Source of the DNA: Alistipes sp.
GTDB taxonomy: Bacteria; Bacteroidota; Bacteroidia; Bacteroidales; Rikenellaceae
Assembly: GCA_017630455.1 (NCBI GenBank)
Contig: JAGBVG010000071.1
Span: 1-64,000 of the forward strand
Direction of reading: 5' to 3'
Length of the DNA: 64,000 bases
Positions within the stretch are counted from its first letter, which is position 1; each line of letters starts with the position of its first letter. Made by a program: the position numbers and the translations under genes. Under the pieces are notes generated by a model, which was given only the letters and a program-made list of their open reading frames with translations, did no database searches and was not told the DNA's origin. This document shows, piece by piece, positions 1 to 64,000 of the stretch.

Positions 1-276
1 GCCTTTTATATAACTACTTTTAACTTTATTAATAGCAATCTTACTTAATAGTCCGCGGGCGACAAGTGCATCTACATCAGCCTTGACCGTTGGATGGCTA
101 ACAGCGAATCTGTTTTCGAGTTCTTTTATTGTAAAAGCCGTTTGAGGGTTATTGTTAATAATCGAAAGCATAGCTGCCTGCCTTTCATTAATACCTCCTA
201 ATCTCAAGAAGTCGGCGGTTTTGGCTTTTTGATCTATTTTCTTTTCTATATAGTCAAGTAAAATTACAATTGGAAT
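1..276 (-). pseudogene. winged-helix fragment, possibly C-terminal part of a Fic-family protein (5'-truncated, runs off left edge)
   Basis: An open frame of 92 codons enters from an in-frame TAG at 277-279 and runs off the window at position 1. It has no ATG before about residue 35. The readable peptide contains GGINERQ, then FTIKELENRF and SHPTVKADVDALVARGLLSK, which is a winged-helix DNA-binding pattern. This motif order (NERQ followed by a wHTH) is like the C-terminal extension of many Bacteroidota Fic proteins, but no Fido motif HxFx(D/E)GNGR is present upstream. I infer a decayed or recombined gene end next to the sulfonolipid operon. It could instead be a short regulator using a TTG start. 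Family assignment is tentative. Confidence 0.4.
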
Positions 277-299
277 CTATGAATATTTTCCTACCTTTG
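270..299 (+). promoter_or_regulatory. promoter of the sulfonolipid/Hdr operon
   Basis: TACCTTTG at 292-299 matches the Bacteroidota -7 box TAnnTTTG exactly. A TTG at 270-272 lies 19 bp upstream, the usual spacing for the -33 element. Transcription should begin near 305-307, about 55 nt before the first start codon at 362. Confidence 0.7.
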
Positions 300-306
300 C
301 ACGAAA

Positions 307-326
307 ATAGTAAAACGGTTTACTAT
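307..326. promoter_or_regulatory. palindromic operator candidate at the operon start
   Basis: Half-sites ATAGTAAA and TTTACTAT are perfect reverse complements separated by 4 nt. The palindrome begins within a few bases of the predicted transcription start, so a bound dimer would block initiation. The convergent MarR gene at 9761-10207 is the obvious candidate ligand-responsive repressor; a single ATAGTAA half-site also occurs at 10198-10204, at that gene's own start. The pairing of protein and site is inference. Confidence 0.5.
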
Positions 327-361
327 AAAAGATGTGACTAAAATCTAAACCTTTATAATAT

Positions 362-1438
362 ATGGAGTCATTTATGATTTCCGGTATCCAGCAGATCGGT
401 ACCGGTACTGTGGACTTCAGAAAGTCATGGAACTGGTACATTGAGATGTTCGGAATTGACGTGAAGATTCTGGAGGACGACACAGTAGCGGAGCGCATGC
501 TCCCATATACAGGCGGAAAGCCGCATCAGCGTCACGCCGGCATCGCAGTCAATCTTCAGGGCGGTGGAGGCTTCGAAATATGGCAGTACTCAAAACGTAA
601 GCCGGAGCCGTGTCCGTTTGCCATATCGGTTGGAGACCTCGGCATCTTTGCTGCAAAGCTCAAATGCCGTGATGTAGCGGCGTTCTATAATTGGGTTTCT
701 AATAAATGGCCAGACTGCACCACTCCCGAAACCCTTCCGGACGGTACACCATGCTTCTATATAAAGGACCTCTATGGCAACTGTTTCCAGATCGTAGAAA
801 GGAAAGATGTATTCATCGATCAGAACAAGTTCACTGGTGGAATGATCGGTGCTGTCATTGGCGTCACCGACATGGAGAGATCTATCAGATTCTATCGTGA
901 TGTACTTGGCTACGACCGAATAATCAGTGACACCACAGGAGCGTTCAGCAAGCATTTCTTCATGCCAGGTTCCGACAAGAACTGCCGCAGGGTCATCCTC
1001 GGCGCTCCGAAGCGCAAAGGCGCATTCGCAGAACTCTTCGGAGACTCGACGATAGAGCTTGTACAAGCTCTTGAATACACTCCACGTAGGATTTACGAAG
1101 GACGCTATTGGGGCGACCCCGGCTTTATCCAGGTATGCTTCGACGTGACAGGAATGGACAATATGAAGAAGTTCTGTGCAGAAAAAGGTCATCCTTTCAC
1201 AGTGGACAGCTGTCCTGACGGAGAGATCTTCGATATGGGAGACGCATCTGGACGCTTTGCATATATCGAGGATCCGGACGGAACCCTGGTTGAACTTGTA
1301 GAGACGAACAAGGTACCGGTAATCAAGAAACTGGGATGGTTCATCGACATGAAGAAGCGTAATCCGGAAAAGAATCTCCCTAAATTCCTTTTCAGAATGA
1401 TGGGACTTGTATCAAAAGAAACAATCAAAAATCAATAG
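362..1438 (+). CDS. tandem VOC (glyoxalase/dioxygenase superfamily) protein, unknown substrate
   Basis: 358 aa with two VOC-fold halves, roughly residues 6-150 and 160-315. The second half shows the typical GAVIGVTDMERSIRFYRDVLGY opening (first residues only quoted in part: VTDMERSIRFYRDVLGY) and closes with EDPDGTLVELVE; acidic residues in FEIWQY, STIELVQ and LVELVET are candidate metal ligands. VOC proteins include glyoxalase I, extradiol dioxygenases and 4-hydroxyphenylpyruvate dioxygenase, but nothing here fixes the reaction. It is the first gene of the operon and its stop is 2 nt before the SulA-like start, so a role linked to sulfonolipid chemistry or to the Hdr-like module is likely. 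The C-terminal 40 residues are basic and outside the fold. An alternative ATG lies at 374. Confidence 0.75.
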   Translation: MESFMISGIQQIGTGTVDFRKSWNWYIEMFGIDVKILEDDTVAERMLPYTGGKPHQRHAGIAVNLQGGGGFEIWQYSKRKPEPCPFAISVGDLGIFAAKLKCRDVAAFYNWVSNKWPDCTTPETLPDGTPCFYIKDLYGNCFQIVERKDVFIDQNKFTGGMIGAVIGVTDMERSIRFYRDVLGYDRIISDTTGAFSKHFFMPGSDKNCRRVILGAPKRKGAFAELFGDSTIELVQALEYTPRRIYEGRYWGDPGFIQVCFDVTGMDNMKKFCAEKGHPFTVDSCPDGEIFDMGDASGRFAYIEDPDGTLVELVETNKVPVIKKLGWFIDMKKRNPEKNLPKFLFRMMGLVSKETIKNQ

Positions 1439-1440
1439 AC

Positions 1441-2706
1441 ATGTTTACAGATATTTTTGACAGAATCAGAAAGTCAGCAGGTGGTCCTATCGGACAGTAC
1501 CGTGAAAAAGCTGAAGGTTATTTCGCATTCCCACGCCTTGAGGGCGAACTTGGTCCAAATATGAAATTTAACGGACAGGACGTTCTGTGCTGGAGCCTCA
1601 ACAACTATCTTGGTCTTGCAAACCATCCCGAGATCCGCAAGGCAGATGCAGAAGCCGCTGCGAAATGGGGCCTGGCATACCCTATGGGAAGCCGAATGAT
1701 GACAGGACAGACACATCTTCACGAAGAGCTCGAGCGCAGGCTTGCAGCATTCGAGAAGAAAGAGGCTGCCTTCGAGTTCAACTTCGGTTACCAGGGTATC
1801 GTCTCGACGATCGACGCACTGGTATGTCGTCATGACGTGATTGTCTATGATGCTGAAGACCATGCCTGCCTCCTTGACGGTATCCGTCTGCACGTCGGAA
1901 GCAAATATAAGTTCCGTCATAATGACATCAAGGACTGCGAAAGAGTGGTTGCAAAGGCATGTGAGGAAGCGGAGAAGAAGGGCGGCGGAGTCCTCCTCAT
2001 CACTGAAGGAGTATTCGGAATGACCGGAGCTCTCGGAATCCTTGACCAGATAGCAGCGCTCAAGAAGAAATACAAGTTCCGCATCATGATTGATGATGCC
2101 CACGGATTTGGTGTGATGGGCGAGCACGGCCGCGGTACATCCGAGCACTTCGGAGTTATGGATGAGATTGACATATACATCGGAGCATACGCAAAGTCAA
2201 TGGCCATAATCGGCGGTTTCGTAGCAGCCGACAAGGATATCATTGACTACCTTAAATACAATATGCGTTCGCAGATCTATGCGAAGTCACTTCCAATGCC
2301 TATCGTGGAAGGATGTCTCAAGCGACTCGATATCATCGACAGTCCTGAAGGTGATGCGCTCCGCGCGCAGCTCTGGAAGGTGACCAGACGCCTCCAGAAT
2401 GGATTCCGCGAACTTGGATTTGACATCGGCCCTGCTGAGGCATGCGTCACACCTGTTCTTGTGAAGGCGGGAGTGAATTCAGCAGCCAACATTGCAGTCG
2501 CGCTTCGCGAGGAATACCATATCTTCTGTTCTGTTGTGATCTATCCTGTGATTCCTCCGGGAATGGTAATCTTCCGTATCATCCCTACAGCTGCTCACAG
2601 CATGGATGATGTCGAAAGGACACTCGCTGCCTTCAAGGATATGAAGGAAAGACTTGACAGAGGAGAATTTGACAAGGAAATGCCTAATATGGCGCTCCTG
2701 AAATAA
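1441..2706 (+). CDS. sulA: cysteate acyl-ACP transferase (SulA/CapB), sulfonolipid biosynthesis
   Basis: 421 aa PLP-dependent alpha-oxoamine synthase, usually labelled serine palmitoyltransferase or glycine C-acetyltransferase. The PLP lysine is K252 in GAYAKSM, the aspartate motif IDDAHGFG lies at 217-224 and the His-containing DAEDHA at 137-142. K282 in SQIYAKSLP lies 30 residues after the PLP lysine. Published work on Alistipes finegoldii SulA placed the PLP lysine at 251 and reported Lys281, an alanine in true serine palmitoyltransferases, as the distinguishing residue; the same 30-residue spacing is seen here. The predicted reaction is cysteate + acyl-ACP giving 3-ketocapnine, CO2 and free ACP. 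The following SDR and the distal cysteate synthase in the same operon support this. The symbol follows the Alistipes name; it is unrelated to the SOS inhibitor SulA. Confidence 0.88.
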   Translation: MFTDIFDRIRKSAGGPIGQYREKAEGYFAFPRLEGELGPNMKFNGQDVLCWSLNNYLGLANHPEIRKADAEAAAKWGLAYPMGSRMMTGQTHLHEELERRLAAFEKKEAAFEFNFGYQGIVSTIDALVCRHDVIVYDAEDHACLLDGIRLHVGSKYKFRHNDIKDCERVVAKACEEAEKKGGGVLLITEGVFGMTGALGILDQIAALKKKYKFRIMIDDAHGFGVMGEHGRGTSEHFGVMDEIDIYIGAYAKSMAIIGGFVAADKDIIDYLKYNMRSQIYAKSLPMPIVEGCLKRLDIIDSPEGDALRAQLWKVTRRLQNGFRELGFDIGPAEACVTPVLVKAGVNSAANIAVALREEYHIFCSVVIYPVIPPGMVIFRIIPTAAHSMDDVERTLAAFKDMKERLDRGEFDKEMPNMALLK

Positions 2707-2709
2707 GCC

Positions 2710-3495
2710 ATGCAATCAGTTTGGATAACAGGAGCATCCTCCGGAATCGGTGAAGCATGTGCTTACCGTTATGCAGAAGAAGGGGCGAGACTGGCTCTTA
2801 CCTCTTCTTCTGCAGACCGTCTTGAAAAGGTTGCGGCCAAATGCCGTGAACTCGGGGCAGAAGGGGTGACTGTTTTCCCTTTCGACCTCACCTGCCCCGA
2901 CGGTATTGACAACCTCACCGACGACGTCTGGATTGCCCTCGGTGGCATTGACATAGTAATGCTCAATGCCGGCATCAGCCAAAGAACCAACGTCGAGGAT
3001 ACTTCAATGGAGATGGTGCGCAAGATAATGGAAATCAATTACTTCGCTCCAGTAGCTATTGCTAAACGCCTTCTGCCGAAAATGGCTGCCAGAGGCGGTG
3101 GAAAGATTGCTGTAACTACATCCATTGCCGGAAGATTCGGTTTTCCGCTCCGATGCGGATACAGCTCTTCAAAGTTCGCCTTGTACGGATTCTTCGAAAC
3201 CCTTCAGGCCGAGTACTACAGCAAGGGTATCAGAGTGACTATGGTATGTCCGGGTAGGGTGCAGACCAACATATCCAGATATGCTCTTGACAAGGGAGGA
3301 AAGCCACACGGAGTGATGGATCCCGGTCAGGCAAGCGGAATGACTGCAGGAGCTGCGGCACGCGTCATAACAAGAGCTGTAGCAAAGGAAAAGAAGGAAG
3401 TGCTTGTAGGAAGGAAAGAACTTCTTATGGTCTATATCAAACGATTCTTCCCTGGATTATGCGCCATTCTTGCCCGTAAAATCAAACCTATGTAG
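2710..3495 (+). CDS. short-chain dehydrogenase, probable 3-ketocapnine reductase (CapC-like)
   Basis: 261 aa classical SDR. Cofactor motif TGASSGIG at residues 7-14, NAG at 86-88, N110, S138 and the catalytic pair Y151/K155 in YSSSK are all present. The ATG is 3 nt after the SulA-like stop. A 3-keto reductase is the next step in sphingolipid-type synthesis, and an NAD(P)H-dependent dehydrocapnine reductase (CapC) has been described in the capnine pathway, so reduction of 3-ketocapnine to capnine is the best assignment. The C-terminus carries a basic, hydrophobic tail (VYIKRFFPGLCAILARKIKPM, about 20 residues) that could associate with the membrane, as in DHRS7/KDSR-like reductases. Substrate is inferred from context. 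Confidence 0.8.
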   Translation: MQSVWITGASSGIGEACAYRYAEEGARLALTSSSADRLEKVAAKCRELGAEGVTVFPFDLTCPDGIDNLTDDVWIALGGIDIVMLNAGISQRTNVEDTSMEMVRKIMEINYFAPVAIAKRLLPKMAARGGGKIAVTTSIAGRFGFPLRCGYSSSKFALYGFFETLQAEYYSKGIRVTMVCPGRVQTNISRYALDKGGKPHGVMDPGQASGMTAGAAARVITRAVAKEKKEVLVGRKELLMVYIKRFFPGLCAILARKIKPM

Positions 3496-3500
3496 CGGTT

Positions 3501-4196
3501 ATGGGAAAGTTGTACGATCTTTTGAGAGAAGACTACAGGATCAAGGAAGGTCTCAAGACCTGTATCAACTGTGGGACCTGCACGGCAATATGCCCTGCAG
3601 CTGAATTCTACAGGTACGACCCCCGTAGAATCGTAGATACTGTCCAAAGAGGCAACGATGAAGATATCGAGGCCCTGCTCAAGAGCGACACCATATGGTA
3701 CTGCGGAGAATGTCTCTCCTGCCTCACAAGATGTCCCCGCAGAAATGGTCCCGGACTGGTGATAATGGCATTGCGTGACCTTTCTGCAAGGCTCGGGTAT
3801 TTCGTCGAGTCGGAGAAAGGCCGCCAGCTCTATCCTCTCACAAAGATAATGACCGGAAACATCCTCAAATACGGCTATTGCATACACCCTGATACTTTCA
3901 GTTGGGAAGACCACGTGGAATCCGGCCCTGTCTGGAAATGGCATACTGAACATCTTGAAGACAGTTACGCAAGGCAGGGTGCCAATTTTCGCGGCTCAGG
4001 TCCCGGAATACTCCGCAAGATTCCTCAGGAATCTCTCGACGAGCTGAAGAAGATATTTGATGTCACCGGAGCAACAGAAAGGATGGAAACAGTGGAAAAA
4101 TTCTCCAGAGCCAAGGCAGAAGAGATGGGGATGTCGATGGAAGAGTACTTCCGTCACACGTTTGAACATTGTTCGGACAATCATTTCAACGATTGA
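3501..4196 (+). CDS. HdrC-like iron-sulfur subunit (first copy)
   Basis: 231 aa. Two [4Fe-4S] ferredoxin-type motifs of the HdrC kind: Cys 21, 24, 27, 31 (CINCGTCTAIC) and Cys 68, 71, 74, 78 (CGECLSCLTRC). The remaining 150 residues, ending in an acidic and His-rich tail, are longer than in small HdrC proteins. HdrC passes electrons between HdrA flavin/FeS centres and the HdrB active-site clusters. It begins 6 nt after the SDR stop and precedes HdrB, as in hdrCB pairs. Function in this operon is unknown; see the finding on the Hdr-like module. Confidence 0.85.
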   Translation: MGKLYDLLREDYRIKEGLKTCINCGTCTAICPAAEFYRYDPRRIVDTVQRGNDEDIEALLKSDTIWYCGECLSCLTRCPRRNGPGLVIMALRDLSARLGYFVESEKGRQLYPLTKIMTGNILKYGYCIHPDTFSWEDHVESGPVWKWHTEHLEDSYARQGANFRGSGPGILRKIPQESLDELKKIFDVTGATERMETVEKFSRAKAEEMGMSMEEYFRHTFEHCSDNHFND

Positions 4197-4216
4197 CAAG
4201 TTGTGAAACCTTAGTT

Positions 4217-5287
4217 ATGATATATCAAGGCAAACAGAAGATATGGAGTGATTATCAGAAGGAGATTCCTGATGATAACTGGTACTACGTACGCAGCTGC
4301 ATACGTCAGAACTTCTTTCCGGCATCGGAGAAGATGTTCATGGAAATATGCAGGAACGTTCTGGGCAAGGACATCTACGAAAATGAGCACCACACGACCT
4401 GCGGAGGCATCGCCTATCACTGCGACACGATCCCTCAGGAGACAGCAATGACCATAGTCGCAAGACAGTTTGCCCTGATGACCGAAGCAGGTTACGAAAA
4501 TTACGTCGCATCCTGCATCACATCATTCGGCAACTACACGGAGATTCTCGAGACCTGGAACGAATTCCCGGAACTTGAGGCCAGGATACGCGAACTGCTC
4601 TGGAAAGCCTGCAGGAAGGAATTCAAGAAGCCTAAGCATCTGGCGCATTCGAGCGACCTCATCTTCAAGTTCCGCAACGAGATAGCTAAAAAGGCTAAAT
4701 TCCACCTCGTAAACAAAGAAACCGGAGAGCCTCTGAAAGTAGTGGAGCACATCGGCTGCCACTACTCCAAGATGTTCCCGTCAAAAGGAGTCGGCGGAGC
4801 CGAATATCCATACGTACTGACTGGAATGGTGGAATCCTGGGGAGGAAACATCATCGACTACCCTGAGAGAAGACACTGCTGCGGCTACGGATTCCGCCAG
4901 TACCACGTAAAGGCGAATAGAGGCTACTCCATCTCGAACACGCACAAGAAATTCGAGTCCATGGCCCCTTACAAGCCGGACATGATCATAACCAACTGCC
5001 CGGGATGCCCGTATTTCCTTGACAGATGGCAGTATGTGATTGCAGAAATGGAAGGCAAGACCTACGGCCAGAACGGATTCGGAATACCGGTATTCACATA
5101 TGAAGAAGTAGCCGGACTGGTATTGGGATATGACCCGTGGGATCTCGGCCTTCAGCTGCATCAGACAGCAGTGGAGCCTCTTCTGGACAAGATCGGAATA
5201 GAATACGATCCTGAACAGAAGTATAAAGGTCTGGACAGGAAGGACATAATGAGACCGGAACTTCCGAAAGTAATGAAATGCTTCTAA
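4217..5287 (+). CDS. HdrB-like CCG-domain subunit
   Basis: 356 aa from the ATG at 4217; a TTG 48 nt upstream would add residues inside the preceding gene and is unlikely. The second half contains a canonical CCG (DUF224) module: HIGCHYSK, then RHCCGYGF, then NCPGCPYFLDRW. The first half has a more divergent module with TTCGGIAYHCD and ASCITSFGNY. In heterodisulfide reductase HdrB these cysteines hold two non-cubane [4Fe-4S] clusters that cleave a disulfide. Both motif sets look usable, although the first departs from consensus. The pairing with HdrC immediately upstream and an HdrA-like flavoprotein downstream supports a complex. Confidence 0.82.
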   Translation: MIYQGKQKIWSDYQKEIPDDNWYYVRSCIRQNFFPASEKMFMEICRNVLGKDIYENEHHTTCGGIAYHCDTIPQETAMTIVARQFALMTEAGYENYVASCITSFGNYTEILETWNEFPELEARIRELLWKACRKEFKKPKHLAHSSDLIFKFRNEIAKKAKFHLVNKETGEPLKVVEHIGCHYSKMFPSKGVGGAEYPYVLTGMVESWGGNIIDYPERRHCCGYGFRQYHVKANRGYSISNTHKKFESMAPYKPDMIITNCPGCPYFLDRWQYVIAEMEGKTYGQNGFGIPVFTYEEVAGLVLGYDPWDLGLQLHQTAVEPLLDKIGIEYDPEQKYKGLDRKDIMRPELPKVMKCF

Positions 5288-5299
5288 AACCACCGGGAC

Positions 5300-6316
5300 A
5301 TGAAGGAGATAATAGCTATAATAGGAGGCGGAATAGCCGGAATGGAAGCTGCAGCCCAGCTTCTGAAGCTTGGTCACACCCCTATCATAATCGAGAAAGG
5401 CGACCGCCTTGGCGGCCATGTGGCACGCTGGCACAGGCTTTTCCCGGACCTCACACCTGCCGGCGAACTCATCGACAGGCTGACCGAAGCCTGCAAGGAA
5501 GCCAACATATTCCTCAACACTGAGGTTTCCATTGTAAACCGTCTCAGAGACGGCTACAACATCATCCTTTCCAACGGCATTACGATAAGCACCCGACACA
5601 TCCTCATGACGACCGGATTCAAGATGTTCGAAGCGTCGAAGAAGGAAGAGTACGGATATGGAATATACAACAATGTCGTCACCAATTCAGACCTTGAGAA
5701 TTGGTTCAACGGCAACAAGGACGAGCGCATAGACAGTTCGTCAATGAAGACTATAGGATTCGTGCACTGTGTGGGATCGCGAGACGAAAAGGCCGGCAAC
5801 GGCCAATGCTCGAAAGTCTGCTGCATCACTGCCATCAAGCAGGCGATAGAGCTGAAGGAAATGTATCCAGACGCGCAGATATACTGCTTCTACATGGACC
5901 TCCGCCTGTTCGGAAAGAAGTTTGAAGACTTCTACACCAAGGCTCAGCGCGACCACGGGATACATTTCATCAGAGGCAGAGTTTCAGAGGTGAGCGAAAA
6001 CATAAACGGCAAACTGATCGTCAAGGCAGAGGACACGCTGCTCGGCAAGCCAGTCAAGGTTACCCTGGACCTTCTTGTGCTCATGTCCGGAATGGCATGC
6101 AATCCTGAAAGCACAAGATTAGCATCCATGATTGCCCTCCCTACAGATTCGGACAGATTCCTCAAAAGCGAGGACAACATAATCCACATCACCTCCTCGC
6201 CGAAGAAGGGAGTGTTCTACGCCGGAGCCTGCACAGGTCCCAAGACCGTGCCTGAAACCCTTGCAGAGGCCCGTTCGGCAGCCTTGGATATCCATTTCAA
6301 GATACAGGAGGCATAA
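5300..6316 (+). CDS. HdrA/QmoA-like FAD protein
   Basis: 338 aa. The N-terminal dinucleotide-binding motif IGGGIAG lies at residues 8-14. The HdrA hallmark FVHCVGSRD is at 154-162, followed by C170, C174 and C175, which with C157 can bind a [4Fe-4S] cluster. The protein lacks the extra ferredoxin and insertion domains of large bifurcating HdrA proteins, so it is closer in size to QmoA or to the short HdrA of sulfur-oxidising sHdr complexes. It would take electrons from or deliver them to the neighbouring HdrC/HdrB proteins. It starts 12 nt after HdrB. Confidence 0.82.
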   Translation: MKEIIAIIGGGIAGMEAAAQLLKLGHTPIIIEKGDRLGGHVARWHRLFPDLTPAGELIDRLTEACKEANIFLNTEVSIVNRLRDGYNIILSNGITISTRHILMTTGFKMFEASKKEEYGYGIYNNVVTNSDLENWFNGNKDERIDSSSMKTIGFVHCVGSRDEKAGNGQCSKVCCITAIKQAIELKEMYPDAQIYCFYMDLRLFGKKFEDFYTKAQRDHGIHFIRGRVSEVSENINGKLIVKAEDTLLGKPVKVTLDLLVLMSGMACNPESTRLASMIALPTDSDRFLKSEDNIIHITSSPKKGVFYAGACTGPKTVPETLAEARSAALDIHFKIQEA

Positions 6317-6319
6317 GAC

Positions 6320-6658
6320 ATGAACGGATTCGGCTTCAGACTTTCACCAAGTTCCGCCATCAATCTGGACAAGATTGACAGGACATTGTTCGACGAGCTG
6401 TGCAGAATAGAGCCCGACGCTTTGCGCTGCATGTCCTGCGGATCGTGTACTGCCACATGCACATCGTCCGGTCCCAGCGGAATGAGTGTCAGGAAGATGC
6501 TGCTGAATCTTCAGAGAGGCAAGGTGGATGAAACCGTCAGGATGATATCCGGATGCATGCTCTGCGGAAAATGCACGATGGTATGTCCAAGAGGCATAAA
6601 GACCCGCCGTCTCATACTGACAGTCAGCAGGTTATATAAAAAGGAGGAGAAGGTATGA
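6320..6658 (+). CDS. HdrC-like iron-sulfur subunit (second copy)
   Basis: 112 aa with two ferredoxin motifs at Cys 37, 40, 43, 47 (CMSCGSCTATC) and Cys 79, 82, 85, 89 (CMLCGKCTMVC). The stop overlaps the start of the next gene by 4 nt (ATGA), indicating translational coupling to the membrane subunit. It is shorter than the first HdrC-like protein in the operon and probably serves the HdrE::HdrD fusion downstream. Confidence 0.85.
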   Translation: MNGFGFRLSPSSAINLDKIDRTLFDELCRIEPDALRCMSCGSCTATCTSSGPSGMSVRKMLLNLQRGKVDETVRMISGCMLCGKCTMVCPRGIKTRRLILTVSRLYKKEEKV

Positions 6659-8478
6659 TGAGGGAGATATATCCATCCGGCTTCAACAGTTTCGTGACGC
6701 CTTTCATGCTGGGAATGCTTTTCGTTCTCGGCTGGTGTCTCGTCGGTGCATTCAGGGTACTGCTTGAACTGCCGAAAGAAGACAGAAAGAAGCTCGTATT
6801 ATCCTTCATCAACCCTAAGATAATGGCGAAGAACATCAGGGACTGGTTCCTTGACTGCCTCATCCACGTAAAGCTCTGGAAACGCAACAAGCTTCTGGGA
6901 TACATGCATTCAAGCATAGCCTTCGGATGGTTCATGATAATCGTCATAGGCCACATAGAAGTATTCCTCTACACCCCTGAAAGGATCCACCGTCTGTGGT
7001 ACCCGATCTTCTTCAGATATTTCGTTGCAGTTTCAGACAGCACGATGGAGGGAGCGCTTCTTTTCTTCCTGATGGACCTATTTCTGCTTATCATACTGAT
7101 CGGCATATTACTGGCCATAATCAAAAGAGTGCACTCGCGTATGTTCGGAATGCGACGCACGACACGCGGCAGCCTTACAGACCTGATAGGACTGTATGCC
7201 CTGTGGTGCATATTCCCGTTAAGACTTCTTGCAGAAGGATTCACTGCCGACATTAGCGGAGGATCATTTCTCACAAAGTCATTGAATAATCTCCTGCACC
7301 TGTTCTACAGTGACCCCACTAATGCATTACCAGTCTGGTGGGCATATTCCATTTCATTGGGAGTATTCATGTGCGTACTTCCGTTCAGCAGATATATGCA
7401 CATCCCTGCGGAAATCCTTCTCATTCCGATGAGAAACGCCGGTATTCCGATAAGGTATTCCCGCAAAGGCATATCAAGACTGCAGGTCCACTCATGCCCA
7501 GGCTGCGGAGTATGCATAGATGCATGCCCTCTCAGTGCTGTGCCGGCCAACGTAAGAGACACCACAGTCTACCTCAACAGACAGCTGAAACGCAACAACA
7601 GAAGACGCATAGAAGAAATCAGCGACAAATGCCTCCTGTGCGGAAAATGCTCGGCAGTGTGCCCGGTGGGAGTGGAAGGAGACAAGCTCAGGATAGCACA
7701 TCGAGCTACAAGGGAATATGGAATATCAGCTGATTATTCGATGATAGACCAAAGCGGATTCGTGAAGGACAAAGGCAGGCGTGTGCTGTATTTCGCAGGA
7801 TGCATGACGCACCTGACACCTTCTATCAAGATATCCCTCACATCCATTCTTGAAACAGTCGGAGAGAATTATTCCCTTATGGATGAAGACGGAGGAATAT
7901 GCTGCGGAAGGCCGATGCTGACAGCCGGCAGGAAGGATGCCGCCATGCATATGATCGAGAAGAACACAGAAATCATCAGATCTTCTGGAGCATCGGTGCT
8001 ACTGCTGAGCTGCCCAATCTGCTACAGGATATTCAAGCAGGACTATAAACTCGAAGGAATTGAGATCCTTCACCATAGCGAATACATTGACAGACTTATC
8101 TCTGAAAAGAAACTGGATATATCTGGAACAGGCCTCAGGTACGCCTACCACGATCCTTGTGAACTCGGAAGGGGATGCGGGATATATGAAGAGCCGAGAA
8201 ATGTGGTGTCTGCTGCAGGAGTACTCGTGGAAGGAGCAAAAAAGGGGAAAGAGAGCATATGCTGCGGAGGCAGCCTCGGCAGCCTTACTCTCAGTGACGA
8301 ACAAAGGAAACGATTGGCAGAGAATGCACTCGGCAATCTCACGGCAGACTCGCCTGATGCAGTGGTGACAGCCTGCCCTCTATGCAAGAACACTTTCAAC
8401 AGATATGCAGCCGTGCCGGTTCTTGACATTGCGGAAATAGTGGCACGGGCCTCAGGTAGAAATAACATAAAACAATAA
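6655..8478 (+). CDS. membrane HdrE::HdrD fusion (cytochrome b-like plus FeS/CCG domains)
   Basis: 607 aa in one chain. Residues 10-260 contain about five hydrophobic membrane segments with histidines (for example H85, H100, H249) as in NarI/HdrE cytochrome b subunits that react with quinones. Then come two [4Fe-4S] motifs at Cys 281, 284, 287, 291 and Cys 326, 329, 332, 336. Two CCG modules follow: AGCMTH (C383), ICCGRP (C416, C417), SCPIC (C453, C456); and DPCELG, ICCGGS, ACPLCKNTF. The C-terminal two thirds is thus HdrD (HdrC + HdrB fused) or DsrK/HmeD-like. The fusion would link a quinone pool to a soluble thiol/disulfide or sulfur substrate at the cytoplasmic face. Confidence 0.82.
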   Translation: MMREIYPSGFNSFVTPFMLGMLFVLGWCLVGAFRVLLELPKEDRKKLVLSFINPKIMAKNIRDWFLDCLIHVKLWKRNKLLGYMHSSIAFGWFMIIVIGHIEVFLYTPERIHRLWYPIFFRYFVAVSDSTMEGALLFFLMDLFLLIILIGILLAIIKRVHSRMFGMRRTTRGSLTDLIGLYALWCIFPLRLLAEGFTADISGGSFLTKSLNNLLHLFYSDPTNALPVWWAYSISLGVFMCVLPFSRYMHIPAEILLIPMRNAGIPIRYSRKGISRLQVHSCPGCGVCIDACPLSAVPANVRDTTVYLNRQLKRNNRRRIEEISDKCLLCGKCSAVCPVGVEGDKLRIAHRATREYGISADYSMIDQSGFVKDKGRRVLYFAGCMTHLTPSIKISLTSILETVGENYSLMDEDGGICCGRPMLTAGRKDAAMHMIEKNTEIIRSSGASVLLLSCPICYRIFKQDYKLEGIEILHHSEYIDRLISEKKLDISGTGLRYAYHDPCELGRGCGIYEEPRNVVSAAGVLVEGAKKGKESICCGGSLGSLTLSDEQRKRLAENALGNLTADSPDAVVTACPLCKNTFNRYAAVPVLDIAEIVARASGRNNIKQ

Positions 8479-8482
8479 TACT

Positions 8483-9769
8483 ATGGACTTTACACCTATA
8501 AAGTATTCATTGGTCTGCTGTGCAGACGGACATAGATTCGAAGACACTGGATGGTCTCTTGCAGACCCTCAATGCGGATGTCCAAGCCTTGTCAGGGCAG
8601 AATATGAAAAGAAGCAATATGAGCCTCAAGAGGACCTTGACGGCTTCTACAGATACGCCAACTGGCTTCCGGTCCAGAGGACACTTAAAGGTTCAGGAAC
8701 CCCTGTAACCTACAGAAGCACCGCTCTCGCAGCTGAACTGGGCCTTGAAAACCTCTACATCACATTCTCAGGATGGTGGCCCAAGATCGGCGCCAAGATG
8801 ACGACCTGCTCGTTCAAGGAGACAGAAGCATATTCAGTATGCGGTAGACTTGGTGCGGACAACAGGAAGATTCTTGTTGTGGCCTCAGCAGGAAATACAG
8901 CCCGAGCGTTCGCAAAGGTATGTTCTGAGAACAATATACCGCTTCTCATATCCATTCCGGCAGACAACATCGGCGCAATGTGGTTCAGCAAACCGCTCAA
9001 CGACTGCGTCAAGATCATCGCATCACCTGAAGGATCGGACTACTACGACGCCATCGCACTTTCCGACAAAGTCTGCACAGACCCAGCATTCATGGCCGAA
9101 GGCGGCGCAAAGAACGTAGCACGTCGCGACGGCATGGGCACAACCCTTCTCTCTGCCGTTGAAGCAATTGGCAGGATTCCTGATGCCTATTTTCAGGCTA
9201 TCGGAAGCGGCACTGGAGCCATTGCCGTGTGGGAAAACAACCTCAGACTCATTGAAGACGGAAGATGGGGATCACACAAGATGCGCCTCTACCCATCACA
9301 GAATGATCCGTTTACAATAATGTATGATTCTTGGAAACGGCACTCGCGTCAACTGGTGGACATGACACCTGATCAGGCCCGCAAGGCAGCATCCGAGATT
9401 GACGCAAAGGTCCTTTCAAACAGAAAGCCGCCTTACTCATTGGCAGGAGGCCTTTTCGATGCAATGGAAGACGCCGGCGGAGATATGTTCAAGGTCAGCA
9501 ACACAGAACTCAGGTACTGGAAGAAGAGATTCGCGGAACTTGAAGGAATAGACATCCACGATGCTTCGGCTGTAGCAGTTGCTTCTCTTGCTCAGGCAGT
9601 CCGCGAAGGCTCAGTCAAGAATGAGGAGACAATAATGCTGAACATCACGGGTGGAGGAGAAGAACTCGCAAAATCAGAGAATGAGGTCTTCTATGCGAAA
9701 CCTCATCTCGTTCTTGATCCGGCACTTCCACCGGAAGATATAATCAGCGCTGTAAAAGATTTATTCTAG
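8483..9769 (+). CDS. archaeal-type cysteate synthase (PLP, threonine synthase fold)
   Basis: 428 aa fold-type II PLP enzyme. SFKETEA gives the PLP lysine at K112; SAGNTARAF at 135-143 binds the substrate carboxylate and phosphate. The N-terminus carries CCADGH and CGCP, the paired cysteines seen in threonine-synthase-like proteins. Automatic labels would read 'threonine synthase', but the length and motif style match the methanoarchaeal cysteate synthase that makes L-cysteate from O-phospho-L-serine and sulfite. Homologues of that enzyme have been reported in Bacteroidota as an alternative to CapA in capnine synthesis. It ends the operon that begins with the SulA-like enzyme, whose substrate is cysteate. 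No homoserine-pathway neighbours are present. Confidence 0.83.
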   Translation: MDFTPIKYSLVCCADGHRFEDTGWSLADPQCGCPSLVRAEYEKKQYEPQEDLDGFYRYANWLPVQRTLKGSGTPVTYRSTALAAELGLENLYITFSGWWPKIGAKMTTCSFKETEAYSVCGRLGADNRKILVVASAGNTARAFAKVCSENNIPLLISIPADNIGAMWFSKPLNDCVKIIASPEGSDYYDAIALSDKVCTDPAFMAEGGAKNVARRDGMGTTLLSAVEAIGRIPDAYFQAIGSGTGAIAVWENNLRLIEDGRWGSHKMRLYPSQNDPFTIMYDSWKRHSRQLVDMTPDQARKAASEIDAKVLSNRKPPYSLAGGLFDAMEDAGGDMFKVSNTELRYWKKRFAELEGIDIHDASAVAVASLAQAVREGSVKNEETIMLNITGGGEELAKSENEVFYAKPHLVLDPALPPEDIISAVKDLF

Positions 9770-10207
9770 CCCATTCCCGGCAGAAGTCATGTTACGGTTG
9801 AGCTTGTGAAGAGTCACAAGGAAAGAACGGAGTTCCTCTTCACTGATACCTACGAGCATCTCATCGAGAATTGAAACACCTTTCTGCTTGGCACCATGCT
9901 TCAGTATCTCGGCTTTCTCTGTGAGCATAAGCGTATTGGATCTCCGGTCCTGACGGTTCTGCTCACGAACTACAAAGCCCTTGCGCTCAAGAGCATCAAC
10001 CAGTTTGGTCACGGAATTCTTATCCTTCTGCATCTGGTCAGCAAGCTGCTGCTGAGACATGGAACCTTGATTCCAAAGAAGATCAATGAGAATAAACTGC
10101 TCTGGAGTAAGAGGGACCTCCATCTGTCTGAGCTTAGCAGCAACGAACTGCTTGAGTTTGCAGCCTGTGAGATTCAATTCGACAGCGATTTCCTTGGATA
10201 GTAACAT
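9761..10207 (-). CDS. MarR-family transcriptional regulator
   Basis: 148 aa. Winged-helix core around residues 47-110: SMSQQQLADQMQKDKNSVTKLVDALERKGFV, with the wing DRRSNTLMLTEKA (quoted in parts: SMSQQQLADQ, DRRSNTLML). The gene is convergent with the cysteate synthase and overlaps its 3' end by 9 nt. MarR dimers bind palindromes of about 20 bp and respond to small phenolic, lipid or redox signals. The 20-bp palindrome at 307-326 on the sulfonolipid operon start is the likely target; regulation of both is inference. Its own -7 box is at 10231-10238. Confidence 0.88.
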   Translation of the reverse strand: MLLSKEIAVELNLTGCKLKQFVAAKLRQMEVPLTPEQFILIDLLWNQGSMSQQQLADQMQKDKNSVTKLVDALERKGFVVREQNRQDRRSNTLMLTEKAEILKHGAKQKGVSILDEMLVGISEEELRSFLVTLHKLNRNMTSAGNGLE

Positions 10208-10230
10208 TTGTATACAGTATTAGGTTTTTA

Positions 10231-10238
10231 CAAAATTA
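10231..10238 (-). promoter_or_regulatory. -7 box of the MarR gene
   Basis: TAATTTTG on the minus strand matches TAnnTTTG. The short palindrome ATACxGTAT at 10212-10220 and the ATAGTAA half-site at 10198-10204 lie between the start site and the coding start, where autoregulation could occur. Confidence 0.45.
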
Positions 10239-10406
10239 AAAAAATATTATAAGATATGAAAAACAAGTTTTCATTATTTTTGCGGGTAGATTCAACGACC
10301 AAGTGCAAAATTAAGAAAAATGGTTAAAGAAAAGTTTAGTAGGCGAAGAAAAATTGAGTTTTAACCTCGGATGGAAAATTTGATGTTTTTTGGCCACGCG
10401 AAGAAG

Positions 10407-11215
10407 TGTTAGGCTGACTCCATAAAATTTTGAGGAATTGACCCTAAAAACGTTTTGGCTGACGGGGTCAATTATTGATAAAAATTATTTTCTATTTCCC
10501 ATAATCTTGCGAACACTTTCACCCGTAAGTTCTATTTGATGAGCTGTGTGAACAATACGATCCAAGATGGCATCTGCAACGGTAGGCTCACCGATTGCCT
10601 CGTACCAACTTGTCACTGGGAGTTGAGAGGTTATTGTAATCGATTTTTGATTGTGTCTATCCTCGATTATTTCTAAAAGTATAGCTCTTTCTTTTTGGTC
10701 TACTGGAACCAAGAATAAATCGTCAAGAATAAGCAACTGGCATCGTTCAATCTTCTTTAGTTCCGCCTCAATAGTACCTTTTGCTTTGGCAAGTTTCAGA
10801 TGCCCCATAAGTTTTGCAGAACTTGCATACATTGTCTTAATGCCTGCACGACATGCTTGATATCCCAAGGCTGTTGCAATGAAACTCTTACCCGTGCCAG
10901 ATGATCCCGTCAGGAATAGATTCTGTCCATTACGCACAAAGTCTACCGTGGCAAGGCGCTCCATTTGGTTGCGATCAAGATTTCTTCCCAAAGTATAGTC
11001 TATATCCTCGGGGAAGGCCTTGTATCTAAATCCCGCTTGTCGTATGAGCCTTTCGATGGTGGCATTGATTCTATAATCCCACTCGTTCGACAAGAGCCAG
11101 GCCACGAAGTTGTCTGGCGTCATCGACTCAGCAAAAGTACAGGAAAGGCTCTCTCTAAAAGCTGAAGCCATTCCGTGCAACTTCATTCGTTGCATCAGTT
11201 CGAGAGTATTTGCAA
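10407..11215 (-). mobile_element. IS21-family remnant (istB plus one end; istA lost)
   Basis: Beyond the istB stop, the sequence 10407-10470 has IS21-like terminal features. It starts TGTTAGGCTGACTCC; GGCTGAC is repeated at 10412 and 10457; an inverted pair AATTGACCC/GGGTCAATT lies at 10436-10444 and 10463-10471. IS21 ends normally carry several copies of the transposase-binding repeat. On the other side the istB reading frame begins right after tandem stops near 11216 and no istA (about 1.5 kb) is found. The element cannot transpose by itself. Confidence 0.6.
10485..11195 (-). CDS. istB: IstB-like ATP-binding protein of an IS21-family element
   Basis: 236 aa AAA+ protein. Walker A GSSGTGKS, Walker B LLILDDLF, and the C-terminal ADAILDRIVH arginine-containing segment are all intact. 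The reading frame is open for seven more codons upstream (IANTLEL before the first Met), ending at a stop, which suggests only the extreme N-terminus or its start codon is missing. IstB is the helper ATPase of IS21 transposition and needs the DDE transposase IstA, which is absent here. It is therefore an orphan relic, possibly still translated. Confidence 0.85.
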   Translation of the reverse strand: MQRMKLHGMASAFRESLSCTFAESMTPDNFVAWLLSNEWDYRINATIERLIRQAGFRYKAFPEDIDYTLGRNLDRNQMERLATVDFVRNGQNLFLTGSSGTGKSFIATALGYQACRAGIKTMYASSAKLMGHLKLAKAKGTIEAELKKIERCQLLILDDLFLVPVDQKERAILLEIIEDRHNQKSITITSQLPVTSWYEAIGEPTVADAILDRIVHTAHQIELTGESVRKIMGNRK

Positions 11216-11366
11216 TTTATTAAATGATCTACAATGCAAACTCGGTTCATTTATAGAGCGTATTGGAACAATTCAAGTTCTACATCACGGAGCATATAAA
11301 CAGTGTATTTGTAGAGACCATTTATCATCGTTGATTCTCCGCAATGGAAAGTTATTAGTTGTTTGA
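11216..11366 (+). pseudogene. 3' fragment of an unidentified gene next to the IS21 remnant
   Basis: About 48 codons are open on the plus strand, ending LRNGKLLVV then a stop, and followed 13 nt later by a perfect stem-loop (11380-11409). The 5' part is missing because the frame enters the IS21 remnant. The peptide (KLGSFIERIGTIQVL, CICRDHLSSLILRNG) was not recognised. The terminator placed right behind it suggests the end of a once functional gene disrupted by the element. The rest of the 11196-11672 gap shows only AT-rich sequence and the promoter at 11639. Confidence 0.35.
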
Positions 11367-11379
11367 TAAAAGAATACAA

Positions 11380-11409
11380 AATACCCACGAGTAAAAACTC
11401 GTGGGTATT
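11380..11409 (+). terminator. perfect 13-bp stem-loop
   Basis: AATACCCACGAGT and ACTCGTGGGTATT flank a 4-nt loop. There is no long T run, but the stem is perfect and directly follows the gene fragment at 11216-11366. Confidence 0.65.
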
Positions 11410-11638
11410 ATGTATTTATTAGCCTATAAAATCAGAAAAATTATGTATCTTTACACTCGAATTAGAGCTCCAAACGATTTATCGTTGATTGTCATTATTT
11501 ATTAATGTTTATCAAAATTTTTCGCCCTATTTCAGCCCGAAATTCACAATGCCTTGATTATCAATGTAGTTTATTTACTGCATAGGAAAGTAAACTTGGA
11601 AAAGCAGAGAAAAACTGTAAAAGTCAGAAGGGAAACAT

Positions 11639-11646
11639 TAACTTTG
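11639..11646 (+). promoter_or_regulatory. -7 box for the PD-(D/E)XK gene
   Basis: TAACTTTG is an exact TAnnTTTG match located 26 nt before the start codon at 11673. No clear -33 TTG was seen at the expected spacing. Confidence 0.5.
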
Positions 11647-11672
11647 TGATTAAATAATAGCATAATCCGAAT

Positions 11673-12614
11673 ATGAAAAGTACGTGTAAGTATGGAGAGT
11701 CCTATCCTGGTGATACGAAATTTGTGGCTGAGTGCAGATTATTGCAGTCGATATATAGGAGCGAAATAGGAGAAAACATCCGTCCGTATGTAAGTAAGGA
11801 GAAGGTATATCTTCTCGGCAACTACATTGAGCGGGGCAAAGAGAGCGGAGCAAACTTTTTAGCGGAGTATATTTTCGATTATGCAAAATATAGAGTGGCT
11901 AATAAAAAGCCTTACGAGACAATAGATTCGGATAGGCTATTTAACAACCTATTATCGAGCCAGCCAATGGCTTTTAACCTCTTTTGTCCGTTGCGCAAGA
12001 TGGTGAAAGAGAGCCCCGAAGCTGCGATGTTGGCTCTTCGCTCTGCATTGCCGATGTACCCGATAGCCCGAATTATTGATATAGACCTCGAATTTATACC
12101 CAATAATTACAAAGAACTCACAGGCGACAAGAGCGCAATGGATGCTATCATACGCTTTGAGGATTACGATGGCAAGGAGTGTTTCATAGCCATTGAGACC
12201 AAGTATTCCGAAAATCTCGGAGCTAATGAAGCATCTGATAAAACGAGAGCTATTGAGATCATTAAGCAATTAAAATGTTTCCATCCAGATATTGAGGAGA
12301 GAATTGCAAATTCGAAGATAAAGTTAACACAGATATATCGTAATTTCCTGCTCAGTGAGACCTATGGCATAGATGTTTCCGCAGAGTCCTACTCGCTTAT
12401 TATAGCACCCAAGCAACATCCATCAACAGGCCGAGAGCTTCATTCTTTGGTCAATGAGCTTAACGAGGAGTATAGACACAAGGTGCAATCGCTCTCGTTA
12501 GAGGATTTTGTCGAAAGATTAATTGCGAACTGTCCTCCTGAGTATATCAATATATATAATAGGTTTTACAATCGCTATTTGGACTTCAGGAAGATAGAGT
12601 CAGCAAACGGCTAA
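11673..12614 (+). CDS. PD-(D/E)XK nuclease-like protein (PGN_0703-type putative restriction endonuclease)
   Basis: 313 aa. The core reads AMDAII (D157) then, after a short hairpin, FIAIETKYSE with E175 and K177: the spacing and hydrophobic strands fit a PD-(D/E)XK nuclease site. The overall sequence resembles the family labelled PGN_0703-like putative restriction endonucleases of Porphyromonadaceae and relatives. No methyltransferase, specificity subunit or second defence gene is adjacent, so it is an orphan. It has its own promoter and lies in the AT-rich accessory strip between the IS21 remnant and the GNAT gene. DNA target and role (defence or repair) are unknown. Confidence 0.65.
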   Translation: MKSTCKYGESYPGDTKFVAECRLLQSIYRSEIGENIRPYVSKEKVYLLGNYIERGKESGANFLAEYIFDYAKYRVANKKPYETIDSDRLFNNLLSSQPMAFNLFCPLRKMVKESPEAAMLALRSALPMYPIARIIDIDLEFIPNNYKELTGDKSAMDAIIRFEDYDGKECFIAIETKYSENLGANEASDKTRAIEIIKQLKCFHPDIEERIANSKIKLTQIYRNFLLSETYGIDVSAESYSLIIAPKQHPSTGRELHSLVNELNEEYRHKVQSLSLEDFVERLIANCPPEYINIYNRFYNRYLDFRKIESANG

Positions 12615-12686
12615 AAAAATATTCTCTACAACCCCACTATTATGAGATTTTTATGCAAAATATACAACTATTTTAGTTTTTTATTG

Positions 12687-12694
12687 TATCTTTG
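12687..12694 (+). promoter_or_regulatory. -7 box of the GNAT gene
   Basis: TATCTTTG, exact consensus, 30 nt before the start codon at 12725. Confidence 0.6.
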
Positions 12695-12724
12695 TAGATA
12701 ATAAGTTCATAAAAAAGCAGAGAT

Positions 12725-13873
12725 ATGCCCAAAGCTAAACTAAATGAAATAACCATCAAGGAGGTAAAAACCAAGCGTGAGTTGCGACAGTTCGTACAAT
12801 TCGGCATCGACCTCTACAAAGGAAACCCTTACTATTGTCCTCCGATTATCATTGATGAGATAAACACCTTCAACCCTAAGAGCAATCCGGCACACGAGGT
12901 CAGCGACTTTATCACATATATGGCCTACCGCGACGGTAAGATCGTGGGACGTATCGCCGGCATTGTAAATCATCGTGCCAACGAGGCGTGGGGCGTAAAG
13001 AAATGCCGCTTCGGCTGGTTCGACTTTATTGATGACTACGAGGTATTCAAATCCCTCTTGGATGCTGTTGCCGCGTGGGGCAAGAGCCGCGGTATGGAGT
13101 GCCTGAATGGTCCTGTGGGATTCACCGACTTCGATAAGCAGGGACTACTCATCGAGGGCTTCGACCACAGCGCACCTATGGCGAGCCTATACACCCACCC
13201 CTACTACGTAAAGCACTACGAGCGATATGGCCTAACCAAGGAGGCTGACTGGATTGAGTATCAGATTCAGAACCCCAAGGAGGCACCTGAACGTATGAAG
13301 CGCCTTGTGGAGCTTGTCGAAAATCGCTTTAAGCTCCATACCATCAAGGTTAAGAACACTAAGGAACTCACCAAGCGATATGGCTACAGCTACTTCGATG
13401 TCTTGGACCAGGCCTACCAGAAGCTCTACAACTATCAGCCTATGACCCCACGACAGAAGCGCTACTACTGCAAGATGTACTTCCCGCTGCTGAATTTCGA
13501 CTTTGTGACTATGGTTGCCAATGATGCTGACGAGATTATAGCCGTGGGTGTGGGTATGCCATCTCTCTCCGAGGCACTTCGCAAATGCCAGGGTCGCCTT
13601 TTCCCATTCGGATGGTATCACCTGCTAAAGGCATTGAGGGCCAAGAAGATGACTGACTTCGACCTGCTTCTTATCGCCGTACGCCCCGACTACCAGGACA
13701 AGGGTGTCACAGCCCTTATTTTCAACGAGATGGCACCACACTTTGCCGAGTATGGCATCAAACGTGTTGAGACCACCGCGATATTGGAGACCAACACGAA
13801 GAGTCAGGCCAACTTCGCAGATCTCGAGCGCATACAGCATAAGCGCCGCAGAGCATACATCAAGGCTATTTAG
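12725..13873 (+). CDS. YghO/bacterial ceramide synthase-like GNAT acyltransferase
   Basis: 382 aa. The N-terminal half contains the family pattern NPYYCPPIIIDEINTF, AYRDGKIVGRIAGI, FGWFDFIDD and NGPVGFTDFDKQGLLIEGFD (each cited in part), followed by a C-terminal acyl-CoA-binding-like GNAT core with IAVRPDYQDKGVTALIFNEM. This is the large GNAT family containing E. coli YghO and, from published work in Caulobacter, the bacterial ceramide synthase bCerS that N-acylates sphingoid bases. Given the capnine genes about 3 kb upstream, N-acylation of capnine to give the mature sulfonolipid is an attractive but untested role. It is transcribed separately. The codon style is that of the housekeeping genes to the right. 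Confidence 0.7.
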   Translation: MPKAKLNEITIKEVKTKRELRQFVQFGIDLYKGNPYYCPPIIIDEINTFNPKSNPAHEVSDFITYMAYRDGKIVGRIAGIVNHRANEAWGVKKCRFGWFDFIDDYEVFKSLLDAVAAWGKSRGMECLNGPVGFTDFDKQGLLIEGFDHSAPMASLYTHPYYVKHYERYGLTKEADWIEYQIQNPKEAPERMKRLVELVENRFKLHTIKVKNTKELTKRYGYSYFDVLDQAYQKLYNYQPMTPRQKRYYCKMYFPLLNFDFVTMVANDADEIIAVGVGMPSLSEALRKCQGRLFPFGWYHLLKALRAKKMTDFDLLLIAVRPDYQDKGVTALIFNEMAPHFAEYGIKRVETTAILETNTKSQANFADLERIQHKRRRAYIKAI

Positions 13874-13940
13874 CACGACAGATTGCTCGCGCCGCTATTA
13901 TAATGTGTATGGCGCGATGATATTTGGAACAAAGAGACTT

Positions 13941-14234
13941 ATGAGCAGAATAGATAACGAGAAGCGAGTTGTAGAGCGTATGGTCAAACTATACTGCCTG
14001 CGCAAGCTACACCTCCCCGCCATAGATGATGAGCATAAAGCCCTGATAGCCTACGCGCATAAACGCCTCGATGGCTGCAAATTTGGCGAGAAGAAAACGG
14101 CGTGCCAGCACTGCCCTATCCACTGCTACAAGCCCGATATGCGCGAGAAGATCCGCACCATAATGTGCTGGGCAGGCCCGCGAATGATCATCTACGACCC
14201 CGTAGCGGCTATTAAACACCTACTAAATAAGTAG
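13941..14234 (+). CDS. YgbA/nitrous oxide-stimulated promoter family protein
   Basis: 97 aa from the ATG at 13941 (an in-frame ATG at 13917 would add 8 residues). The signature is the cysteine-rich KTACQHCPIHCYKPDMREKI followed by MCWAGPRMIIYDPVAAIKHL (quoted in parts). The cysteine cluster CxxCPxxC plus a later Cys suggests metal or FeS binding. In enterobacteria the homologue is induced by nitrosative stress; molecular role is unknown. It lies 67 nt after the GNAT gene on the same strand and ends at a strong terminator. Confidence 0.75.
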   Translation: MSRIDNEKRVVERMVKLYCLRKLHLPAIDDEHKALIAYAHKRLDGCKFGEKKTACQHCPIHCYKPDMREKIRTIMCWAGPRMIIYDPVAAIKHLLNK

Positions 14235-14244
14235 TTGCAACACA

Positions 14245-14272
14245 AAAAAGGGAGGCACGTGCCTCCCTTTTT
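14245..14272. terminator. bidirectional terminator
   Basis: AAAAAGGGAGGCAC and GTGCCTCCCTTTTT form a perfect uninterrupted palindrome with A/T runs on both sides, between the rightward YgbA-like gene and the leftward fimbrillin-like gene. Confidence 0.85.
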
Positions 14273-14298
14273 ATCGTGATTATTTATAACCAAGAAGA

Positions 14299-15873
14299 TT
14301 AGAAGTTACCTCCAAATCCACCCATCTCAGCCGCATTATATGCAAACTCGTATGATTTTACACCATTATTATCTGAATACCAGCAATACTCCATATTGCC
14401 TGTTGCTTTGTTTACAGCCTTAGCAGCGTGACCAAAATAAGTTTGCTTGCCAGTGGCGTCATACATCTTCACATAATACAACTCTGATCCATCTGGAACA
14501 CCCAACATTGTTTCATACAAACCTTCATCACGATCTCGATAATATTCAGCAAAAAGATATGAACAGCTCAAACCAGCATTGTCACACGCCAAAACTTTAC
14601 CGTTTATTGTAAGGGTATTATCAACACTTGAAAGTTTAAGTGTAATCAAATCTGTATATTTTGCGCCAATATCAGTCCATTTATATGAGAATTCATAATC
14701 GCGGCTGCTAGAATAATAAATATACTCTATTCCAGATTGACTAATATAAAATTCATCACATTCATCTTTTGCTTTATTTGAACCACAGGCGAGATATGCT
14801 TCATCATAACTATTCATTTCATTCATCTTGAATTTCATCTCGACAACAGCTCCAGATGCACCCTTAAAGTATGACTCGTCAACAATATAATCGTCACCAC
14901 TCAAATCCTTAACTGTGTTCTTCTTATAATAAATACAGTGGTTTGGGTTAAACTCTGTTACCTCAGACTCCTCCTCTACAGCAGCGCCCTGGTTTACAGA
15001 GCCGTCCATCTCCCACTCGCCGATGGTTACATCAACACTACTCCCTGTCTTATTTACAGTTACAGAGAATTTGTGCTGGGTGTTGGCCTTGAAGGTGTGA
15101 CCAGTGCGGTAAACATACTCTGTGCCGTCGACATTGATAACGATAAGCTTAGTGTTGTCAGCAACGGTCTGAGGAACCATCATAGCCTTATAGTTGAGCG
15201 TTGTAATGTTTATGCTGTCTACACCGCGAGGAATGATTGTTGTGCTGCTGCCAGTAGCTGTTGCTACGCCAGTTGCGAGGTTGATAGTAGCATCAGTGAG
15301 TACGTTTGCGATAGTCACCGACTTCTGAGCGTTGTTCCACGCCTCGGTGGTGAAGCCATTACCAGGCTTAACCTCGATAAGCATACGGCTCATCACGTGG
15401 TTCACCTGAACACCCACAGCATTTGATGTTGGCGCAACCTTCGCAGTCTTACCCCACAAGAAGTCGCTTGCCCAGAAATTTGCATCGTTGCTCTGGTCTG
15501 CCTGAACTGAGAATGGCTGTGCCGCGATGTTCACAGACTCAGAGTAAGGATAGTAAGCATAGAAATCTGCCGATGTGCTCTTATCCTTCCAGTAGATAGG
15601 GGCCTCAGAGCTCCAGCCACCACCGTTGTACTCAAACTTGGCGTTGTCGGCCTGATTACCCTCCGCAGCGAGAGTACCGGCCGCAGAGCCATTGTAGTTC
15701 ACGACATAGATACCCACAGCATCGCCACTCTCGAATGTAGAGTCGTTTGCACGAGTCTGCACATCCACCGAGATGTTGATAGGCATCTTCTCCTCGAAAG
15801 GAACCTCGGTGACATTCTCCTTACACGAGAACATCAATGCCGCAAAAGATGCCAGCATAAAAAGTTTTTTCAT
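14299..15873 (-). CDS. fimbrillin-family lipoprotein
   Basis: 524 aa from the ATG at 15873; this start gives a clean lipoprotein signal MKKLFMLASFAALMFSC, whereas an upstream in-frame codon would add ten residues before it. The middle (residues about 35-300) has the fimbrillin family layout: MPINISVDVQTRA, then FESGDAVGIYVV, YWKDKSTSADFYAYYPY and VNHVMSRMLIEV. The C-terminal 200 residues are a separate beta-rich, tyrosine-rich domain ending GGFGGNF. Such proteins are exported through the lipoprotein route and become surface fimbriae or fimbria-like adhesins. No usher-like or Mfa2-like partners are adjacent. Confidence 0.8.
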   Translation of the reverse strand: MKKLFMLASFAALMFSCKENVTEVPFEEKMPINISVDVQTRANDSTFESGDAVGIYVVNYNGSAAGTLAAEGNQADNAKFEYNGGGWSSEAPIYWKDKSTSADFYAYYPYSESVNIAAQPFSVQADQSNDANFWASDFLWGKTAKVAPTSNAVGVQVNHVMSRMLIEVKPGNGFTTEAWNNAQKSVTIANVLTDATINLATGVATATGSSTTIIPRGVDSINITTLNYKAMMVPQTVADNTKLIVINVDGTEYVYRTGHTFKANTQHKFSVTVNKTGSSVDVTIGEWEMDGSVNQGAAVEEESEVTEFNPNHCIYYKKNTVKDLSGDDYIVDESYFKGASGAVVEMKFKMNEMNSYDEAYLACGSNKAKDECDEFYISQSGIEYIYYSSSRDYEFSYKWTDIGAKYTDLITLKLSSVDNTLTINGKVLACDNAGLSCSYLFAEYYRDRDEGLYETMLGVPDGSELYYVKMYDATGKQTYFGHAAKAVNKATGNMEYCWYSDNNGVKSYEFAYNAAEMGGFGGNF

Positions 15874-15972
15874 AGTAATATAAAAGTTAATAAAGTGTTT
15901 CAAAGTGTAAATTCACGCAAGGACGCACGGGAACTCTCTCTATATATACGTTACTCTTTCCGAATAGCTGTG

Positions 15973-16003
15973 CAAATTTAGAAAAATTTTCCATAATGGT
16001 CAA
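15973..16003 (-). promoter_or_regulatory. promoter of the fimbrillin-like gene
   Basis: On the minus strand TAAATTTG (15980-15973) is preceded by TTGAC starting at 16003, 20 bp upstream. The leader is about 90 nt. The 15874-16190 gap holds this promoter, the divergent one at 16145 and otherwise AT-rich sequence. Confidence 0.6.
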
Positions 16004-16144
16004 CACTCCTTTATAAATTAATAAAGAATTACGAACATTTGAGGTGACAGGAAATGGTGTGTAAAGTTGTGCAGCGCGCTATGGGGGCATCTTAATGTTG
16101 AAAACTTCCTTTTGTAAAGTGTAGGAAAAATCGGAAAAAAGATG

Positions 16145-16152
16145 TACCTTTG
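16145..16152 (+). promoter_or_regulatory. -7 box of the yicC operon
   Basis: TACCTTTG, exact consensus, 38 nt before the yicC start at 16191. Confidence 0.55.
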
Positions 16153-16190
16153 CAAGATAATGTTAATGTATCATAATTTGAACTCGAGAT

Positions 16191-17063
16191 ATGATTAAGT
16201 CAATGACTGGCTTCGGTAAGGGCGAGGCCATTTGCGGAGAGAAGAAATTTCGCGTGGAGTTGCGCTCGTTGAACTCCAAGCAGCTCGACCTGAGCGTCAA
16301 GATTCCCGGAAAATATCGTGCTGCGGAGGTCGAGGTGCGTAATATCCTTACGCGCCAGTTGCAACGCGGCAAGGTGGATTGCTTCGTGTCGTTTGAGGCT
16401 GCTGTAGCCGAGACATCGGGACATATCAACGTCGGTGCGTTTAAAGCATATACCGATGAGCTTCGCAAGGTATGTCAGGAGAATAACATCACCGCTGAGG
16501 GCGATGCACTGCTTGCTGCGGTGATGCGAATGCCAGACGTGGTAACATCTGAGGAGCAGGAGGTTAACGATGATGAGCTAAAGGCAATTGTAGCTGCTAC
16601 GGAGCAGGCTGCAGCGCAGCTCGATGCTTTCCGTGTGCAGGAGGGTGCTATCCTTATCGCCGACCTGTTGGCACGCATCGACCTCATCCAGAAGTATCGC
16701 CACGACGTGGAGCCTTTTGAGAGTGCGCGTGTCGAGACTATCAAGAGTCGCATTCGCGAGAACTTGCAGAAGTTGGCCGTGGAGGTTGATAGCAACCGCC
16801 TCGAGCAGGAGATGATTTTCTACATCGAGAAGCTCGATATCACCGAGGAGAAGGTGCGTCTCGACAACCATTGCGCATACTTCCGCGAGGTGGCGGCAAC
16901 GGAGGATGCTCCAGGTCGCAAACTCGGATTCATAGCTCAGGAGCTTGGTCGCGAGATTAACACTATGGGTTCGAAGTCGAACGAGGCAAATATGCAGCGT
17001 TTGGTAGTTATGATGAAGGATGAGTTGGAGAAGATTAAAGAACAAGTACTCAATATTTTATAA
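16191..17063 (+). CDS. yicC: YicC-family endoribonuclease
   Basis: 290 aa, the normal family length. Starts MIKSMTGFGKGEA, the invariant N-terminus, and ends EANMQRLVVMMKDELEKIKEQVLNIL with the family's C-terminal DUF1732 sequence (EINTMGSKS). YicC proteins are Mn2+-dependent RNases linked in E. coli to small-RNA turnover. First gene of a five-gene rightward run (yicC-gmk-nadD-DUF3109-M23) with gaps of 8-26 nt. Confidence 0.92.
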   Translation: MIKSMTGFGKGEAICGEKKFRVELRSLNSKQLDLSVKIPGKYRAAEVEVRNILTRQLQRGKVDCFVSFEAAVAETSGHINVGAFKAYTDELRKVCQENNITAEGDALLAAVMRMPDVVTSEEQEVNDDELKAIVAATEQAAAQLDAFRVQEGAILIADLLARIDLIQKYRHDVEPFESARVETIKSRIRENLQKLAVEVDSNRLEQEMIFYIEKLDITEEKVRLDNHCAYFREVAATEDAPGRKLGFIAQELGREINTMGSKSNEANMQRLVVMMKDELEKIKEQVLNIL

Positions 17064-17072
17064 TTTCGAAAT

Positions 17073-17633
17073 ATGCGCAAGTTAGTGATATTCTCAGCGC
17101 CCAGCGGCTCTGGCAAGACAACAATAGTTCGTGAGCTTTTGAAGCGTTTTCCGCAATTTGAGTTTTCTATTTCGGCTACGTCGCGCCAGCCTCGCGGAGC
17201 AGAGCAGAATGGTGTCGACTACCACTTTATGACAAACGAGGAGTTTAAGGAGCGTGTGGAGCGCGGCGAGTTTGTAGAGTGGGAGGAGGTATATGCTGGA
17301 ACGTGCTACGGCACTCTCAAGAGCGAGATGGAGCGCATCTGGGCTAAGGGTAATGTCATAATCTTCGACGTGGATGTTATGGGTGGTATCAACCTGAAAA
17401 AGCTCTTCGGAGATGACGCTTGCTCGATGTTTATTATGCCACCATCGGTGGAGGAGCTGGAGCGCAGATTGCGTGGCCGTGGCACTGATAGCGAGGAGGT
17501 TATCCAGAAGCGTATCGCCAAGGCAGAGTTTGAGCTCTCTAAGGCTCCGGAGTTTGATTATGTGGTTGTCAACGACATTCTCGAGGATGCTGTGAACGAG
17601 GCGGAGACAATCATTTCACAATTCTTAAAGTAG
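17073..17633 (+). CDS. gmk: guanylate kinase
   Basis: 186 aa. P-loop SAPSGSGKTT at residues 8-17, the GMP-binding stretch SRQPRGAEQNGVDYHF with the ERGEFVEW motif, and the lid RGTDSEEVIQKR are intact. Converts GMP + ATP to GDP + ADP in the cytoplasm. Located 9 nt after yicC, a common pairing across bacteria. Confidence 0.96.
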   Translation: MRKLVIFSAPSGSGKTTIVRELLKRFPQFEFSISATSRQPRGAEQNGVDYHFMTNEEFKERVERGEFVEWEEVYAGTCYGTLKSEMERIWAKGNVIIFDVDVMGGINLKKLFGDDACSMFIMPPSVEELERRLRGRGTDSEEVIQKRIAKAEFELSKAPEFDYVVVNDILEDAVNEAETIISQFLK

Positions 17634-17641
17634 TTTGTAAG

Positions 17642-18457
17642 ATGAAAAAACGTATGTTATTATATTTCGGCTCGTTCGACCCTATTCACAAGGGACATAT
17701 CGCACTTGCCGAGTATGCTTTGGACAAGGATTTGGCTGACGAGGTGATACTAATTATCTCGCCCCAGAATCCCTTTAAAGCGAGTCTGTTGCAGACCCCT
17801 GAGTACACCCGTTATGAGATGACAGAGTTGGCGTGCAAGGAGTCGAAATATCCCGAGCGCATCAAGCCTTCGGTTGTAGAGTTCGTATTGGAAAAACCCT
17901 CATACACAATCAATACCCTCGATTACCTAAAGGAAAATCACGGTGATGAAATGGAGTTTTCAATCATCACAGGCACCGATATCTGGGCGCGTTTCGACGA
18001 GTGGAAGGAGTATGAGCGCATACTTGCCGAGTACAAGATTTATGTATATCCGCGCAAAGGTTATGCGATGGAGAAGTTTGCGGACCGTGTGACGCTATTG
18101 GAGGATGCTCCTTTTATGGAGTTTTCATCCACTGAGGTACGCGAGAAGGCGGAGCGTAGCGAGGATATCTCGGCTATGGTATCGCCATCCGTTGCCGACT
18201 ATATCGTTAAGAATCAGCTATGGACACCCGCTGGACGCATAGTTCGCTACACCTCGATGATTGAGGCAGGTGATGAGCGTGCGGAGCTGTTCATTGAGCG
18301 CGGCAAGTGCTACTTCCAGCACAACGAGTGGGGCAAGGCGATCAATGACTTTAATCGCGCAAAGAGCATCGACCCGGAGAATGAGGAGGCTCAGCAGTTG
18401 CACGATATGGTCTACGAGATTTTGTCATTCCGCTACAAAGATATCTACAATCCATAA
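17642..18457 (+). CDS. nadD: nicotinate-nucleotide adenylyltransferase with C-terminal TPR-like extension
   Basis: 271 aa. Residues 1-190 are NadD: GSFDPIHKGH at 10-19 and the SSTEVR motif near residue 161. NadD makes deamido-NAD from nicotinate mononucleotide and ATP. Ordinary NadD proteins end near residue 190; here about 75 more residues follow (AELFIERGKCYFQHNEWGKAINDFNRAKSIDPENEEA, cited in part as GKCYFQHNEWGKAINDF), which read as one or two tetratricopeptide helices. The fusion is in one continuous frame with no sign of a frameshift. Its role is unknown; protein-protein contact is the default guess. Confidence 0.9.
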   Translation: MKKRMLLYFGSFDPIHKGHIALAEYALDKDLADEVILIISPQNPFKASLLQTPEYTRYEMTELACKESKYPERIKPSVVEFVLEKPSYTINTLDYLKENHGDEMEFSIITGTDIWARFDEWKEYERILAEYKIYVYPRKGYAMEKFADRVTLLEDAPFMEFSSTEVREKAERSEDISAMVSPSVADYIVKNQLWTPAGRIVRYTSMIEAGDERAELFIERGKCYFQHNEWGKAINDFNRAKSIDPENEEAQQLHDMVYEILSFRYKDIYNP

Positions 18458-18468
18458 TAGATAAACGT

Positions 18469-19044
18469 ATGATAGAGATTGATGATAAGATAGTTAGCCT
18501 CGATCTATTACGCGAGTGCTTTAGCTGCGATTTGGGCAAGTGTAAGGGTATTTGCTGCGTGGAGGGTGACTCTGGTGCACCGCTTGATATCGACGAGGTG
18601 GATATCCTCGAGCAGGAGTGGGAAAATTACGCTCCATATATGACCGAGGAGGGCCGCGCTGCAGTCGAGGAGCAGGGCTTTATGGTTGTGGATGTGGACG
18701 GCGATTACACCACGCCGCTTGTCGACAACGCCGCGTGCGCATACGCCTTTGAGGAGAATGGCATCACATTTTGCGCCATTGAGCGCGCATACCGCGAGGG
18801 CAAGTGTGGATTTATGAAGCCTATCTCTTGCCACCTATACCCTATTCGCGTCACCCGTTTCCGCAATGGCTCTGCAGGTTTAAACTACCACCGTTGGGCG
18901 GTGTGTGGCTCGGCTCGCGAGTGCGGCAAGAAGCTCGGTATACCTGTTTATAAGGGTTTAAAAGAGCCTATCATTCGTGCATTTGGCGAGGAGTTTTATC
19001 ATCAGTTAGAGTTAGCCGAAGAGATGCTAAAGGAGTTGAAGTAA
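18469..19044 (+). CDS. DUF3109 family protein
   Basis: 191 aa cysteine-rich protein. Visible motifs are FSCDLGKCKGICCVEGD near the N-terminus, CAYAFEENGITFCAIE, and CGFMKPISCHLYPIRV. These conserved cysteines resemble YkgJ-type metal- or FeS-binding proteins. The family is widespread in Bacteroidota with no firm function. It lies 11 nt after nadD in the operon. Confidence 0.88.
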   Translation: MIEIDDKIVSLDLLRECFSCDLGKCKGICCVEGDSGAPLDIDEVDILEQEWENYAPYMTEEGRAAVEEQGFMVVDVDGDYTTPLVDNAACAYAFEENGITFCAIERAYREGKCGFMKPISCHLYPIRVTRFRNGSAGLNYHRWAVCGSARECGKKLGIPVYKGLKEPIIRAFGEEFYHQLELAEEMLKELK

Positions 19045-19070
19045 CAGAGTGTAACAAACTGAAAATTAGT

Positions 19071-20093
19071 ATGAAGTATATATTCCTGCTTGTGGCTGTA
19101 TGTCTCACCTATGTCGTTCAAGCACAGGAGACCGAGATTGTTGAGCAGCCAGACAGCACTGTGATAGAGCGCAAGGATAGCGTAGAGACTGAGAAGCCTA
19201 TGTCCGTGCGCCCTGTTCGCACCTTGGGCAAGGTGTCGGTTATCGATACGCTTGCCACGGAGAGCGAAATGATTAGCATTGTGCTTTTCAATGATAATAC
19301 TTGGCGTTATGTGATGTCGGAGAACTACAAGGCCGACTCTGCGATCTTTAATGATCATTGGGACACTGTTGCAACACACGCATATAAAGACGTGGAACTC
19401 AACACATTACCAGAGGCTACTCCGATACGTCTTGTCGACTCATTGGAGAGTTATCACTACCCTTATATCGGCCGCATCACCTCGCGATATGGCCCTCGTC
19501 GTGGTCGTGCACACCAAGGATTGGACATTGCACTTAAGACTGGCGACCCTATCTATGCCACATTTGACGGCAAGGTACGCTTCTCAAAGGCGGCAGGAAA
19601 CTATGGAAATCTTGTCATCATCCGTCACAATAACGGTCTGGAGACCTACTATGCCCACCTCTCGCAGCGCGACGTGGAGGTTGGCGATTGGGTAGTTGCA
19701 GGCCAGCAGATTGGTCTTGGCGGCAGCACTGGTCGCAGCACTGGACCACACCTCCACTACGAGGTGAGATACAAGGGACAGTCGTTTGATCCTGAGCGAA
19801 TTATCGACTTTAAGACAGGCGAGTTACGCCGTGCCGAATTGCTCCTAAAACGCCGTCATTTCAGCATTTATGCCAAGTATGAGCAGGATTTCGATGACGA
19901 GGTAGAGGTAGCAAAGATAGATGAGGCTGAGCGTAAGGCTGCCGCTGCGGTGCAGTATCACACAGTGCGTTCGGGTGACACACTCGGAGCTTTAGCACGC
20001 AAGTATGGCACTACGGTGACACGTCTTTGCCAGTTGAACGGAATAAAGTCGACATCTATTTTGCGTATTGGTCAGCGATTGAGAGTACGCTAA
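19071..20093 (+). CDS. M23 peptidase with LysM domain
   Basis: 340 aa secreted protein with signal sequence MKYIFLLVAVCLTYVVQA. The M23 (LytM) domain has RGRAHQGLDIALKTGDPIYA with the H and D zinc ligands and GPHLHYEVR with the HxH motif, so the site looks active. A C-terminal LysM repeat runs YHTVRSGDTLGALARKYGTTVTRLCQLNGI to the end (cited in part). Probable periplasmic endopeptidase cutting peptidoglycan cross-links. Last gene of the yicC operon, before the terminator at 20106. Confidence 0.92.
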   Translation: MKYIFLLVAVCLTYVVQAQETEIVEQPDSTVIERKDSVETEKPMSVRPVRTLGKVSVIDTLATESEMISIVLFNDNTWRYVMSENYKADSAIFNDHWDTVATHAYKDVELNTLPEATPIRLVDSLESYHYPYIGRITSRYGPRRGRAHQGLDIALKTGDPIYATFDGKVRFSKAAGNYGNLVIIRHNNGLETYYAHLSQRDVEVGDWVVAGQQIGLGGSTGRSTGPHLHYEVRYKGQSFDPERIIDFKTGELRRAELLLKRRHFSIYAKYEQDFDDEVEVAKIDEAERKAAAAVQYHTVRSGDTLGALARKYGTTVTRLCQLNGIKSTSILRIGQRLRVR

Positions 20094-20105
20094 ATCATTG
20101 ATAAT

Positions 20106-20138
20106 AAGGGTCGATGCGTGAAGTGTCGACCCTTTTTT
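20106..20138 (+). terminator. intrinsic terminator of the yicC-M23 operon
   Basis: AAGGGTCGA and TCGACCCTT form a 9-bp stem followed by a T run. The GH20 gene starts 10 nt later, so read-through could feed it. Confidence 0.8.
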
Positions 20139-20148
20139 ATGCTTAATT

Positions 20149-22377
20149 ATGAGAAAGTTGAGATATATAGTCTTATTGCTATCGTTGGCAATTACAGCTG
20201 TCGGATGCAGCGGTAACACGCCACGCGAAAAGGTGGTTTCGTATTGGGTTGATGAGACTAAGGATATGCCAATGCCCGAGATTATCCCCTCGCCGCAAAG
20301 TGTTGTAAATTATGGTGGTAGCTGCTATGTTAATGCCACGGCCGATATCTCATATACTGCGGAGTCGCTTAAGCCCGCAGCGGAGTACCTCGCATCATTC
20401 ATTTCGCTGTCGGTCAAGGATGGTAACGATGGCGTGATTCATCTTGCACTCGACCCAAAACTCGATATCGAGGAGTATCGCTTGGTGGAGGATGCGCAGG
20501 GTATTCGCATCTCTGGCGGCGGCTATGGTGGTGTTGTAAACGGCATTACCACCCTGTTTCAGTTGTTGCCCGAGAGTGTTTATGCCAAGTCTCTAAGTTT
20601 CCCCGTTGAGTTGCCATTGTGCGAGGTGGTCGATGCTCCGCGCTATGAATACCGTGGTTTTATGCTCGATGTTTGTCGCACGTGGATGCCCAAGGATGCG
20701 GTAATGGAGTATGTCGATCTCCTTGCCTTTCATAAGATCAACACTCTACGCCTGCATCTTACGGATGATGAGGCGTGGCGTATGGAGATAGAGTCGCACC
20801 CCGAGCTTGCCAAAGAGGGAGGTTTTCGCGGTGGCGATGCCAAGATATGGCCACGCTATGGTAAGTGGAACGAGCGCTGGGGAGGCTACTACACCAAGGC
20901 CGATATGCGCGAAATTATAGAGTACGCCGCGGTGAGAAACATTGAGGTGATACCCGAGATTGACCTCCCAGGACATAGCTTATGTATCGCTACACTTCAC
21001 CCCGAGATATTATGTGATTATCAACCAGATACCTCTCGTGCCATTGGCTATGACACACGTTCAGCTTTCTGCGCTGCGAATGAGGAAAATTACCAACTTC
21101 TCGATGATATTCTTCGCGAGGTGTGCGAGCTATTTCCATCGCGATATATACACATCGGTGGCGATGAGGTCGATATGTCGCAGTGGCGACGCTGCCCCGA
21201 TTGCAATGCTCTGATGCAGGCGCGAGGAATGACCTCCACCGCCGAGCTGCAGCAATATTTTATGTCGCGCCTGGCGGAGATCATAGCGCGCTACGACAAA
21301 CGCCCTGCAGTGTGGAACGAAGCTACGGAGGGCGGAAAGCTCTCTGCTGAGACACGTGTGTATGGCTGGGAGAGTGTTAAGGAGTGTCGCGCGTCTGCTG
21401 CTGAGGGTTACTCGACGGTTGTTATGCCAGGCGACTATTTCTACTTCGATATGAAGCAGTCTACGCGCGAGACAGGCCACGACTGGGCAGCTATATTCGA
21501 CTGGACAAAAGTCTACAGTTTCACACCCGAGAGTGTTGGTTTTACCGCTGTCGAGCAGCAAAATATCCTCGGCTTCGAGGCATCGTTCTTTAGTGAGTTG
21601 TATGCCTCTAACAGACCCGAAACCCTCGATTTCTTGCACTATCAGACCTTCCCACGTATGGTCGCATTTGCCGAAATTGCGTGGGTGAATAACGATAATC
21701 GCGATAAGGCGGAGTTCTATAAACGTATAGTTTCGCACTACGATAGATTGGATGCAATGGGCGTTGCATATCGCCTGATGCCGCCAACTGTAGAGTATAA
21801 GGATGACATTCTTACAGCTTCAACCAATGATGAAAGTAAGCTATATTACATCATTGATTCAGAGAATATTGAACAAGAGTATATCGAACCTATATCTACA
21901 TCCAAACCAACTAAATATAGCTTTATATCGCGCCGCGGAAAGGCAGAGTCACCACGTGCAGCGGTGGCAGCACACTTCAAAACCATCACGCCAAAGTTCG
22001 ACATCACATCCTCAATGGACGACAGCGAGCGTTTTTCGTTCGATAAGGCTGAGGGCTATGGACGTCTTGCGCGCACTTCGCGTGCTGCGGATGTTGGCGA
22101 CTGGGTAATGTTTACCTTTGAAACGCCTGTGAAGTGTCGCCGTATGGTCGTGGCAACTGGAAACTTCCAGCTACCGCGCTATATCTTCGAGAATGGATAC
22201 GTAGAGATTAGTTACAACGGCGAGAGTTTTGAGCGCGCGGGCGCTCTCGACTGCGGAAAGTATACAATAGAGTATCCCGTGCGCGCTATAAAGGCTGTGC
22301 GAATGGTCTGCACATCGCGTGGCAATGGTGCGGAGTGGGTCTCTATACAGCCTCCTACCATCTATCCGCTACTATAG
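20149..22377 (+). CDS. GH20 beta-N-acetylhexosaminidase (lipoprotein)
   Basis: 742 aa. Signal and lipobox LAITAVGC with Cys20. An N-terminal GH20b-like domain is followed by the TIM barrel starting near APRYEYRGFMLDVCRTW; the catalytic Asp-Glu pair is HIGGDEVDM, and GWESV plus the W-rich loop complete the site. The C-terminal 200 residues contain a chitobiase/F5-8-type discoidin-like domain (GDWVMFTFETP, YVEISYNGESF). It should remove terminal GlcNAc or GalNAc from host or bacterial glycans at the cell surface or in the periplasm. Confidence 0.93.
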   Translation: MRKLRYIVLLLSLAITAVGCSGNTPREKVVSYWVDETKDMPMPEIIPSPQSVVNYGGSCYVNATADISYTAESLKPAAEYLASFISLSVKDGNDGVIHLALDPKLDIEEYRLVEDAQGIRISGGGYGGVVNGITTLFQLLPESVYAKSLSFPVELPLCEVVDAPRYEYRGFMLDVCRTWMPKDAVMEYVDLLAFHKINTLRLHLTDDEAWRMEIESHPELAKEGGFRGGDAKIWPRYGKWNERWGGYYTKADMREIIEYAAVRNIEVIPEIDLPGHSLCIATLHPEILCDYQPDTSRAIGYDTRSAFCAANEENYQLLDDILREVCELFPSRYIHIGGDEVDMSQWRRCPDCNALMQARGMTSTAELQQYFMSRLAEIIARYDKRPAVWNEATEGGKLSAETRVYGWESVKECRASAAEGYSTVVMPGDYFYFDMKQSTRETGHDWAAIFDWTKVYSFTPESVGFTAVEQQNILGFEASFFSELYASNRPETLDFLHYQTFPRMVAFAEIAWVNNDNRDKAEFYKRIVSHYDRLDAMGVAYRLMPPTVEYKDDILTASTNDESKLYYIIDSENIEQEYIEPISTSKPTKYSFISRRGKAESPRAAVAAHFKTITPKFDITSSMDDSERFSFDKAEGYGRLARTSRAADVGDWVMFTFETPVKCRRMVVATGNFQLPRYIFENGYVEISYNGESFERAGALDCGKYTIEYPVRAIKAVRMVCTSRGNGAEWVSIQPPTIYPLL

Positions 22378-22480
22378 CAAACCCTCCTCGCGGAGCATCG
22401 TGGCGTAGTATACCGCCTTCTTCTCAAGTACAAGAGGGATAGACACGCGACGATGACTGTTGCTCAACCTGCTGCATAGA

Positions 22481-22987
22481 CTACTCCTTATTTGCCTCGC
22501 GAGCCATAATCATCAACTCGAAAGGGATGTGACAGTAGCCACGAGAATTCTTGTCGAGGTAATCCTGATGATACTCCTCGGCAGCGTAGAAGTTGCGTAA
22601 CGGCTCCATCTCCACCATCAGTGGCTCGCCAATGATGAGCTCTATGTCGCTATAAGCCTCTTTTATCGTCTCAACATCCTCATCTGCAGTGTAGTAGATA
22701 CCTGTGCGGTAACGTGTTCCGCAGTCGTTACCCTGGCAATTGAGCGATGTTGGGTCGATAGATTGGAAGAAGAGCTCCAAGAGCAGCATAAGACTCACAA
22801 CCTCGGGATCATAGACTATATGCACCGTCTCGGCATAGCCCGTAAGGTCGGTGTATACCTGCTCATACGTAGGGTCAGTAGTATTGCCATTTGCATATCC
22901 AACATCGGTTGAGATAACACCACGTACCTGCTTGAAATAGTGCTCTGTACCCCAGAAGCATCCACCAGCAAAATATATCTCTTTCAT
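22481..22987 (-). CDS. msrA: peptide methionine-S-sulfoxide reductase A
   Basis: 168 aa. Active-site motif GCFWGTEHYF at residues 9-18 and the conserved EPLRNFYAAEEYHQDYL segment are present. Reduces the S epimer of methionine sulfoxide using thioredoxin. No MsrB domain is fused. Between its stop and the GH20 stop (22378-22480) only a short open stretch is visible; see rejected items. Confidence 0.95.
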   Translation of the reverse strand: MKEIYFAGGCFWGTEHYFKQVRGVISTDVGYANGNTTDPTYEQVYTDLTGYAETVHIVYDPEVVSLMLLLELFFQSIDPTSLNCQGNDCGTRYRTGIYYTADEDVETIKEAYSDIELIIGEPLMVEMEPLRNFYAAEEYHQDYLDKNSRGYCHIPFELMIMAREANKE

Positions 22988-23043
22988 AGTATCAGAATAT
23001 CATAAAAACTAAAAACATATCGCATCATAGCTGATTACAACAA

Positions 23044-23072
23044 AAGCCTGTCGGGAAGAATCTGACAGGCTT
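23044..23072 (-). terminator. terminator of the FprA gene
   Basis: AAGCCTGTC and GACAGGCTT form a perfect 9-bp stem; on the minus strand it is followed by TTGTTGT and lies 27 nt past the flavodiiron stop. Confidence 0.7.
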
Positions 23073-23098
23073 CTGTTTAAACCATATTGCGACATTGG

Positions 23099-24283
23099 CT
23101 ATGAGCAACGCTCACACTTTACTGCCAAAATCTCATCCGCAAGATGCTCCAACGCAGGGATATCCGATGGCTTCAAACGCGACATAATTGTAACAACATC
23201 CTCCACAACGCACACATCCTTGAAGCGGTCGATGATATTACGCATCGCACGTCCTGCGGATGGTGCCCACGAGCCATTCTCAATCATACCGATACGACGC
23301 TTGCAGTAGCCCTTGATAGCGAGATGGTGCAAGAAATCGTGCATAGGAGGGAATACGTCAGAGTCGTACGATGCCGCTGCTACAACCAAACGGCTATAGT
23401 GGAAAGCATCCTCCACAGCCAACGCCATATCAGCACGCGACAAGTCGTGAACCACAACATTCTTTGCACCCTTGGCACGCAGGATGTCGGCAAACTTATT
23501 CGCCACCTCAGCAGTATTGCCGTGAATAGAGGCGTATGCAACAACAACGCCCTCATCCTCAGCCTCATATCTACTCCACTTATCATACAAACCAATGTAG
23601 TAGCCGAGATTCTCCGTAAGCACAGGACCGTGCAAAGGACAGATGATAGCGATGTCGAGCGCTGCAGCCTTCTTCAAGAGAGCCTGCACAGGTGCGCCAT
23701 ACTTACCGCAGATATTAAAGTAGTAGCGACGTGCCTCACCAGCCCACTCCTCGTCGTGAGCAAGAGCACCAAACTTACCAAAACCATCAGCCGAGAACAG
23801 AATCTTCTCCAAGCTATCGTATGTCACCATAACCTCTGGCCAGTGAACCATAGGGGCCATAGCAAAGTGGAGTGTACGACCACCGAGCGAGAGTGTACCA
23901 CCCTCCTTAACACCCATAGTGCGACCCTCAAGCTCAACATCAAAGAAGAACTGAGGCATCATCTTCACCGCCTTATCCGATGCTACGACCTGCATATTTG
24001 GATACTTCTCCAACACCTTAGCAATAGAGCCCGCGTGATCAGGCTCGAGGTGCTGAACAACGAGATAATCAGGTGTACGACCATCGAGAGCTGCCTCCAA
24101 ATTCTGCAACCACTCGTCACACTTACGACGATCTACGGTATCCATCACCGCAATCTTCTCGTCGAAGATAATATATGAGTTATACGACACGCCATTTGGC
24201 ACTACATACTGGCTCTCAAAGAGATCGATATCGGTATCGTCAACGCCGATATAAACTACACTTTTGGTTATATTCTTAATCAT
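23099..24283 (-). CDS. FprA-family A-type flavoprotein (flavodiiron protein)
   Basis: 394 aa from the ATG at 24283; an upstream codon would add 19 residues that do not fit the family. The metallo-beta-lactamase diiron domain carries HLEPDHAGS (HxExDH) and later HWPE and HGP histidines; the flavodoxin domain has the FMN loop YASIHGNTAE. These enzymes reduce O2 to water or NO to N2O in anaerobes, receiving electrons from rubredoxin or a flavoprotein. No rubredoxin gene is adjacent. It is divergent from the zinc-binding-protein gene. Confidence 0.94.
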   Translation of the reverse strand: MIKNITKSVVYIGVDDTDIDLFESQYVVPNGVSYNSYIIFDEKIAVMDTVDRRKCDEWLQNLEAALDGRTPDYLVVQHLEPDHAGSIAKVLEKYPNMQVVASDKAVKMMPQFFFDVELEGRTMGVKEGGTLSLGGRTLHFAMAPMVHWPEVMVTYDSLEKILFSADGFGKFGALAHDEEWAGEARRYYFNICGKYGAPVQALLKKAAALDIAIICPLHGPVLTENLGYYIGLYDKWSRYEAEDEGVVVAYASIHGNTAEVANKFADILRAKGAKNVVVHDLSRADMALAVEDAFHYSRLVVAAASYDSDVFPPMHDFLHHLAIKGYCKRRIGMIENGSWAPSAGRAMRNIIDRFKDVCVVEDVVTIMSRLKPSDIPALEHLADEILAVKCERCS

Positions 24284-24361
24284 TTTGCACAAGTTTTGTT
24301 TTCGTGGTACAAATATCTTAATTTTTACAGATAAAAACAAACTATACGAATACTTTTTTTA

Positions 24362-24369
24362 TACCTTTG
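24362..24369 (+). promoter_or_regulatory. -7 box of the metal ABC transporter genes
   Basis: TACCTTTG, exact consensus, 38 nt upstream of the start at 24408. No Zur-type palindrome was recognised with confidence. Confidence 0.55.
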
Positions 24370-24407
24370 CATCTATAACACTATTCATAAAATCGATTGA
24401 ACTCACT

Positions 24408-25268
24408 ATGATTCGCAAAATAGCAATATTCGTACTACTTGCATCAATGATGGTCGGATGCGACAACGCCCTAAAAAGCAACGGCAACGAAACGATATTC
24501 GTAACTATCACACCCCTTAGAATGTTAGCCGAGGAGATCACCTGCGGAGACTTTCCAGTCGAGGTTCTTGTACCCGAAGGGGCATCTCCCGAGACCTACG
24601 ACCCCACAGCGCGCCAGCTTACCGAGGCTGAGGATGCACAGCTACTCCTCTCCACAGGACTCATAGCTTTTGAGCAGAACCTCGTAATCCGCATCTCTAA
24701 CCACCAAAACATTGTCGACCTCTCGGAGGGCATCACACTGCTTCGCGGCAGCTGCACACACAACCACTGCTCACACAGCCACGGCATAGATCCCCACATC
24801 TGGACATCGCCGCGCGCACTTAAGAGAGCGGTATCGACCATCCATCGCGAGGTTATGGAGCGTTATCCCGACTCCACGAAGTACAGCGATGCCGCGCAGC
24901 TGCTTATAGAGCGCATCGAGACCTTGGACCAAGAGTGTAAGCAGAAGATCACAGAGGCGGGAGCTAAGGCTATAATGATCTACCACCCTGCCTTCACCTA
25001 CTATGCCAACGACTACGGCATCAACCAGATAGCCATAGAGCAGGAGGGCAAGGAGCCTACGCCACGCCAGCTTACTACCCTTGTGGAGCAGGCTCGCAAA
25101 AATAACATTCGTAATATCTTCATACAGCCACAATATAGCATAGACAAGGTTAAGCCGCTGGCCGAGGAGTGCGACGCGGAGATAATCATCACCGATCCGC
25201 TTGCTAATGATATTTTAGCGGAGATAGAGCGTGTAACAGATATAATATGTGGCAGCTATGCAGAGTAG
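24408..25268 (+). CDS. zinc-type metal ABC transporter substrate-binding lipoprotein
   Basis: 286 aa from the ATG at 24408, which gives the lipoprotein signal MIRKIAIFVLLASMMVGC. Family features: VPEGASPETYDPTARQ, a His-rich loop HNHCSHSHGIDPHIW, and the later YHPAFTYYANDYG and ITDPLA segments. The cluster A-I solute-binding protein family binds Zn2+ or Mn2+; the His-rich loop favours zinc. The stop overlaps the start of the ATPase gene, indicating coupling. No permease gene follows. Confidence 0.9.
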   Translation: MIRKIAIFVLLASMMVGCDNALKSNGNETIFVTITPLRMLAEEITCGDFPVEVLVPEGASPETYDPTARQLTEAEDAQLLLSTGLIAFEQNLVIRISNHQNIVDLSEGITLLRGSCTHNHCSHSHGIDPHIWTSPRALKRAVSTIHREVMERYPDSTKYSDAAQLLIERIETLDQECKQKITEAGAKAIMIYHPAFTYYANDYGINQIAIEQEGKEPTPRQLTTLVEQARKNNIRNIFIQPQYSIDKVKPLAEECDAEIIITDPLANDILAEIERVTDIICGSYAE

Positions 25269-26037
25269 AGAGGCCATCATCACACTCCGCGACGTCGGTG
25301 TGCGTTACGATAATGTAGTTGCATTGGAGCACACCAATATCGACATCTACAGCGACGACTTCATAGGCATCATAGGTCCTAATGGCGGCGGCAAGAGCAC
25401 TCTTATAAAGAGCATTATGGGCATTGTGGAGCATAGCGGCAAGGTCGAGTACGCGCCATCTATTATGCGTGGTGGCAAGCCACATATCGGCTACCTACCC
25501 CAAATCTCCAATTTCGACAAGGAGTTTCCCATCTCGGTTATGGAGGTGGTGATGTCGGGTCTGCAATCGGAGCGCAAGCTCTTCGGAGGCTACGGCAAGA
25601 GGGAGCGCGCAAAGGCTATGGAGACCCTCGAGAAGGCGCACCTCACACACTTGGCAGATAGACCTATTGGCACTCTATCTGGAGGTCAGATGCAGCGTGT
25701 GATGCTCTGTCGCGCCATCATCTCCAACCCCAAGGTGCTAATCCTCGACGAGCCTACCAACTTCGTAGACAACAAGTTCGAGAACGAGCTATACAACCTC
25801 CTGCACCACCTGGCAGATGAGATGGCCATCATAATGGTTTCGCACGACATAGGCACTATTTCGAGTGTGGTGCGCAGCATTATGTGCGTGAATCGCCACG
25901 TGCATCGCCACGACTCGAATATAATAACAGAGGAGCAGTTGCGTAATTACAACTGCCCCATCCAACTTATCTCGCACGGCAACATTCCCCACACCATCCT
26001 TGGCGAGCATCACAACTGCCCGCACTGCAAGGAGTAG
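25258..26037 (+). CDS. metal ABC transporter ATP-binding protein
   Basis: 259 aa from the ATG at 25258, inside the 3' end of the binding-protein gene. Walker A GPNGGGKST, signature LSGGQMQR, Walker B VLILDEPT and the H-loop SHD are intact. The C-terminus ends in a Cys/His-rich tail GEHHNCPHC, which may sense or chelate metal. It belongs with the zinc binding protein; the membrane permease expected as third gene is missing because the next gene is on the opposite strand with no gap. Confidence 0.93.
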   Translation: MQSREAIITLRDVGVRYDNVVALEHTNIDIYSDDFIGIIGPNGGGKSTLIKSIMGIVEHSGKVEYAPSIMRGGKPHIGYLPQISNFDKEFPISVMEVVMSGLQSERKLFGGYGKRERAKAMETLEKAHLTHLADRPIGTLSGGQMQRVMLCRAIISNPKVLILDEPTNFVDNKFENELYNLLHHLADEMAIIMVSHDIGTISSVVRSIMCVNRHVHRHDSNIITEEQLRNYNCPIQLISHGNIPHTILGEHHNCPHCKE

Positions 26038-28764
26038 CTATCCCCTCACCGCTGCCGACACGAAGCGTACCACATCGGGGATGAGCAACACAGGAGATGT
26101 TATCGCCATTATGAGCATCCAGTCCTCTGCCGTGATAGGCTTCACATTGAAAATATCGCCGGCAAACGACACTATAACTATCTGACCCACAAGGATAACC
26201 GCAGCGATAAGCAGGAAATACTTATTGTACGATTCCTTTACACGCTGAGGGTTACGGAAGAGGTCGACTATATCGCCTATCAAGCTACGATTCGTGCGGA
26301 AGTACTTGACATTAAACAAATTCCAGAACTGCATAAGCACAAATATCGAGAAGTAGATACCCATCTCCTCACCCGTGAGGTGCTCTGTCACCTTCTCGAG
26401 GCTGAACACCTCGGTAAAGAATATGCCTATGTTCTCTGCAGCTATCATATCTGCCACCGAGGTTATCTCAACGTGGAACATATACTGCCACAATGCCGCA
26501 AGGAAGATAAAAAATGTCAATCCTGTAAGCACGATACGCCACAACATCCTACGGTCGATGATATGACTCTTAGGATCACGCGGCTTCTCGCAAAGCACCT
26601 CCTTGTCGGGTGGCAACGACGACAACGCCATAGCGGCAAAGGTATCCATAATAAGGTTCACCCACAGCATCTGCGTAACCGTAAGTGGCGAGTCGTAGCC
26701 TATAAACGCTCCAAAAAGCACTATTAGACAAGCACATAGGTTAATGGTCATCTGGAAGATGATAAAGCGGCGAATGTTGAGATAGAGCGATCTACCCCAC
26801 ATTATCGCCTTGTTGATACTTGCGAACGAATTGTCGATAATCGTAATGTCGCTCGCCTCCTTAGCACGCGACGTGCCATCACCCATCGACAATCCCACCT
26901 GAGCCTTGCTGAGTGCTGGGGCGTCGTTAGTTCCATCTCCCGTCACCGCCACAACTTCGCCATTTGACTGCAGCAGCATCACAAGACGCGCCTTGTCGTC
27001 GGGACGTGCTCGAGAGATAATCTTCAACCTATCGTCCCTTAGCAACTCACGCGCCTCCTCCTCCGCAAGAGCAGCAAACTCGGGACCCGAAATTATCTGC
27101 CCCTCCTCCGACGATGTTATGAGGCCTATCTGGCGACCAATCTCCATTGCCGTTCCTGGAGTATCTCCCGTGACAATTATCACTCTCACAGCCGCGGAGT
27201 TCATACACGTATCTATAGCCTCGGCAACGTCATCGCGTATAGGGTCGGAGATTCCCACCACGCCGAGGAAACGCATATTACCATTCTCCTCCGCAGCAAA
27301 GCCCAACGTGCGCATAGCTCGCGACTGATAACCGCGAAGTGTAGCCTCGTAGCGAGCCACATCACACCCCACACACATCGACATCAACACCTCGGGAGCA
27401 CCCTTGATGAAGCGTACGCGACGTCCCGATGCAGACTCCTGCACCTCCGTAACCATCATCTTGGTCTCGGTCGAGAATGGCACTTGCGAGAGGATGTTAT
27501 ATCTGTCGCGAATCTCGGCATACTCCCTGCCCTGCGCTTGCAACCACATCAGCAACGCACCCTCCGTAGGGTTGCCAATTGGCGTAAGCCTTCCATCCTC
27601 CATCGTAAGCTCCGCCGTGGAGTTCACAGCCATACAATCTACTATATCGCTCAAATCCGCCGCATTGCTCATCTCTATCTCCATCACCGTCATACGGTTC
27701 TTGGTGAGCGTACCTGTCTTATCGGTGCATATCACCGTCGCAGCACCCATCGTCTCACACGCGTGGAGCTTGCGCACAAGGCTATTCTCCTTGAGCATAC
27801 GGCGCATACTCATAGCGAGGCTCACCGTAACACTCATAGGCAGACCCTCTGGCACGGCAACCACAATAAGCGTAACGGCAATCATCACCGAGGCGAGGAT
27901 AAACTGCAGCAGCTCTACCCAACCTAGCTCCCCCTCTAAGCCTCCCGAAAGCCATAAGATGAGCATACGCCCCACGATGATGAGTGTTGCAATGATGAAA
28001 CTCACACGCGAAATCCATCCTCCGAGCTGCTCAAGTTGCTGATTCAGCGGAGTCTCGACATCACTCCCCTCCGAAGCGCGCGCCACGCCCTTACCCTCCT
28101 CGGTAGCCATACCAACTGCCGTAACCTGCATAACACCGCTACCCTCGATAATCGTCGAGCCACGCAGTGCAAAATCTGAAGGATAGGTAGCCTCGGCATC
28201 AAACTCCTCGGTATCGGTATACTTGTTTACATACGGCTCGCCCGTAAAGTTCGACTCATCGACACGCAGCCCCAACGCCTCTAAGAGCGTTCCATCGGCA
28301 GGAACCTCATCACCAGGCTCGAGACGCACCACATCACCCACTGTAACATCCTGCTTCTCCACGAGGTACATCTTCACTCGCCCACTCTCATCCCTGCGCA
28401 GCACCTTCACAGGGCGCGAATCCTTCACCTTATTCAGAATATCGAACTCCTTACCCGCCTTAACCTCGAACACAAAACCTACGCCAGTGGCAAGTAGCAG
28501 TGCTAACAACACTCCCACAGGCTCAAACAGCACCGAGAGAGCATCGCCCATAACCAATACCTCGTACAACGACAGAGAGAGGGACAACACAAATGCCACC
28601 ATCAACACTATGATGATCGGGTCTTTAAACTTCTGGAGATATGCCCACCACAGCGACTCTCGTTCTGGCGGCGGGATAATATTTCCACCCTTACCCTCAG
28701 CCACCGCACGATCGTTGATGATATGGCAAATATCTGCAAAACTGTTATTACTCTTCTTATACAT
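26038..28764 (-). CDS. calcium-translocating P-type ATPase, PMCA-like (P2B)
   Basis: 908 aa from the ATG at 28764; a TTG nine codons upstream is less likely. Phosphorylation motif CTDKTGTLTKN, the M4 ion-binding motif VAVPEGLPMSVT, the TGD loop VTGDTPGTA and hinge VTGDGTNDAPALSKA are all present. Ten membrane segments are expected, with the C-terminal cation ATPase domain from about residue 690. It exports Ca2+ (or Mn2+) from the cytoplasm. It is convergent with the ABC ATPase: the two stops abut at 26037/26038. Confidence 0.92.
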   Translation of the reverse strand: MYKKSNNSFADICHIINDRAVAEGKGGNIIPPPERESLWWAYLQKFKDPIIIVLMVAFVLSLSLSLYEVLVMGDALSVLFEPVGVLLALLLATGVGFVFEVKAGKEFDILNKVKDSRPVKVLRRDESGRVKMYLVEKQDVTVGDVVRLEPGDEVPADGTLLEALGLRVDESNFTGEPYVNKYTDTEEFDAEATYPSDFALRGSTIIEGSGVMQVTAVGMATEEGKGVARASEGSDVETPLNQQLEQLGGWISRVSFIIATLIIVGRMLILWLSGGLEGELGWVELLQFILASVMIAVTLIVVAVPEGLPMSVTVSLAMSMRRMLKENSLVRKLHACETMGAATVICTDKTGTLTKNRMTVMEIEMSNAADLSDIVDCMAVNSTAELTMEDGRLTPIGNPTEGALLMWLQAQGREYAEIRDRYNILSQVPFSTETKMMVTEVQESASGRRVRFIKGAPEVLMSMCVGCDVARYEATLRGYQSRAMRTLGFAAEENGNMRFLGVVGISDPIRDDVAEAIDTCMNSAAVRVIIVTGDTPGTAMEIGRQIGLITSSEEGQIISGPEFAALAEEEARELLRDDRLKIISRARPDDKARLVMLLQSNGEVVAVTGDGTNDAPALSKAQVGLSMGDGTSRAKEASDITIIDNSFASINKAIMWGRSLYLNIRRFIIFQMTINLCACLIVLFGAFIGYDSPLTVTQMLWVNLIMDTFAAMALSSLPPDKEVLCEKPRDPKSHIIDRRMLWRIVLTGLTFFIFLAALWQYMFHVEITSVADMIAAENIGIFFTEVFSLEKVTEHLTGEEMGIYFSIFVLMQFWNLFNVKYFRTNRSLIGDIVDLFRNPQRVKESYNKYFLLIAAVILVGQIVIVSFAGDIFNVKPITAEDWMLIMAITSPVLLIPDVVRFVSAAVRG

Positions 28765-28830
28765 CCTCGTTAAGTTATTTATCACTGGCAAAGATAATAT
28801 CTTATGAGCTTATAAAGAGTTACATTTCTG

Positions 28831-29343
28831 TTAAATTCTATCACCCGCGATGCCGCAAAGCCTACTTTTTAGATACTCCGCAACGATACGTGCCGCACAT
28901 CCCACATACTCCACACAGGGGCGCTTCTTGTAATACTCCTCGGTGCGGGCTGATGGCATAGCCGTCTCGGCACGCTCAACCATAGGCTCCAAGCCCAGCA
29001 ACCTGCGACATACGATATCGCCATTCTCCTGGCGGAAAGCATCGGCAAAGTGCTGCACAAGGGCGTAGTTCGCCTTACGCTCCTCGAGGTTACTCGGATC
29101 AACAGCAGGAGATATCGCGCCCGCAAGAAACGCCATACCACTCACCGTGCCACACACCTCACGCATACGTCCCATACCTCCACCAAATGGGGCTGTGAGA
29201 CGCGCCAATATCTCGGGGCTCTGCTCCATAACATCGTCAAAGGCCATCACCACAGCCTGTGCGCAGTTATATCCCGACTTGAAATAGCCACAAGCACGCT
29301 CCACGCGCTCCTGAACATCAATGATAATTTCTTTTTTCTCCAT
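28831..29343 (-). CDS. C_GCAxxG_C_C family redox protein
   Basis: 170 aa from the ATG at 29343. The family motif is read in SGYNCAQAVVMAF and later EVCGTVSGMAFLAG, with a third cysteine group PCVEYVGCAARIV near the end. These small proteins of anaerobes are thought to have redox-active cysteines or bind a cofactor; function is not established. The gene shares a compact divergent promoter region with the gene at 29394. Confidence 0.87.
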   Translation of the reverse strand: MEKKEIIIDVQERVERACGYFKSGYNCAQAVVMAFDDVMEQSPEILARLTAPFGGGMGRMREVCGTVSGMAFLAGAISPAVDPSNLEERKANYALVQHFADAFRQENGDIVCRRLLGLEPMVERAETAMPSARTEEYYKKRPCVEYVGCAARIVAEYLKSRLCGIAGDRI

Positions 29344-29351
29344 AATGTTTT

Positions 29352-29372
29352 TATATTTGCACTCCAAAGATA
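29352..29372. promoter_or_regulatory. overlapping divergent promoters
   Basis: TATATTTG on the plus strand (29352-29359) serves the rightward gene at 29394; TATCTTTG on the minus strand (29372-29365) serves the leftward gene starting at 29343. The -7 boxes are 5 bp apart, so each start site lies in or next to the other box and the two polymerases should exclude each other. Confidence 0.55.
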
Positions 29373-29393
29373 CGTTTTTTTAGAAGAATAACA

Positions 29394-29840
29394 ATGGACT
29401 ACCCTACTCTGAACTACCCACCCATACAACTTCGTGCTCGCCGTGGCACGGGAGGCCGCACCGAGATCTATGATAAGCTGCGTGCCAAGTGGCTTGTTTT
29501 GACTCCCGAGGAGTGGGTGCGCCAGCACGTCGTATGCTTTATGCTCACGCATTGCGGATTTCTCCCACAGCAGATCGTCGCGGAGTATCCAGTGAATATC
29601 AACGGTATGCCGCAACGTGCCGATATCGTAGCCTACGACACCAATGCCAAGCCCTACATCGTTGTGGAGTGCAAGGAGACGGGGGTAAAGATTGACGACG
29701 AGGTACTACGCCAAGTAGTGCGCTACAACTCCATAATCGGATGCCGATATATAGTGATCACCAATGGATTAAAGACATTCTGCTACCGACGCGACGAGCA
29801 TAGCTATACGCCGATCGACCACTTTCCAAGTCAGGAATAA
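29394..29840 (+). CDS. HSDR_N-type (PD-(D/E)XK) domain protein
   Basis: 148 aa. The nuclease-like core PQRADIVAYD, then PYIVVECKE, matches the D...ExK arrangement of the type I restriction enzyme R-protein N-terminal domain (HSDR_N_2), here as a single-domain protein. Such stand-alone proteins are common housekeeping-like genes in Bacteroidota and are not evidence of a restriction system; no hsdM or hsdS is present. Role unknown. Confidence 0.85.
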   Translation: MDYPTLNYPPIQLRARRGTGGRTEIYDKLRAKWLVLTPEEWVRQHVVCFMLTHCGFLPQQIVAEYPVNINGMPQRADIVAYDTNAKPYIVVECKETGVKIDDEVLRQVVRYNSIIGCRYIVITNGLKTFCYRRDEHSYTPIDHFPSQE

Positions 29841-29859
29841 AATAGTCTGATATAAAATA

Positions 29860-29891
29860 TTAAAGCCTCCCGAGATTTCGAGAGGCTTTAA
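29860..29891. terminator. bidirectional terminator
   Basis: TTAAAGCCTC and GAGGCTTTAA make a perfect 10-bp stem between the convergent genes at 29394-29840 and 29913-31247. Confidence 0.75.
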
Positions 29892-29912
29892 TATATATGT
29901 GGACGTATGTGA

Positions 29913-31247
29913 TTACAAATACTCCGACTCGCCCTCCTCGTCAATCCAAGGCACGGTCTTCATATCCTCAGTTGTCATCTCCGCCACCTGCTCGTCTGTG
30001 AGCAATGCAGCCTCACCATTCTCAAACTCCAAATCTGAGAACGAGCTGATTGTAAGCTGATAAGAGGCCCAGTCATCAGAGTTTGCCTTGTAGTCCGACT
30101 TCTGCGCATAGATGCCGTAGATAGCTGTAATTGTAGCCTTCTCGCCATCCTTGCAGACGTTGCGGCGCGCAAAACGTGAGTAACCACTCGAGCGTAATGC
30201 GTAAACGCCATTTGCAGAACAGATTGTAGCCTCAGGGTCGTATGTAAACAACACCGAGCCATACAAGCTGCGACCAGTAATCTCCTCCTTATAAGCCCAG
30301 TGATACCAACCCTTGGTTACAGTAGGACGAGGATCGGTGTACAACCAGCTTGGGTAGATATTGTCATACGAGCCACTCTTCATAGCTGGGTTTGTAACAC
30401 CATCCTGATTAGGTACTCCGGCATAACGGCACTGCAAATCCTCGAAGCGCATCAAGCGACCGAACATCAACTCGCGCTGCGAAATCTCGAACACCTTGCG
30501 AGTGATACCGTTAGAGTCTGTCTTCTCAGTACCGTAGAACTTACCATCCTTCTCTACCATTACAGGGTCAAAGACCTCCTCGTAATTCTCAGGTGTTACG
30601 GTGATGATATCGACATTTGGAGCATAGCGCAACCACTCCTCATACTCACCCACCTTCAACTCCGACCTCTCGCCAGCAAAGACATAGCGGTCGATAACCT
30701 CCTGAAGCTCGATGTTAGAGTTAGCGTAGAACTTATGCTCACCAGCCTTGTTCCACGACTCCGATGGCGCACCACCGAGTGAGAGCATCATACGATAGTT
30801 ACCCAAGTAGAGACCCGTAAGGCGCACATATACCCACGAGCCATACTTATATCTCACGCCAACGTTGTTGTTGAGCTTAAGCTCGATACCCGAGGTCTCA
30901 TCCTGAATATAGAGCGACTTGTAGACATTACCCTGCTCATCGTTAGAGGTAACCTTACCCTTGATATATACGTCGTGACCCACGAAGATATCCTCGCCCA
31001 CGATAGCATACTTGGTGTTGTTCCAACCGCTGTTGACACCTGTATTGCTTATTGAGCCAAACTTATCGTTATAGGCATACTTCAACTCAGCAATGGTGAT
31101 ATACTCAGCCTCGGGGAACATCTCCTCAAACGACTTATCGGTATATGGCACACGTGGCGCCACATCCTGTAAACTCTCATAACAGCCAACTGCCGATACT
31201 GCCACGGCAATCAACAAAATCAACTTCTTCAAATTCATAATATTCAT
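29913..31247 (-). CDS. DUF5689-domain lipoprotein
   Basis: 444 aa. Signal and lipobox LIAVAVSAVGC; an in-frame ATG three codons in is an equally good start. Residues about 45-220 are a DUF5689/OB-like region (YITIAELKYAYN, VYIKGKVTSNDEQGNVYKSLYIQDETSGIEL, cited in part), followed by an uncharacterised region rich in aromatic residues. Last gene of the five-gene leftward locus, 11 nt after the TonB receptor, so it likely works as its surface-exposed lipoprotein partner, in the position SusD-like proteins hold in other loci. Confidence 0.82.
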   Translation of the reverse strand: MNIMNLKKLILLIAVAVSAVGCYESLQDVAPRVPYTDKSFEEMFPEAEYITIAELKYAYNDKFGSISNTGVNSGWNNTKYAIVGEDIFVGHDVYIKGKVTSNDEQGNVYKSLYIQDETSGIELKLNNNVGVRYKYGSWVYVRLTGLYLGNYRMMLSLGGAPSESWNKAGEHKFYANSNIELQEVIDRYVFAGERSELKVGEYEEWLRYAPNVDIITVTPENYEEVFDPVMVEKDGKFYGTEKTDSNGITRKVFEISQRELMFGRLMRFEDLQCRYAGVPNQDGVTNPAMKSGSYDNIYPSWLYTDPRPTVTKGWYHWAYKEEITGRSLYGSVLFTYDPEATICSANGVYALRSSGYSRFARRNVCKDGEKATITAIYGIYAQKSDYKANSDDWASYQLTISSFSDLEFENGEAALLTDEQVAEMTTEDMKTVPWIDEEGESEYL

Positions 31248-31258
31248 CGTTTTAGCTG

Positions 31259-34186
31259 TTAGAATCTAAAGTATACATTGAGATAGTAGTTAATACCATT
31301 CATATAGAAATACTTGGAATCAAAACGCGAGTATGTGGTTGGGAACTTCGTAATCTTCATCTCACCTTCTGAGTTAGGGAAGATAACAGGATCTGAGAGC
31401 TTGTTCAGACGCATCTGCTCGTAACCACCCGTACGCACGGTCTGCGCATTGAGGATGTTATTAACCTGAAGGCTGAAGCCGAGGGTATACTTGTAAGCAA
31501 TACGCCAGTTCTTACCGATGCTTGCGCTGAGGGTGTAGGCTCTACCCAACTCCTCCTGCTTGCGGAAGCCATCAATAACCTCCACAACATAGGCCTTCTG
31601 ACGACCCGACTCGAGGTTGTTCCAGTCGTAGATACGCTTAATCTCATTCTCGAGATACTGGGTACGATACATAGGGTTCATCGAGAGATAGAGGCGGTCG
31701 TAATAGTTGAAGTCCACCGATGCAAACCAGTTGTTAGGGCCACGGAAGTTAAGACCTACGTTGATAGCGGTCTGCGGAGTGCTCTCCACCTTCATACCGT
31801 TCCACTTCACCACGCTGTTAACGACATCGGTTGCCGAGTTGTCAATCATCTGTGTGAATTGTGGGTCGGAGTTGTAGATATAGTCACCATAGCTGATAGC
31901 ACCCTGCAACGACAATCCCCACGCGATAGGAATGCTGTAACCAAACTCAATACCCATATATCGCTTGTTGATGCCCGACATCGCGAAGTTGGTAAATGAG
32001 TTCTGGGTATCGTCGTAGAATGAGATCACCTTCGACTGATCCATCATCTGAGTGTAGTAAGCCGAGAGGCGCGCACGCAACCAAGGCAAACGGAGGTTAT
32101 AGGTCAAATCGACACCATAGATCTTCTCAGCCGACAAGCCTGGTGTGATCTGGTTACGAGTACGTGCCGAAACAAAGGCGTTGTTAAACATCGGAGCATT
32201 CTGCATTGCAGTGGCATTGAGCTCCAAAGAGTGCGCACCCGAGAATTGGTATGCGAGGTTAACCTTAGCCTTGTAAGTGAGGTGGTTGATCTTATCGGAG
32301 TTACCAAACGATGTTAAACCGCGATTATCACCCGCATTGGCATTCTGGAAGAGACCCTTCTCCCAAAGGCCCTGACGCCACATAGATGACATACCTACCT
32401 CGCCACCGATGTTTGCTGTGAAGCCGCCAGCCGAGATCTCATACATAGCCCAAACCTGTCCCTGACGAACGTGAGCATAGTAGTCGTAGCTATACTTATC
32501 GCCCTCCTTAGCTGCCTGAGCGTGGCCGTGAGCATTATAGTATGCCATATTGTTCTGATAGATAACAGGATCGCTACCGAAGTCGCGCTCAGCAAACTTA
32601 TCGACATCAAGCCAGTAATCACCACCCAGAAGATCCTTAACCTCGCTGTAGTACTCCGTACGGTTTACACGTGCGCGGAGACCTACCGTAAGCTTCGAGC
32701 CACCACGGAAATAGTGCGCAAGCTGTGCCGCGAAGTTATAGTCTATCTGGTCGGTATGACGCTCCTCGATCATAGCCACAGAGCGGTGACCATCGCCAAA
32801 TCGCTCATCCTTATCACCCATCTTATTATCCTTGATAAGGGCATCGAAGTCGATATAACCATCCCAATTCTGAGTATACTCGATATACTTCATCTTGTCG
32901 GTCTCGAGGTCGACATCTGTAAACGGAGGTGTCTCGTCATTTGCCTCCGCAAAGTTGTTGAGCATCATACGACGCTCCAAGCGGTCGCCATAGTATGATG
33001 GCATTCGGCGGTAGTAATCTGGACGTGGATCCTCGCCCTTGTACCACGTAAGAGCCGAGTAGCCATTGTAACCAAAACGAACCGAAGTGGCAACAGAGAG
33101 CGATGTCTGCTCCGAGATCTGCCAGTTGTAGTTCAACATCGCAATAGGCTCGTGCATACGGCGCACACGTGAGTTACGCTCATCACCCGCCTGAAGACCA
33201 ACATTAGGGTTGTAGTAGTTATCGCCCCACAAGTCATACGCCTCCTGTGTCGAAGCCTGCTGCGCACCACGTGTTGTAGGAGCACCGAGGATCGTTGCTG
33301 AGAGGCGGTGGCGAGAGTTAAAGACCTTCTCTGCCGATGCAAAGTAGCCATAAGCATTGTAGTAGACGCCATTAACATAGCCAGCACCACCCTGACGTGT
33401 AGATACCGAGAAGCCATACGACCATCCGTTATCCAGCTGACCTGATGCGTAGCTCAACATAACACGGAAACGGTAGAGCTGTGTAGAGTTAACAACACTT
33501 GAGCGGAATCCCTTGCGAAGCTGCGAGGCGCGAGCGTTGATATTTGTTGTACCTGCAACACCACCCAAGCCGAAATCCGACATCTGCAAACCTGATGTAA
33601 TCTCCTGGTTACGTGTAGCATCGTTCAGGCCGCTCCACAACGACCAAGGACCGTAGCTTGTGAGGGCATCATTGAAGCGGATACCATTGAGGTATACATC
33701 CTGATACTGAGAGTCATAGCCTCGAACATTGAAGCGCATCTCCGAGAAGCGATACGAAGCGATATTGTTGAAGATATCCTTCGACGCAGAGAGCGTTCCT
33801 GGCATAGACTGCGAGTCACCTGCGCTCTCAACATCTGTGTCAAGCTCCGAGAAAGCCGAGTCATCGACACTAACCATCACGGACGGCACCATAACCACAG
33901 CCTGCATATCGTGTACAAGCTCCTTGACACGCACCATAACCTCCAAATCCTCAAACTCTGAGGCCTCGAAACGCAGCAAGTACTCACCAGGTGCGAGACC
34001 CTCGATGATGAACTCACCATTTTGGTTGGTTGTGGTGTTCACGGCAACATCATCGATGAATATTGCCACACCTGTGATAGGCTCGCGATCGTCACGCGAC
34101 ACTACCACACCCTTCATACCTCCAGCCTGTGCAAAAGCACTTATAGCCAGGGTAACAGCAAAGATTGTTAATAAAAATTTCCTCAT
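31259..34186 (-). CDS. TonB-dependent outer-membrane receptor with carboxypeptidase-regulatory-like N-terminus
   Basis: 975 aa. Signal MRKFLLTIFAVTLAISAFAQ, then a beta-sandwich domain (residues about 22-95: GVVVSRDDREPITGVAIFIDD in part), a plug with RFNVRGYDSQYQDVYLNGIRF and a long beta-barrel ending NYYLNVYFRF, the aromatic outer-membrane C-terminus. It imports a TonB-energised substrate. Flanking nuclease genes suggest products of nucleic-acid cleavage or a phosphate-containing ligand, which is inference. No SusD homologue is in the locus. Confidence 0.92.
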   Translation of the reverse strand: MRKFLLTIFAVTLAISAFAQAGGMKGVVVSRDDREPITGVAIFIDDVAVNTTTNQNGEFIIEGLAPGEYLLRFEASEFEDLEVMVRVKELVHDMQAVVMVPSVMVSVDDSAFSELDTDVESAGDSQSMPGTLSASKDIFNNIASYRFSEMRFNVRGYDSQYQDVYLNGIRFNDALTSYGPWSLWSGLNDATRNQEITSGLQMSDFGLGGVAGTTNINARASQLRKGFRSSVVNSTQLYRFRVMLSYASGQLDNGWSYGFSVSTRQGGAGYVNGVYYNAYGYFASAEKVFNSRHRLSATILGAPTTRGAQQASTQEAYDLWGDNYYNPNVGLQAGDERNSRVRRMHEPIAMLNYNWQISEQTSLSVATSVRFGYNGYSALTWYKGEDPRPDYYRRMPSYYGDRLERRMMLNNFAEANDETPPFTDVDLETDKMKYIEYTQNWDGYIDFDALIKDNKMGDKDERFGDGHRSVAMIEERHTDQIDYNFAAQLAHYFRGGSKLTVGLRARVNRTEYYSEVKDLLGGDYWLDVDKFAERDFGSDPVIYQNNMAYYNAHGHAQAAKEGDKYSYDYYAHVRQGQVWAMYEISAGGFTANIGGEVGMSSMWRQGLWEKGLFQNANAGDNRGLTSFGNSDKINHLTYKAKVNLAYQFSGAHSLELNATAMQNAPMFNNAFVSARTRNQITPGLSAEKIYGVDLTYNLRLPWLRARLSAYYTQMMDQSKVISFYDDTQNSFTNFAMSGINKRYMGIEFGYSIPIAWGLSLQGAISYGDYIYNSDPQFTQMIDNSATDVVNSVVKWNGMKVESTPQTAINVGLNFRGPNNWFASVDFNYYDRLYLSMNPMYRTQYLENEIKRIYDWNNLESGRQKAYVVEVIDGFRKQEELGRAYTLSASIGKNWRIAYKYTLGFSLQVNNILNAQTVRTGGYEQMRLNKLSDPVIFPNSEGEMKITKFPTTYSRFDSKYFYMNGINYYLNVYFRF

Positions 34187-34203
34187 AGTATGTAGTTTAT
34201 ATT

Positions 34204-35235
34204 TTACTTACCTATGTATATATATACGGGGAAGTGGTCGCTAAATCCATTCTGGAAATTGTTGGACACAAACGTGCGCAATGGATATCCCTTATACTGA
34301 CCCTCCTGCTGAAGCATATATGGACGAGTAAAGATATTGCCATAGAACTTATCGCCCTTGACAATGCGGAGCTTACCCTCCTCGGCATTTACCAAATTCT
34401 CCGTAACACAGATGTTATCAAAGAGATTCCACGCATCCTGATATGCCAATGTACCATAACCAGCACGCAACATATGGAAATATGGATTAAAGAAGTCGCC
34501 ATTCTGCAGATCCTTAACCTTGCCCTTTGCTCCCATAACCTTCACGAGGCTTGCATCTGTGGCATCGTCGTTGAAGTCACCCATAACGATAACCTTCGTA
34601 GCAGGATTCTCCTTCAGGAGCGAATCCTTAATCTCGCGAATCTGCTTAGCACAAGCATCGCGCTTAAACTGTGATGCCTCCTTACCACCAAGACGCGATG
34701 GCCAGTGCGACACGAGGAAGTAGAACGGCTCATCCTCGACAGTTCCCCACATCACCACCAAGTCACGAGTGCGGAAGTTTGGCAACTCTGGGACGTTAAG
34801 CTTGATGTTATCCGAGCCCTGGAGCTTAAATACATCGGCACGATACAAGAACGCCACATCCACGCCACGAGCATCAGGTGAGTCGAAGTGACAGATGCGG
34901 TAGTTCGCACCCTTGAGCTTTGGCTGCGAGATAAGATCCTCAAGCACAGTGCGATTCTCGATCTCCGATACGCCGATTACCACAGGATAGTCCCTATTAA
35001 TGGCTGCGATGTCGAACAACACACGCTCCATATTCGACAGCTTCTTCTGATACTTAATCTCGTTCCACTGCTTCGCGCCCTCGGGAGTAAACTCCTCGTC
35101 GTGAGTCTCTGGATCGTCGTAGATGTCGAATAAGTTTTCCAAGTTGTAGAAAACAACCTTGTATGGCTTCTCCTGTGCCCACAACGTAGCCACAGCAAAT
35201 AGCGCCATACACAGCATTAAGACTTTTCTTTTCAT
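34204..35235 (-). CDS. secreted endonuclease/exonuclease/phosphatase family protein
   Basis: 343 aa with signal MKRKVLMLCMALFAVATLWAQ. DNase I-fold motifs in order: YNLENLFD, SEIENR, SHWPSRLGG, MGDFND and SDHFPV, so the catalytic Asn, Glu, His and Asp residues are all present. It could be a DNase, phosphodiesterase or sphingomyelinase-type phosphatase; the neighbouring non-specific nuclease favours nucleic acid. It starts 29 nt after that gene and ends 17 nt before the receptor. Confidence 0.9.
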   Translation of the reverse strand: MKRKVLMLCMALFAVATLWAQEKPYKVVFYNLENLFDIYDDPETHDEEFTPEGAKQWNEIKYQKKLSNMERVLFDIAAINRDYPVVIGVSEIENRTVLEDLISQPKLKGANYRICHFDSPDARGVDVAFLYRADVFKLQGSDNIKLNVPELPNFRTRDLVVMWGTVEDEPFYFLVSHWPSRLGGKEASQFKRDACAKQIREIKDSLLKENPATKVIVMGDFNDDATDASLVKVMGAKGKVKDLQNGDFFNPYFHMLRAGYGTLAYQDAWNLFDNICVTENLVNAEEGKLRIVKGDKFYGNIFTRPYMLQQEGQYKGYPLRTFVSNNFQNGFSDHFPVYIYIGK

Positions 35236-35264
35236 CTTTTTATAGTTTGAATTTGTTTATTTCC

Positions 35265-36464
35265 TTAGTTCACACCCCACTCCGAAGGTACTGCCGCGGC
35301 CTTAACCTCCTGCTCAATAGCATCATTAAGCATAGGGAAGAGTGTAAATCCTATCTTAGCCTCGAGTTCCGCTACCGAGATACAATCCGATGCTGTGATG
35401 TTGGTATCTTCGCCCGTATTCGTATGCTCCATCCAGAATACTATGGCGCGCAGCTGCGCAGCATCATCAATCTCGCTGATGCTCTTTCCCGTATTACCCT
35501 TCTTGGTGCGGAGAAGCGCCTTGTAATAATATGTAGGCGTTGGGCAGTTATTACCCGACTTGTCTGTAGTCTTTGAGTCTATCGACGAGTCGTGCTCACC
35601 CTCGAAGTATGCTCCAGTTACCACGTAAAGCGTATCCGAGCAGATCATATTACGCACTCTACCCTCCAATGCGCCCCACTTATTCTGATTAAAGTTATAC
35701 TGCTGAGGCGTCATATTCGTAGCGTAGAATGTCTGATCCATCATCTGCTGCGAGCACTTGCGGTCCGCCGCAGGAAGCTGATGTCCACGATCATACCAAC
35801 CATTATACGAGCCACGTCCGAGGTTTGCCTGAAGCTCGTCATCCACCTTTGGGTCGAAACCAAACGAGCTGTTGTTACGGTTGCCACTACCCGAGGTATA
35901 GCACTTATGCAGCGGATATGCCACCCACAATGATGCTCGCACCTTAGGGTCGAAACAATAGGTGTAGTTACGGGCATTGGTCTTTGAGCCCATCTCGCCA
36001 TAATGAGTGTTGTAGATATAGTTATTCTCCTCCTTGCACACAGGCAACTCCGCCCAGTCACGCACAAAGGCTATGGTACTGTCGTAACTCTCCTGCTTGA
36101 ATGACAACAAGAACGTCTCGCCACCCAACACTACATCGACATTTGCCACACGGCTCTCGCCCGATGCGTTCTTCGAGAAGTAGATGTAGACAACCTTTGT
36201 TTTGCTCTCCATCACACCCTCTGTCACGGTGTTTTCTGTTGAGAACTTTGCCCAATCACCCTCCGACGCAATTGATACACTATAAGAGGTACCCTGTTGT
36301 GCCTCGAGCACCACAGCGCAATTCTTACTATCGCCCTTTACCACCTCGGTTCTAAGATAGGCATTGCTCTTAATAACCTCTACAACAACATCCTCGCAAC
36401 CACACAGCATCGCTGCAAACACGCAGCACATCGCAACAACAATTCTATTTGCTACCTTTAGCAT
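35265..36464 (-). CDS. DNA/RNA non-specific endonuclease (lipoprotein) with BACON-like N-terminus
   Basis: 399 aa. Signal MLKVANRIVVAMCCVFAAMLC with a plausible lipobox. Residues about 35-130 resemble a BACON/Ig-like domain (SVSIASEGDWAKFS, VDVVLGGETFLLSFKQ). The nuclease domain has YDRGHQLPAADR, the DRGH catalytic histidine, and TNMTPQQYNFNQNKWGALE with the Mg-binding Asn, typical of the Serratia/NucA family. It should cut DNA and RNA outside the cell or in the periplasm. Second gene of the leftward locus. Confidence 0.92.
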   Translation of the reverse strand: MLKVANRIVVAMCCVFAAMLCGCEDVVVEVIKSNAYLRTEVVKGDSKNCAVVLEAQQGTSYSVSIASEGDWAKFSTENTVTEGVMESKTKVVYIYFSKNASGESRVANVDVVLGGETFLLSFKQESYDSTIAFVRDWAELPVCKEENNYIYNTHYGEMGSKTNARNYTYCFDPKVRASLWVAYPLHKCYTSGSGNRNNSSFGFDPKVDDELQANLGRGSYNGWYDRGHQLPAADRKCSQQMMDQTFYATNMTPQQYNFNQNKWGALEGRVRNMICSDTLYVVTGAYFEGEHDSSIDSKTTDKSGNNCPTPTYYYKALLRTKKGNTGKSISEIDDAAQLRAIVFWMEHTNTGEDTNITASDCISVAELEAKIGFTLFPMLNDAIEQEVKAAAVPSEWGVN

Positions 36465-36497
36465 AAATTTAGTTTAAGTTTTTTCGAAGTTTATCTC

Positions 36498-36537
36498 TCG
36501 CCCGCTCGGGTGAGTCGCCCCACCCGATCGTTGGCGA
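36498..36537. other. intergenic stem-loop within the nuclease locus
   Basis: TCGGGTG (36506-36512) and CACCCGA (36521-36527) pair across an 8-nt loop, extended by TCGCC/GGCGA outside. It sits in the 86-bp gap between the large lipoprotein and the nuclease gene, the widest gap in the locus, and lacks a T run. It may stabilise or process the mRNA so the first gene is made in excess. Confidence 0.4.
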
Positions 36538-36550
36538 AAGAGTTAAGTAA

Positions 36551-39500
36551 TTACTCGTAATATACGGTCAATGAATCAAAATAGCATGCGCCGGTAGTAT
36601 TATTATGCATCTTGAAGAAGTTATAATCACCAGCCACCTCAAATGTAGTTGTATAGAGCTTACCAGCACCTGTTGCTACACCTGCATCGCTGTATGTACC
36701 AGCCTGCATCTCATTGCTTGAAGGATTTACAGAAGTGCCAAGATATAGATTGAAGTTAGGCACATACTTAGTATTAAAAGTCTTTACAACAATCTTTGTA
36801 ATCTTACCTGGAATTGCAGAAGAGTTGACAATAAAGCCCTGCTTTGCGTTATCAGAGGCATTACCCTGCATCTGCATATAACCAGCATTGTCCTGATTTG
36901 CCTTACATACTTTAGCGCCCTTGAATAATATATCACCTATAGTCCAATTAATCCAAGTTGACTCTGTTGTTGTATTCTGGCTTCCATAAGCATTTTCTGT
37001 CAAATCGCTATTCTGAGCAACAATATCTGCAAATGAGAAAGTGATTGACTTTACATCACCTGGTGTTGGCTCTGGATCTGGTGTTGGCTCTGGATCTGGA
37101 GTAGGCTCCTGGCCACCCTCATCACCAAAACGCTCGCCAGTCAAGCCAGCGAAGTCTGATGACTGAGCGAAGATAATCTGAATAGTGCCGTTGTTGATAG
37201 AAGAGATACCCTTGATAACGCCTGAACCCTGAGCTACAGTCTCAGCACCGTAAGAAGCATACTTAGATGAGAATACAACAAAGTTGTTGCCAGCAGCATC
37301 CTCCATGTTGATAGATGTGTGAGCACCGCCCATCACCCAAGTCTTAGAGAGGTCTGCATCAGCAACCTGAACACCCTCCAAAGCTACGTACTGACCCTCG
37401 TACTTGTTAGCGAGGAAGTCAGCCATAGAAACGGTCTTAGGAGTAACAGCGTTACCAGTAGATACCTCTGTAACCTTGCTTGAATCAACAGTAACCTGTA
37501 CAGCACCACCATATGCACCAAGAGTTGCAGATGTAAGGTCTACACGCACCTTAGTACCGAAAGCGATAGTGTGATCAGCGCTAAGACGCAACTGCAAAGC
37601 ACCAGTCTCATCCTGAACATACATACCCTTCTTTGAAGTGAGGTTGTTAAGCTCGTAGTTAGAAACTACAACAGCCTCGATAGTACCACCGATAGTTGCA
37701 TCCTGACCCTTTGCCAAAGCCTCAGCGATAGTCATTGTGTCACCAGGGGTTGGGTCTGGCTCTGGCTCTGGGTTTACAGGCTCATCGCCACCACCCTCGC
37801 CTGGAGTAACTGCCTCGTCAGTAAGCTTAACACCAAACACAAGAGCACGACCGCTTGCATCATTTGAAACAGCAGCAAAAGATGAATCTGTAGAGAACTC
37901 AATTGTAGACGATGCTGTCAAGCCATCAAGCAATACAGAGTAGTGATCCTCCTCTGTAGGCGCGAGGTTGTTAAATGGAGCATTATTTGACGCACCAACA
38001 TTTGCATTCAACTCGAATATAAGAACCTTCTCACCATCAACACGCACACAAAGAGTAGCAGACTTACCCTTCCAAGCCACAGCGTAGAAATTCAAATACT
38101 TACCGCCCTCTACGCCTACAGCACCCGACTTGAAGTAACCAGTCAACTTACCTGTACCGAGTTTGAAACCAGAAACCTTCTCGCCGTTGATTGTTGTTGC
38201 GCCAAGAGTATCTGCAGCATTTACCTGATCATACTCTGACACTACGAAAGCTGAGTCAGACTCGTACTCGCCAGTAGCAGGAGTGTTAGGACCCTCGTTA
38301 CCACCGCCACCGTTGCCACCCTCGCCTGCAACATGTGAGATGTATGTTGCATTCTTCATCTGAGGAGAGCCATTGTATGATGTGCGTGTACCATAAACAG
38401 TGATTGTATCGCCCTGCTTCAAACCAGCTGCTGCAAACTGCTTCTGCGGCTCACCATCAGGAGTAAGAAGACCGTAAACGTAAACAGTACCAGTAGCATC
38501 AGTGATATCGAAGTTACCGTATGATGTATTAACAACACGAGTGATCTCACCAGTAAGCTTATAAACTGTTGAATCCTCAGCAGCAGCCAAGAACTCTGCA
38601 GCAGTAGCCTCTACCATCTCTGGCAACTCTGGCTCAACTGTCTGAATATTGTCAAGGTCAATAGTCTGACCACCGTTACCAATGAAGAACTTAACGTCGT
38701 CAATACGCAATACTGAAGCAACCTTTGCAACAAACTTAATGTATAGCTTATCTGTAGCAGCAGCAAGAGTAAAGTCGGCAGTTGCAACGTTATACTTACC
38801 CTCTACCAAATCAGCGATTGCATACTCAACAGGAGCCCACTTCTCGCCATCCTTAGAGATATAAAGAAGGAAATCTGTGTACTTGAATGAGCTGTCGCCG
38901 TCGTTACCAGCATACTTCTGCAAACCAAAAGACATCTTATAGTTCTTCACATCTGCGCTCAATGGAGCGATGTTGTTAACTACGAAATAGCCACCGTCAC
39001 CAAAGAAGATGTTGTTAGAACCTGAACCAGCGTAGTTAGAGTAGTTTGACTGATTAGATTGCTGATTGGCACGTACCGACACCTTAGAACCAGTGTAAGT
39101 TACATTTGCTGCAGCATCACCCTCAGGGTTTGCGAACTCTGGGAACTGGTCGATGTATGGCCATGAACCACCTGAGCTACCATAGGTCTTTGTAGCCTCC
39201 TTACCGTCGAAGTTGTCGCTATAGAGCAATACCTCCTCTACAGTAACATTGCTATCGCCAGACTGGTTTACAGTGAGCTTCTTTGTCTCCCAGTTACCAT
39301 ACTCCTTGTGAAGAGAGATAACCTTGATTACCGCAGTACGCACAGCGCCGCTGTCATTCATCGACACAGCCACAGTGATAACGCCATTCTTCTTACCGTG
39401 CTCAGGGGTTACAGTCACCCAGTCTGTATCGTTCTCAACCTTCCACTCCGAGTTGGCTGTAACGTCGACTGTCTGGCTACCCTCCTCCTGTGCAAAGTTC

Positions 39501-39634
39501 AAAGTTGTTGTAGACAACGCCACCGTAGGGTTGCTAACAACCTCCTCACCCTTATCCTCGCACGCTACAAAGCCTAGAGCCGATCCCAAGACCATCGCAA
39601 CAGCAAAGATTGACTTAAAAAGTTTGTTTGCCAT
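36551..39634 (-). CDS. large multidomain lipoprotein (BACON, OB-like, DUF5689 modules)
   Basis: 1027 aa. Lipobox LGFVAC at Cys25; BACON domain about 36-125 (FAQEEGSQTVDVTANSEWKV in part); a jelly-roll/choice-of-anchor-like module to about 330; an OB-fold-like module about 345-440 (YKLTGEITRVVNTSYGNFDI, QGDTITVYGTR); another beta module with FKLGTGKLTGYFKSG; a DUF5689 module about 650-840 (GGTIEAVVVSNYELNN, MYVQDETGALQLRL); and a final module. Pro/Glu/Asp-rich linkers separate the last domains. OB and DUF5689 modules commonly accompany secreted nucleases. First and largest gene of the locus; likely a surface binding scaffold. Confidence 0.82.
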   Translation of the reverse strand: MANKLFKSIFAVAMVLGSALGFVACEDKGEEVVSNPTVALSTTTLNFAQEEGSQTVDVTANSEWKVENDTDWVTVTPEHGKKNGVITVAVSMNDSGAVRTAVIKVISLHKEYGNWETKKLTVNQSGDSNVTVEEVLLYSDNFDGKEATKTYGSSGGSWPYIDQFPEFANPEGDAAANVTYTGSKVSVRANQQSNQSNYSNYAGSGSNNIFFGDGGYFVVNNIAPLSADVKNYKMSFGLQKYAGNDGDSSFKYTDFLLYISKDGEKWAPVEYAIADLVEGKYNVATADFTLAAATDKLYIKFVAKVASVLRIDDVKFFIGNGGQTIDLDNIQTVEPELPEMVEATAAEFLAAAEDSTVYKLTGEITRVVNTSYGNFDITDATGTVYVYGLLTPDGEPQKQFAAAGLKQGDTITVYGTRTSYNGSPQMKNATYISHVAGEGGNGGGGNEGPNTPATGEYESDSAFVVSEYDQVNAADTLGATTINGEKVSGFKLGTGKLTGYFKSGAVGVEGGKYLNFYAVAWKGKSATLCVRVDGEKVLIFELNANVGASNNAPFNNLAPTEEDHYSVLLDGLTASSTIEFSTDSSFAAVSNDASGRALVFGVKLTDEAVTPGEGGGDEPVNPEPEPDPTPGDTMTIAEALAKGQDATIGGTIEAVVVSNYELNNLTSKKGMYVQDETGALQLRLSADHTIAFGTKVRVDLTSATLGAYGGAVQVTVDSSKVTEVSTGNAVTPKTVSMADFLANKYEGQYVALEGVQVADADLSKTWVMGGAHTSINMEDAAGNNFVVFSSKYASYGAETVAQGSGVIKGISSINNGTIQIIFAQSSDFAGLTGERFGDEGGQEPTPDPEPTPDPEPTPGDVKSITFSFADIVAQNSDLTENAYGSQNTTTESTWINWTIGDILFKGAKVCKANQDNAGYMQMQGNASDNAKQGFIVNSSAIPGKITKIVVKTFNTKYVPNFNLYLGTSVNPSSNEMQAGTYSDAGVATGAGKLYTTTFEVAGDYNFFKMHNNTTGACYFDSLTVYYE
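37062..37109. repeat. tandem 18-bp repeat coding a Pro/Asp/Glu linker
   Basis: The unit GGTGTTGGCTCTGGATCT occurs at 37062-37079 and 37080-37097, with a partial third copy. On the coding strand it gives repeated PEPTPD, the linker before the last module of the large lipoprotein. Slippage could vary linker length. Confidence 0.8.
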
Positions 39635-39721
39635 AAGTTAAATTATTAGTTAAAAATTAAGAAAATTGTTGTTTCTTATTTAGCTCTCCATAATATCTCT
39701 TTAGAGATAGTATGGGACCTA

Positions 39722-39729
39722 CAAAGTTA
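39722..39729 (-). promoter_or_regulatory. -7 box of the nuclease/TonB locus
   Basis: TAACTTTG on the minus strand, exact consensus, about 88 nt before the first gene of the leftward locus. No other consensus -7 box was found in the short gaps inside the locus, consistent with one transcript. Confidence 0.5.
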
Positions 39730-39822
39730 TAACTTATTTCGCGAATATTAAAATATTTTAAATAAAAACAGCGACAAATCACCAATTTTCCTGAAACTGC
39801 AAATATGAAGCTCCTATTTAGT

Positions 39823-39852
39823 TGCAATTCTCAGTACGAAATAGTATCTTTG
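39823..39852 (+). promoter_or_regulatory. ruvB promoter
   Basis: TATCTTTG at 39845-39852 with TTG at 39823-39825, 19 bp apart. The leader is about 18 nt. Confidence 0.65.
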
Positions 39853-39877
39853 TGGGATATAACGATAACCGCTAATT

Positions 39878-40894
39878 ATGGGTGTAGATAGAAATTTACG
39901 AAATATCGAGAGCGACAAGGAGTTTGAGGGACGCATACGCCCCCAAGCACTGACAAACTTCGCAGGTCAGGATAAGATTGTCGCTAACCTCAAGATATTT
40001 ATCAAGGCCGCACTTATGCGTGGCGACTCCCTCGACCACGTGCTTCTCCACGGCCCTCCGGGTTTGGGTAAGACCACTCTGGCAAATATCATCGCCAATG
40101 AGATGGGCGCACAGCTGAAGGTCACTTCGGGTCCTGTGTTGGACAAGCCTGGCGACTTGGCGGGTCTGCTTACGAATCTCAACCCTGGCGATGTGCTCTT
40201 CATCGACGAGATACACCGCCTCAGCCCTATTGTCGAGGAGTATCTCTACTCGGCTATGGAGGATTACAAAATTGACATCGTTCTGGACAAAGGTCCTGCG
40301 GCGCGTTCGATACAGATTGAGTTAGCTCCGTTTACGCTCGTTGGCGCAACAACACGTAGCGGTCTGCTGACCTCTCCGTTGCGTGCTCGTTTCGGCATCA
40401 CGTGCCATCTCGAGTATTACGATGCTCCTGTGTTGGCTGGCATCGTAAAGCGCTCTGCTTCAATACTTGACATATCCATAGATGACGATGCAGCGCTGGA
40501 GATTGCCCTGCGCTCGCGCGGAACGCCACGTATTGCCAACGCTCTGCTGCGCCGCGTGCGCGACTTTGCGATGGTCGAGGGCGAGGGACATATCGACGTG
40601 GGTATCACACGCATTGCCCTCACGGCTTTGAACATTGATGCTCGCGGTCTCGACCAGATGGATAATAAGATTTTGGCTACTATTATCGAGAAGTTCAACG
40701 GCGGCCCTGTGGGTCTGAACACCATCGCCACAGCCGTTGGCGAGGAGGCGGGAACTGTCGAGGAGGTCTACGAGCCATTCCTCATCAAGGAGGGTTTCCT
40801 CAAGCGCACTCCGCGCGGTCGTGAGACCACTGAATTGGCATACAAGCACCTCGGTTACACCTATAGCCGCAACGACGAGCAAACGCTCTTCTAA
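39878..40894 (+). CDS. ruvB: Holliday junction branch-migration ATPase RuvB
   Basis: 338 aa, normal length. [12 protein letters not shown] start, Walker [10 protein letters not shown], Walker [11 protein letters not shown], sensor [18 protein letters not shown] and the C-terminal winged helix with [17 protein letters not shown] are all complete. Hexameric motor that drives branch migration with RuvA and RuvC; neither partner gene is adjacent. Followed by a strong terminator. Confidence 0.97.
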
Positions 40895-40916
40895 GGCATT
40901 GATACACATATAAATT

Positions 40917-40956
40917 AAGGAGTTTAAGAAATATAAATCTTAAACTCCTTTTTTAT
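40917..40956 (+). terminator. ruvB terminator
   Basis: AAGGAGTTTAAGA and TCTTAAACTCCTT form a perfect 13-bp stem followed by TTTTTT. Confidence 0.88.
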
Positions 40957-41085
40957 CATCGTACAACGAGAAATTGCCACCGACTCACGCCAATTTATTG
41001 TCAGAGCGATGCAGTAGTGGCGATGAAATGAAAAAGCCTCGGATGGGCTGTATTTTAGCGTCAGTAAGGGGTAGATACAACACTC

Positions 41086-41145
41086 AACAAAAATGCCACC
41101 GATGGGTAGTACTTGGCGTACGTCCCATTGGTGGCAATTTTTGTT
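41086..41145 (-). terminator. long stem-loop past the V-ATPase operon
   Basis: AACAAAAATGCCACCGATGGG (41086-41106, cited as the left arm) pairs with the right arm 41124-41145 with one bulge and one mismatch, leaving a 17-nt loop. It lies 35 nt beyond the K-subunit stop and carries a T run on the minus strand, so it should end the seven-gene transcript. Confidence 0.75.
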
Positions 41146-41179
41146 AGGGGCAGTAGATATCCCCTTAATCACGCTAAAA

Positions 41180-41632
41180 TTATGCGATGGCTGTAGAGAT
41201 AAGGAATGTCGCTGCCACACCCAAGATAGCATACAACTCTGGGAACGCTGCGAGGATAAGAGTCTTACCCATAACGTCGTTACCGTTACCGATAGCTGTG
41301 ATACCGTTAGCACAAACCTTTGACTGGAAGAGTGCTGATGAGAGACATACGATAGCCATCAAGAGACCAGCACCGAAGATACCAACAGCAGTAAGCATAG
41401 ACATATCAGCAGAGATAAGACCGCTAACCATAAAGTAACCTACGAAACCGTAAAGACCCTGTGAACCTGGAAGCGCAGAGAGGATCATATAGCTACCGAA
41501 AGCGCCACTGTTCTTCTTCAAAGCACCTACTGAAGCCATACCGCAACGTGATGTTGCAACTGCTGATGCCAAACCTGATACACCGACCATAAGGACAACG
41601 CCCAAATAAGCCAAAATTAATGCTGAATTCAT
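41180..41632 (-). CDS. V-type ATPase subunit K (proteolipid), Na+-type site
   Basis: 150 aa, two fused hairpins with four membrane helices. The first hairpin has LPGSQGLYGF (L54, S57, Q58), the second has FQSKV (Q103) and FPELYAIL (E132). The Enterococcus hirae NtpK sodium ligands L61, T64, Q65, Q110 and E139 map onto these five with a constant offset of 7 (Thr to Ser the only change). Only the second hairpin has the carboxylate, giving one ion site per four helices as in V-type rings. Na+ coupling is therefore the better prediction than H+. Confidence 0.9.
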   Translation of the reverse strand: MNSALILAYLGVVLMVGVSGLASAVATSRCGMASVGALKKNSGAFGSYMILSALPGSQGLYGFVGYFMVSGLISADMSMLTAVGIFGAGLLMAIVCLSSALFQSKVCANGITAIGNGNDVMGKTLILAAFPELYAILGVAATFLISTAIA

Positions 41633-41673
41633 AATTGTTTAAAGTTTTAAATTGTTAATTATTATTATTTTGT

Positions 41674-43518
41674 TTACTTATTCATTTTTCGTACAGGATC
41701 GAATGAGCGCTGTCCCATCTCGAAGCCCGCATTTTTATAAAACTCAACAAAGGTCAATCGCATAGGATGAACGAATGACGAGATTGTTGACATAAAGAGG
41801 TTGATGCCGTGACCTATGAGCAGGATGATCGATGCAGCAATCACAGGCACAATATAACCGTACCACGGAGTACCTGGCGCCATATCACCCATACCCGAGA
41901 GTCCCATAGCAAGCGAGTTGAATACCTGCGCCAACACACCACCCGAGAGACCGATGGCGAAGAGTCGTATGTAGCTGAGCACGTCGCTCAACAAGCCTGT
42001 GATGTTGTTGTAGGCATCCCACAAACCTGCTCCGATGTTAATAAGCGGATTGCGCTTGACGTCGTTCAACACCAACATCAACAATGCACCTACGCCTACA
42101 AGACCATAGAACACTGGCGATGAGGCATCGAAACCTGGGATACCGAGGCCAAACATTGGCAAACCTACAGCCAACGAACCCGCAAGAAGGATGATAAACC
42201 ATCCGAGGAGTCCAAATGTAGAGGTAAAGCCAAAGAGCTTAGCCTTCATCCAGATGTTGATAGCCATACCCACCAAAATCTGGAACACACCGATAGCCAA
42301 CGAGATAGAGAAGAAATCCTGCTGGAAATCGAGGAACTTGATAACTGGTGCGTAATCCGAAATTGCCACGCCGAAGAATGAGTTGGCATAGAATCCGAAC
42401 GCCACGGTTGCCGAAGCACAGACGATAGAGAGCCACGCCGCCTGACGCAACGACTCACCACCTTTCTTCAGAAGTGTTAGACCCACCAACAACAATACAA
42501 GACCATAACCCGCATCGCACAAACAGATGGCGAAAAAGAGCATATAGAATGGTCCAAATATCGCAGTGAGGTCCAACGTACCATACTTTGGCAGTGCGTA
42601 CATAGCACCAATCAACTCAAAGAGACGTGCAAATTTGTTGTTCTTAAGTTTCACAGGAGCCTCATCGTCGATGGTAGCATCACGACGATCATAGACAAGG
42701 TTTGGATACTCAGCAAGCAAGGCATCCACCTTATTTGCTGTCTCAGCCTCTGCCCAGCCCTCGAGAATCAACAGATGACCCTCAGCCTCGCGCTGAGCTG
42801 TAGCACCCACCTTGAGACCCTGAAGCTGCTCCTTAAGCTTACCACACTCAGCAGCGATCATATCGCGCGACGCTGCAGCACGTGAGAAGACCTCGTTGAG
42901 AGCCAAATTCTTAACCTCAAGAAGCTTAATCTCCTCGCCCATAGCCACACTGTCCATAGCTGGAAGGCGAACCTCCTGACCATCAACAGTAAAGGTTAGA
43001 GCCTCTGTTGCAACAGCCACAAAGTATACGAGTGACTGCGTGCGACCCACCTCCGAGAATGTAACACCCTCGATAGACTCTGTCATAAGTCTCTCATACA
43101 CTGCTGGTTGAGCAGTAAAGAATCGGATATTGACACCCTGCGCAGCAAGACGCTCTATATCCTCTATAGAGAATCGTCCCCACGGTGCAACCTCATCAGC
43201 CTGCTTCTCGAGACGCGCAACCTCTTGCAGGATACGCTGACGCTCCGCACGAGCAGCATCGTAGCACTCATAAGCCTCCGCGCCCGAAGCATAGACCATA
43301 GCCGAGCTATTACACTCGGGAGTAGAAGCAAATGATGACAGATGCTCCAAAGCCTTGTTATAGGCATCGATATTCGAGAGCAAAGCTCTATCACCCTCCG
43401 AAGGCTCCCAACCCGTTGTGGTAATATCGACCAAACCGAGTTCGCGCAACTCGTTGACAAAGCGCTCCTGCTCTGCAGCGTGAAGCACGATGTCGTAGCG
43501 AATCATTTTACTTATCAT
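41674..43518 (-). CDS. V-type ATPase subunit I (a-subunit)
   Basis: 614 aa. The N-terminal half is a soluble coiled-coil peripheral-stalk domain (residues 1-320); the C-terminal half holds about seven membrane helices beginning near YGTLDLTAIFGPFYMLFFAICLCDAGYG (in part). The conserved Arg-bearing segment LSYIRLFAIGLSGGVLAQVFN forms the ion half-channels. The ATG overlaps the stop of subunit D (ATGA), so the two are translationally coupled. Confidence 0.95.
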   Translation of the reverse strand: MISKMIRYDIVLHAAEQERFVNELRELGLVDITTTGWEPSEGDRALLSNIDAYNKALEHLSSFASTPECNSSAMVYASGAEAYECYDAARAERQRILQEVARLEKQADEVAPWGRFSIEDIERLAAQGVNIRFFTAQPAVYERLMTESIEGVTFSEVGRTQSLVYFVAVATEALTFTVDGQEVRLPAMDSVAMGEEIKLLEVKNLALNEVFSRAAASRDMIAAECGKLKEQLQGLKVGATAQREAEGHLLILEGWAEAETANKVDALLAEYPNLVYDRRDATIDDEAPVKLKNNKFARLFELIGAMYALPKYGTLDLTAIFGPFYMLFFAICLCDAGYGLVLLLVGLTLLKKGGESLRQAAWLSIVCASATVAFGFYANSFFGVAISDYAPVIKFLDFQQDFFSISLAIGVFQILVGMAINIWMKAKLFGFTSTFGLLGWFIILLAGSLAVGLPMFGLGIPGFDASSPVFYGLVGVGALLMLVLNDVKRNPLINIGAGLWDAYNNITGLLSDVLSYIRLFAIGLSGGVLAQVFNSLAMGLSGMGDMAPGTPWYGYIVPVIAASIILLIGHGINLFMSTISSFVHPMRLTFVEFYKNAGFEMGQRSFDPVRKMNK

Positions 43519-44129
43519 ACGTTAGGCTCCTCCATAGCCGCGGCTTGCGCCTGACGAGTTTTCACAATCTTCTGAGCAGACTTACTGAGGTTCTCCTCAT
43601 CCTCCATAAATCGCTTAATCTTACGTATAGCATCCTCATACCCAGGTATCTGCACCTTTTCGTAGAGGTTTACCTTTTGAGTAGTTTTGCGTCGCGCATA
43701 GTCGAGGAGCTGCATCTTTTGGTTGTAGACCTCGAACTCGATACCGAGACGAGACATTCTCTTCAACACCCTGATACCCTCGGCAAACCATACCGGAGCC
43801 GAGAACAGATCGTAGCTCTTCTCCTCGTATGAGATATTCTCCAATACAGGTATGCGCACGCCCGCAATCTTCTGTGACGCCAAAGTAACGTCGACGATGC
43901 GGATAAGATCACAATCAAACTCTCCCCATAGCTGTACCATATAGTCGTACTGGGCGATAAGCGCGTCCAGCTCCTCACGGTAGGCTAATGCAGAGTCCTT
44001 CGCACGTTTAACCTCCGAACGCAATGCACTCTCCTTACTCTTGATTGTAGGCAGCGCATTCTTTCGGATTTTGAGCTGTTTATTCAGCTCACCGAGCGAG
44101 GTCTTGTTATACTGAAATTTGATTGCCAT
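43515..44129 (-). CDS. V-type ATPase subunit D (central stalk)
   Basis: 204 aa, almost entirely helical. YNKTSLGELNKQLKIRKNALPTIKSKESALR at the start (in part) is the typical long coiled-coil N-terminus, and the mate helix is near the C-terminus. It rotates inside the A3B3 head and joins it to the K ring. No subunit F gene, which normally binds D, is in the operon. Confidence 0.93.
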   Translation of the reverse strand: MAIKFQYNKTSLGELNKQLKIRKNALPTIKSKESALRSEVKRAKDSALAYREELDALIAQYDYMVQLWGEFDCDLIRIVDVTLASQKIAGVRIPVLENISYEEKSYDLFSAPVWFAEGIRVLKRMSRLGIEFEVYNQKMQLLDYARRKTTQKVNLYEKVQIPGYEDAIRKIKRFMEDEENLSKSAQKIVKTRQAQAAAMEEPNV

Positions 44130-44138
44130 AGATAATTA

Positions 44139-45455
44139 CTATTTCCAATATTTGTCAACAAGCTCCTGCTTGATACTTACCTCACCCTTGCGGAAATGCT
44201 TAGCAAACAACGACCACGCGATGTCGAGCATCTGCTCGATCTCGATGTTTACGTCGATAGCCAACAACTTCTCCGAGTAGTCGTGAGCGAAGTCCAAGGT
44301 ACGCTTATCGTAGTCCGAAAGGTCAAAACCATTCTCCAACTTAGTCTTAGCGTTGGCAGCATCGGCATACAGACGTACGCAGGCATTCATAACCTGCGGG
44401 TGATCCTCGCGGGTCTTCTTACCGATTACGAGCTGCTTCAAACGTGACAACGAACGGAATGGGTCGACGATAACCTTCGCAGTGTCGGTATCTGCACGCA
44501 AGAACAACTGACCCTCGGTGATATAACCGGTGTTATCAGGAATAGCGTGGGTGATATCGCCACCAGAGAGCGTTGTAACAGCGATGATGGTGATAGAACC
44601 ACCATTAGGCAACTGAACGGCCTTCTCGTAGATCTTCGCCAAATCTGAGTACAACGAACCCGGCATAGAGTCCTTCGAAGGGATCTGATCCATACGGTTT
44701 GACACGATAGCCAAAGCATCGGCATAAAGGGTCATATCGGTCAAAAGCACCAACACCTTCTCGCCCTTATCCACTGCGAAATACTCCGCAGCAGTAAGTG
44801 CCATATCTGGAACGAGGAGTCGCTCCACTGGAGGGTTGTCGGTTGTATTTACGAACGATACGATACGATCCAATGCACCTGCATTCTCGAAGACCTGCTT
44901 AAAGTACAAGAAGTCATCGTTTGTAAGACCCATACCACCGAGGATAATCTTGTCAGCCTTAGCACGAAGTGCCACATTCGCCATAACGGCGTTGTAAGGC
45001 TGATCAGGATCGGCGAAGAATGGAATCTTCTGACCTGATACGATGGTGTTGTTAAGGTCGATACCTGCAATACCGGTAGCGATAAGCTCCGATGGCTGGA
45101 TACGACGGAATGGGTTTACGGTAGGGCCACCGATCTCGCGGGCCTCACCCTCGATAGGCTCGCCACCCTCGAGTGGCTCACCATAGGCGTTGAAGAAGCG
45201 ACCTGCCAATGCGTCTGAAACGCGCAACTGTGGAGGTGCGCCGTGGAATACAACCTCAGAGTTTGTAGCAAGACCTTCGGTACCTGCAAACACCTGGAGC
45301 GTAACCTTATCGCCCATAATCTTTACCACCTGAGCCAAGCGACCACCTACGGTAGCAAGCTCGTCGTTACCAACACCCGTAGCACGCAAGGTGATGGTAG
45401 CCTTAGTGATATTATCAATCTTTGTATATACTTTCTGAAAAGCTCTTGATGTCAT
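44139..45455 (-). CDS. V-type ATPase subunit B
   Basis: 438 aa. Beta-barrel N-terminus, then GRFFNAYGEPLEGGEPI, SGQKIPFFADPDQPYN and the MTLYADALAIVSNRMDQIPSKDSMPGSLYSDLAKIYE stretch (in part) typical of the non-catalytic B subunit, which lacks a canonical P-loop. Located 9 nt upstream of D in the transcript. Confidence 0.96.
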   Translation of the reverse strand: MTSRAFQKVYTKIDNITKATITLRATGVGNDELATVGGRLAQVVKIMGDKVTLQVFAGTEGLATNSEVVFHGAPPQLRVSDALAGRFFNAYGEPLEGGEPIEGEAREIGGPTVNPFRRIQPSELIATGIAGIDLNNTIVSGQKIPFFADPDQPYNAVMANVALRAKADKIILGGMGLTNDDFLYFKQVFENAGALDRIVSFVNTTDNPPVERLLVPDMALTAAEYFAVDKGEKVLVLLTDMTLYADALAIVSNRMDQIPSKDSMPGSLYSDLAKIYEKAVQLPNGGSITIIAVTTLSGGDITHAIPDNTGYITEGQLFLRADTDTAKVIVDPFRSLSRLKQLVIGKKTREDHPQVMNACVRLYADAANAKTKLENGFDLSDYDKRTLDFAHDYSEKLLAIDVNIEIEQMLDIAWSLFAKHFRKGEVSIKQELVDKYWK

Positions 45456-45471
45456 AACTTATCCTCCTTGA

Positions 45472-47226
45472 TTATGCAAGTTTGCTATTTACCAAAGTCT
45501 CAATCTGAGAACGGAAATTCTCAAACTGCTCTGATTTCCATACTGAATAGTTCATCTGACGGAAGAGGTAAATAAGATCCTTGAAGAACTTAGTACACTC
45601 CTCGAAATCAGCAAAGTCCAAATCCTTGCGGCAGATGTTGAGTACCATATTGTACATAACCTGCTGACGCTCGATAGGACAGTTGGCGTCGATATCATCA
45701 AAAGCATCCTGCTGAAGGATTACCGCGTCGAGCAACTCGCTCTTCCAGAAACGCTCGTGGTAGTCTACAGGTACACCATCATCACCAAGGATGTTAATCT
45801 GGTCATTAGCCTCCTTACCACGCTGCATAATAGCCTTACCCTCGGTTACTGAGCGAACCCAGTTCTTCTCGATATGCTCATCGAGGTACTGCTCAACCTC
45901 TGGATACTCCAAATACTTAGAGTAAGAGTCGAGTGGGTCGATAGCTGGATAACGCTTAGAGTCGGCACGGCTCTGTGACAAAGCGTAGAAGCATCGTGCA
46001 GCCTTCTTTGTAGACTCGGTTACAGGCTCCTTCAAGTTACCACCCGCAGGAGATACAGTACCGAGGAATGTTACAGATCCTGTAGCGCCATTGTTCAACT
46101 TCACGAGACCTGCGCGAGCATAGAAGTTTGAGATAACAGCCGAGAGGTCCATAGGGAACGCATCCTGACCAGGAAGCTCCTCCAAACGGTTTGACATCTC
46201 ACGCAACGCCTGAGCCCAACGTGATGTAGAGTCAGCCATTACCAACACCTTCAAACCCATAGAGCGGTAGTACTCACCGATGGTCATACCAGTGTATACC
46301 GAAGCCTCACGCGCCGCAACAGGCATATTCGAGGTGTTACAAATGATGATAGTACGCTCCATAAGTTTGTGGCCGGTACGTGGGTCAACCAACTCTGGGA
46401 ACTCTGCAAAGATCTCCACAACCTCGTTCGCACGCTCACCGCACGCTACGATGATGATGACATCCGCCTCAGCCTGCTTAGAGATGGCGTGCTGAAGCAC
46501 GGTCTTACCCGCACCGAAAGGACCAGGGATAAAGCCTGTACCACCCTCAGCAAGTGGGTTGAATGTATCGATAGCGCGAACACCAGTCTCCATAACACGT
46601 GATGGACGTGGCTTCTCAGTAAAGCAACGGATAGCCTGCTTCACTGGCCACTTCTGCACCATAGTAATATTGTACTCGTTGTTATCCGAGTCAACAACTA
46701 CAGCGATGGTATCAGTTACCTTATATGTACCCTTAGCCACAACGCTCTTTACGGTGTAGTTGCCCTGCATCACGAAAGGTACCATAATCTTGTGCATAAC
46801 CCACTGCTCCTTAACCTCACCGAGCCAGTCACCCGCTGTAACCTTATCGCCAGCCTTAGCCAAAGGAGAGAAATCCCACTTTGCATCGAAGTCGATTGGG
46901 TCGGTGATAGAACCACGGTTGATGAACAAGCCGTCCATCTTCTCGAGGTCGTTCTGCAAACCATCGTAGTTACGCGACAAAAGACCTGGAGCAAGTGTAG
47001 CCTCGAGCATATGACCCTCGAACTCCACCTTATCACCAATCTTAAGACCACGTGTACTATCGTAAACCTGTACATAGGCCTCGTCGCCTACGACCTTAAT
47101 GACCTCAGCCATCATACGGATATCACCGCAATATACGTGGCATATCTCGTTCTGACCTACCGGACCGTCAACCTTGGCGATCACGATATTCGAGATAATA
47201 CCGTTTACACGTCCTAATGTTTTCAT
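45472..47226 (-). CDS. V-type ATPase catalytic subunit A
   Basis: 584 aa. P-loop GPFGAGKTV, the catalytic region CGERANEVVEIFAEFPEL and the V-type non-homologous insertion region (KWDFSPLAKAGDKVTAGDWLGEV in part) are all present. Hydrolyses or makes ATP at the A-B interface. Gene order A-B-D-I-K is as in other Bacteroidota. Confidence 0.97.
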   Translation of the reverse strand: MKTLGRVNGIISNIVIAKVDGPVGQNEICHVYCGDIRMMAEVIKVVGDEAYVQVYDSTRGLKIGDKVEFEGHMLEATLAPGLLSRNYDGLQNDLEKMDGLFINRGSITDPIDFDAKWDFSPLAKAGDKVTAGDWLGEVKEQWVMHKIMVPFVMQGNYTVKSVVAKGTYKVTDTIAVVVDSDNNEYNITMVQKWPVKQAIRCFTEKPRPSRVMETGVRAIDTFNPLAEGGTGFIPGPFGAGKTVLQHAISKQAEADVIIIVACGERANEVVEIFAEFPELVDPRTGHKLMERTIIICNTSNMPVAAREASVYTGMTIGEYYRSMGLKVLVMADSTSRWAQALREMSNRLEELPGQDAFPMDLSAVISNFYARAGLVKLNNGATGSVTFLGTVSPAGGNLKEPVTESTKKAARCFYALSQSRADSKRYPAIDPLDSYSKYLEYPEVEQYLDEHIEKNWVRSVTEGKAIMQRGKEANDQINILGDDGVPVDYHERFWKSELLDAVILQQDAFDDIDANCPIERQQVMYNMVLNICRKDLDFADFEECTKFFKDLIYLFRQMNYSVWKSEQFENFRSQIETLVNSKLA

Positions 47227-47240
47227 TCGTTTATGTAGTT

Positions 47241-48092
47241 TTATTGTTTTGCTTGTTTTTCAACCAATGCCGAGGCATCGAGGCTTGCAATAAGCTTATC
47301 GAGCATCTCGCGACCTACCTCTGGTGAGAGGAGTGTCCAGCGTGCCACGATGTTCGCCTTGACAAGGTATGAGAGTATGTAGTTGATATTGAAATAGTCG
47401 TAAACAGCGATATCCTCGGCCTCAGCCCAGCGCACCGCATCGATCTTACGCTCCTTCTCAACAATATTGGTTTCGTCGGTAATAGCCGAGATCACAGCAT
47501 CAATATACTGCAACTCGCCGCGAAGGCCAAAATCCGCAGCCGAAGATTGCGCCAACTGAGCCACGATCTCTCCGCCGCCAACAGTAACATCCTTGATCGA
47601 ACGTCCAGCCTCACGAGCTGCCACAGCAGCCGAGATATTGCGAAGCGTGCGATCGAACTCTCCCCACTTGTTGAGGAATTTTGACTTCGATGCGGCAAGA
47701 TCCTTATAATAGGCCTCGAAGATTGCGTGCTCGAAGCTATCGTCAACCATAGCATCCTCGTCACGCTCCTCGTCATCAGCCTCGTTGTAGAGTTTCACAA
47801 CTGCAGCTACATTCTGAGGAAGTAGTGCATAGTTGCGGTTTTCGAGTACATCCTTCAGCTCCTCGACTGTGAGATTTCCAAGACCATTGTGACGATTACG
47901 ATTGTTGCGCATAGCGATTACATTCTCGCAATCGTAGTAAGCATACAGCAATCTGACAGCCTTAGCGTCCTTCTCTGTAAGCTCACCAAGAATCTCATCG
48001 AGTATCTCACGAACATCGAAGCCCTTGGTATCAGAGTCGAGCGTCCACTCACGCAGACTCGCCACCAAACAGTAATACTCAGTAGAGAACAT
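47241..48092 (-). CDS. DUF2764 family protein (V-ATPase operon, subunit C-like position)
   Basis: 283 aa, mostly helical. It begins FSTEYYCLVASLREWTLD and contains LYAYYDCENVIAMRNN and FLNKWGEFDRTLRNISAA. It occupies the place between subunits E and A where archaeal operons carry subunit C, the adaptor between central stalk and ring, and its helical repeats and length are compatible. The family is named only as DUF2764; assignment as the C subunit is inference from position. Confidence 0.85.
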   Translation of the reverse strand: MFSTEYYCLVASLREWTLDSDTKGFDVREILDEILGELTEKDAKAVRLLYAYYDCENVIAMRNNRNRHNGLGNLTVEELKDVLENRNYALLPQNVAAVVKLYNEADDEERDEDAMVDDSFEHAIFEAYYKDLAASKSKFLNKWGEFDRTLRNISAAVAAREAGRSIKDVTVGGGEIVAQLAQSSAADFGLRGELQYIDAVISAITDETNIVEKERKIDAVRWAEAEDIAVYDYFNINYILSYLVKANIVARWTLLSPEVGREMLDKLIASLDASALVEKQAKQ

Positions 48093-48095
48093 AGA

Positions 48096-48707
48096 CTACT
48101 TAAAGAGTAGATTAGACACCTTCTCGCGCAAGTACTCCTTCAACAAAGCATCGAAGCTCTCGTCGGTGAATGAGATGTAGTAACCACCATTCTTCTCGCC
48201 GAGCTTAAAGCCTGTCTTAATATCCTTAGTATAGCCAACCTCGATACCAGCCTTTGCCAACTCCTGAGCGCTCGCCTGCATCACCGAATCCAACTCTGCA
48301 CGCTTCTCCTCTGGAAGCAACGCCTTGAGCGATACATCCACAGTCGATGATGTCCAGTTGTTTGCCATAGCCAACAACATATCCTTAACGAAAGCCGCAT
48401 CAACGGTAACAGCCTTAACTGCAGCACCTGTGGTCTTCATAATCACTGCCTCTGCAAGCTCAGCCTTAATCTTAGTCACTGCCTGACGGCCAGCAAGCGT
48501 AATCTCGGTCATAGCATTCTTAGCCACATCCTCGGCACGATCCTCGGCAGCCTTAGCAATAGCCTCAGCCTCAGCCTTAGCATCTGCAATAATCTTTGCA
48601 GCACACTCCTTAGCCTCAGCAACAAGACGCTCAGCCTCAGCACGGCCACGCTCCAAGCCATCGTTGTAGAGCTTTTGTGTAAGCTCCTGAAGTTTGTTGT
48701 TCTCCAT
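48096..48707 (-). CDS. V-type ATPase subunit E (peripheral stalk)
   Basis: 203 aa. A long Ala/Glu/Lys-rich coiled coil fills residues 1-90 (LVAEAKECAAKIIADAKAEA in part), followed by the compact C-terminal head that binds subunit B. First gene of the operon. The usual helical partner (G/H) is not present in the operon. Confidence 0.92.
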   Translation of the reverse strand: MENNKLQELTQKLYNDGLERGRAEAERLVAEAKECAAKIIADAKAEAEAIAKAAEDRAEDVAKNAMTEITLAGRQAVTKIKAELAEAVIMKTTGAAVKAVTVDAAFVKDMLLAMANNWTSSTVDVSLKALLPEEKRAELDSVMQASAQELAKAGIEVGYTKDIKTGFKLGEKNGGYYISFTDESFDALLKEYLREKVSNLLFK

Positions 48708-48760
48708 AGTTTATACGTTTTAAGTTTTATATAATTTTATACTTTTTGTCAGTTTGCATC

Positions 48761-48785
48761 TTAGCGATAATATCATCTTCGCTAA
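48761..48785 (-). other. stem-loop at the 5' end of the V-ATPase mRNA
   Basis: TTAGCGA and TCGCTAA pair across 11 nt. The predicted transcription start lies at about 48787, so the hairpin would occupy the extreme 5' end of the leader, a position known to protect mRNAs from decay. Confidence 0.45.
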
Positions 48786-48793
48786 AAATCTCA

Positions 48794-48823
48794 CAAATAT
48801 ATATTATATTTTTCGAAACACAA
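48794..48823 (-). promoter_or_regulatory. promoter of the V-type ATPase operon
   Basis: TATATTTG on the minus strand (48801-48794) with TTG at 48823-48821, 19 bp apart. The leader is about 80 nt. Confidence 0.65.
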
Positions 48824-48933
48824 TCATTTTACACCCACTTTTTATTGGTAATTTATGCACAATTTATCAATATTTAGAAATAATTGCACAATTCGAAATA
48901 GATTTCTATCTTCAACTATTATGAGAAATCAAA

Positions 48934-48975
48934 AACAAAAGCCAATCTAAACAAATAATTAGATTGGCTTTTGTT
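48934..48975. terminator. 17-bp stem-loop after the LRR gene
   Basis: AACAAAAGCCAATCTAA and TTAGATTGGCTTTTGTT are perfect complements with an 8-nt loop. It ends the leftward LRR gene just before the V-ATPase promoter region. Confidence 0.85.
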
Positions 48976-48998
48976 TATCACTTAGGGTGTAGCTGTGG

Positions 48999-50093
48999 CT
49001 AAAAGTCGTAACCTACAATATAATCTTTATAATTACCCCAATACTCATCCGCTTTGTATGTGTCAACCGATGATGTAGGCACATAGATTGTCAGGGTATT
49101 CGACAAGAATGCATTCCATCTATTTTTGTTATCAACAATTGCTGTAGGAGGTGTTGCGGGTTTGCAATATACCTCAAGATTAACGCCATAAGTAGCAAAG
49201 CATTCACCTCCCATTTCAGTAACGCTCTCTGGAATGGTGACACTCTGTAGTTTTCCACAAAATCCAAATGCCAAATATTCGATGCGAGTTACACCTTCAG
49301 GGATTATAACATTTTCCAACTCACCACACTCTCCAAATGCTGTATCTCCAATAGTCGTGACATTGTCGGGTATCTCATACGATGTGATACCTTGCGGTGC
49401 AAATGCCACCAACTTATTCTCTATAATCAGAGCGCGTCCATCTTCTGTGGCATGTGCTCCGCTAAATTTTTCAAGTAAACAACATCCCGTAAAAGCACAT
49501 CGTTCAATCTCCTCTACGCCATCTGGTATATCTACCATACGAAGGCTTTTGCACGCAGTAAAGGCACTTTCCGATATCTTTTTTAGGCCATTAGGCAGAT
49601 TAATATCACTGAGGAGACTATTTTGAGCAAATGCCCTATAGTTAAGCACCGTAACATCTTTAGGAATATTAATCTCTTTAAGATTGCATGATGCAAACGC
49701 CGCATCACCAATTTCAGAAATGGTTGAAGGCAAGTCGACACGATATAGTTTGTTGCAATTCTCGAAAGCGTTATTACCAATTGTCGTTACACTGCTTGGC
49801 AGAGTTATAGTGATTAGATTATAAGTATGTGAGAAGAGATTATTACCTATAGTAGTTATATCCCCAGAAAATTGAATAATTCCCTTATTTCCAGAGTAGA
49901 TATTGCTCACAATATCGTGTTCAAGGCTTGGCGCCCACATTGGATTAATTGTCCTTCTATCAGATGTAGTGTACCACAATTCGTTATGCGGAACTCCAAA
50001 ATCTACTACCTTATCAACAGGTTTAACAGGATTAGGCTCATTATCGCAACTAATGAATATAAGCGTCAAAAGAGTCCAAAATATTTGTCTCAT
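48999..50093 (-). CDS. BspA-type leucine-rich-repeat lipoprotein
   Basis: 364 aa. Short lipoprotein signal MRQIFWTLLTLIFISC. At least eight LRR_5 units of about 23 residues follow, for example ITLPSSVTTIGNNAFENCNKL and VDIPDGVEEIERCAFTGCCLL (each cited in part). The last 60 residues (TPPTAIVDNKNRWNAF, IYVPTSSVDTYKADEYW) are the usual terminal cap. BspA-like proteins mediate adhesion to host or other bacteria. Single gene, AT-rich start region. Confidence 0.9.
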   Translation of the reverse strand: MRQIFWTLLTLIFISCDNEPNPVKPVDKVVDFGVPHNELWYTTSDRRTINPMWAPSLEHDIVSNIYSGNKGIIQFSGDITTIGNNLFSHTYNLITITLPSSVTTIGNNAFENCNKLYRVDLPSTISEIGDAAFASCNLKEINIPKDVTVLNYRAFAQNSLLSDINLPNGLKKISESAFTACKSLRMVDIPDGVEEIERCAFTGCCLLEKFSGAHATEDGRALIIENKLVAFAPQGITSYEIPDNVTTIGDTAFGECGELENVIIPEGVTRIEYLAFGFCGKLQSVTIPESVTEMGGECFATYGVNLEVYCKPATPPTAIVDNKNRWNAFLSNTLTIYVPTSSVDTYKADEYWGNYKDYIVGYDF

Positions 50094-50189
50094 ATATCTA
50101 AATTATTTAGTGATTTCAAACGGCAAAACAAATATAAGAGTTTTTTTTGTAAAACACACAAGCATCTATATCTTAAATATCCTATGATG

Positions 50190-50220
50190 TTGCTTTTTAT
50201 AAAATTTATATATACCTTTG
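50190..50220 (+). promoter_or_regulatory. ROK kinase promoter, probably leaderless
   Basis: TACCTTTG at 50213-50220 and TTG at 50190-50192, 20 bp apart. The ATG at 50227 is only 6 nt beyond the -7 box, where transcription itself should start, and no ribosome-binding sequence can fit. Confidence 0.65.
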
Positions 50221-50226
50221 CCTATT

Positions 50227-51321
50227 ATGCAGACAACTAAGACTACACAGCCTATCGTCGTCACGCTTGATGCCGGTGGCACAAATTTCGTTTTTAATGC
50301 GATGCAAGACGGCAAGTCCTGCACCGAAAGCATAACTATGCCATCTCAGGCTCACGACCTCGACCTCTGCCTCAGCACCTTGATTAAAGGATTTGAGATT
50401 ATCATTGCGAAATTGGAGCAGAAGCCTATTGCCATCAGCTTTGCCTTTCCTGGCCCTGCCGACTACCGCAACGGCATCATCGGAGGCTATCTCCCTAACT
50501 TCCCATCGTTCCGCGATGGCGTAGCTCTCGGCCCTATGCTCGAGGAGCACTTCGGAATCCCGGTCTTTATCAACAACGATGCTGACCTCTTTGCATACGG
50601 CGAGGCTGCAGGAGGCGCACTACCTCGCATCAACCGTATGCTCGAGGAGGCTGGCTCTGCTAAACGCTACCGCAACCTTCTCGGCTTCACCTTTGGTACA
50701 GGCTTTGGCTTTGGCTTTGTGATGGATGGTGTACTCAACCGCGGCGATAATTCGTGCGTCGAGACCTTCTGCCTCAAGCACCGCGACCACCCAGAGTTTA
50801 TCGTCGAGGATGGCGTTGCCATCCGTGCCGTAAAGCGCGTTTACAAGGAGCTTTCTGGCGACGACCGTGCGCTTGAGCCACGCGACATCTGCAACATTGC
50901 AGACGGAACTATGGAGGGTAATTCAGAGGCAGCAAAGGAGGCCTTCGCAACTCTTGGTCGCGTAGCTGGTGACGCTATGGCTACAGCCGTAACACTAATG
51001 GATGGCATCATCGTTATCGGCGGAGGATTGACAGGTGCTAAGAGATACTTTATGCCTGCACTTATCGAGGAGATGCGCTCGAAGATTAAGACTATGTCGG
51101 GTGACACTCTCAACCGTGTTCAGATGGAGGTGTACGACTTGGATAACGAGCGTGATTTTGAGGAGTTTGCACGCGGCAAATCAACTAAAATTAAGGTATA
51201 CGGCAGCGACCGCGAGGTTATCTACGACCCCGTGAAACGCGTGGGTGTAACCATCTCAGACATCGGCGCCAGCAATGCCGTATCGCTTGGCGCTTATCTC
51301 TATGCGATAAACAACATATAA
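50227..51321 (+). CDS. ROK family sugar kinase
   Basis: 364 aa from the ATG at 50227. Phosphate-binding start VVTLDAGGTNFVF, FINNDADLFAYGEA, GFTFGTGFGFGFV and IVIGGGLTGAKRY follow the actin-like ATPase fold of ROK glucokinases/N-acetylhexosamine kinases. The zinc-binding CxCGxxGCxE motif of many ROK proteins is absent, the region instead reading SCVETFCLKHRDHPEF. Substrate sugar is not decidable. The transcript is probably leaderless. Confidence 0.88.
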   Translation: MQTTKTTQPIVVTLDAGGTNFVFNAMQDGKSCTESITMPSQAHDLDLCLSTLIKGFEIIIAKLEQKPIAISFAFPGPADYRNGIIGGYLPNFPSFRDGVALGPMLEEHFGIPVFINNDADLFAYGEAAGGALPRINRMLEEAGSAKRYRNLLGFTFGTGFGFGFVMDGVLNRGDNSCVETFCLKHRDHPEFIVEDGVAIRAVKRVYKELSGDDRALEPRDICNIADGTMEGNSEAAKEAFATLGRVAGDAMATAVTLMDGIIVIGGGLTGAKRYFMPALIEEMRSKIKTMSGDTLNRVQMEVYDLDNERDFEEFARGKSTKIKVYGSDREVIYDPVKRVGVTISDIGASNAVSLGAYLYAINNI

Positions 51322-51330
51322 CAAAAAAAG

Positions 51331-51365
51331 AAGGAGTGTCAAACATTTATCTGACACTCCTTTTT
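51331..51365. terminator. bidirectional terminator
   Basis: AAGGAGTGTCA and TGACACTCCTT form a perfect 11-bp stem with A and T runs on both sides, between the convergent ROK and class IV aminotransferase-like genes. Confidence 0.88.
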
Positions 51366-51366
51366 C

Positions 51367-52128
51367 TTACGGTTTTGGTTGCATTCGGGTGGCTATCTGC
51401 GTTGTGGCCATAAAGAGTAGTCGATGCTCCTCGAAGGCATATAGCGACGTTATACCCATTATATCGACTTCAAAAATCTCCTCCATACGCTTAAGTGACT
51501 TGACTGGAAGAGGGTGGATAACAAGCTCGAAACCTGCGGCAACTATAGCCTCATGAGCCACAACAAACTCTACGCTATCAAACATCTCTGGGGTATAGAC
51601 CCTATTGCCGTAGACCGTAAAAACAGGACGCCACGGACGGCTGATCAGCTCATCCTTATCATTGACCCAAAGAGGCATATCGCCATAACCCGCGACGCGA
51701 CTATCGGCCATAGCATCCACAGCTACGGTTATGGAGTTCTGGCATAATGCCATAGGTGGCACAGCGCGATACAGAGCACCGCGAAGACGCTTGGCACGAA
51801 GCGAAGCACCCTCATAATAAGTTGGAGTCTCAACCTCGAACGAGAGGTGTCCCTCGGCATCGAGACGCATCGCCACGGCACAACTAAAGTTTGGCGAGAC
51901 GCGCGACAACTCGAGAAGTTTTGTGATGATCTTCGAGGCATCATCTACTCCACAAAGCGACATAAAGCCAAACAACTCCGCCGAACTCTCACGCAGCAGC
52001 ATTATATGGCGACCAAGGTTGCTCGCCCGATAGCCGATAGTATGGATTCGCTGTAGGACATAGCTGCGCGGGCAACGAAATTGCGATGCCTCCACGAGCT
52101 TTCCATCATTCCACACCATCAGATTCAT
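51367..52128 (-). CDS. class IV aminotransferase-fold protein lacking the PLP lysine
   Basis: 253 aa. The layout matches branched-chain aminotransferase/aminodeoxychorismate lyase proteins: an N-terminal WNDGKLVEA, and a C-terminal PVFTVYGNRVYTPEMFDSVE and EIFEVDIMGITSLYAFE. The segment where family members carry the PLP lysine (usually EIKTLNY-like) reads SITVAVDAMADSR and has no lysine, and the following E-x-S-x-x-N pocket is replaced by ISRPWRPVF. It is therefore probably not a transaminase. It is the last gene of the murB-tilS-holA transcript, 20 nt after holA. Confidence 0.65.
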   Translation of the reverse strand: MNLMVWNDGKLVEASQFRCPRSYVLQRIHTIGYRASNLGRHIMLLRESSAELFGFMSLCGVDDASKIITKLLELSRVSPNFSCAVAMRLDAEGHLSFEVETPTYYEGASLRAKRLRGALYRAVPPMALCQNSITVAVDAMADSRVAGYGDMPLWVNDKDELISRPWRPVFTVYGNRVYTPEMFDSVEFVVAHEAIVAAGFELVIHPLPVKSLKRMEEIFEVDIMGITSLYAFEEHRLLFMATTQIATRMQPKP

Positions 52129-52148
52129 ATACAGCGATTTAAACCGTA

Positions 52149-53225
52149 TTACATAAATATCTTCAAGAGCAACTCCTTGAGCAACTCACCATTGTCTAAG
52201 CCGCCACTATTAACACCCTTGCTCTTGGCATCATACTCGCGCAAAAGCCCCAAAACCTTAAATAGCTGAGGGCCATTCCAGCGGCCGATATTTGCTTTTA
52301 GCTCGCGCAACGCAAAGGTGTTATTTGCTCTTACAGCACGCATAAGCGCCATATCCTGAGGCATAGGAATACCCTTGCGGCGTGACTGCCAAATATGATA
52401 GTTGAGCAGAAACAACTGCTGAAACATTCCGAACAGTATAGTGATTGTCTGCGTAATAGGATAGCTCTTGGGGTTGTGCGAGAAGTGCTCCGCAATACGC
52501 ATAGCACGCCCTACGTCACGCTTCATAACCGCATCGTTAAGCTCGAAGCTATTAAACTCCTTCGAGAGACCAATAAACTCCTCGATGTGTGCATCGGTAA
52601 CTACACGTTCATCCTCGCGCATTGACACTCGCAACTTCTCAATCTCTCGCACCATACGGCCGATATCCATACCGACATACTCCTTGAGCATCGCCAAGGC
52701 CTTCGGCTCGACACGCAATCCGACAGAACCTATATAACCCTCGAGCCATCCATCTATCTCATAATCACGAGGTCGCACCGACTCGAAGATAACGCCGCTC
52801 TTCTGGCAACTCTTATAGAACGCCGTACGCTTATCGACACCTCTACCCTGCTCCTTATTCTTATAGCAGATGATCAGAATCGTGGATTGCTGCGGATTGG
52901 AAGTGTAATGCACGAGGTTATCTATCTTATTGAGCTGCTGAGCCTCACGCACTATGACCACCTGATACGAACCCATCATAGGCATCTGGCGGCAGAGCAT
53001 CACAATCTTTCCCGTATCGCTATCCTGACCATATACAGTCACTTGGTTGAAACTGCGCTCCGCCTCGTTGAGAATCGTATTTGCCAGTCGCTCTGCAATG
53101 GCATCAATAAAATACCCCTCATCACCCGTTAGGAGATATATGGGTGCAAAGCGGCGGGCATCGATATCCTTCATTATCGTGCCATACTCCGCAATAGCAT
53201 CGCTGAATTTCAATGACTTTGCCAT
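52149..53225 (-). CDS. holA: DNA polymerase III subunit delta
   Basis: 358 aa. AAA+-like clamp-loader subunit: APIYLLTGDEGYFIDAIAERL at the start and VVIVREAQQL, IGLSKEFNSFELNDAVMKRD in the middle (in part). Opens the beta clamp during loading. The gap to tilS upstream is only 2 nt, so the two are cotranscribed. Confidence 0.92.
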   Translation of the reverse strand: MAKSLKFSDAIAEYGTIMKDIDARRFAPIYLLTGDEGYFIDAIAERLANTILNEAERSFNQVTVYGQDSDTGKIVMLCRQMPMMGSYQVVIVREAQQLNKIDNLVHYTSNPQQSTILIICYKNKEQGRGVDKRTAFYKSCQKSGVIFESVRPRDYEIDGWLEGYIGSVGLRVEPKALAMLKEYVGMDIGRMVREIEKLRVSMREDERVVTDAHIEEFIGLSKEFNSFELNDAVMKRDVGRAMRIAEHFSHNPKSYPITQTITILFGMFQQLFLLNYHIWQSRRKGIPMPQDMALMRAVRANNTFALRELKANIGRWNGPQLFKVLGLLREYDAKSKGVNSGGLDNGELLKELLLKIFM

Positions 53226-53227
53226 AA

Positions 53228-54571
53228 TTATAACGATTCTCTAACTACCTTTAGCACATTTTCGGTCTTGCGTGTTATGGCATATCGGTCATCGAGTCTT
53301 CGACCTATAACCCACACAATATCATCGCCCGACAAAAGCACAAACTGGCGACTCTTCTCCGCCACGGAGACCTTCTTATCTATGAGATAGTCGCTCAACT
53401 TCTTACGTCCCGACATTCCAAATGGCACAAACCAGTCGCCATCCTGCCAACGTCGCACCCTGAGTGGAAACTTCAACTTATCGGCATCCAGCAGCGCAAC
53501 GTTATCTCCCTGATTGAGGTCATCGATAAAGTCGATATCGCAATACTCGTAGAAGAGTACCGAGCCTCCGGCATAGGAGCGTACTGCACCCTTCTCAATC
53601 AGCGTCTCGCAGCTATCATCATCCGTGATGCGCGCCACGACAACATCACCTCTATCGATCACAGCTACCCACTCACGAGCATAGAACCTACGTCCCGTAG
53701 CTCCGCAATCGAGCGCGTGGCATAGCGAATCGACAACATCGCCCTTGAATCCAAACTCCGCGCTAAGTATCTCATAAATAACATAGTTGCGTGGTAGTGT
53801 AGGACGAATTGCAGGGACCTTCAAACGGTAGATATCGCCACTCTGCTCCAGCACCTCGCCCTTTACGATGTCGATTGCAGAATTGATAAAATCCTGAGCC
53901 TGGCTGAGGCGTGCGATATTGCGTCGCATAATAGGTGTGAAGCGCGGATTTATCTCCTTGAGCATAGGAATAAGACCCAGACGCACCTTGTTTCTCAAGT
54001 ACTTAGTCGTGCGGTTCGATGAATCCTCGCGGAACGGGATGTGGTGCGCCATAGCATAGTCGTGGATATCCTTACGTGTGGCAAACATCATAGGTCGCAC
54101 AATGCGTCCCAGCTGAGTGGAGATTCCTGTAAGGCCGCGCAGACCAGTGCCACGTAGCATATTAATGAAAAATGTCTCTATCGAGTCGTTGCTGTGGTGT
54201 GCAATGGCTATAGCCGTGTAGCCATACTCATCGCATAGCTTCCTAAACCACTGATAACGCAATCGGCGTGCTGCCATCTCCATAGACTCCCCCGTGCGCT
54301 CCATCTCGCCTACGGTGTCGAAACGCTTGTTGAAGAACTCCGCACCATAGCGGCGAGACTCCTGCTCCACCAACTTCTCGTCATCATCACTCTCCTGGCC
54401 ACGCAGCTGGAAGTTGCAGTGCGCGACACCAAACCTATAACCCGCAGCCGCCGTAAGCGACATCATAACCATAGAGTCGACACCGCCAGATACGGTCAAC
54501 AATATCTTGTCATCGTGAGTAAACAGCTCGTTTTCCTCAATATATTTTTCAAATCCGTCGAGCAGCAACAT
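53228..54571 (-). CDS. tilS: tRNA(Ile)-lysidine synthase
   Basis: 447 aa. PP-loop VSGGVDSMVMM near residue 28, then HCNFQLRGQESDDDE, HHSNDSIETFFINMLRGTGLRG (in part) and a C-terminal substrate-binding domain with LRVRRWQDGDWFVPFGMSGRKKLSDYLID (in part). Converts C34 of the CAU-anticodon tRNA-Ile to lysidine, essential for reading AUA. Lies 2 nt after murB. Confidence 0.96.
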   Translation of the reverse strand: MLLLDGFEKYIEENELFTHDDKILLTVSGGVDSMVMMSLTAAAGYRFGVAHCNFQLRGQESDDDEKLVEQESRRYGAEFFNKRFDTVGEMERTGESMEMAARRLRYQWFRKLCDEYGYTAIAIAHHSNDSIETFFINMLRGTGLRGLTGISTQLGRIVRPMMFATRKDIHDYAMAHHIPFREDSSNRTTKYLRNKVRLGLIPMLKEINPRFTPIMRRNIARLSQAQDFINSAIDIVKGEVLEQSGDIYRLKVPAIRPTLPRNYVIYEILSAEFGFKGDVVDSLCHALDCGATGRRFYAREWVAVIDRGDVVVARITDDDSCETLIEKGAVRSYAGGSVLFYEYCDIDFIDDLNQGDNVALLDADKLKFPLRVRRWQDGDWFVPFGMSGRKKLSDYLIDKKVSVAEKSRQFVLLSGDDIVWVIGRRLDDRYAITRKTENVLKVVRESL

Positions 54572-54573
54572 AT

Positions 54574-55587
54574 CTATAACAGATTTACCTCGGGAGAGAT
54601 CTCCACACCAAATTTATTGTTTACACACTGCGACACATACTTTGCCAAAGCTATAACCTCGCCACCCGTAGCACCGCCATAATTCACCAGTACCAATGCC
54701 TGATTCTCGTGAACACCAACACGACCATCACGATAGCCCTTTAATCCCGCCTTGTCGATTAGCCACCCCGCCGCAAGTTTCACGTGGTTATCATCATTTG
54801 GCACCGCATACGATGGCATATCGGGGTACTCGGACAATAGGCGCTCGGCGACACTACGCTCCACGATCGGATTCTTGAAGAAGCTACCAGCATTGCCCAA
54901 CACCTTTGGATCGGGGAGCTTACGGCCACGAATGGCACATATAGCCTCGCGGATATTCTCGAGGGTAGCTCCGCCACGAGCCTCCACCTCATTGACGACA
55001 TCGCCATAACCGAGATTAGGACGTGGCAGACGACTGAGGTGCATCTCCACAGCGAGGATTATCGCCCGACCACGCAGCTCCTGCTTAAAGATACTCTCGC
55101 GGTAGGCAAAATGGCACTCCTTATTCGACAATCTCACCACCTCCAACGTGTTGACATCGAAGTACTCCACAGTGGTTATCACATCCTTTACTTCAGCTCC
55201 ATATGCTCCGATATTCTGTACCGGCGCAGCACCCACAGAGCTTGGAATAGCCGAGAGATTTTCTATTCCCCACAGCCCCTCGCCGACACTCCACGCAACA
55301 AGGGTATCCCAATCGTATGCAGCCTCCACACGCACATCGACACCCTCCGCATCATCGCTTAGAATAGTGAGCGACGAGCAGGTGGGCGTAAAGATCACGC
55401 CGTCGTAATATTGGGTAAAAAGGGTGTTATTTCCTGCACCTAAGACATACCATTTATCGGGACGCTCCGCACCGAATATCTCCCTCAAATCCTCCGCTGA
55501 GTCGAACTCTACAACCGAGCGAGCACTCTCCGAGACACCAAAACTATTGCGCGAAGCTAAATTTATATCATTATATATACGTTTCAT
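54574..55587 (-). CDS. murB: UDP-N-acetylenolpyruvoylglucosamine reductase
   Basis: 337 aa. FAD-binding start NDINLASRNSFGV and WYVLGAGNNTLF, then GIENLSAIPSSVGAAPVQNIGAYGAEV (in part), YRESIFK and the catalytic serine/glutamate region GNAGSFFKNPI and HENQALVLVNYG. Type I MurB. The transcript starts at or next to the ATG: the -7 box TAACTTTG is only 4 nt upstream. Confidence 0.96.
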   Translation of the reverse strand: MKRIYNDINLASRNSFGVSESARSVVEFDSAEDLREIFGAERPDKWYVLGAGNNTLFTQYYDGVIFTPTCSSLTILSDDAEGVDVRVEAAYDWDTLVAWSVGEGLWGIENLSAIPSSVGAAPVQNIGAYGAEVKDVITTVEYFDVNTLEVVRLSNKECHFAYRESIFKQELRGRAIILAVEMHLSRLPRPNLGYGDVVNEVEARGGATLENIREAICAIRGRKLPDPKVLGNAGSFFKNPIVERSVAERLLSEYPDMPSYAVPNDDNHVKLAAGWLIDKAGLKGYRDGRVGVHENQALVLVNYGGATGGEVIALAKYVSQCVNNKFGVEISPEVNLL

Positions 55588-55591
55588 AGTG

Positions 55592-55599
55592 CAAAGTTA
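55592..55599 (-). promoter_or_regulatory. murB -7 box, abutting the start codon
   Basis: TAACTTTG on the minus strand followed by four bases and then the ATG. A leader of useful length is impossible from this box. No convincing -33 TTG was seen. Confidence 0.55.
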
Positions 55600-55611
55600 A
55601 AAAATTTTTGC

Positions 55612-55619
55612 TATATTTG
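55612..55619 (+). promoter_or_regulatory. -7 box of the DUF4301 gene
   Basis: TATATTTG, exact consensus, about 75 nt upstream of the start at 55694, 12 bp from the divergent murB box. Confidence 0.5.
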
Positions 55620-55693
55620 GGAACTATTTGTGACAATATTACACATCAACCACAATAATAGATTTCGAAATAACCAATTAAATATACGCTACT

Positions 55694-57127
55694 ATGTTTA
55701 CACAAGAAGAGATTAGACAGATTGAAGCTCACGGTCTGACTGTTGCGCAGGTAGAACAGCAGATAGAGAACTTCCGTGCAGGTTTTCCATCACTTCCTAT
55801 CGTTCGTGCGGCGTCGTGCGGCGATGGCATACGCAGATTCAACGATGATGAGATAGCAGAGATTTTGCAGCGCTACGACGCAGAGAGCTCAAAGCTACGC
55901 TGCGTGAAGTTTGTGCCAGCCTCGGGTGCTGCAACGCGTATGTTTAAGGAGTTGTTTGAGTATGTAAACGACGATAAGCGCACCGCAGGCATCGACAAGC
56001 TTATCACCAACCTCGAGAAGTTTGCCTTCTTCGCTGAGTTGGCAAAGTATCTGAACCCTCAGATCGACGATAAGAATGTGGTTCGCAATATCATAGTCGA
56101 GGGTTTGTGCTACGGCGCGAAGCCTAAGGGTCTCGTTACGTTCCACGCCTATAAGGAGGGTGTGCGCAAGCCTGTTGAGGAGCACCTTGTAGAGGCGGCA
56201 CTCTACGCTTCAAATGGCGAGCGCGCGGCGATCCACTTCACCGTATCTCCAGAGCATAAGGAGGGCTTCCTCGCTCTTCTCGAGGAGCGTCAGAGCTACT
56301 ACGAGCAGAAGTTCGGCATCAAGTACGACGTTTCGTTCTCGGAGCAGAGTCCTGCAACAGATACCATTGCCGTAAACCTCGACAACACTCCATTCCGCAC
56401 CGATGATGGCAAGCTCTTGTTCCGCCCAGCAGGTCACGGCGCGCTCATAACAAATCTCGACAAACTCGACGCTGACATCATCTTCGTGAAGAATATCGAC
56501 AACGTAACCACAGACGAGCGTAAGCCTGATACTGTGACATTTAAGAAGGTATTGGCTGGCGAGTTGCTCCGTCTTCAGGCGCGCTCATTCGAGCTCTTAA
56601 AGGGCTTTGAGGCGGGTGAGGATAAGAGCGCAGAGGCTCTAACATTCCTCCGCGATGAGCTTTGCTGCCATCTCCCAGAGAACGCATCGCGCGAGCTTAT
56701 TATCGAGAGCCTCGATCGTCCTATCCGTGTTTGCGGTATGGTTAAAAACGAGGGTGAGCCTGGTGGTGGTCCATTCTGGGTGCGTGACGAGAAGGGTCGC
56801 GAGCAATTGCAGATTGCCGAGTCGAGCCAGATTGCCAAGGAGGATATGCACCTTATGAAGGAGGCTACACACTTCAACCCTGTCGACTTGGTTTGCGGCG
56901 TGCAGCGTTACGACGGTACTAAATATGACCTCACGAAGTATACCGACCCTAAGACAGGCTTCATATCACAGAAGTCGGCTGGCGGTCGTGACCTTCGCGC
57001 TCAGGAGCTTCCAGGATTGTGGAACGGCGCAATGGCCAATTGGAACACCCTCTTCGTGGAGGTGCCAATCTCGACATTCTCGCCTGTGAAGGTTGTACAA
57101 GACTTGCTGCGTCCGGAGCATCAGTAA
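55694..57127 (+). CDS. DUF4301 family protein
   Basis: 477 aa soluble protein typical of Bacteroidota. Recognisable stretches are VKFVPASGAATRMFKELFEY, GRPAGHGALITNLDKLDADIIFVKNIDN (in part; the actual start is FRPAGHGA) and GEPGGGPFWVRDEKG. The SGAATRM and GHGALI pieces recall nucleotidyltransferase-like folds, but no catalytic site is established for the family. Single gene with a terminator behind it. Confidence 0.85.
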   Translation: MFTQEEIRQIEAHGLTVAQVEQQIENFRAGFPSLPIVRAASCGDGIRRFNDDEIAEILQRYDAESSKLRCVKFVPASGAATRMFKELFEYVNDDKRTAGIDKLITNLEKFAFFAELAKYLNPQIDDKNVVRNIIVEGLCYGAKPKGLVTFHAYKEGVRKPVEEHLVEAALYASNGERAAIHFTVSPEHKEGFLALLEERQSYYEQKFGIKYDVSFSEQSPATDTIAVNLDNTPFRTDDGKLLFRPAGHGALITNLDKLDADIIFVKNIDNVTTDERKPDTVTFKKVLAGELLRLQARSFELLKGFEAGEDKSAEALTFLRDELCCHLPENASRELIIESLDRPIRVCGMVKNEGEPGGGPFWVRDEKGREQLQIAESSQIAKEDMHLMKEATHFNPVDLVCGVQRYDGTKYDLTKYTDPKTGFISQKSAGGRDLRAQELPGLWNGAMANWNTLFVEVPISTFSPVKVVQDLLRPEHQ

Positions 57128-57145
57128 TAGGCATAGAAAATCATT

Positions 57146-57171
57146 AAGGCGAAAGGGTTACTTTTCGCCTT
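57146..57171 (+). terminator. DUF4301 gene terminator
   Basis: AAGGCGAAA and TTTCGCCTT make a perfect 9-bp stem followed by a T run. Confidence 0.8.
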
Positions 57172-57200
57172 TTTAATTCTTTATTTTAAGGAAGATTTTG

Positions 57201-57208
57201 TATCTTTG
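57201..57208 (+). promoter_or_regulatory. -7 box of typA
   Basis: TATCTTTG, exact consensus, 24 nt before the start codon at 57233. Confidence 0.6.
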
Positions 57209-57232
57209 TCGCGTCTAAAATATATTATAAGT

Positions 57233-59035
57233 ATGCGAAAACTACGCAATATTGCAATTATCGCCCACGTAGACCACGGTAAGACGACACTCGTTGACAA
57301 GATGATTATGCAGGGTAACCTCCTGCGTGACAACGAGCATACGGGAGGCGACCTCATTATGGACAACAACGATATCGAGCGCGAGCGAGGAATCACCATC
57401 CTCTCGAAGAACGTTTCGGTAATCTATCAAGACTACAAGATCAACATCATCGATACCCCTGGTCACGCCGACTTTGGTGGCGAGGTTGAGCGAGTATTGA
57501 ATATGTGCGACGGCGTTATTCTTCTGGTTGATGCCTTCGAGGGTACTATGCCACAGACTCGCTTCGTACTACAGAAAGCACTGTCGTTGGGCAAGAAACC
57601 AATCGTAGTTATCAACAAGGTGGACAAGGAGAACTGTCGCCCTGATGTCGTAAACGAGCAGGTATTCGACCTTATGTTTACCCTCGGCGCTACAGAGGAA
57701 CAGCTCGACTATAAGACCATCTATGGTTCAGCAAAGCAGGGCTGGATGTCGCACGTAGCCACCGAGCCTACCAACTCCATCACTCCGCTTCTCGATACAA
57801 TCATCGACGAGATTCCAGAGCCAGAGACCGTAGAGGGTACAGTGCAGATGCTCGTGACATCTCTCGAGTACTCGCCATACGTAGGTCGTATTGCAGTGGG
57901 TAAGGTTACTCGCGGCTCGTTGAGTGCTGGTCAGAACGTGACACTTGCGAAGCGCGATGGCACGCTTGTAAAGACCAAGATCAAGGACTTGATGGTATTT
58001 GAGGGTCTTGGCAAGGCTAAAACCGAGAAGGTGGAGTGCGGTGAGATTTGCGCTCTTGTGGGTATCGAGGGCTTCGAGATTGGCGATACAATCTGTGACT
58101 TCACTAACCCTGAGCCACTGCCACCTATTGCTATTGACGAGCCAACGATGTCGATGCTCTTTACGATCAACAACTCGCCATTCTTCGGTAAGGATGGTAA
58201 GTTTGTCACATCGCGCCACATCAAGGAGCGTCTCGACCGTGAGTTGGAGAAGAACCTTGCACTACGTGTCGAGCCAGGCGAGAATGCCGATTCGTTTGCG
58301 GTATATGGCCGTGGTGTGTTGCACCTATCGGTACTTATCGAGACTATGCGCCGCGAGGGCTACGAGCTTCAGGTCGGACAGCCAAAGGTTATCACAAAGG
58401 TTATCGACGGCGTTAAGTGCGAGCCTGTGGAGGAGATGACAGTAGATTGCCCTGACGAGCACGCAGGTACTGTTATCGAACTTACCACACGCCGCAAGGG
58501 TCAGCTTGTGAATATGGAGTCTCAGAACGAGCGTACACGCCTCGAGTTCCTCATTCCATCGCGAGGCATCATAGGTCTTCGTTCCACAATGATTACCGCC
58601 ACAGCAGGTGAAGCTATTATGACCCACCGCCTCAAGGATTTCGAACCTTGGATGGGCGATATCGAGAACCGCTCTGTGGGTGCTATCATCGCCTCGGAGA
58701 CAGGCACTGCATACGCCTACTCGATCGACAAGTTGCAGGATAGAGGTAAGTTCTTCATCTCACCTATGGAGCAGGTATACTGCGGCCAGGTGATTGGTGA
58801 GCACACTCGCTCAAACGACATCACCGTTAACGTAACGAAGGCTAAGCAGCTTACAAATATGCGTGCATCGGGCTCGGATGAGAAGACCTCTATCGCACCT
58901 CCAGTAATCTTCTCGTTGGAGGAGGCATTGGAGTATATCCGCGAGGATGAGTACGTGGAGATTACTCCAAAGTCTATGCGACTACGCAAGATTCTCCTCT
59001 CGGAGGTGGATCGCAAGCGCGCATCAAAGGAGTAA
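57233..59035 (+). CDS. typA: translational GTPase TypA/BipA
   Basis: 600 aa from the ATG at 57233 (MRKLRNIAIIAHVDHG); a codon nine residues upstream is less likely since it lies on the transcript start. G1 AHVDHGKTT, G3 DTPGHADFGGEV, G4 NKVDKENC and the C-terminal BipA domain (SRGIIGLRS, LTNMRASGSDE) are present. Ribosome-associated GTPase needed for 50S assembly at low temperature and stress. Confidence 0.97.
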   Translation: MRKLRNIAIIAHVDHGKTTLVDKMIMQGNLLRDNEHTGGDLIMDNNDIERERGITILSKNVSVIYQDYKINIIDTPGHADFGGEVERVLNMCDGVILLVDAFEGTMPQTRFVLQKALSLGKKPIVVINKVDKENCRPDVVNEQVFDLMFTLGATEEQLDYKTIYGSAKQGWMSHVATEPTNSITPLLDTIIDEIPEPETVEGTVQMLVTSLEYSPYVGRIAVGKVTRGSLSAGQNVTLAKRDGTLVKTKIKDLMVFEGLGKAKTEKVECGEICALVGIEGFEIGDTICDFTNPEPLPPIAIDEPTMSMLFTINNSPFFGKDGKFVTSRHIKERLDRELEKNLALRVEPGENADSFAVYGRGVLHLSVLIETMRREGYELQVGQPKVITKVIDGVKCEPVEEMTVDCPDEHAGTVIELTTRRKGQLVNMESQNERTRLEFLIPSRGIIGLRSTMITATAGEAIMTHRLKDFEPWMGDIENRSVGAIIASETGTAYAYSIDKLQDRGKFFISPMEQVYCGQVIGEHTRSNDITVNVTKAKQLTNMRASGSDEKTSIAPPVIFSLEEALEYIREDEYVEITPKSMRLRKILLSEVDRKRASKE

Positions 59036-59107
59036 AGGAGAGATTCTTCACTACGTTCAGAATGACAGCATATTAAGACAATTTACAACCTTAAAACAAT
59101 AAAAGAA

Positions 59108-59548
59108 ATGGACAAGAAAATTGGTATTGCTTGCGACCACGCGGCATACGATCTTAAGGAGTTTTTGGTAGGCTACCTCTCAACCAAGGGTTTCGAGGTT
59201 AAGGATTTCGGCACACACTCTGAGGAGTCGTGCGACTACCCAGATTTCGCACACGCTCTTGGCGAGGCTATCGACAATGGCGAGTTGGAGCGCGGCGTTG
59301 CTCTCTGCGGCTCTGGCGAGGGTATCTCTATGACCTTGAACAAGCACCAGAGTGTTCGTGCAGCTCTCTGCTGGATTCCTGAGATTGCTAAGCTTTCACG
59401 TCAGCATAATAACTCTAACGTATTGTGTATGCCTGCTCGCTTCATCACTAACGACGAGGCTTTGGAGATGCTTAACATCTGGCTCGAGACAGAGTTCGAG
59501 GGTGGCCGTCACCAGCGTCGTTTGGATAAGATGCCACTCCAGAAGTAA
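59108..59548 (+). CDS. rpiB: ribose 5-phosphate isomerase B
   Basis: 146 aa. IGIACDHAAYDLKEFL at the start, the catalytic Cys segment GVALCGSGEGISMTLNKH and HNNSNVLCMPARF are typical RpiB motifs. Interconverts ribose 5-phosphate and ribulose 5-phosphate. It follows typA by 72 nt without a consensus -7 box, so it may be cotranscribed. Confidence 0.95.
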   Translation: MDKKIGIACDHAAYDLKEFLVGYLSTKGFEVKDFGTHSEESCDYPDFAHALGEAIDNGELERGVALCGSGEGISMTLNKHQSVRAALCWIPEIAKLSRQHNNSNVLCMPARFITNDEALEMLNIWLETEFEGGRHQRRLDKMPLQK

Positions 59549-59570
59549 TCTACCTATAAATCATAGGCAC

Positions 59571-59603
59571 AAAGAGTCGTAATCCATTACGGCTCTTTTT
59601 TTT
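59571..59603 (+). terminator. rpiB terminator
   Basis: AAAGAGTCGTAAT and ATTACGGCTCTTT pair with one G-T wobble, then a run of T. Confidence 0.85.
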
Positions 59604-59671
59604 GCGATCGCAGTCATCAATTTTGGGGATAAAAATATTGTTTTTGGATAAAATACTATTATAAATGATAG

Positions 59672-59702
59672 TTGTAGATTTTATCGGCAGAGTGTATCTT
59701 TG
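59672..59702 (+). promoter_or_regulatory. TonB receptor promoter, probably leaderless
   Basis: TATCTTTG at 59695-59702 with TTG at 59672-59674, 20 bp apart. The GTG start at 59708 is 5 nt beyond the -7 box. Confidence 0.6.
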
Positions 59703-59707
59703 CACTC

Positions 59708-61975
59708 GTGAAAAGATTTATTTACATATTAACTATATTTTTCGCCCTTACGGCATCGCAAACATTGGCACAGGAGCTCGACAGCATCCTATATCGCAAC
59801 ATAGGAACCGTCGAGATCACCGCATCGCTAAAGGGTGATAATCAGCGTAGTACGCCTATCTCGACCACCTCGCTCACGATGCAGCGTCTCGAGGAGCGCG
59901 GCGTCTCATCCGTGAAGGAGCTAACGGCTATAGCCCCAAACTTTTACCAGCCCGACTACGGCTCGTCCATAACATCATCTATCTACGTTCGTGGCTTCGG
60001 ATCACGCATCGACCAGCCAGTATTAGGCGTTACGCTCGACAACGTGCCGCTGATGAATAAGAATTCGTTTGACTTCGACTTCTACGATATCCGCCGTGTG
60101 GAGCTGCTTCGAGGACCTCAGGGTACGCTCTATGGCCGAAATACCTCGGGCGGCGTGATGAACATAACCACCCTATCGCCTATGGCGTGGCAGGGTGTGC
60201 GCGCTATGGCTGAGTACTCAACGATGACCTCGGCACGTGCTTCGGTGGGCTATTATGCTCGTCCTTCTCAAAATTTTGGCATCTCTGTTACAGCGGGTTA
60301 CAGCCACAACGGCGGACACTTCATTAATGAGTACACCGATGAGATGTGTGACCGCGGCGATAGCGGATCGGTGCGTGTGAGGATGCTCGGACATAAGGGA
60401 TTGTGGGATTTCGACAACAGCCTATCGGTAGGCTACACCAACGAGGGCGGCTACGCCTATCACCACTATCTCCCCGACAGCAAAACTACCGAGGCGGTAA
60501 ACTACAACGACCCGTCGCGCTATGAGCGACTGACGATTAACGAGGGCTTCGTGGCGCGCTACCACAACGACCGCATCAGCATATCGAGCATCACAAGCTA
60601 TCAGTATCTCGACGACTGTATGACCCTCGACCAAGACTTCTCGCCAAAGTCGATGTTCACGATGCAGCAGATGCAGCGCGAGCATACCCTAACCGAGGAG
60701 ATTGTCATCCGCAACACCGATCCTAAGCAGCGTTGGCAGTGGCTATCGGGCGCATTTCTCTTTGGCAAGTGGCTCGATATGTCGTCGCCCGTAACATTCA
60801 AGCGCGATGGCATCGAGGGGCTTATTCTCCACAACACCAACTCAAAAATTGGCAACGCATTCCCTGGCTACTGTTTAGAGATCCCAAACGATAGTTTCAT
60901 CATTCACAGCGAGTTTACCATCCCTACCTACGGTGCAGCTTTATATCACCAGTCGGATATCAAACTCGGCAACTGGCGTCTTACGGCGGGCATAAGAGCT
61001 GACCTCGAATACACCTCGATGGATTATAATTCGTGGGGAGATATCGCGGTACGTTTTAGCAAGCTCGATGGTAGCAGTAGCCACCCTTACACCCCTGTGC
61101 ACTCCTCATTCAAAGGCAATGAGCAGCAGCTCTTCTTCGAGATTTTGCCAAAGATAGCTGTGGAGTACAACACCTCTATTGGTAACCTCTACGCCACCGT
61201 AACGCGCGGATATAAGAGTGGCGGCTACAACACTCAGATATTTTCCGACATCCTGCAGATGCAGATGATGAATGATATGATGGATGCCCTGGGCGTACAT
61301 CTCGATAGTGTTGGTAGAGCAACATACGACTCGGCATCGGCAACGCGCTACAAGCCTGAGACAAGCTGGAACTTCGAGATCGGCACACACCTATTGCCTA
61401 TAAACGATCTGCACCTCGACGCCTCGATATTCTGGATCGAGTGCTTCGACCAGCAGGTGACCGTACTCCCCGAGGGTAACAACACAGGCCGTATGATGTC
61501 CAACGCAGCACGCGCACGCAGCTACGGCATTGAGCTATCTGCCGACTACACCTACCGAGGATTCAACATTCGCGCCGACTATGGCTATACCAATGCCCGC
61601 TTCCGCGAGTACAACGATGGCACGGCCGATTATGCTGGCAACTACCTCCCCTACGCGCCACAAAACACCGCTGCGGTTATGGCAGGATATACGTGGTTGG
61701 TCGATAACAAATACCTCAAGCAGGTAACTCTTTCGGCAGATTGGCGAGGCATTGGAGCGATATATTGGAACGAGGCGAACACACTTCATCAGGATTTCTA
61801 CTCGCTACTCGGTGCGCAGTTAATGCTACGTATGCAGCGCTGCACGCTGACGCTATGGGGTAGAAACCTTACAAATACCGACTACAACGTCTTCTACTTC
61901 AAGTCCGTAGGCGAGGAGTTCTTCTCAAAGGGAACACCAACACAACTTGGAATACGAATTTCAGTAAATATCTAA
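59708..61975 (+). CDS. TonB-dependent receptor (siderophore/cobalamin-like)
   Basis: 755 aa with a GTG start. Signal KRFIYILTIFFALTASQTLA, TonB-box-like IGTVEITAS, plug with SIYVRGFGSRIDQPVLGVTLDNVPL and RRVELLRGPQGTLYGRNTSGGVMNI (in part), and a 22-strand-type barrel ending TQLGIRISVNI. Plug type without the SusC N-terminal domain, as in iron-siderophore or vitamin B12 receptors; the ligand is not decidable. The small lipoprotein downstream is probably coexpressed. No in-frame ATG gives the complete signal peptide, supporting the GTG. Confidence 0.9.
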   Translation: MKRFIYILTIFFALTASQTLAQELDSILYRNIGTVEITASLKGDNQRSTPISTTSLTMQRLEERGVSSVKELTAIAPNFYQPDYGSSITSSIYVRGFGSRIDQPVLGVTLDNVPLMNKNSFDFDFYDIRRVELLRGPQGTLYGRNTSGGVMNITTLSPMAWQGVRAMAEYSTMTSARASVGYYARPSQNFGISVTAGYSHNGGHFINEYTDEMCDRGDSGSVRVRMLGHKGLWDFDNSLSVGYTNEGGYAYHHYLPDSKTTEAVNYNDPSRYERLTINEGFVARYHNDRISISSITSYQYLDDCMTLDQDFSPKSMFTMQQMQREHTLTEEIVIRNTDPKQRWQWLSGAFLFGKWLDMSSPVTFKRDGIEGLILHNTNSKIGNAFPGYCLEIPNDSFIIHSEFTIPTYGAALYHQSDIKLGNWRLTAGIRADLEYTSMDYNSWGDIAVRFSKLDGSSSHPYTPVHSSFKGNEQQLFFEILPKIAVEYNTSIGNLYATVTRGYKSGGYNTQIFSDILQMQMMNDMMDALGVHLDSVGRATYDSASATRYKPETSWNFEIGTHLLPINDLHLDASIFWIECFDQQVTVLPEGNNTGRMMSNAARARSYGIELSADYTYRGFNIRADYGYTNARFREYNDGTADYAGNYLPYAPQNTAAVMAGYTWLVDNKYLKQVTLSADWRGIGAIYWNEANTLHQDFYSLLGAQLMLRMQRCTLTLWGRNLTNTDYNVFYFKSVGEEFFSKGTPTQLGIRISVNI

Positions 61976-62000
61976 TTAAATAACTTTAAAACAATAACTT

Positions 62001-62477
62001 ATGAAAAAACTTACTACTCTATTCACTCTTTTACTCACAGTTGCTACGCTCACAAGCTGTCAGAAGGATACCGACAATACCCCTGAGACCCCAGAAACTC
62101 CAGTGGAGACAAATACCAGTTTCGTAGGCTCGGTGGTGGTCTCTGAGGAGGGTGCGAGCGACTACTTTGTAAAGGAGGATATAACCGTTGTTATCACAGC
62201 CATCCACGACACCACGCTCGACTTTGTGATGAACGGCGTAAGGTTTGCTGAGAATATGCCTATGACAATAGATATGGGCGTTGAGGGTGTGAGCTACAGC
62301 GTTGCTGGCGACACCTATACCCTCAGCGGCGACAACATCATCCCTACGGCAATGGGCGGACCATTCGACAGATTCCCAATCGGCGATCTCAGCGGCGAGT
62401 TCAACACTGAGACAATGACACTTAGCTTCCTCTGCGGCACATATCCCGTAAAATTCGAGGGTACGATTGTGAAGTAA
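62001..62477 (+). CDS. small calycin-like lipoprotein
   Basis: 158 aa. Lipoprotein signal MKKLTTLFTLLLTVATLTSC followed by a Pro/Glu/Thr linker (TPETPETPVET) and a beta-rich domain of about 120 residues, SFVGSVVVSEEGASDYFV to FEGTIVK, which reads like the calycin-like domain proteins of Bacteroidota. It lies 25 nt after the TonB receptor and likely serves as its surface or periplasmic ligand-binding partner; this is inferred from position. Confidence 0.7.
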   Translation: MKKLTTLFTLLLTVATLTSCQKDTDNTPETPETPVETNTSFVGSVVVSEEGASDYFVKEDITVVITAIHDTTLDFVMNGVRFAENMPMTIDMGVEGVSYSVAGDTYTLSGDNIIPTAMGGPFDRFPIGDLSGEFNTETMTLSFLCGTYPVKFEGTIVK

Positions 62478-62498
62478 AGCACGTACAGAGATAACAAG

Positions 62499-62525
62499 AT
62501 AGGCGACCCACACAAGGTCGCCTAT
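62499..62525. terminator. bidirectional terminator
   Basis: ATAGGCGACC and GGTCGCCTAT form a perfect 10-bp stem between convergent genes. Confidence 0.82.
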
Positions 62526-62550
62526 TTGCTTATGGATTAGTGGATGTATA

Positions 62551-63159
62551 TTATTGGAACGTCACAACCTCCACATTCTTGACAACCTTAAAGCCAACAG
62601 GGAGTGTGAACTGCACCACTACAGGCTGCCCCTTCTGCTTGCCTGGAGTCCACTGTGGTGATGACTTCAACACACGAATCACCTCATCAGAGAGCAGTTT
62701 ATCGGGGGTACTCAATACGGTTATGCGACTCTCCTTGATATATCCATCCTTGCCTACGCAGAAGTTTACAACCACATCACCCTCAATGCCCTTTTTTGTA
62801 GCCTCCTCGGGATAGCGAATATTCTGCATCACCCAGTCGCGAAAGGTGCTAAGGTTGCCACCCATAAACATTGGCATCTCCTCCACTGCGAGCCACTCAT
62901 CATCTTGCCCCTCATAGGCCTTTGTTGTGATAACTACCACGCTGGTAAGGGAGTTAGGGATCATCTTCATACCCTGCTCGTAGCTTCTTAAAGTCTCACT
63001 GTCGTTGACAACCTCGATGCTTATGATATCCTGGGCACTCTGCTTCACCATCTCAAGCGAAGATATCGCGCCATCTATGATAAACAGAGGCTCTTGTGCC
63101 GATGCTGTTGTTGTCATTGCCACTATGGCAAATGCAAACATTGATAATAGTCGTTTCAT
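62551..63159 (-). CDS. TonB C-terminal-domain protein with plug-like N-terminus
   Basis: 202 aa with signal MKRLLSMFAFAIVAMTTTASA. Residues 25-80 resemble the plug motif of SusC receptors: PLFIIDGAISS, DIISIEVVNDSE, and SVVVITTK. Residues 105-195 are a TonB C-terminal domain: NIRYPEEATKKGIEGDVVVNFCVGKDGYI and PQWTPGKQKGQPV (in part). The predicted signal-peptide cleavage leaves no membrane anchor or proline-rich spacer, so it is unlikely to act as a classic energy transducer. Role unknown. Confidence 0.8.
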   Translation of the reverse strand: MKRLLSMFAFAIVAMTTTASAQEPLFIIDGAISSLEMVKQSAQDIISIEVVNDSETLRSYEQGMKMIPNSLTSVVVITTKAYEGQDDEWLAVEEMPMFMGGNLSTFRDWVMQNIRYPEEATKKGIEGDVVVNFCVGKDGYIKESRITVLSTPDKLLSDEVIRVLKSSPQWTPGKQKGQPVVVQFTLPVGFKVVKNVEVVTFQ

Positions 63160-63207
63160 AGTTTTTAGGTTTTAAATGTTACGTACGGCAGCTGCTTTTT
63201 GTTAGTG

Positions 63208-63238
63208 CAAAGGTAGTATGGATCGCTTTTGCTGCCAA
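63208..63238 (-). promoter_or_regulatory. promoter of the TonB-like gene
   Basis: TACCTTTG on the minus strand (63215-63208) with TTG at 63238-63236, 20 bp apart. Confidence 0.6.
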
Positions 63239-63322
63239 ATCTTTTATGTTAAAGAGTGTTAAGGCGAATGTTAAATAGTGTTAAACTTTCCGACGGAGAT
63301 GCCCACCCTACTCTTTTTTTCC

Positions 63323-63330
63323 TAACTTTG
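63323..63330 (+). promoter_or_regulatory. -7 box of the histidine kinase gene, abutting the start
   Basis: TAACTTTG followed by CAAT and then ATG at 63335; transcription should start at or just before the start codon. Confidence 0.5.
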
Positions 63331-63334
63331 CAAT

Positions 63335-64000
63335 ATGAAAAAGCGAAGTTTTACAATAGTGCTATTAAGTTGCATATTCTCGTTGGTGTTTCTCGCCGTG
63401 GTGGAGATTATCTGGGCGGTGGATACCTATAGAAATATGCGCGACACATATCGCAACCAGATAGAGAGCATCTTCGAGGAGGCTACGTGGCAATATGTGT
63501 CGCGTCACAGCAACGGCAACTACACCCTACCCGACATCTCGCGCCTACAAACCATACTTCAGGAGGAGATGCGCACCTCGGGCATAGAGTATCGCTTTGT
63601 AGTTTCGGTGCTCGTAGCCACCGATCCCACCTCTGAGCCGATATGGATGGTGAAGAGTGACGATATCTCCGAGAGACATATTACATTCGACAAGAGCCTC
63701 ACACCACTTACGCTACGCCTCGCTGTGGACGACCCCCACTCGACAATTATGGCGAGTATGCGCTGGATGCTTATACTGCAGCTGCTCTCCATTGTGGTGC
63801 TTACGGCATCATTCGTCTACCTGCTTCACACGCTCTTTCGTGCAAAGAGCCTCGAGCAGATACGTCGCGACCTTACTCACAACATTACGCACGAACTCAA
63901 GACTCCTATTGCCGCGGCATACGCAGCTACGGATGCGCTACGCACCTCCTCTACAATTGCTGAGGATGAGACTAAGCGCAACGAATATCTCGATATGTCG
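63335..64000 (+). CDS. sensor histidine kinase (N-terminal part, cut by window end)
   Basis: 222 codons, open to the window edge. Two membrane segments, residues about 5-27 and 146-168, enclose a periplasmic sensor domain of about 115 residues. The dimerisation/phosphoacceptor H-box follows: THNITHELKTPIAAAYA. The catalytic ATPase domain lies beyond 64000. Architecture matches the BaeS/RprX-type kinases of Bacteroidota; the response regulator gene is probably just downstream, outside the window. Confidence 0.88.
   Translation, partial: MKKRSFTIVLLSCIFSLVFLAVVEIIWAVDTYRNMRDTYRNQIESIFEEATWQYVSRHSNGNYTLPDISRLQTILQEEMRTSGIEYRFVVSVLVATDPTSEPIWMVKSDDISERHITFDKSLTPLTLRLAVDDPHSTIMASMRWMLILQLLSIVVLTASFVYLLHTLFRAKSLEQIRRDLTHNITHELKTPIAAAYAATDALRTSSTIAEDETKRNEYLDMS

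Follow-up and report, generated by a model that had tools for sequence, protein, structure and literature searches.

A five-gene Hdr-like module in a sulfonolipid operon of Alistipes sp. and its possible role in sulfite supply to cysteate synthase

Introduction

Complexes related to heterodisulfide reductase (Hdr) are described from several metabolic settings. The type I sHdr system, found with lbpA in Hyphomicrobium and other sulfur oxidisers, is defined by the syntenic genes shdrC1B1AHC2B2 (PMC11582611), and type II has the arrangement shdrC1B1AHB3 together with etfAB. LbpA carries two conserved cysteines (PMC6067878). In H. denitrificans, sHdr produces sulfite, and the export of sulfite is attributed to YeiH-family proteins (PMC12423496, PMC11582611). 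Other systems with related subunits are HdrABC/HdrDE of methanogens and QmoABC.

The capnine pathway leading to sulfonolipids is known from Chryseobacterium gleum and Alistipes finegoldii. Verified 3-ketocapnine reductases (KCRs) are strongly divergent and kcr is reported apart from cfat and Cys (PMC11211663). We analyzed a window of 64,000 nucleotides from Alistipes sp. (positions 1-64,000 of contig JAGBVG010000071.1, assembly GCA_017630455.1, forward strand), for which an earlier note had proposed that an sHdr-like module makes sulfite for cysteate. Sulfite is a required substrate of cysteate synthase.

Results

Operon layout

Nine same-strand open reading frames extend across positions 362-9769, separated by 2, 3, 5, 20, 12, 3, -4 and 4 nt (Table 1). 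The order is VOC protein, CapB, SDR, HdrC, HdrB, short HdrA, HdrC, HdrE::D (HdrED) and cysteate synthase (CysS), confirming that five Hdr-type genes lie between the SulA-like/SDR pair and the cysteate synthase gene, with gaps of -4 to 20 nt. The upstream motif was identified with what we take to be the Bacteroidales promoter consensus. An Rfam search of positions 1-12000 gave no match.

Table 1. Features of the operon region in the window
Feature	Position	Strand	Basis
Bacteroidales-type promoter motif, before first gene	270-299	+	TTG 270-272, 19 nt, TAccTTTG 292-299, read from sequence
Unit common to window and L091 (Alistipes sp. RGIG9547)	296-10252	.	blastn, 92% DNA identity
VOC (glyoxalase/dioxygenase superfamily) protein	362-1438	+	PF00903; 'two-domain' judged by length and alignment
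CapB, cysteate fatty acyltransferase (SulA-type)	1441-2706	+	PDB 28eh 532 bits, 7u7h 548 bits
SDR, candidate 3-ketocapnine reductase (CapC)	2710-3495	+	PF00106; operon position
HdrC1, two [4Fe-4S] motifs	3501-4196	+	family models, motif reading
HdrB	4217-5287	+	C-terminal CCG site complete; three cysteines left in the N-terminal one
Short HdrA flavoprotein, 338 aa	5300-6316	+	6TJR match
HdrC2, two [4Fe-4S] motifs	6320-6658	+	family models, motif reading
HdrE::HdrD fusion (HdrED)	6655-8478	+	two [4Fe-4S] motifs, two complete CCG sites
Cysteate synthase (CapA, CysS)	8483-9769	+	TIGR03844 460.9 bits, cut-off 324.9
MarR-family regulator, convergent to operon	9761-10207	-	PF01047

The two enzymes that mark the sulfonolipid pathway, cysteate synthase and cysteate fatty acyltransferase, are both encoded. 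CapA and CapB are clearly homologous to the proteins of C. gleum and A. finegoldii, and the SDR, assigned at family level only, occupies the CapC position. Here the genes are clustered and Hdr is added, in contrast to the separate kcr reported for those organisms. In PDB comparisons CapB scored far higher with the cysteate-C-fatty acyltransferase 28eh than with serine palmitoyltransferase (233 bits); the other strong match, 7u7h, is deposited as 7-keto-8-aminopelargonate synthetase-like. The VOC protein, a recurrent neighbour of CapB and Hdr, had no PDB match below E 0.04. Relatives of the MarR-family regulator adjoin CapB or Hdr in other families.

Hdr subunits compared with known complexes

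With the methanogen Hdr models, HdrA, HdrB and HdrC reached 184, 130 and 80 bits against curated NCBIfam cut-offs of 1400, 450 and 350, respectively. Because these scores are so far under the cut-offs, 'Hdr-like' is the apt label. CCG sites were read by the motif rules for this family, and the expected Fe-S ligands of Hdr subunits are conserved. HdrA aligns end to end with PDB entry 6TJR, presumably an sHdrA (query 5-330 with residues 4-335, E 2e-57). The N-terminal membrane part of HdrED has five hydrophobic segments by hydropathy count and the invariant histidines H71, H85 and H249. No cytochrome-b family model in Pfam or NCBIfam matched HdrED, so the name HdrE is based on its position, the hydrophobic segments and these three histidines. 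These features suggest that HdrED may bind b-type haem and quinone.

The proposed likeness to sHdr held for gene order and for the short HdrA, which lacks the methanogen N-terminal part, but the published sHdr definitions do not fit, with LbpA, sHdrH and EtfAB all missing. Shared with type I are a C1-B1-A-...-C2-B2-like order, the short HdrA, two CCG proteins and sulfite as the proposed product. Type I differs in having a gene between A and C2, whereas the order here is C1-B-A-C2-ED; the operon contains no sHdrH, LbpA or lipoate-assembly genes, the last HdrB is replaced by a membrane::HdrD fusion, and the setting is biosynthetic. The resemblance to type II lies in a fused HdrC2/HdrB2-like (HdrD-type) polypeptide. 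However, here a separate HdrC2 is retained, sHdrH and etfAB are absent and the fusion includes a membrane part. Methanogen complexes share the subunit types, and their HdrD likewise has two CCG sites and is paired with a membrane subunit, but their HdrA has about 650 residues and the N-terminal CCG site of HdrB is degenerate here. QmoABC also combines an HdrA-like flavoprotein with a membrane subunit; here there is one HdrA-like protein instead of two, the qmoC model gave 46.4 bits (cut-off 300), and aprBA is not in the operon.

None of the nine genes encodes sHdrH, EtfAB, TusA, DsrE or a rhodanese. A GCV_H match was present in 49 of 53 genomes, with second matches all weak or fragments, and each of the 12 GcvH-like proteins inspected for LbpA character, all from Hdr genomes, had no more than a single cysteine within the matched core.

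Recurrence and probable horizontal acquisition of the operon

The five-gene block (Hdr5) lies immediately 5' of CysS in 29 of 80 CapB loci, these being the best 80 of 231 confirmed CapB relatives in named genomes, with two loci (L092 and L095) from the same MAG of origin. The order C1-B-A-C2-ED was found in all 30 Hdr5 loci. Part of the linkage was judged by inspecting coordinates, and further links may be concealed where contigs end. The linkage is not confined to this genome, the finding that would have spoken against the earlier proposal, and an artefact of one genome was rejected, since the operon is present in many assemblies. Hdr behaves as a cassette, since relatives have the operon without it. 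In the window's CapB clade, some operons contain Hdr5 and the window-type CysS, and others a different CysS lineage and YeiH. At one Hdr5-CysS locus (L032) a gene for a SulP-family permease overlaps the CysS end. A plasmid collection scanned for sHdr references yielded one informative operon, on a cyanobacterial plasmid, in which C1-B (40% identity)-A-C2-B2 stands beside a gene weakly resembling sulfide:quinone reductase (83 bits, cut-off 525).

The unit shared with L091, whose right-hand boundary is merely the L091 contig end, is compositionally foreign in the window (tetranucleotide distance 0.363, against 0.113-0.183 for tiles starting at or beyond 10 kb). Foreign composition, the 7% contamination rating of the genome and its possession of CysS, CapB and Hdr in a second copy would fit a chance neighbourhood, an assembly chimera or contamination. 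This explanation is highly improbable, as the operon recurs at 29 further loci across numerous assemblies and L091 has it beside an Alistipes-like flank. A contaminant origin of the whole contig was rejected: tiles from 10 kb on are close in composition to other contigs of the genome, and 1-10 kb is not. Because only 1-10 kb differs in composition, transfer of the whole operon is likelier than a contaminant contig. The operon was probably acquired horizontally in this genome, judging from its composition, with a chimeric assembly as a less likely origin of 1-10 kb.

Association with cysteate synthase and with YeiH

The earlier note called for a co-occurrence search in Bacteroidota, and an association was found. 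In the window's family, 96 genomes have both CysS and HdrB, mostly unlinked, 31 only CysS, 3 only Hdr and 20 neither (p 2e-8). Genus g20, chosen after the data were seen, has 8, 3, 0 and 12 genomes in these categories (p 3e-4). In the analysis that covered g20 and the order-level count of Hdr genomes with CapB, expected values took placement as uniform, at 17 kb in 3.2 Mb, and left relatedness out of account. At order level the association of Hdr with CysS is weak (OR 1.75, p 0.048), and 57 of 89 Hdr genomes lack CysS at E 1e-40; these 89 are genomes with long HdrED matches, some split in two pieces.

Among 39 whole genomes with the operon, an orthologue of a YeiH-family (sulfite/sulfate) transporter, at an identity of at least 70%, occurs in 16 of the 17 cassette-less genomes and in 3 of the 22 that carry the cassette (Fisher p 4e-7). 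Hdr alternating with such a transporter near CysS is the pattern expected of a sulfite supplier. Both Hdr and YeiH are present in four operons; of the 39 genomes 25 have Hdr, and 6 of these have YeiH as well. In phylogeny-independent comparison of cassette and YeiH, 5 of 7 pairs were opposite and 0 or 1 the same (p 0.0625-0.219); with Hdr anywhere in the genome, 5 pairs gave a median p of 0.25. No alternation of Hdr with PF03601, which is broad in the window's family, was seen in that family (p 0.63) or in the same genus (p 0.31).

PF01507 (PAPS reductase/CysD) exceeded its cut-off in 3 of the 22 cassette genomes (one marginal, at 25 bits) and in none of the 17 cassette-less genomes, leaving 36 of 39 operon genomes with no match of this family above cut-off. 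With PAPS reductase missing from nearly all genomes of both groups, sulfite must have another origin.

Discussion

The sequence comparisons give good support to a tie between the Hdr module and cysteate supply. The proposal of sulfite for cysteate stands in this respect, through the Hdr5-CysS block, co-occurrence in the family and alternation with YeiH. It does not stand as a universal rule, because HdrB matches are absent from 31 of 127 CysS-positive genomes of the window's family and from 14 of 17 cassette-less operon genomes; the latter also indicates that Hdr is not essential for sulfonolipid.

Our best explanation is that the products of the five hdr genes form a membrane-bound relative of sHdr, probably linked to menaquinone, with an anabolic role, making sulfite for cysteate synthase. 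We put its probability at roughly one half. Persulfide or thiol sulfur would bind at the CCG sites of HdrB and at the two complete sites of HdrED, and would be oxidized to sulfite. Electrons would pass from HdrC1 via HdrA-FAD, HdrC2, the ferredoxin centres of HdrED and haem in its membrane part to menaquinone. Cysteate synthase would condense the sulfite with O-phosphoserine, the first step to capnine and sulfonolipid. That sulfite is the product of the complex appears fairly likely, and an oxidative direction with menaquinone as acceptor is about as likely as not. Besides the linkage and the genome comparisons, the HdrA match to 6TJR, the cyanobacterial plasmid operon and the SulP-family gene at L032 speak for this explanation. 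The degenerate N-terminal CCG site of HdrB, the missing cytochrome-b match and the missing LbpA count against it, as do the lack of alternation within the window's family, the p values of the phylogeny-independent pairs and the many sulfonolipid genomes without Hdr.

Sulfite might also be supplied reductively, if the complex split the S-SO3 bond of thiosulfate or S-sulfocysteine into thiol and sulfite, using menaquinol or some other electron donor. Such a reaction would be nearer to classical heterodisulfide reduction, could use the complete disulfide-type CCG sites of HdrED, and accounts equally well for the CysS linkage, the YeiH alternation and the missing PAPS reductase. We nevertheless consider it unlikely: menaquinol (about -74 mV) could not reduce thiosulfate (about -400 mV) unless membrane energy is used, and no low-potential partner (hydrogenase, formate dehydrogenase or EtfAB) is encoded among the nine genes.

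The association with lipid genes raises the question whether the complex instead oxidizes or reduces the lipid or an intermediate linked to VOC. CapB is present in 83 of the 89 Hdr genomes of the order, Hdr adjoins CapB in G289 (L051) in a locus that lacks CysS, and in f2 genomes (L055, L056) VOC adjoins HdrC1-HdrC2-HdrED, again with no CysS. On the other hand, Hdr5-CysS occurs with no CapB nearby, among the matches listed, in G157 and G371, two genomes of family f9, where it is distant from VOC as well; VOC is out of reach in 3 of 30 Hdr5 loci, and the swap partner of the block is a YeiH-family transporter. To our knowledge, the established sulfonolipid pathway steps do not require such a redox step, and we regard this role as rather improbable.

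Still less probable is a general valve for thiol/sulfide redox or a detoxification complex, placed in the operon merely through shared regulation. The Hdr module is indeed solitary in most sampled Bacteroidales genomes that have one, including the second copy here. However, Hdr genomes are nearly nested in CapB genomes. When 64 stretches, chosen partly for known linkage, were clustered (HdrED in 41, CapB or CysS loci otherwise), no families apart from Hdr, CapB, SDR, VOC, CysS and PALP occurred in more than five of them.

Taken as a sulfite source for cysteate, the module could represent a third sHdr-like class in anaerobic gut Bacteroidales, free of a lipoate carrier and linked to menaquinone, that makes sulfite from reduced sulfur for a sulfonate lipid and is evolutionarily interchangeable with a sulfite transporter; this classification is tentative. 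Among the matches listed from the open-licence literature we found no report tying Hdr to sulfonolipid, and those that mention cysteate synthase together with heterodisulfide reductase concern methane-cycling archaea, judged by title. Nor did we find a description of sulfur-oxidation machinery serving biosynthesis in anaerobes, the use that the genome comparisons suggest here. Gut sulfonolipids have been linked to inflammation (PMC11211663). If the explanation is true, Hdr-like sulfur oxidation would extend to biosynthesis and to a design that works without lipoate, and these anaerobes would oxidize sulfur for biosynthesis, not energy. For the question of the sulfite source, the Hdr operon and the related operons that have YeiH in place of the cassette offer two testable gene sets.

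Operon genes and Hdr subunits

The nine genes lie on a single strand with intergenic gaps of -4 to 20 nt. The gene count of the earlier note holds; the first gene, which it left unnamed, encodes a VOC protein. Cysteate synthase (CysS) scores above its curated cut-off (461 versus 325 bits). The solved structures nearest to the cysteate fatty acyltransferase CapB are 7u7h, whose deposition names a KAPA-synthetase-like enzyme (548 bits), and 28eh, a cysteate-C-fatty acyltransferase (532 bits); serine palmitoyltransferase comes next at 233 bits. A convergent MarR gene is located 3' of the operon. The VOC protein has 63 homologues in the loci and repeatedly adjoins CapB and Hdr in several families.

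Fe-S ligands are kept in at least 99% of the aligned Hdr sequences (71 sequences; 67 for HdrB and 70 for HdrA), and the N-terminal CCG site of HdrB is reduced to three cysteines. The N-terminal part of the fusion protein HdrED contains five hydrophobic segments; because none of the cytochrome-b models in Pfam and NCBIfam match this part, that HdrED carries haem and a quinone site is something we infer. The short HdrA aligns with 6TJR, which we take to be sHdrA of Hyphomicrobium, across residues 5-330 (E 2e-57), whereas methanogen HdrA aligns only from its residue ~94 onward.

Table. Positions of features and residues conserved in the alignments
Feature	Position	Conserved residues or motifs
Promoter motif, presumably Bacteroidales-type	270-299	
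Block common to window and locus L091 (92% identity)	296-10252	
VOC protein	362-1438	E72, E232, E311 (invariant, n=34)
HdrC1		two ferredoxin motifs
HdrB		five cysteines of C-terminal CCG site
HdrA		C157, C170, C174, C175
HdrC2		two ferredoxin motifs
HdrED		two ferredoxin motifs, two complete CCG sites, H71, H85, H249
istB-like ATPase gene, presumably IS21-type	10485-11195	
Second, solitary Hdr module of the window's genome	L009:8525-13517	
SulP-family permease gene	L032:11876-13651	
Threonine-synthase-like PALP enzyme	L164:11276-12475	
Threonine-synthase-like PALP enzyme	L054:5939-7198	
Hdr operon of Picosynechococcus plasmid	L171:9242-14982	

Recurrence of the Hdr cassette with CysS and CapB

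The Hdr link in the operon is real and recurrent. Scanning named genomes with the window CapB gave 231 confirmed relatives. The analysis used the top-scoring 80, two of these loci coming from one MAG. All five hdr genes adjoin CapB in 30 of these 80, in the order C1-B-A-C2-ED in every case, and CysS is present in 29 of the 30; at the other locus, L164, a threonine-synthase-like PALP enzyme occupies the CysS position. CysS without Hdr occurs in 21 of the best 80 loci, with a YeiH-family gene in reach in 17; of the remaining four, L092, L094 and L128 stop inside or just past CysS and L103 does not. No CysS is near in 29 of the best 80, among them L096, which ends inside HdrC1.

The linkage recurs across genomes; the earlier note had named confinement to a single genome as speaking against its proposal. 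Besides the 29 Hdr5-CysS-CapB loci, the five-gene block lies directly 5' of CysS in G157 and G371 (both family f9) among 295 genomes of the order, with no CapB nearby among the matches listed. In the same sample, Hdr genes are surrounded by CapB, SDR, VOC and PALP in G190, G230 and G333, by CapB and PALP in G257, and by CapB alone in G289, and VOC stands together with HdrC1-C2-ED in G268 and G365. Linked genomes number 2/31 for CysS, at least 5/82 for CapB and 5/41 for VOC, compared with 0.16, 0.44 and 0.22 expected under uniform placement with kinship ignored; no link to CysS, CapB or VOC was seen in the remaining Hdr genomes of the order sample. Among 150 genomes of the window's family, the module was seen within ~5 kb of CysS only in G089 and G117 besides the window's genome.

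Loci L055, L056, L057 and L058 of family f2 carry VOC-HdrC1-HdrC2-HdrED with HdrB and HdrA absent nearby, spread across two contigs in L057/L058; this is a putative reduced module.

CysS and HdrB co-occur in the window's family although unlinked (both 96, CysS only 31, Hdr only 3, neither 20; p 2e-8; two contig-end fragments are counted as CysS-positive), as they do in genus g20, chosen after data inspection (8, 3, 0 and 12, respectively; p 3e-4). Across the order, CapB is found in 83/89 Hdr genomes (206/295 overall; OR 9.3, p 1e-9), and the Hdr-CysS association is weak (32/89, OR 1.75, p 0.048). Because of kinship among the genomes, all these co-occurrence p values are too small.

The PALP enzyme adjoins CapB where CysS is absent at L054, L048, L052, L053, L119 and others as well as at L164. 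It shares 21-25% identity with CysS and scores 104-127 bits against TIGR03844 (n=6 scanned, cut-off 325), and it is a candidate second cysteate synthase. CysS is missing at E 1e-40 in 128/206 CapB genomes of the order. L. euxinus makes capnine lipids with a sole CapA match of 32% (PMC12927429), which would fit a second cysteate synthase.

Alternation with a YeiH-family transporter

Fifty named genomes were searched: 22 with operon and Hdr cassette, 17 with the operon without cassette, and 11 others. HdrB is present as a single copy in 22/22 cassette genomes, and outside the operon in 3/17 cassette-less genomes. Downstream of CysS, most cassette-less operons carry a YeiH-family transporter (PF03601, 171 bits; TIGR00698, 81 bits, under the cut-off of 233). 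Its orthologue, at a threshold of ≥70% identity, occurs in 16/17 cassette-less versus 3/22 cassette genomes (Fisher p 4e-7) and, when Hdr anywhere in the genome is considered (n=44), in 13/15 genomes without versus 6/29 with Hdr (p 5e-5). The CapB tree shows at least 11 cassette changes; 7 supported independent pairs for cassette versus YeiH gave 5 opposite and 0 or 1 same (p 0.0625-0.219), and 5 pairs for Hdr anywhere gave a median p of 0.25.

In the CysS tree, operons of the window clade fall into two combinations: Hdr goes with the window-type CysS, and YeiH with a distant CysS lineage. The swap is therefore mostly between the blocks Hdr5-CysS and CysS-YeiH. An exception is L093, with window-type CysS and YeiH and Hdr absent, and L124, L132, L134 and L144 have Hdr and YeiH together. 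Alternation of Hdr with PF03601 fails in the window's family (p 0.63; same genus, p 0.31), where PF03601 is found in 117/150 genomes with very different scores.

Sulfite is released by sHdr in H. denitrificans with YeiH proposed as exporter, and the family is named after a transporter for sulfite or sulfate from cysteate breakdown (PMC12423496, PMC11582611). A pure sulfite exporter should accompany Hdr, yet YeiH alternates with it, which suggests that YeiH imports in cassette-less operons. At L032, a SulP-family permease gene overlaps the CysS end (TIGR00815, 401.6 bits, cut-off 380.5); its best model is a C4-dicarboxylate transporter, under cut-off (520 of 614). PF01507, which covers PAPS reductase and CysD, is above cut-off in 3/22 cassette genomes (two matches in G458, one in G446 and a marginal one of 25 bits in G450) and 0/17 cassette-less ones. 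Nearly all genomes of either group thus lack the usual assimilatory route to sulfite.

Origin of the operon in the window's genome

The first 10 kb has a composition distance of 0.363, versus 0.113-0.183 for tiles starting at ≥10 kb, and the window beyond 10 kb is similar to other contigs of the genome. In L091 the operon differs from its own flank (0.421), and this flank is close to the window remainder (0.185). Operon and flank agree in L097, L098, L101, L104, L107 and L124 (0.13-0.19), and less so in L105 (0.34) and L129 (0.24). The genome has second copies of CysS (contig C55), CapB and the Hdr module (both C10), the solitary module showing the same gene order as that of the operon. Together with the composition data, these copies make it likely that the whole operon was transferred into this genome; a chimeric assembly is the less likely alternative. 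The istB-like gene adjoins the foreign block, and no istA was noticed among the neighbouring ORFs.

Proposed reaction and relation to sHdr

The window complex falls outside the published definitions of sHdr types I and II (PMC11582611, PMC6067878). The window module lacks sHdrH, etfAB and LbpA; none of the 12 GcvH-like proteins inspected carries more than one cysteine within its matched core. In function the complex may resemble sHdr, though it does not belong to that class.

With menaquinone as partner, sulfite formation from sulfane sulfur or sulfide is close to thermoneutral, while menaquinol is too weak for unaided thiosulfate reduction. For this reason we prefer the oxidative direction, with a probability of about 0.5: the complex would oxidise sulfane sulfur or sulfide to sulfite with menaquinone, CysS pulling the reaction. 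The main rival is reductive release of sulfite by the complex, which the same potentials oppose. The operon on the cyanobacterial Picosynechococcus plasmid also points towards oxidation: its genes C1-B-A-C2-B2 lead up to one that weakly resembles sulfide:quinone reductase (83 bits against a cut-off of 525), and the listed features include no lipoate protein. The Hdr linkage points to a role in cysteate supply.
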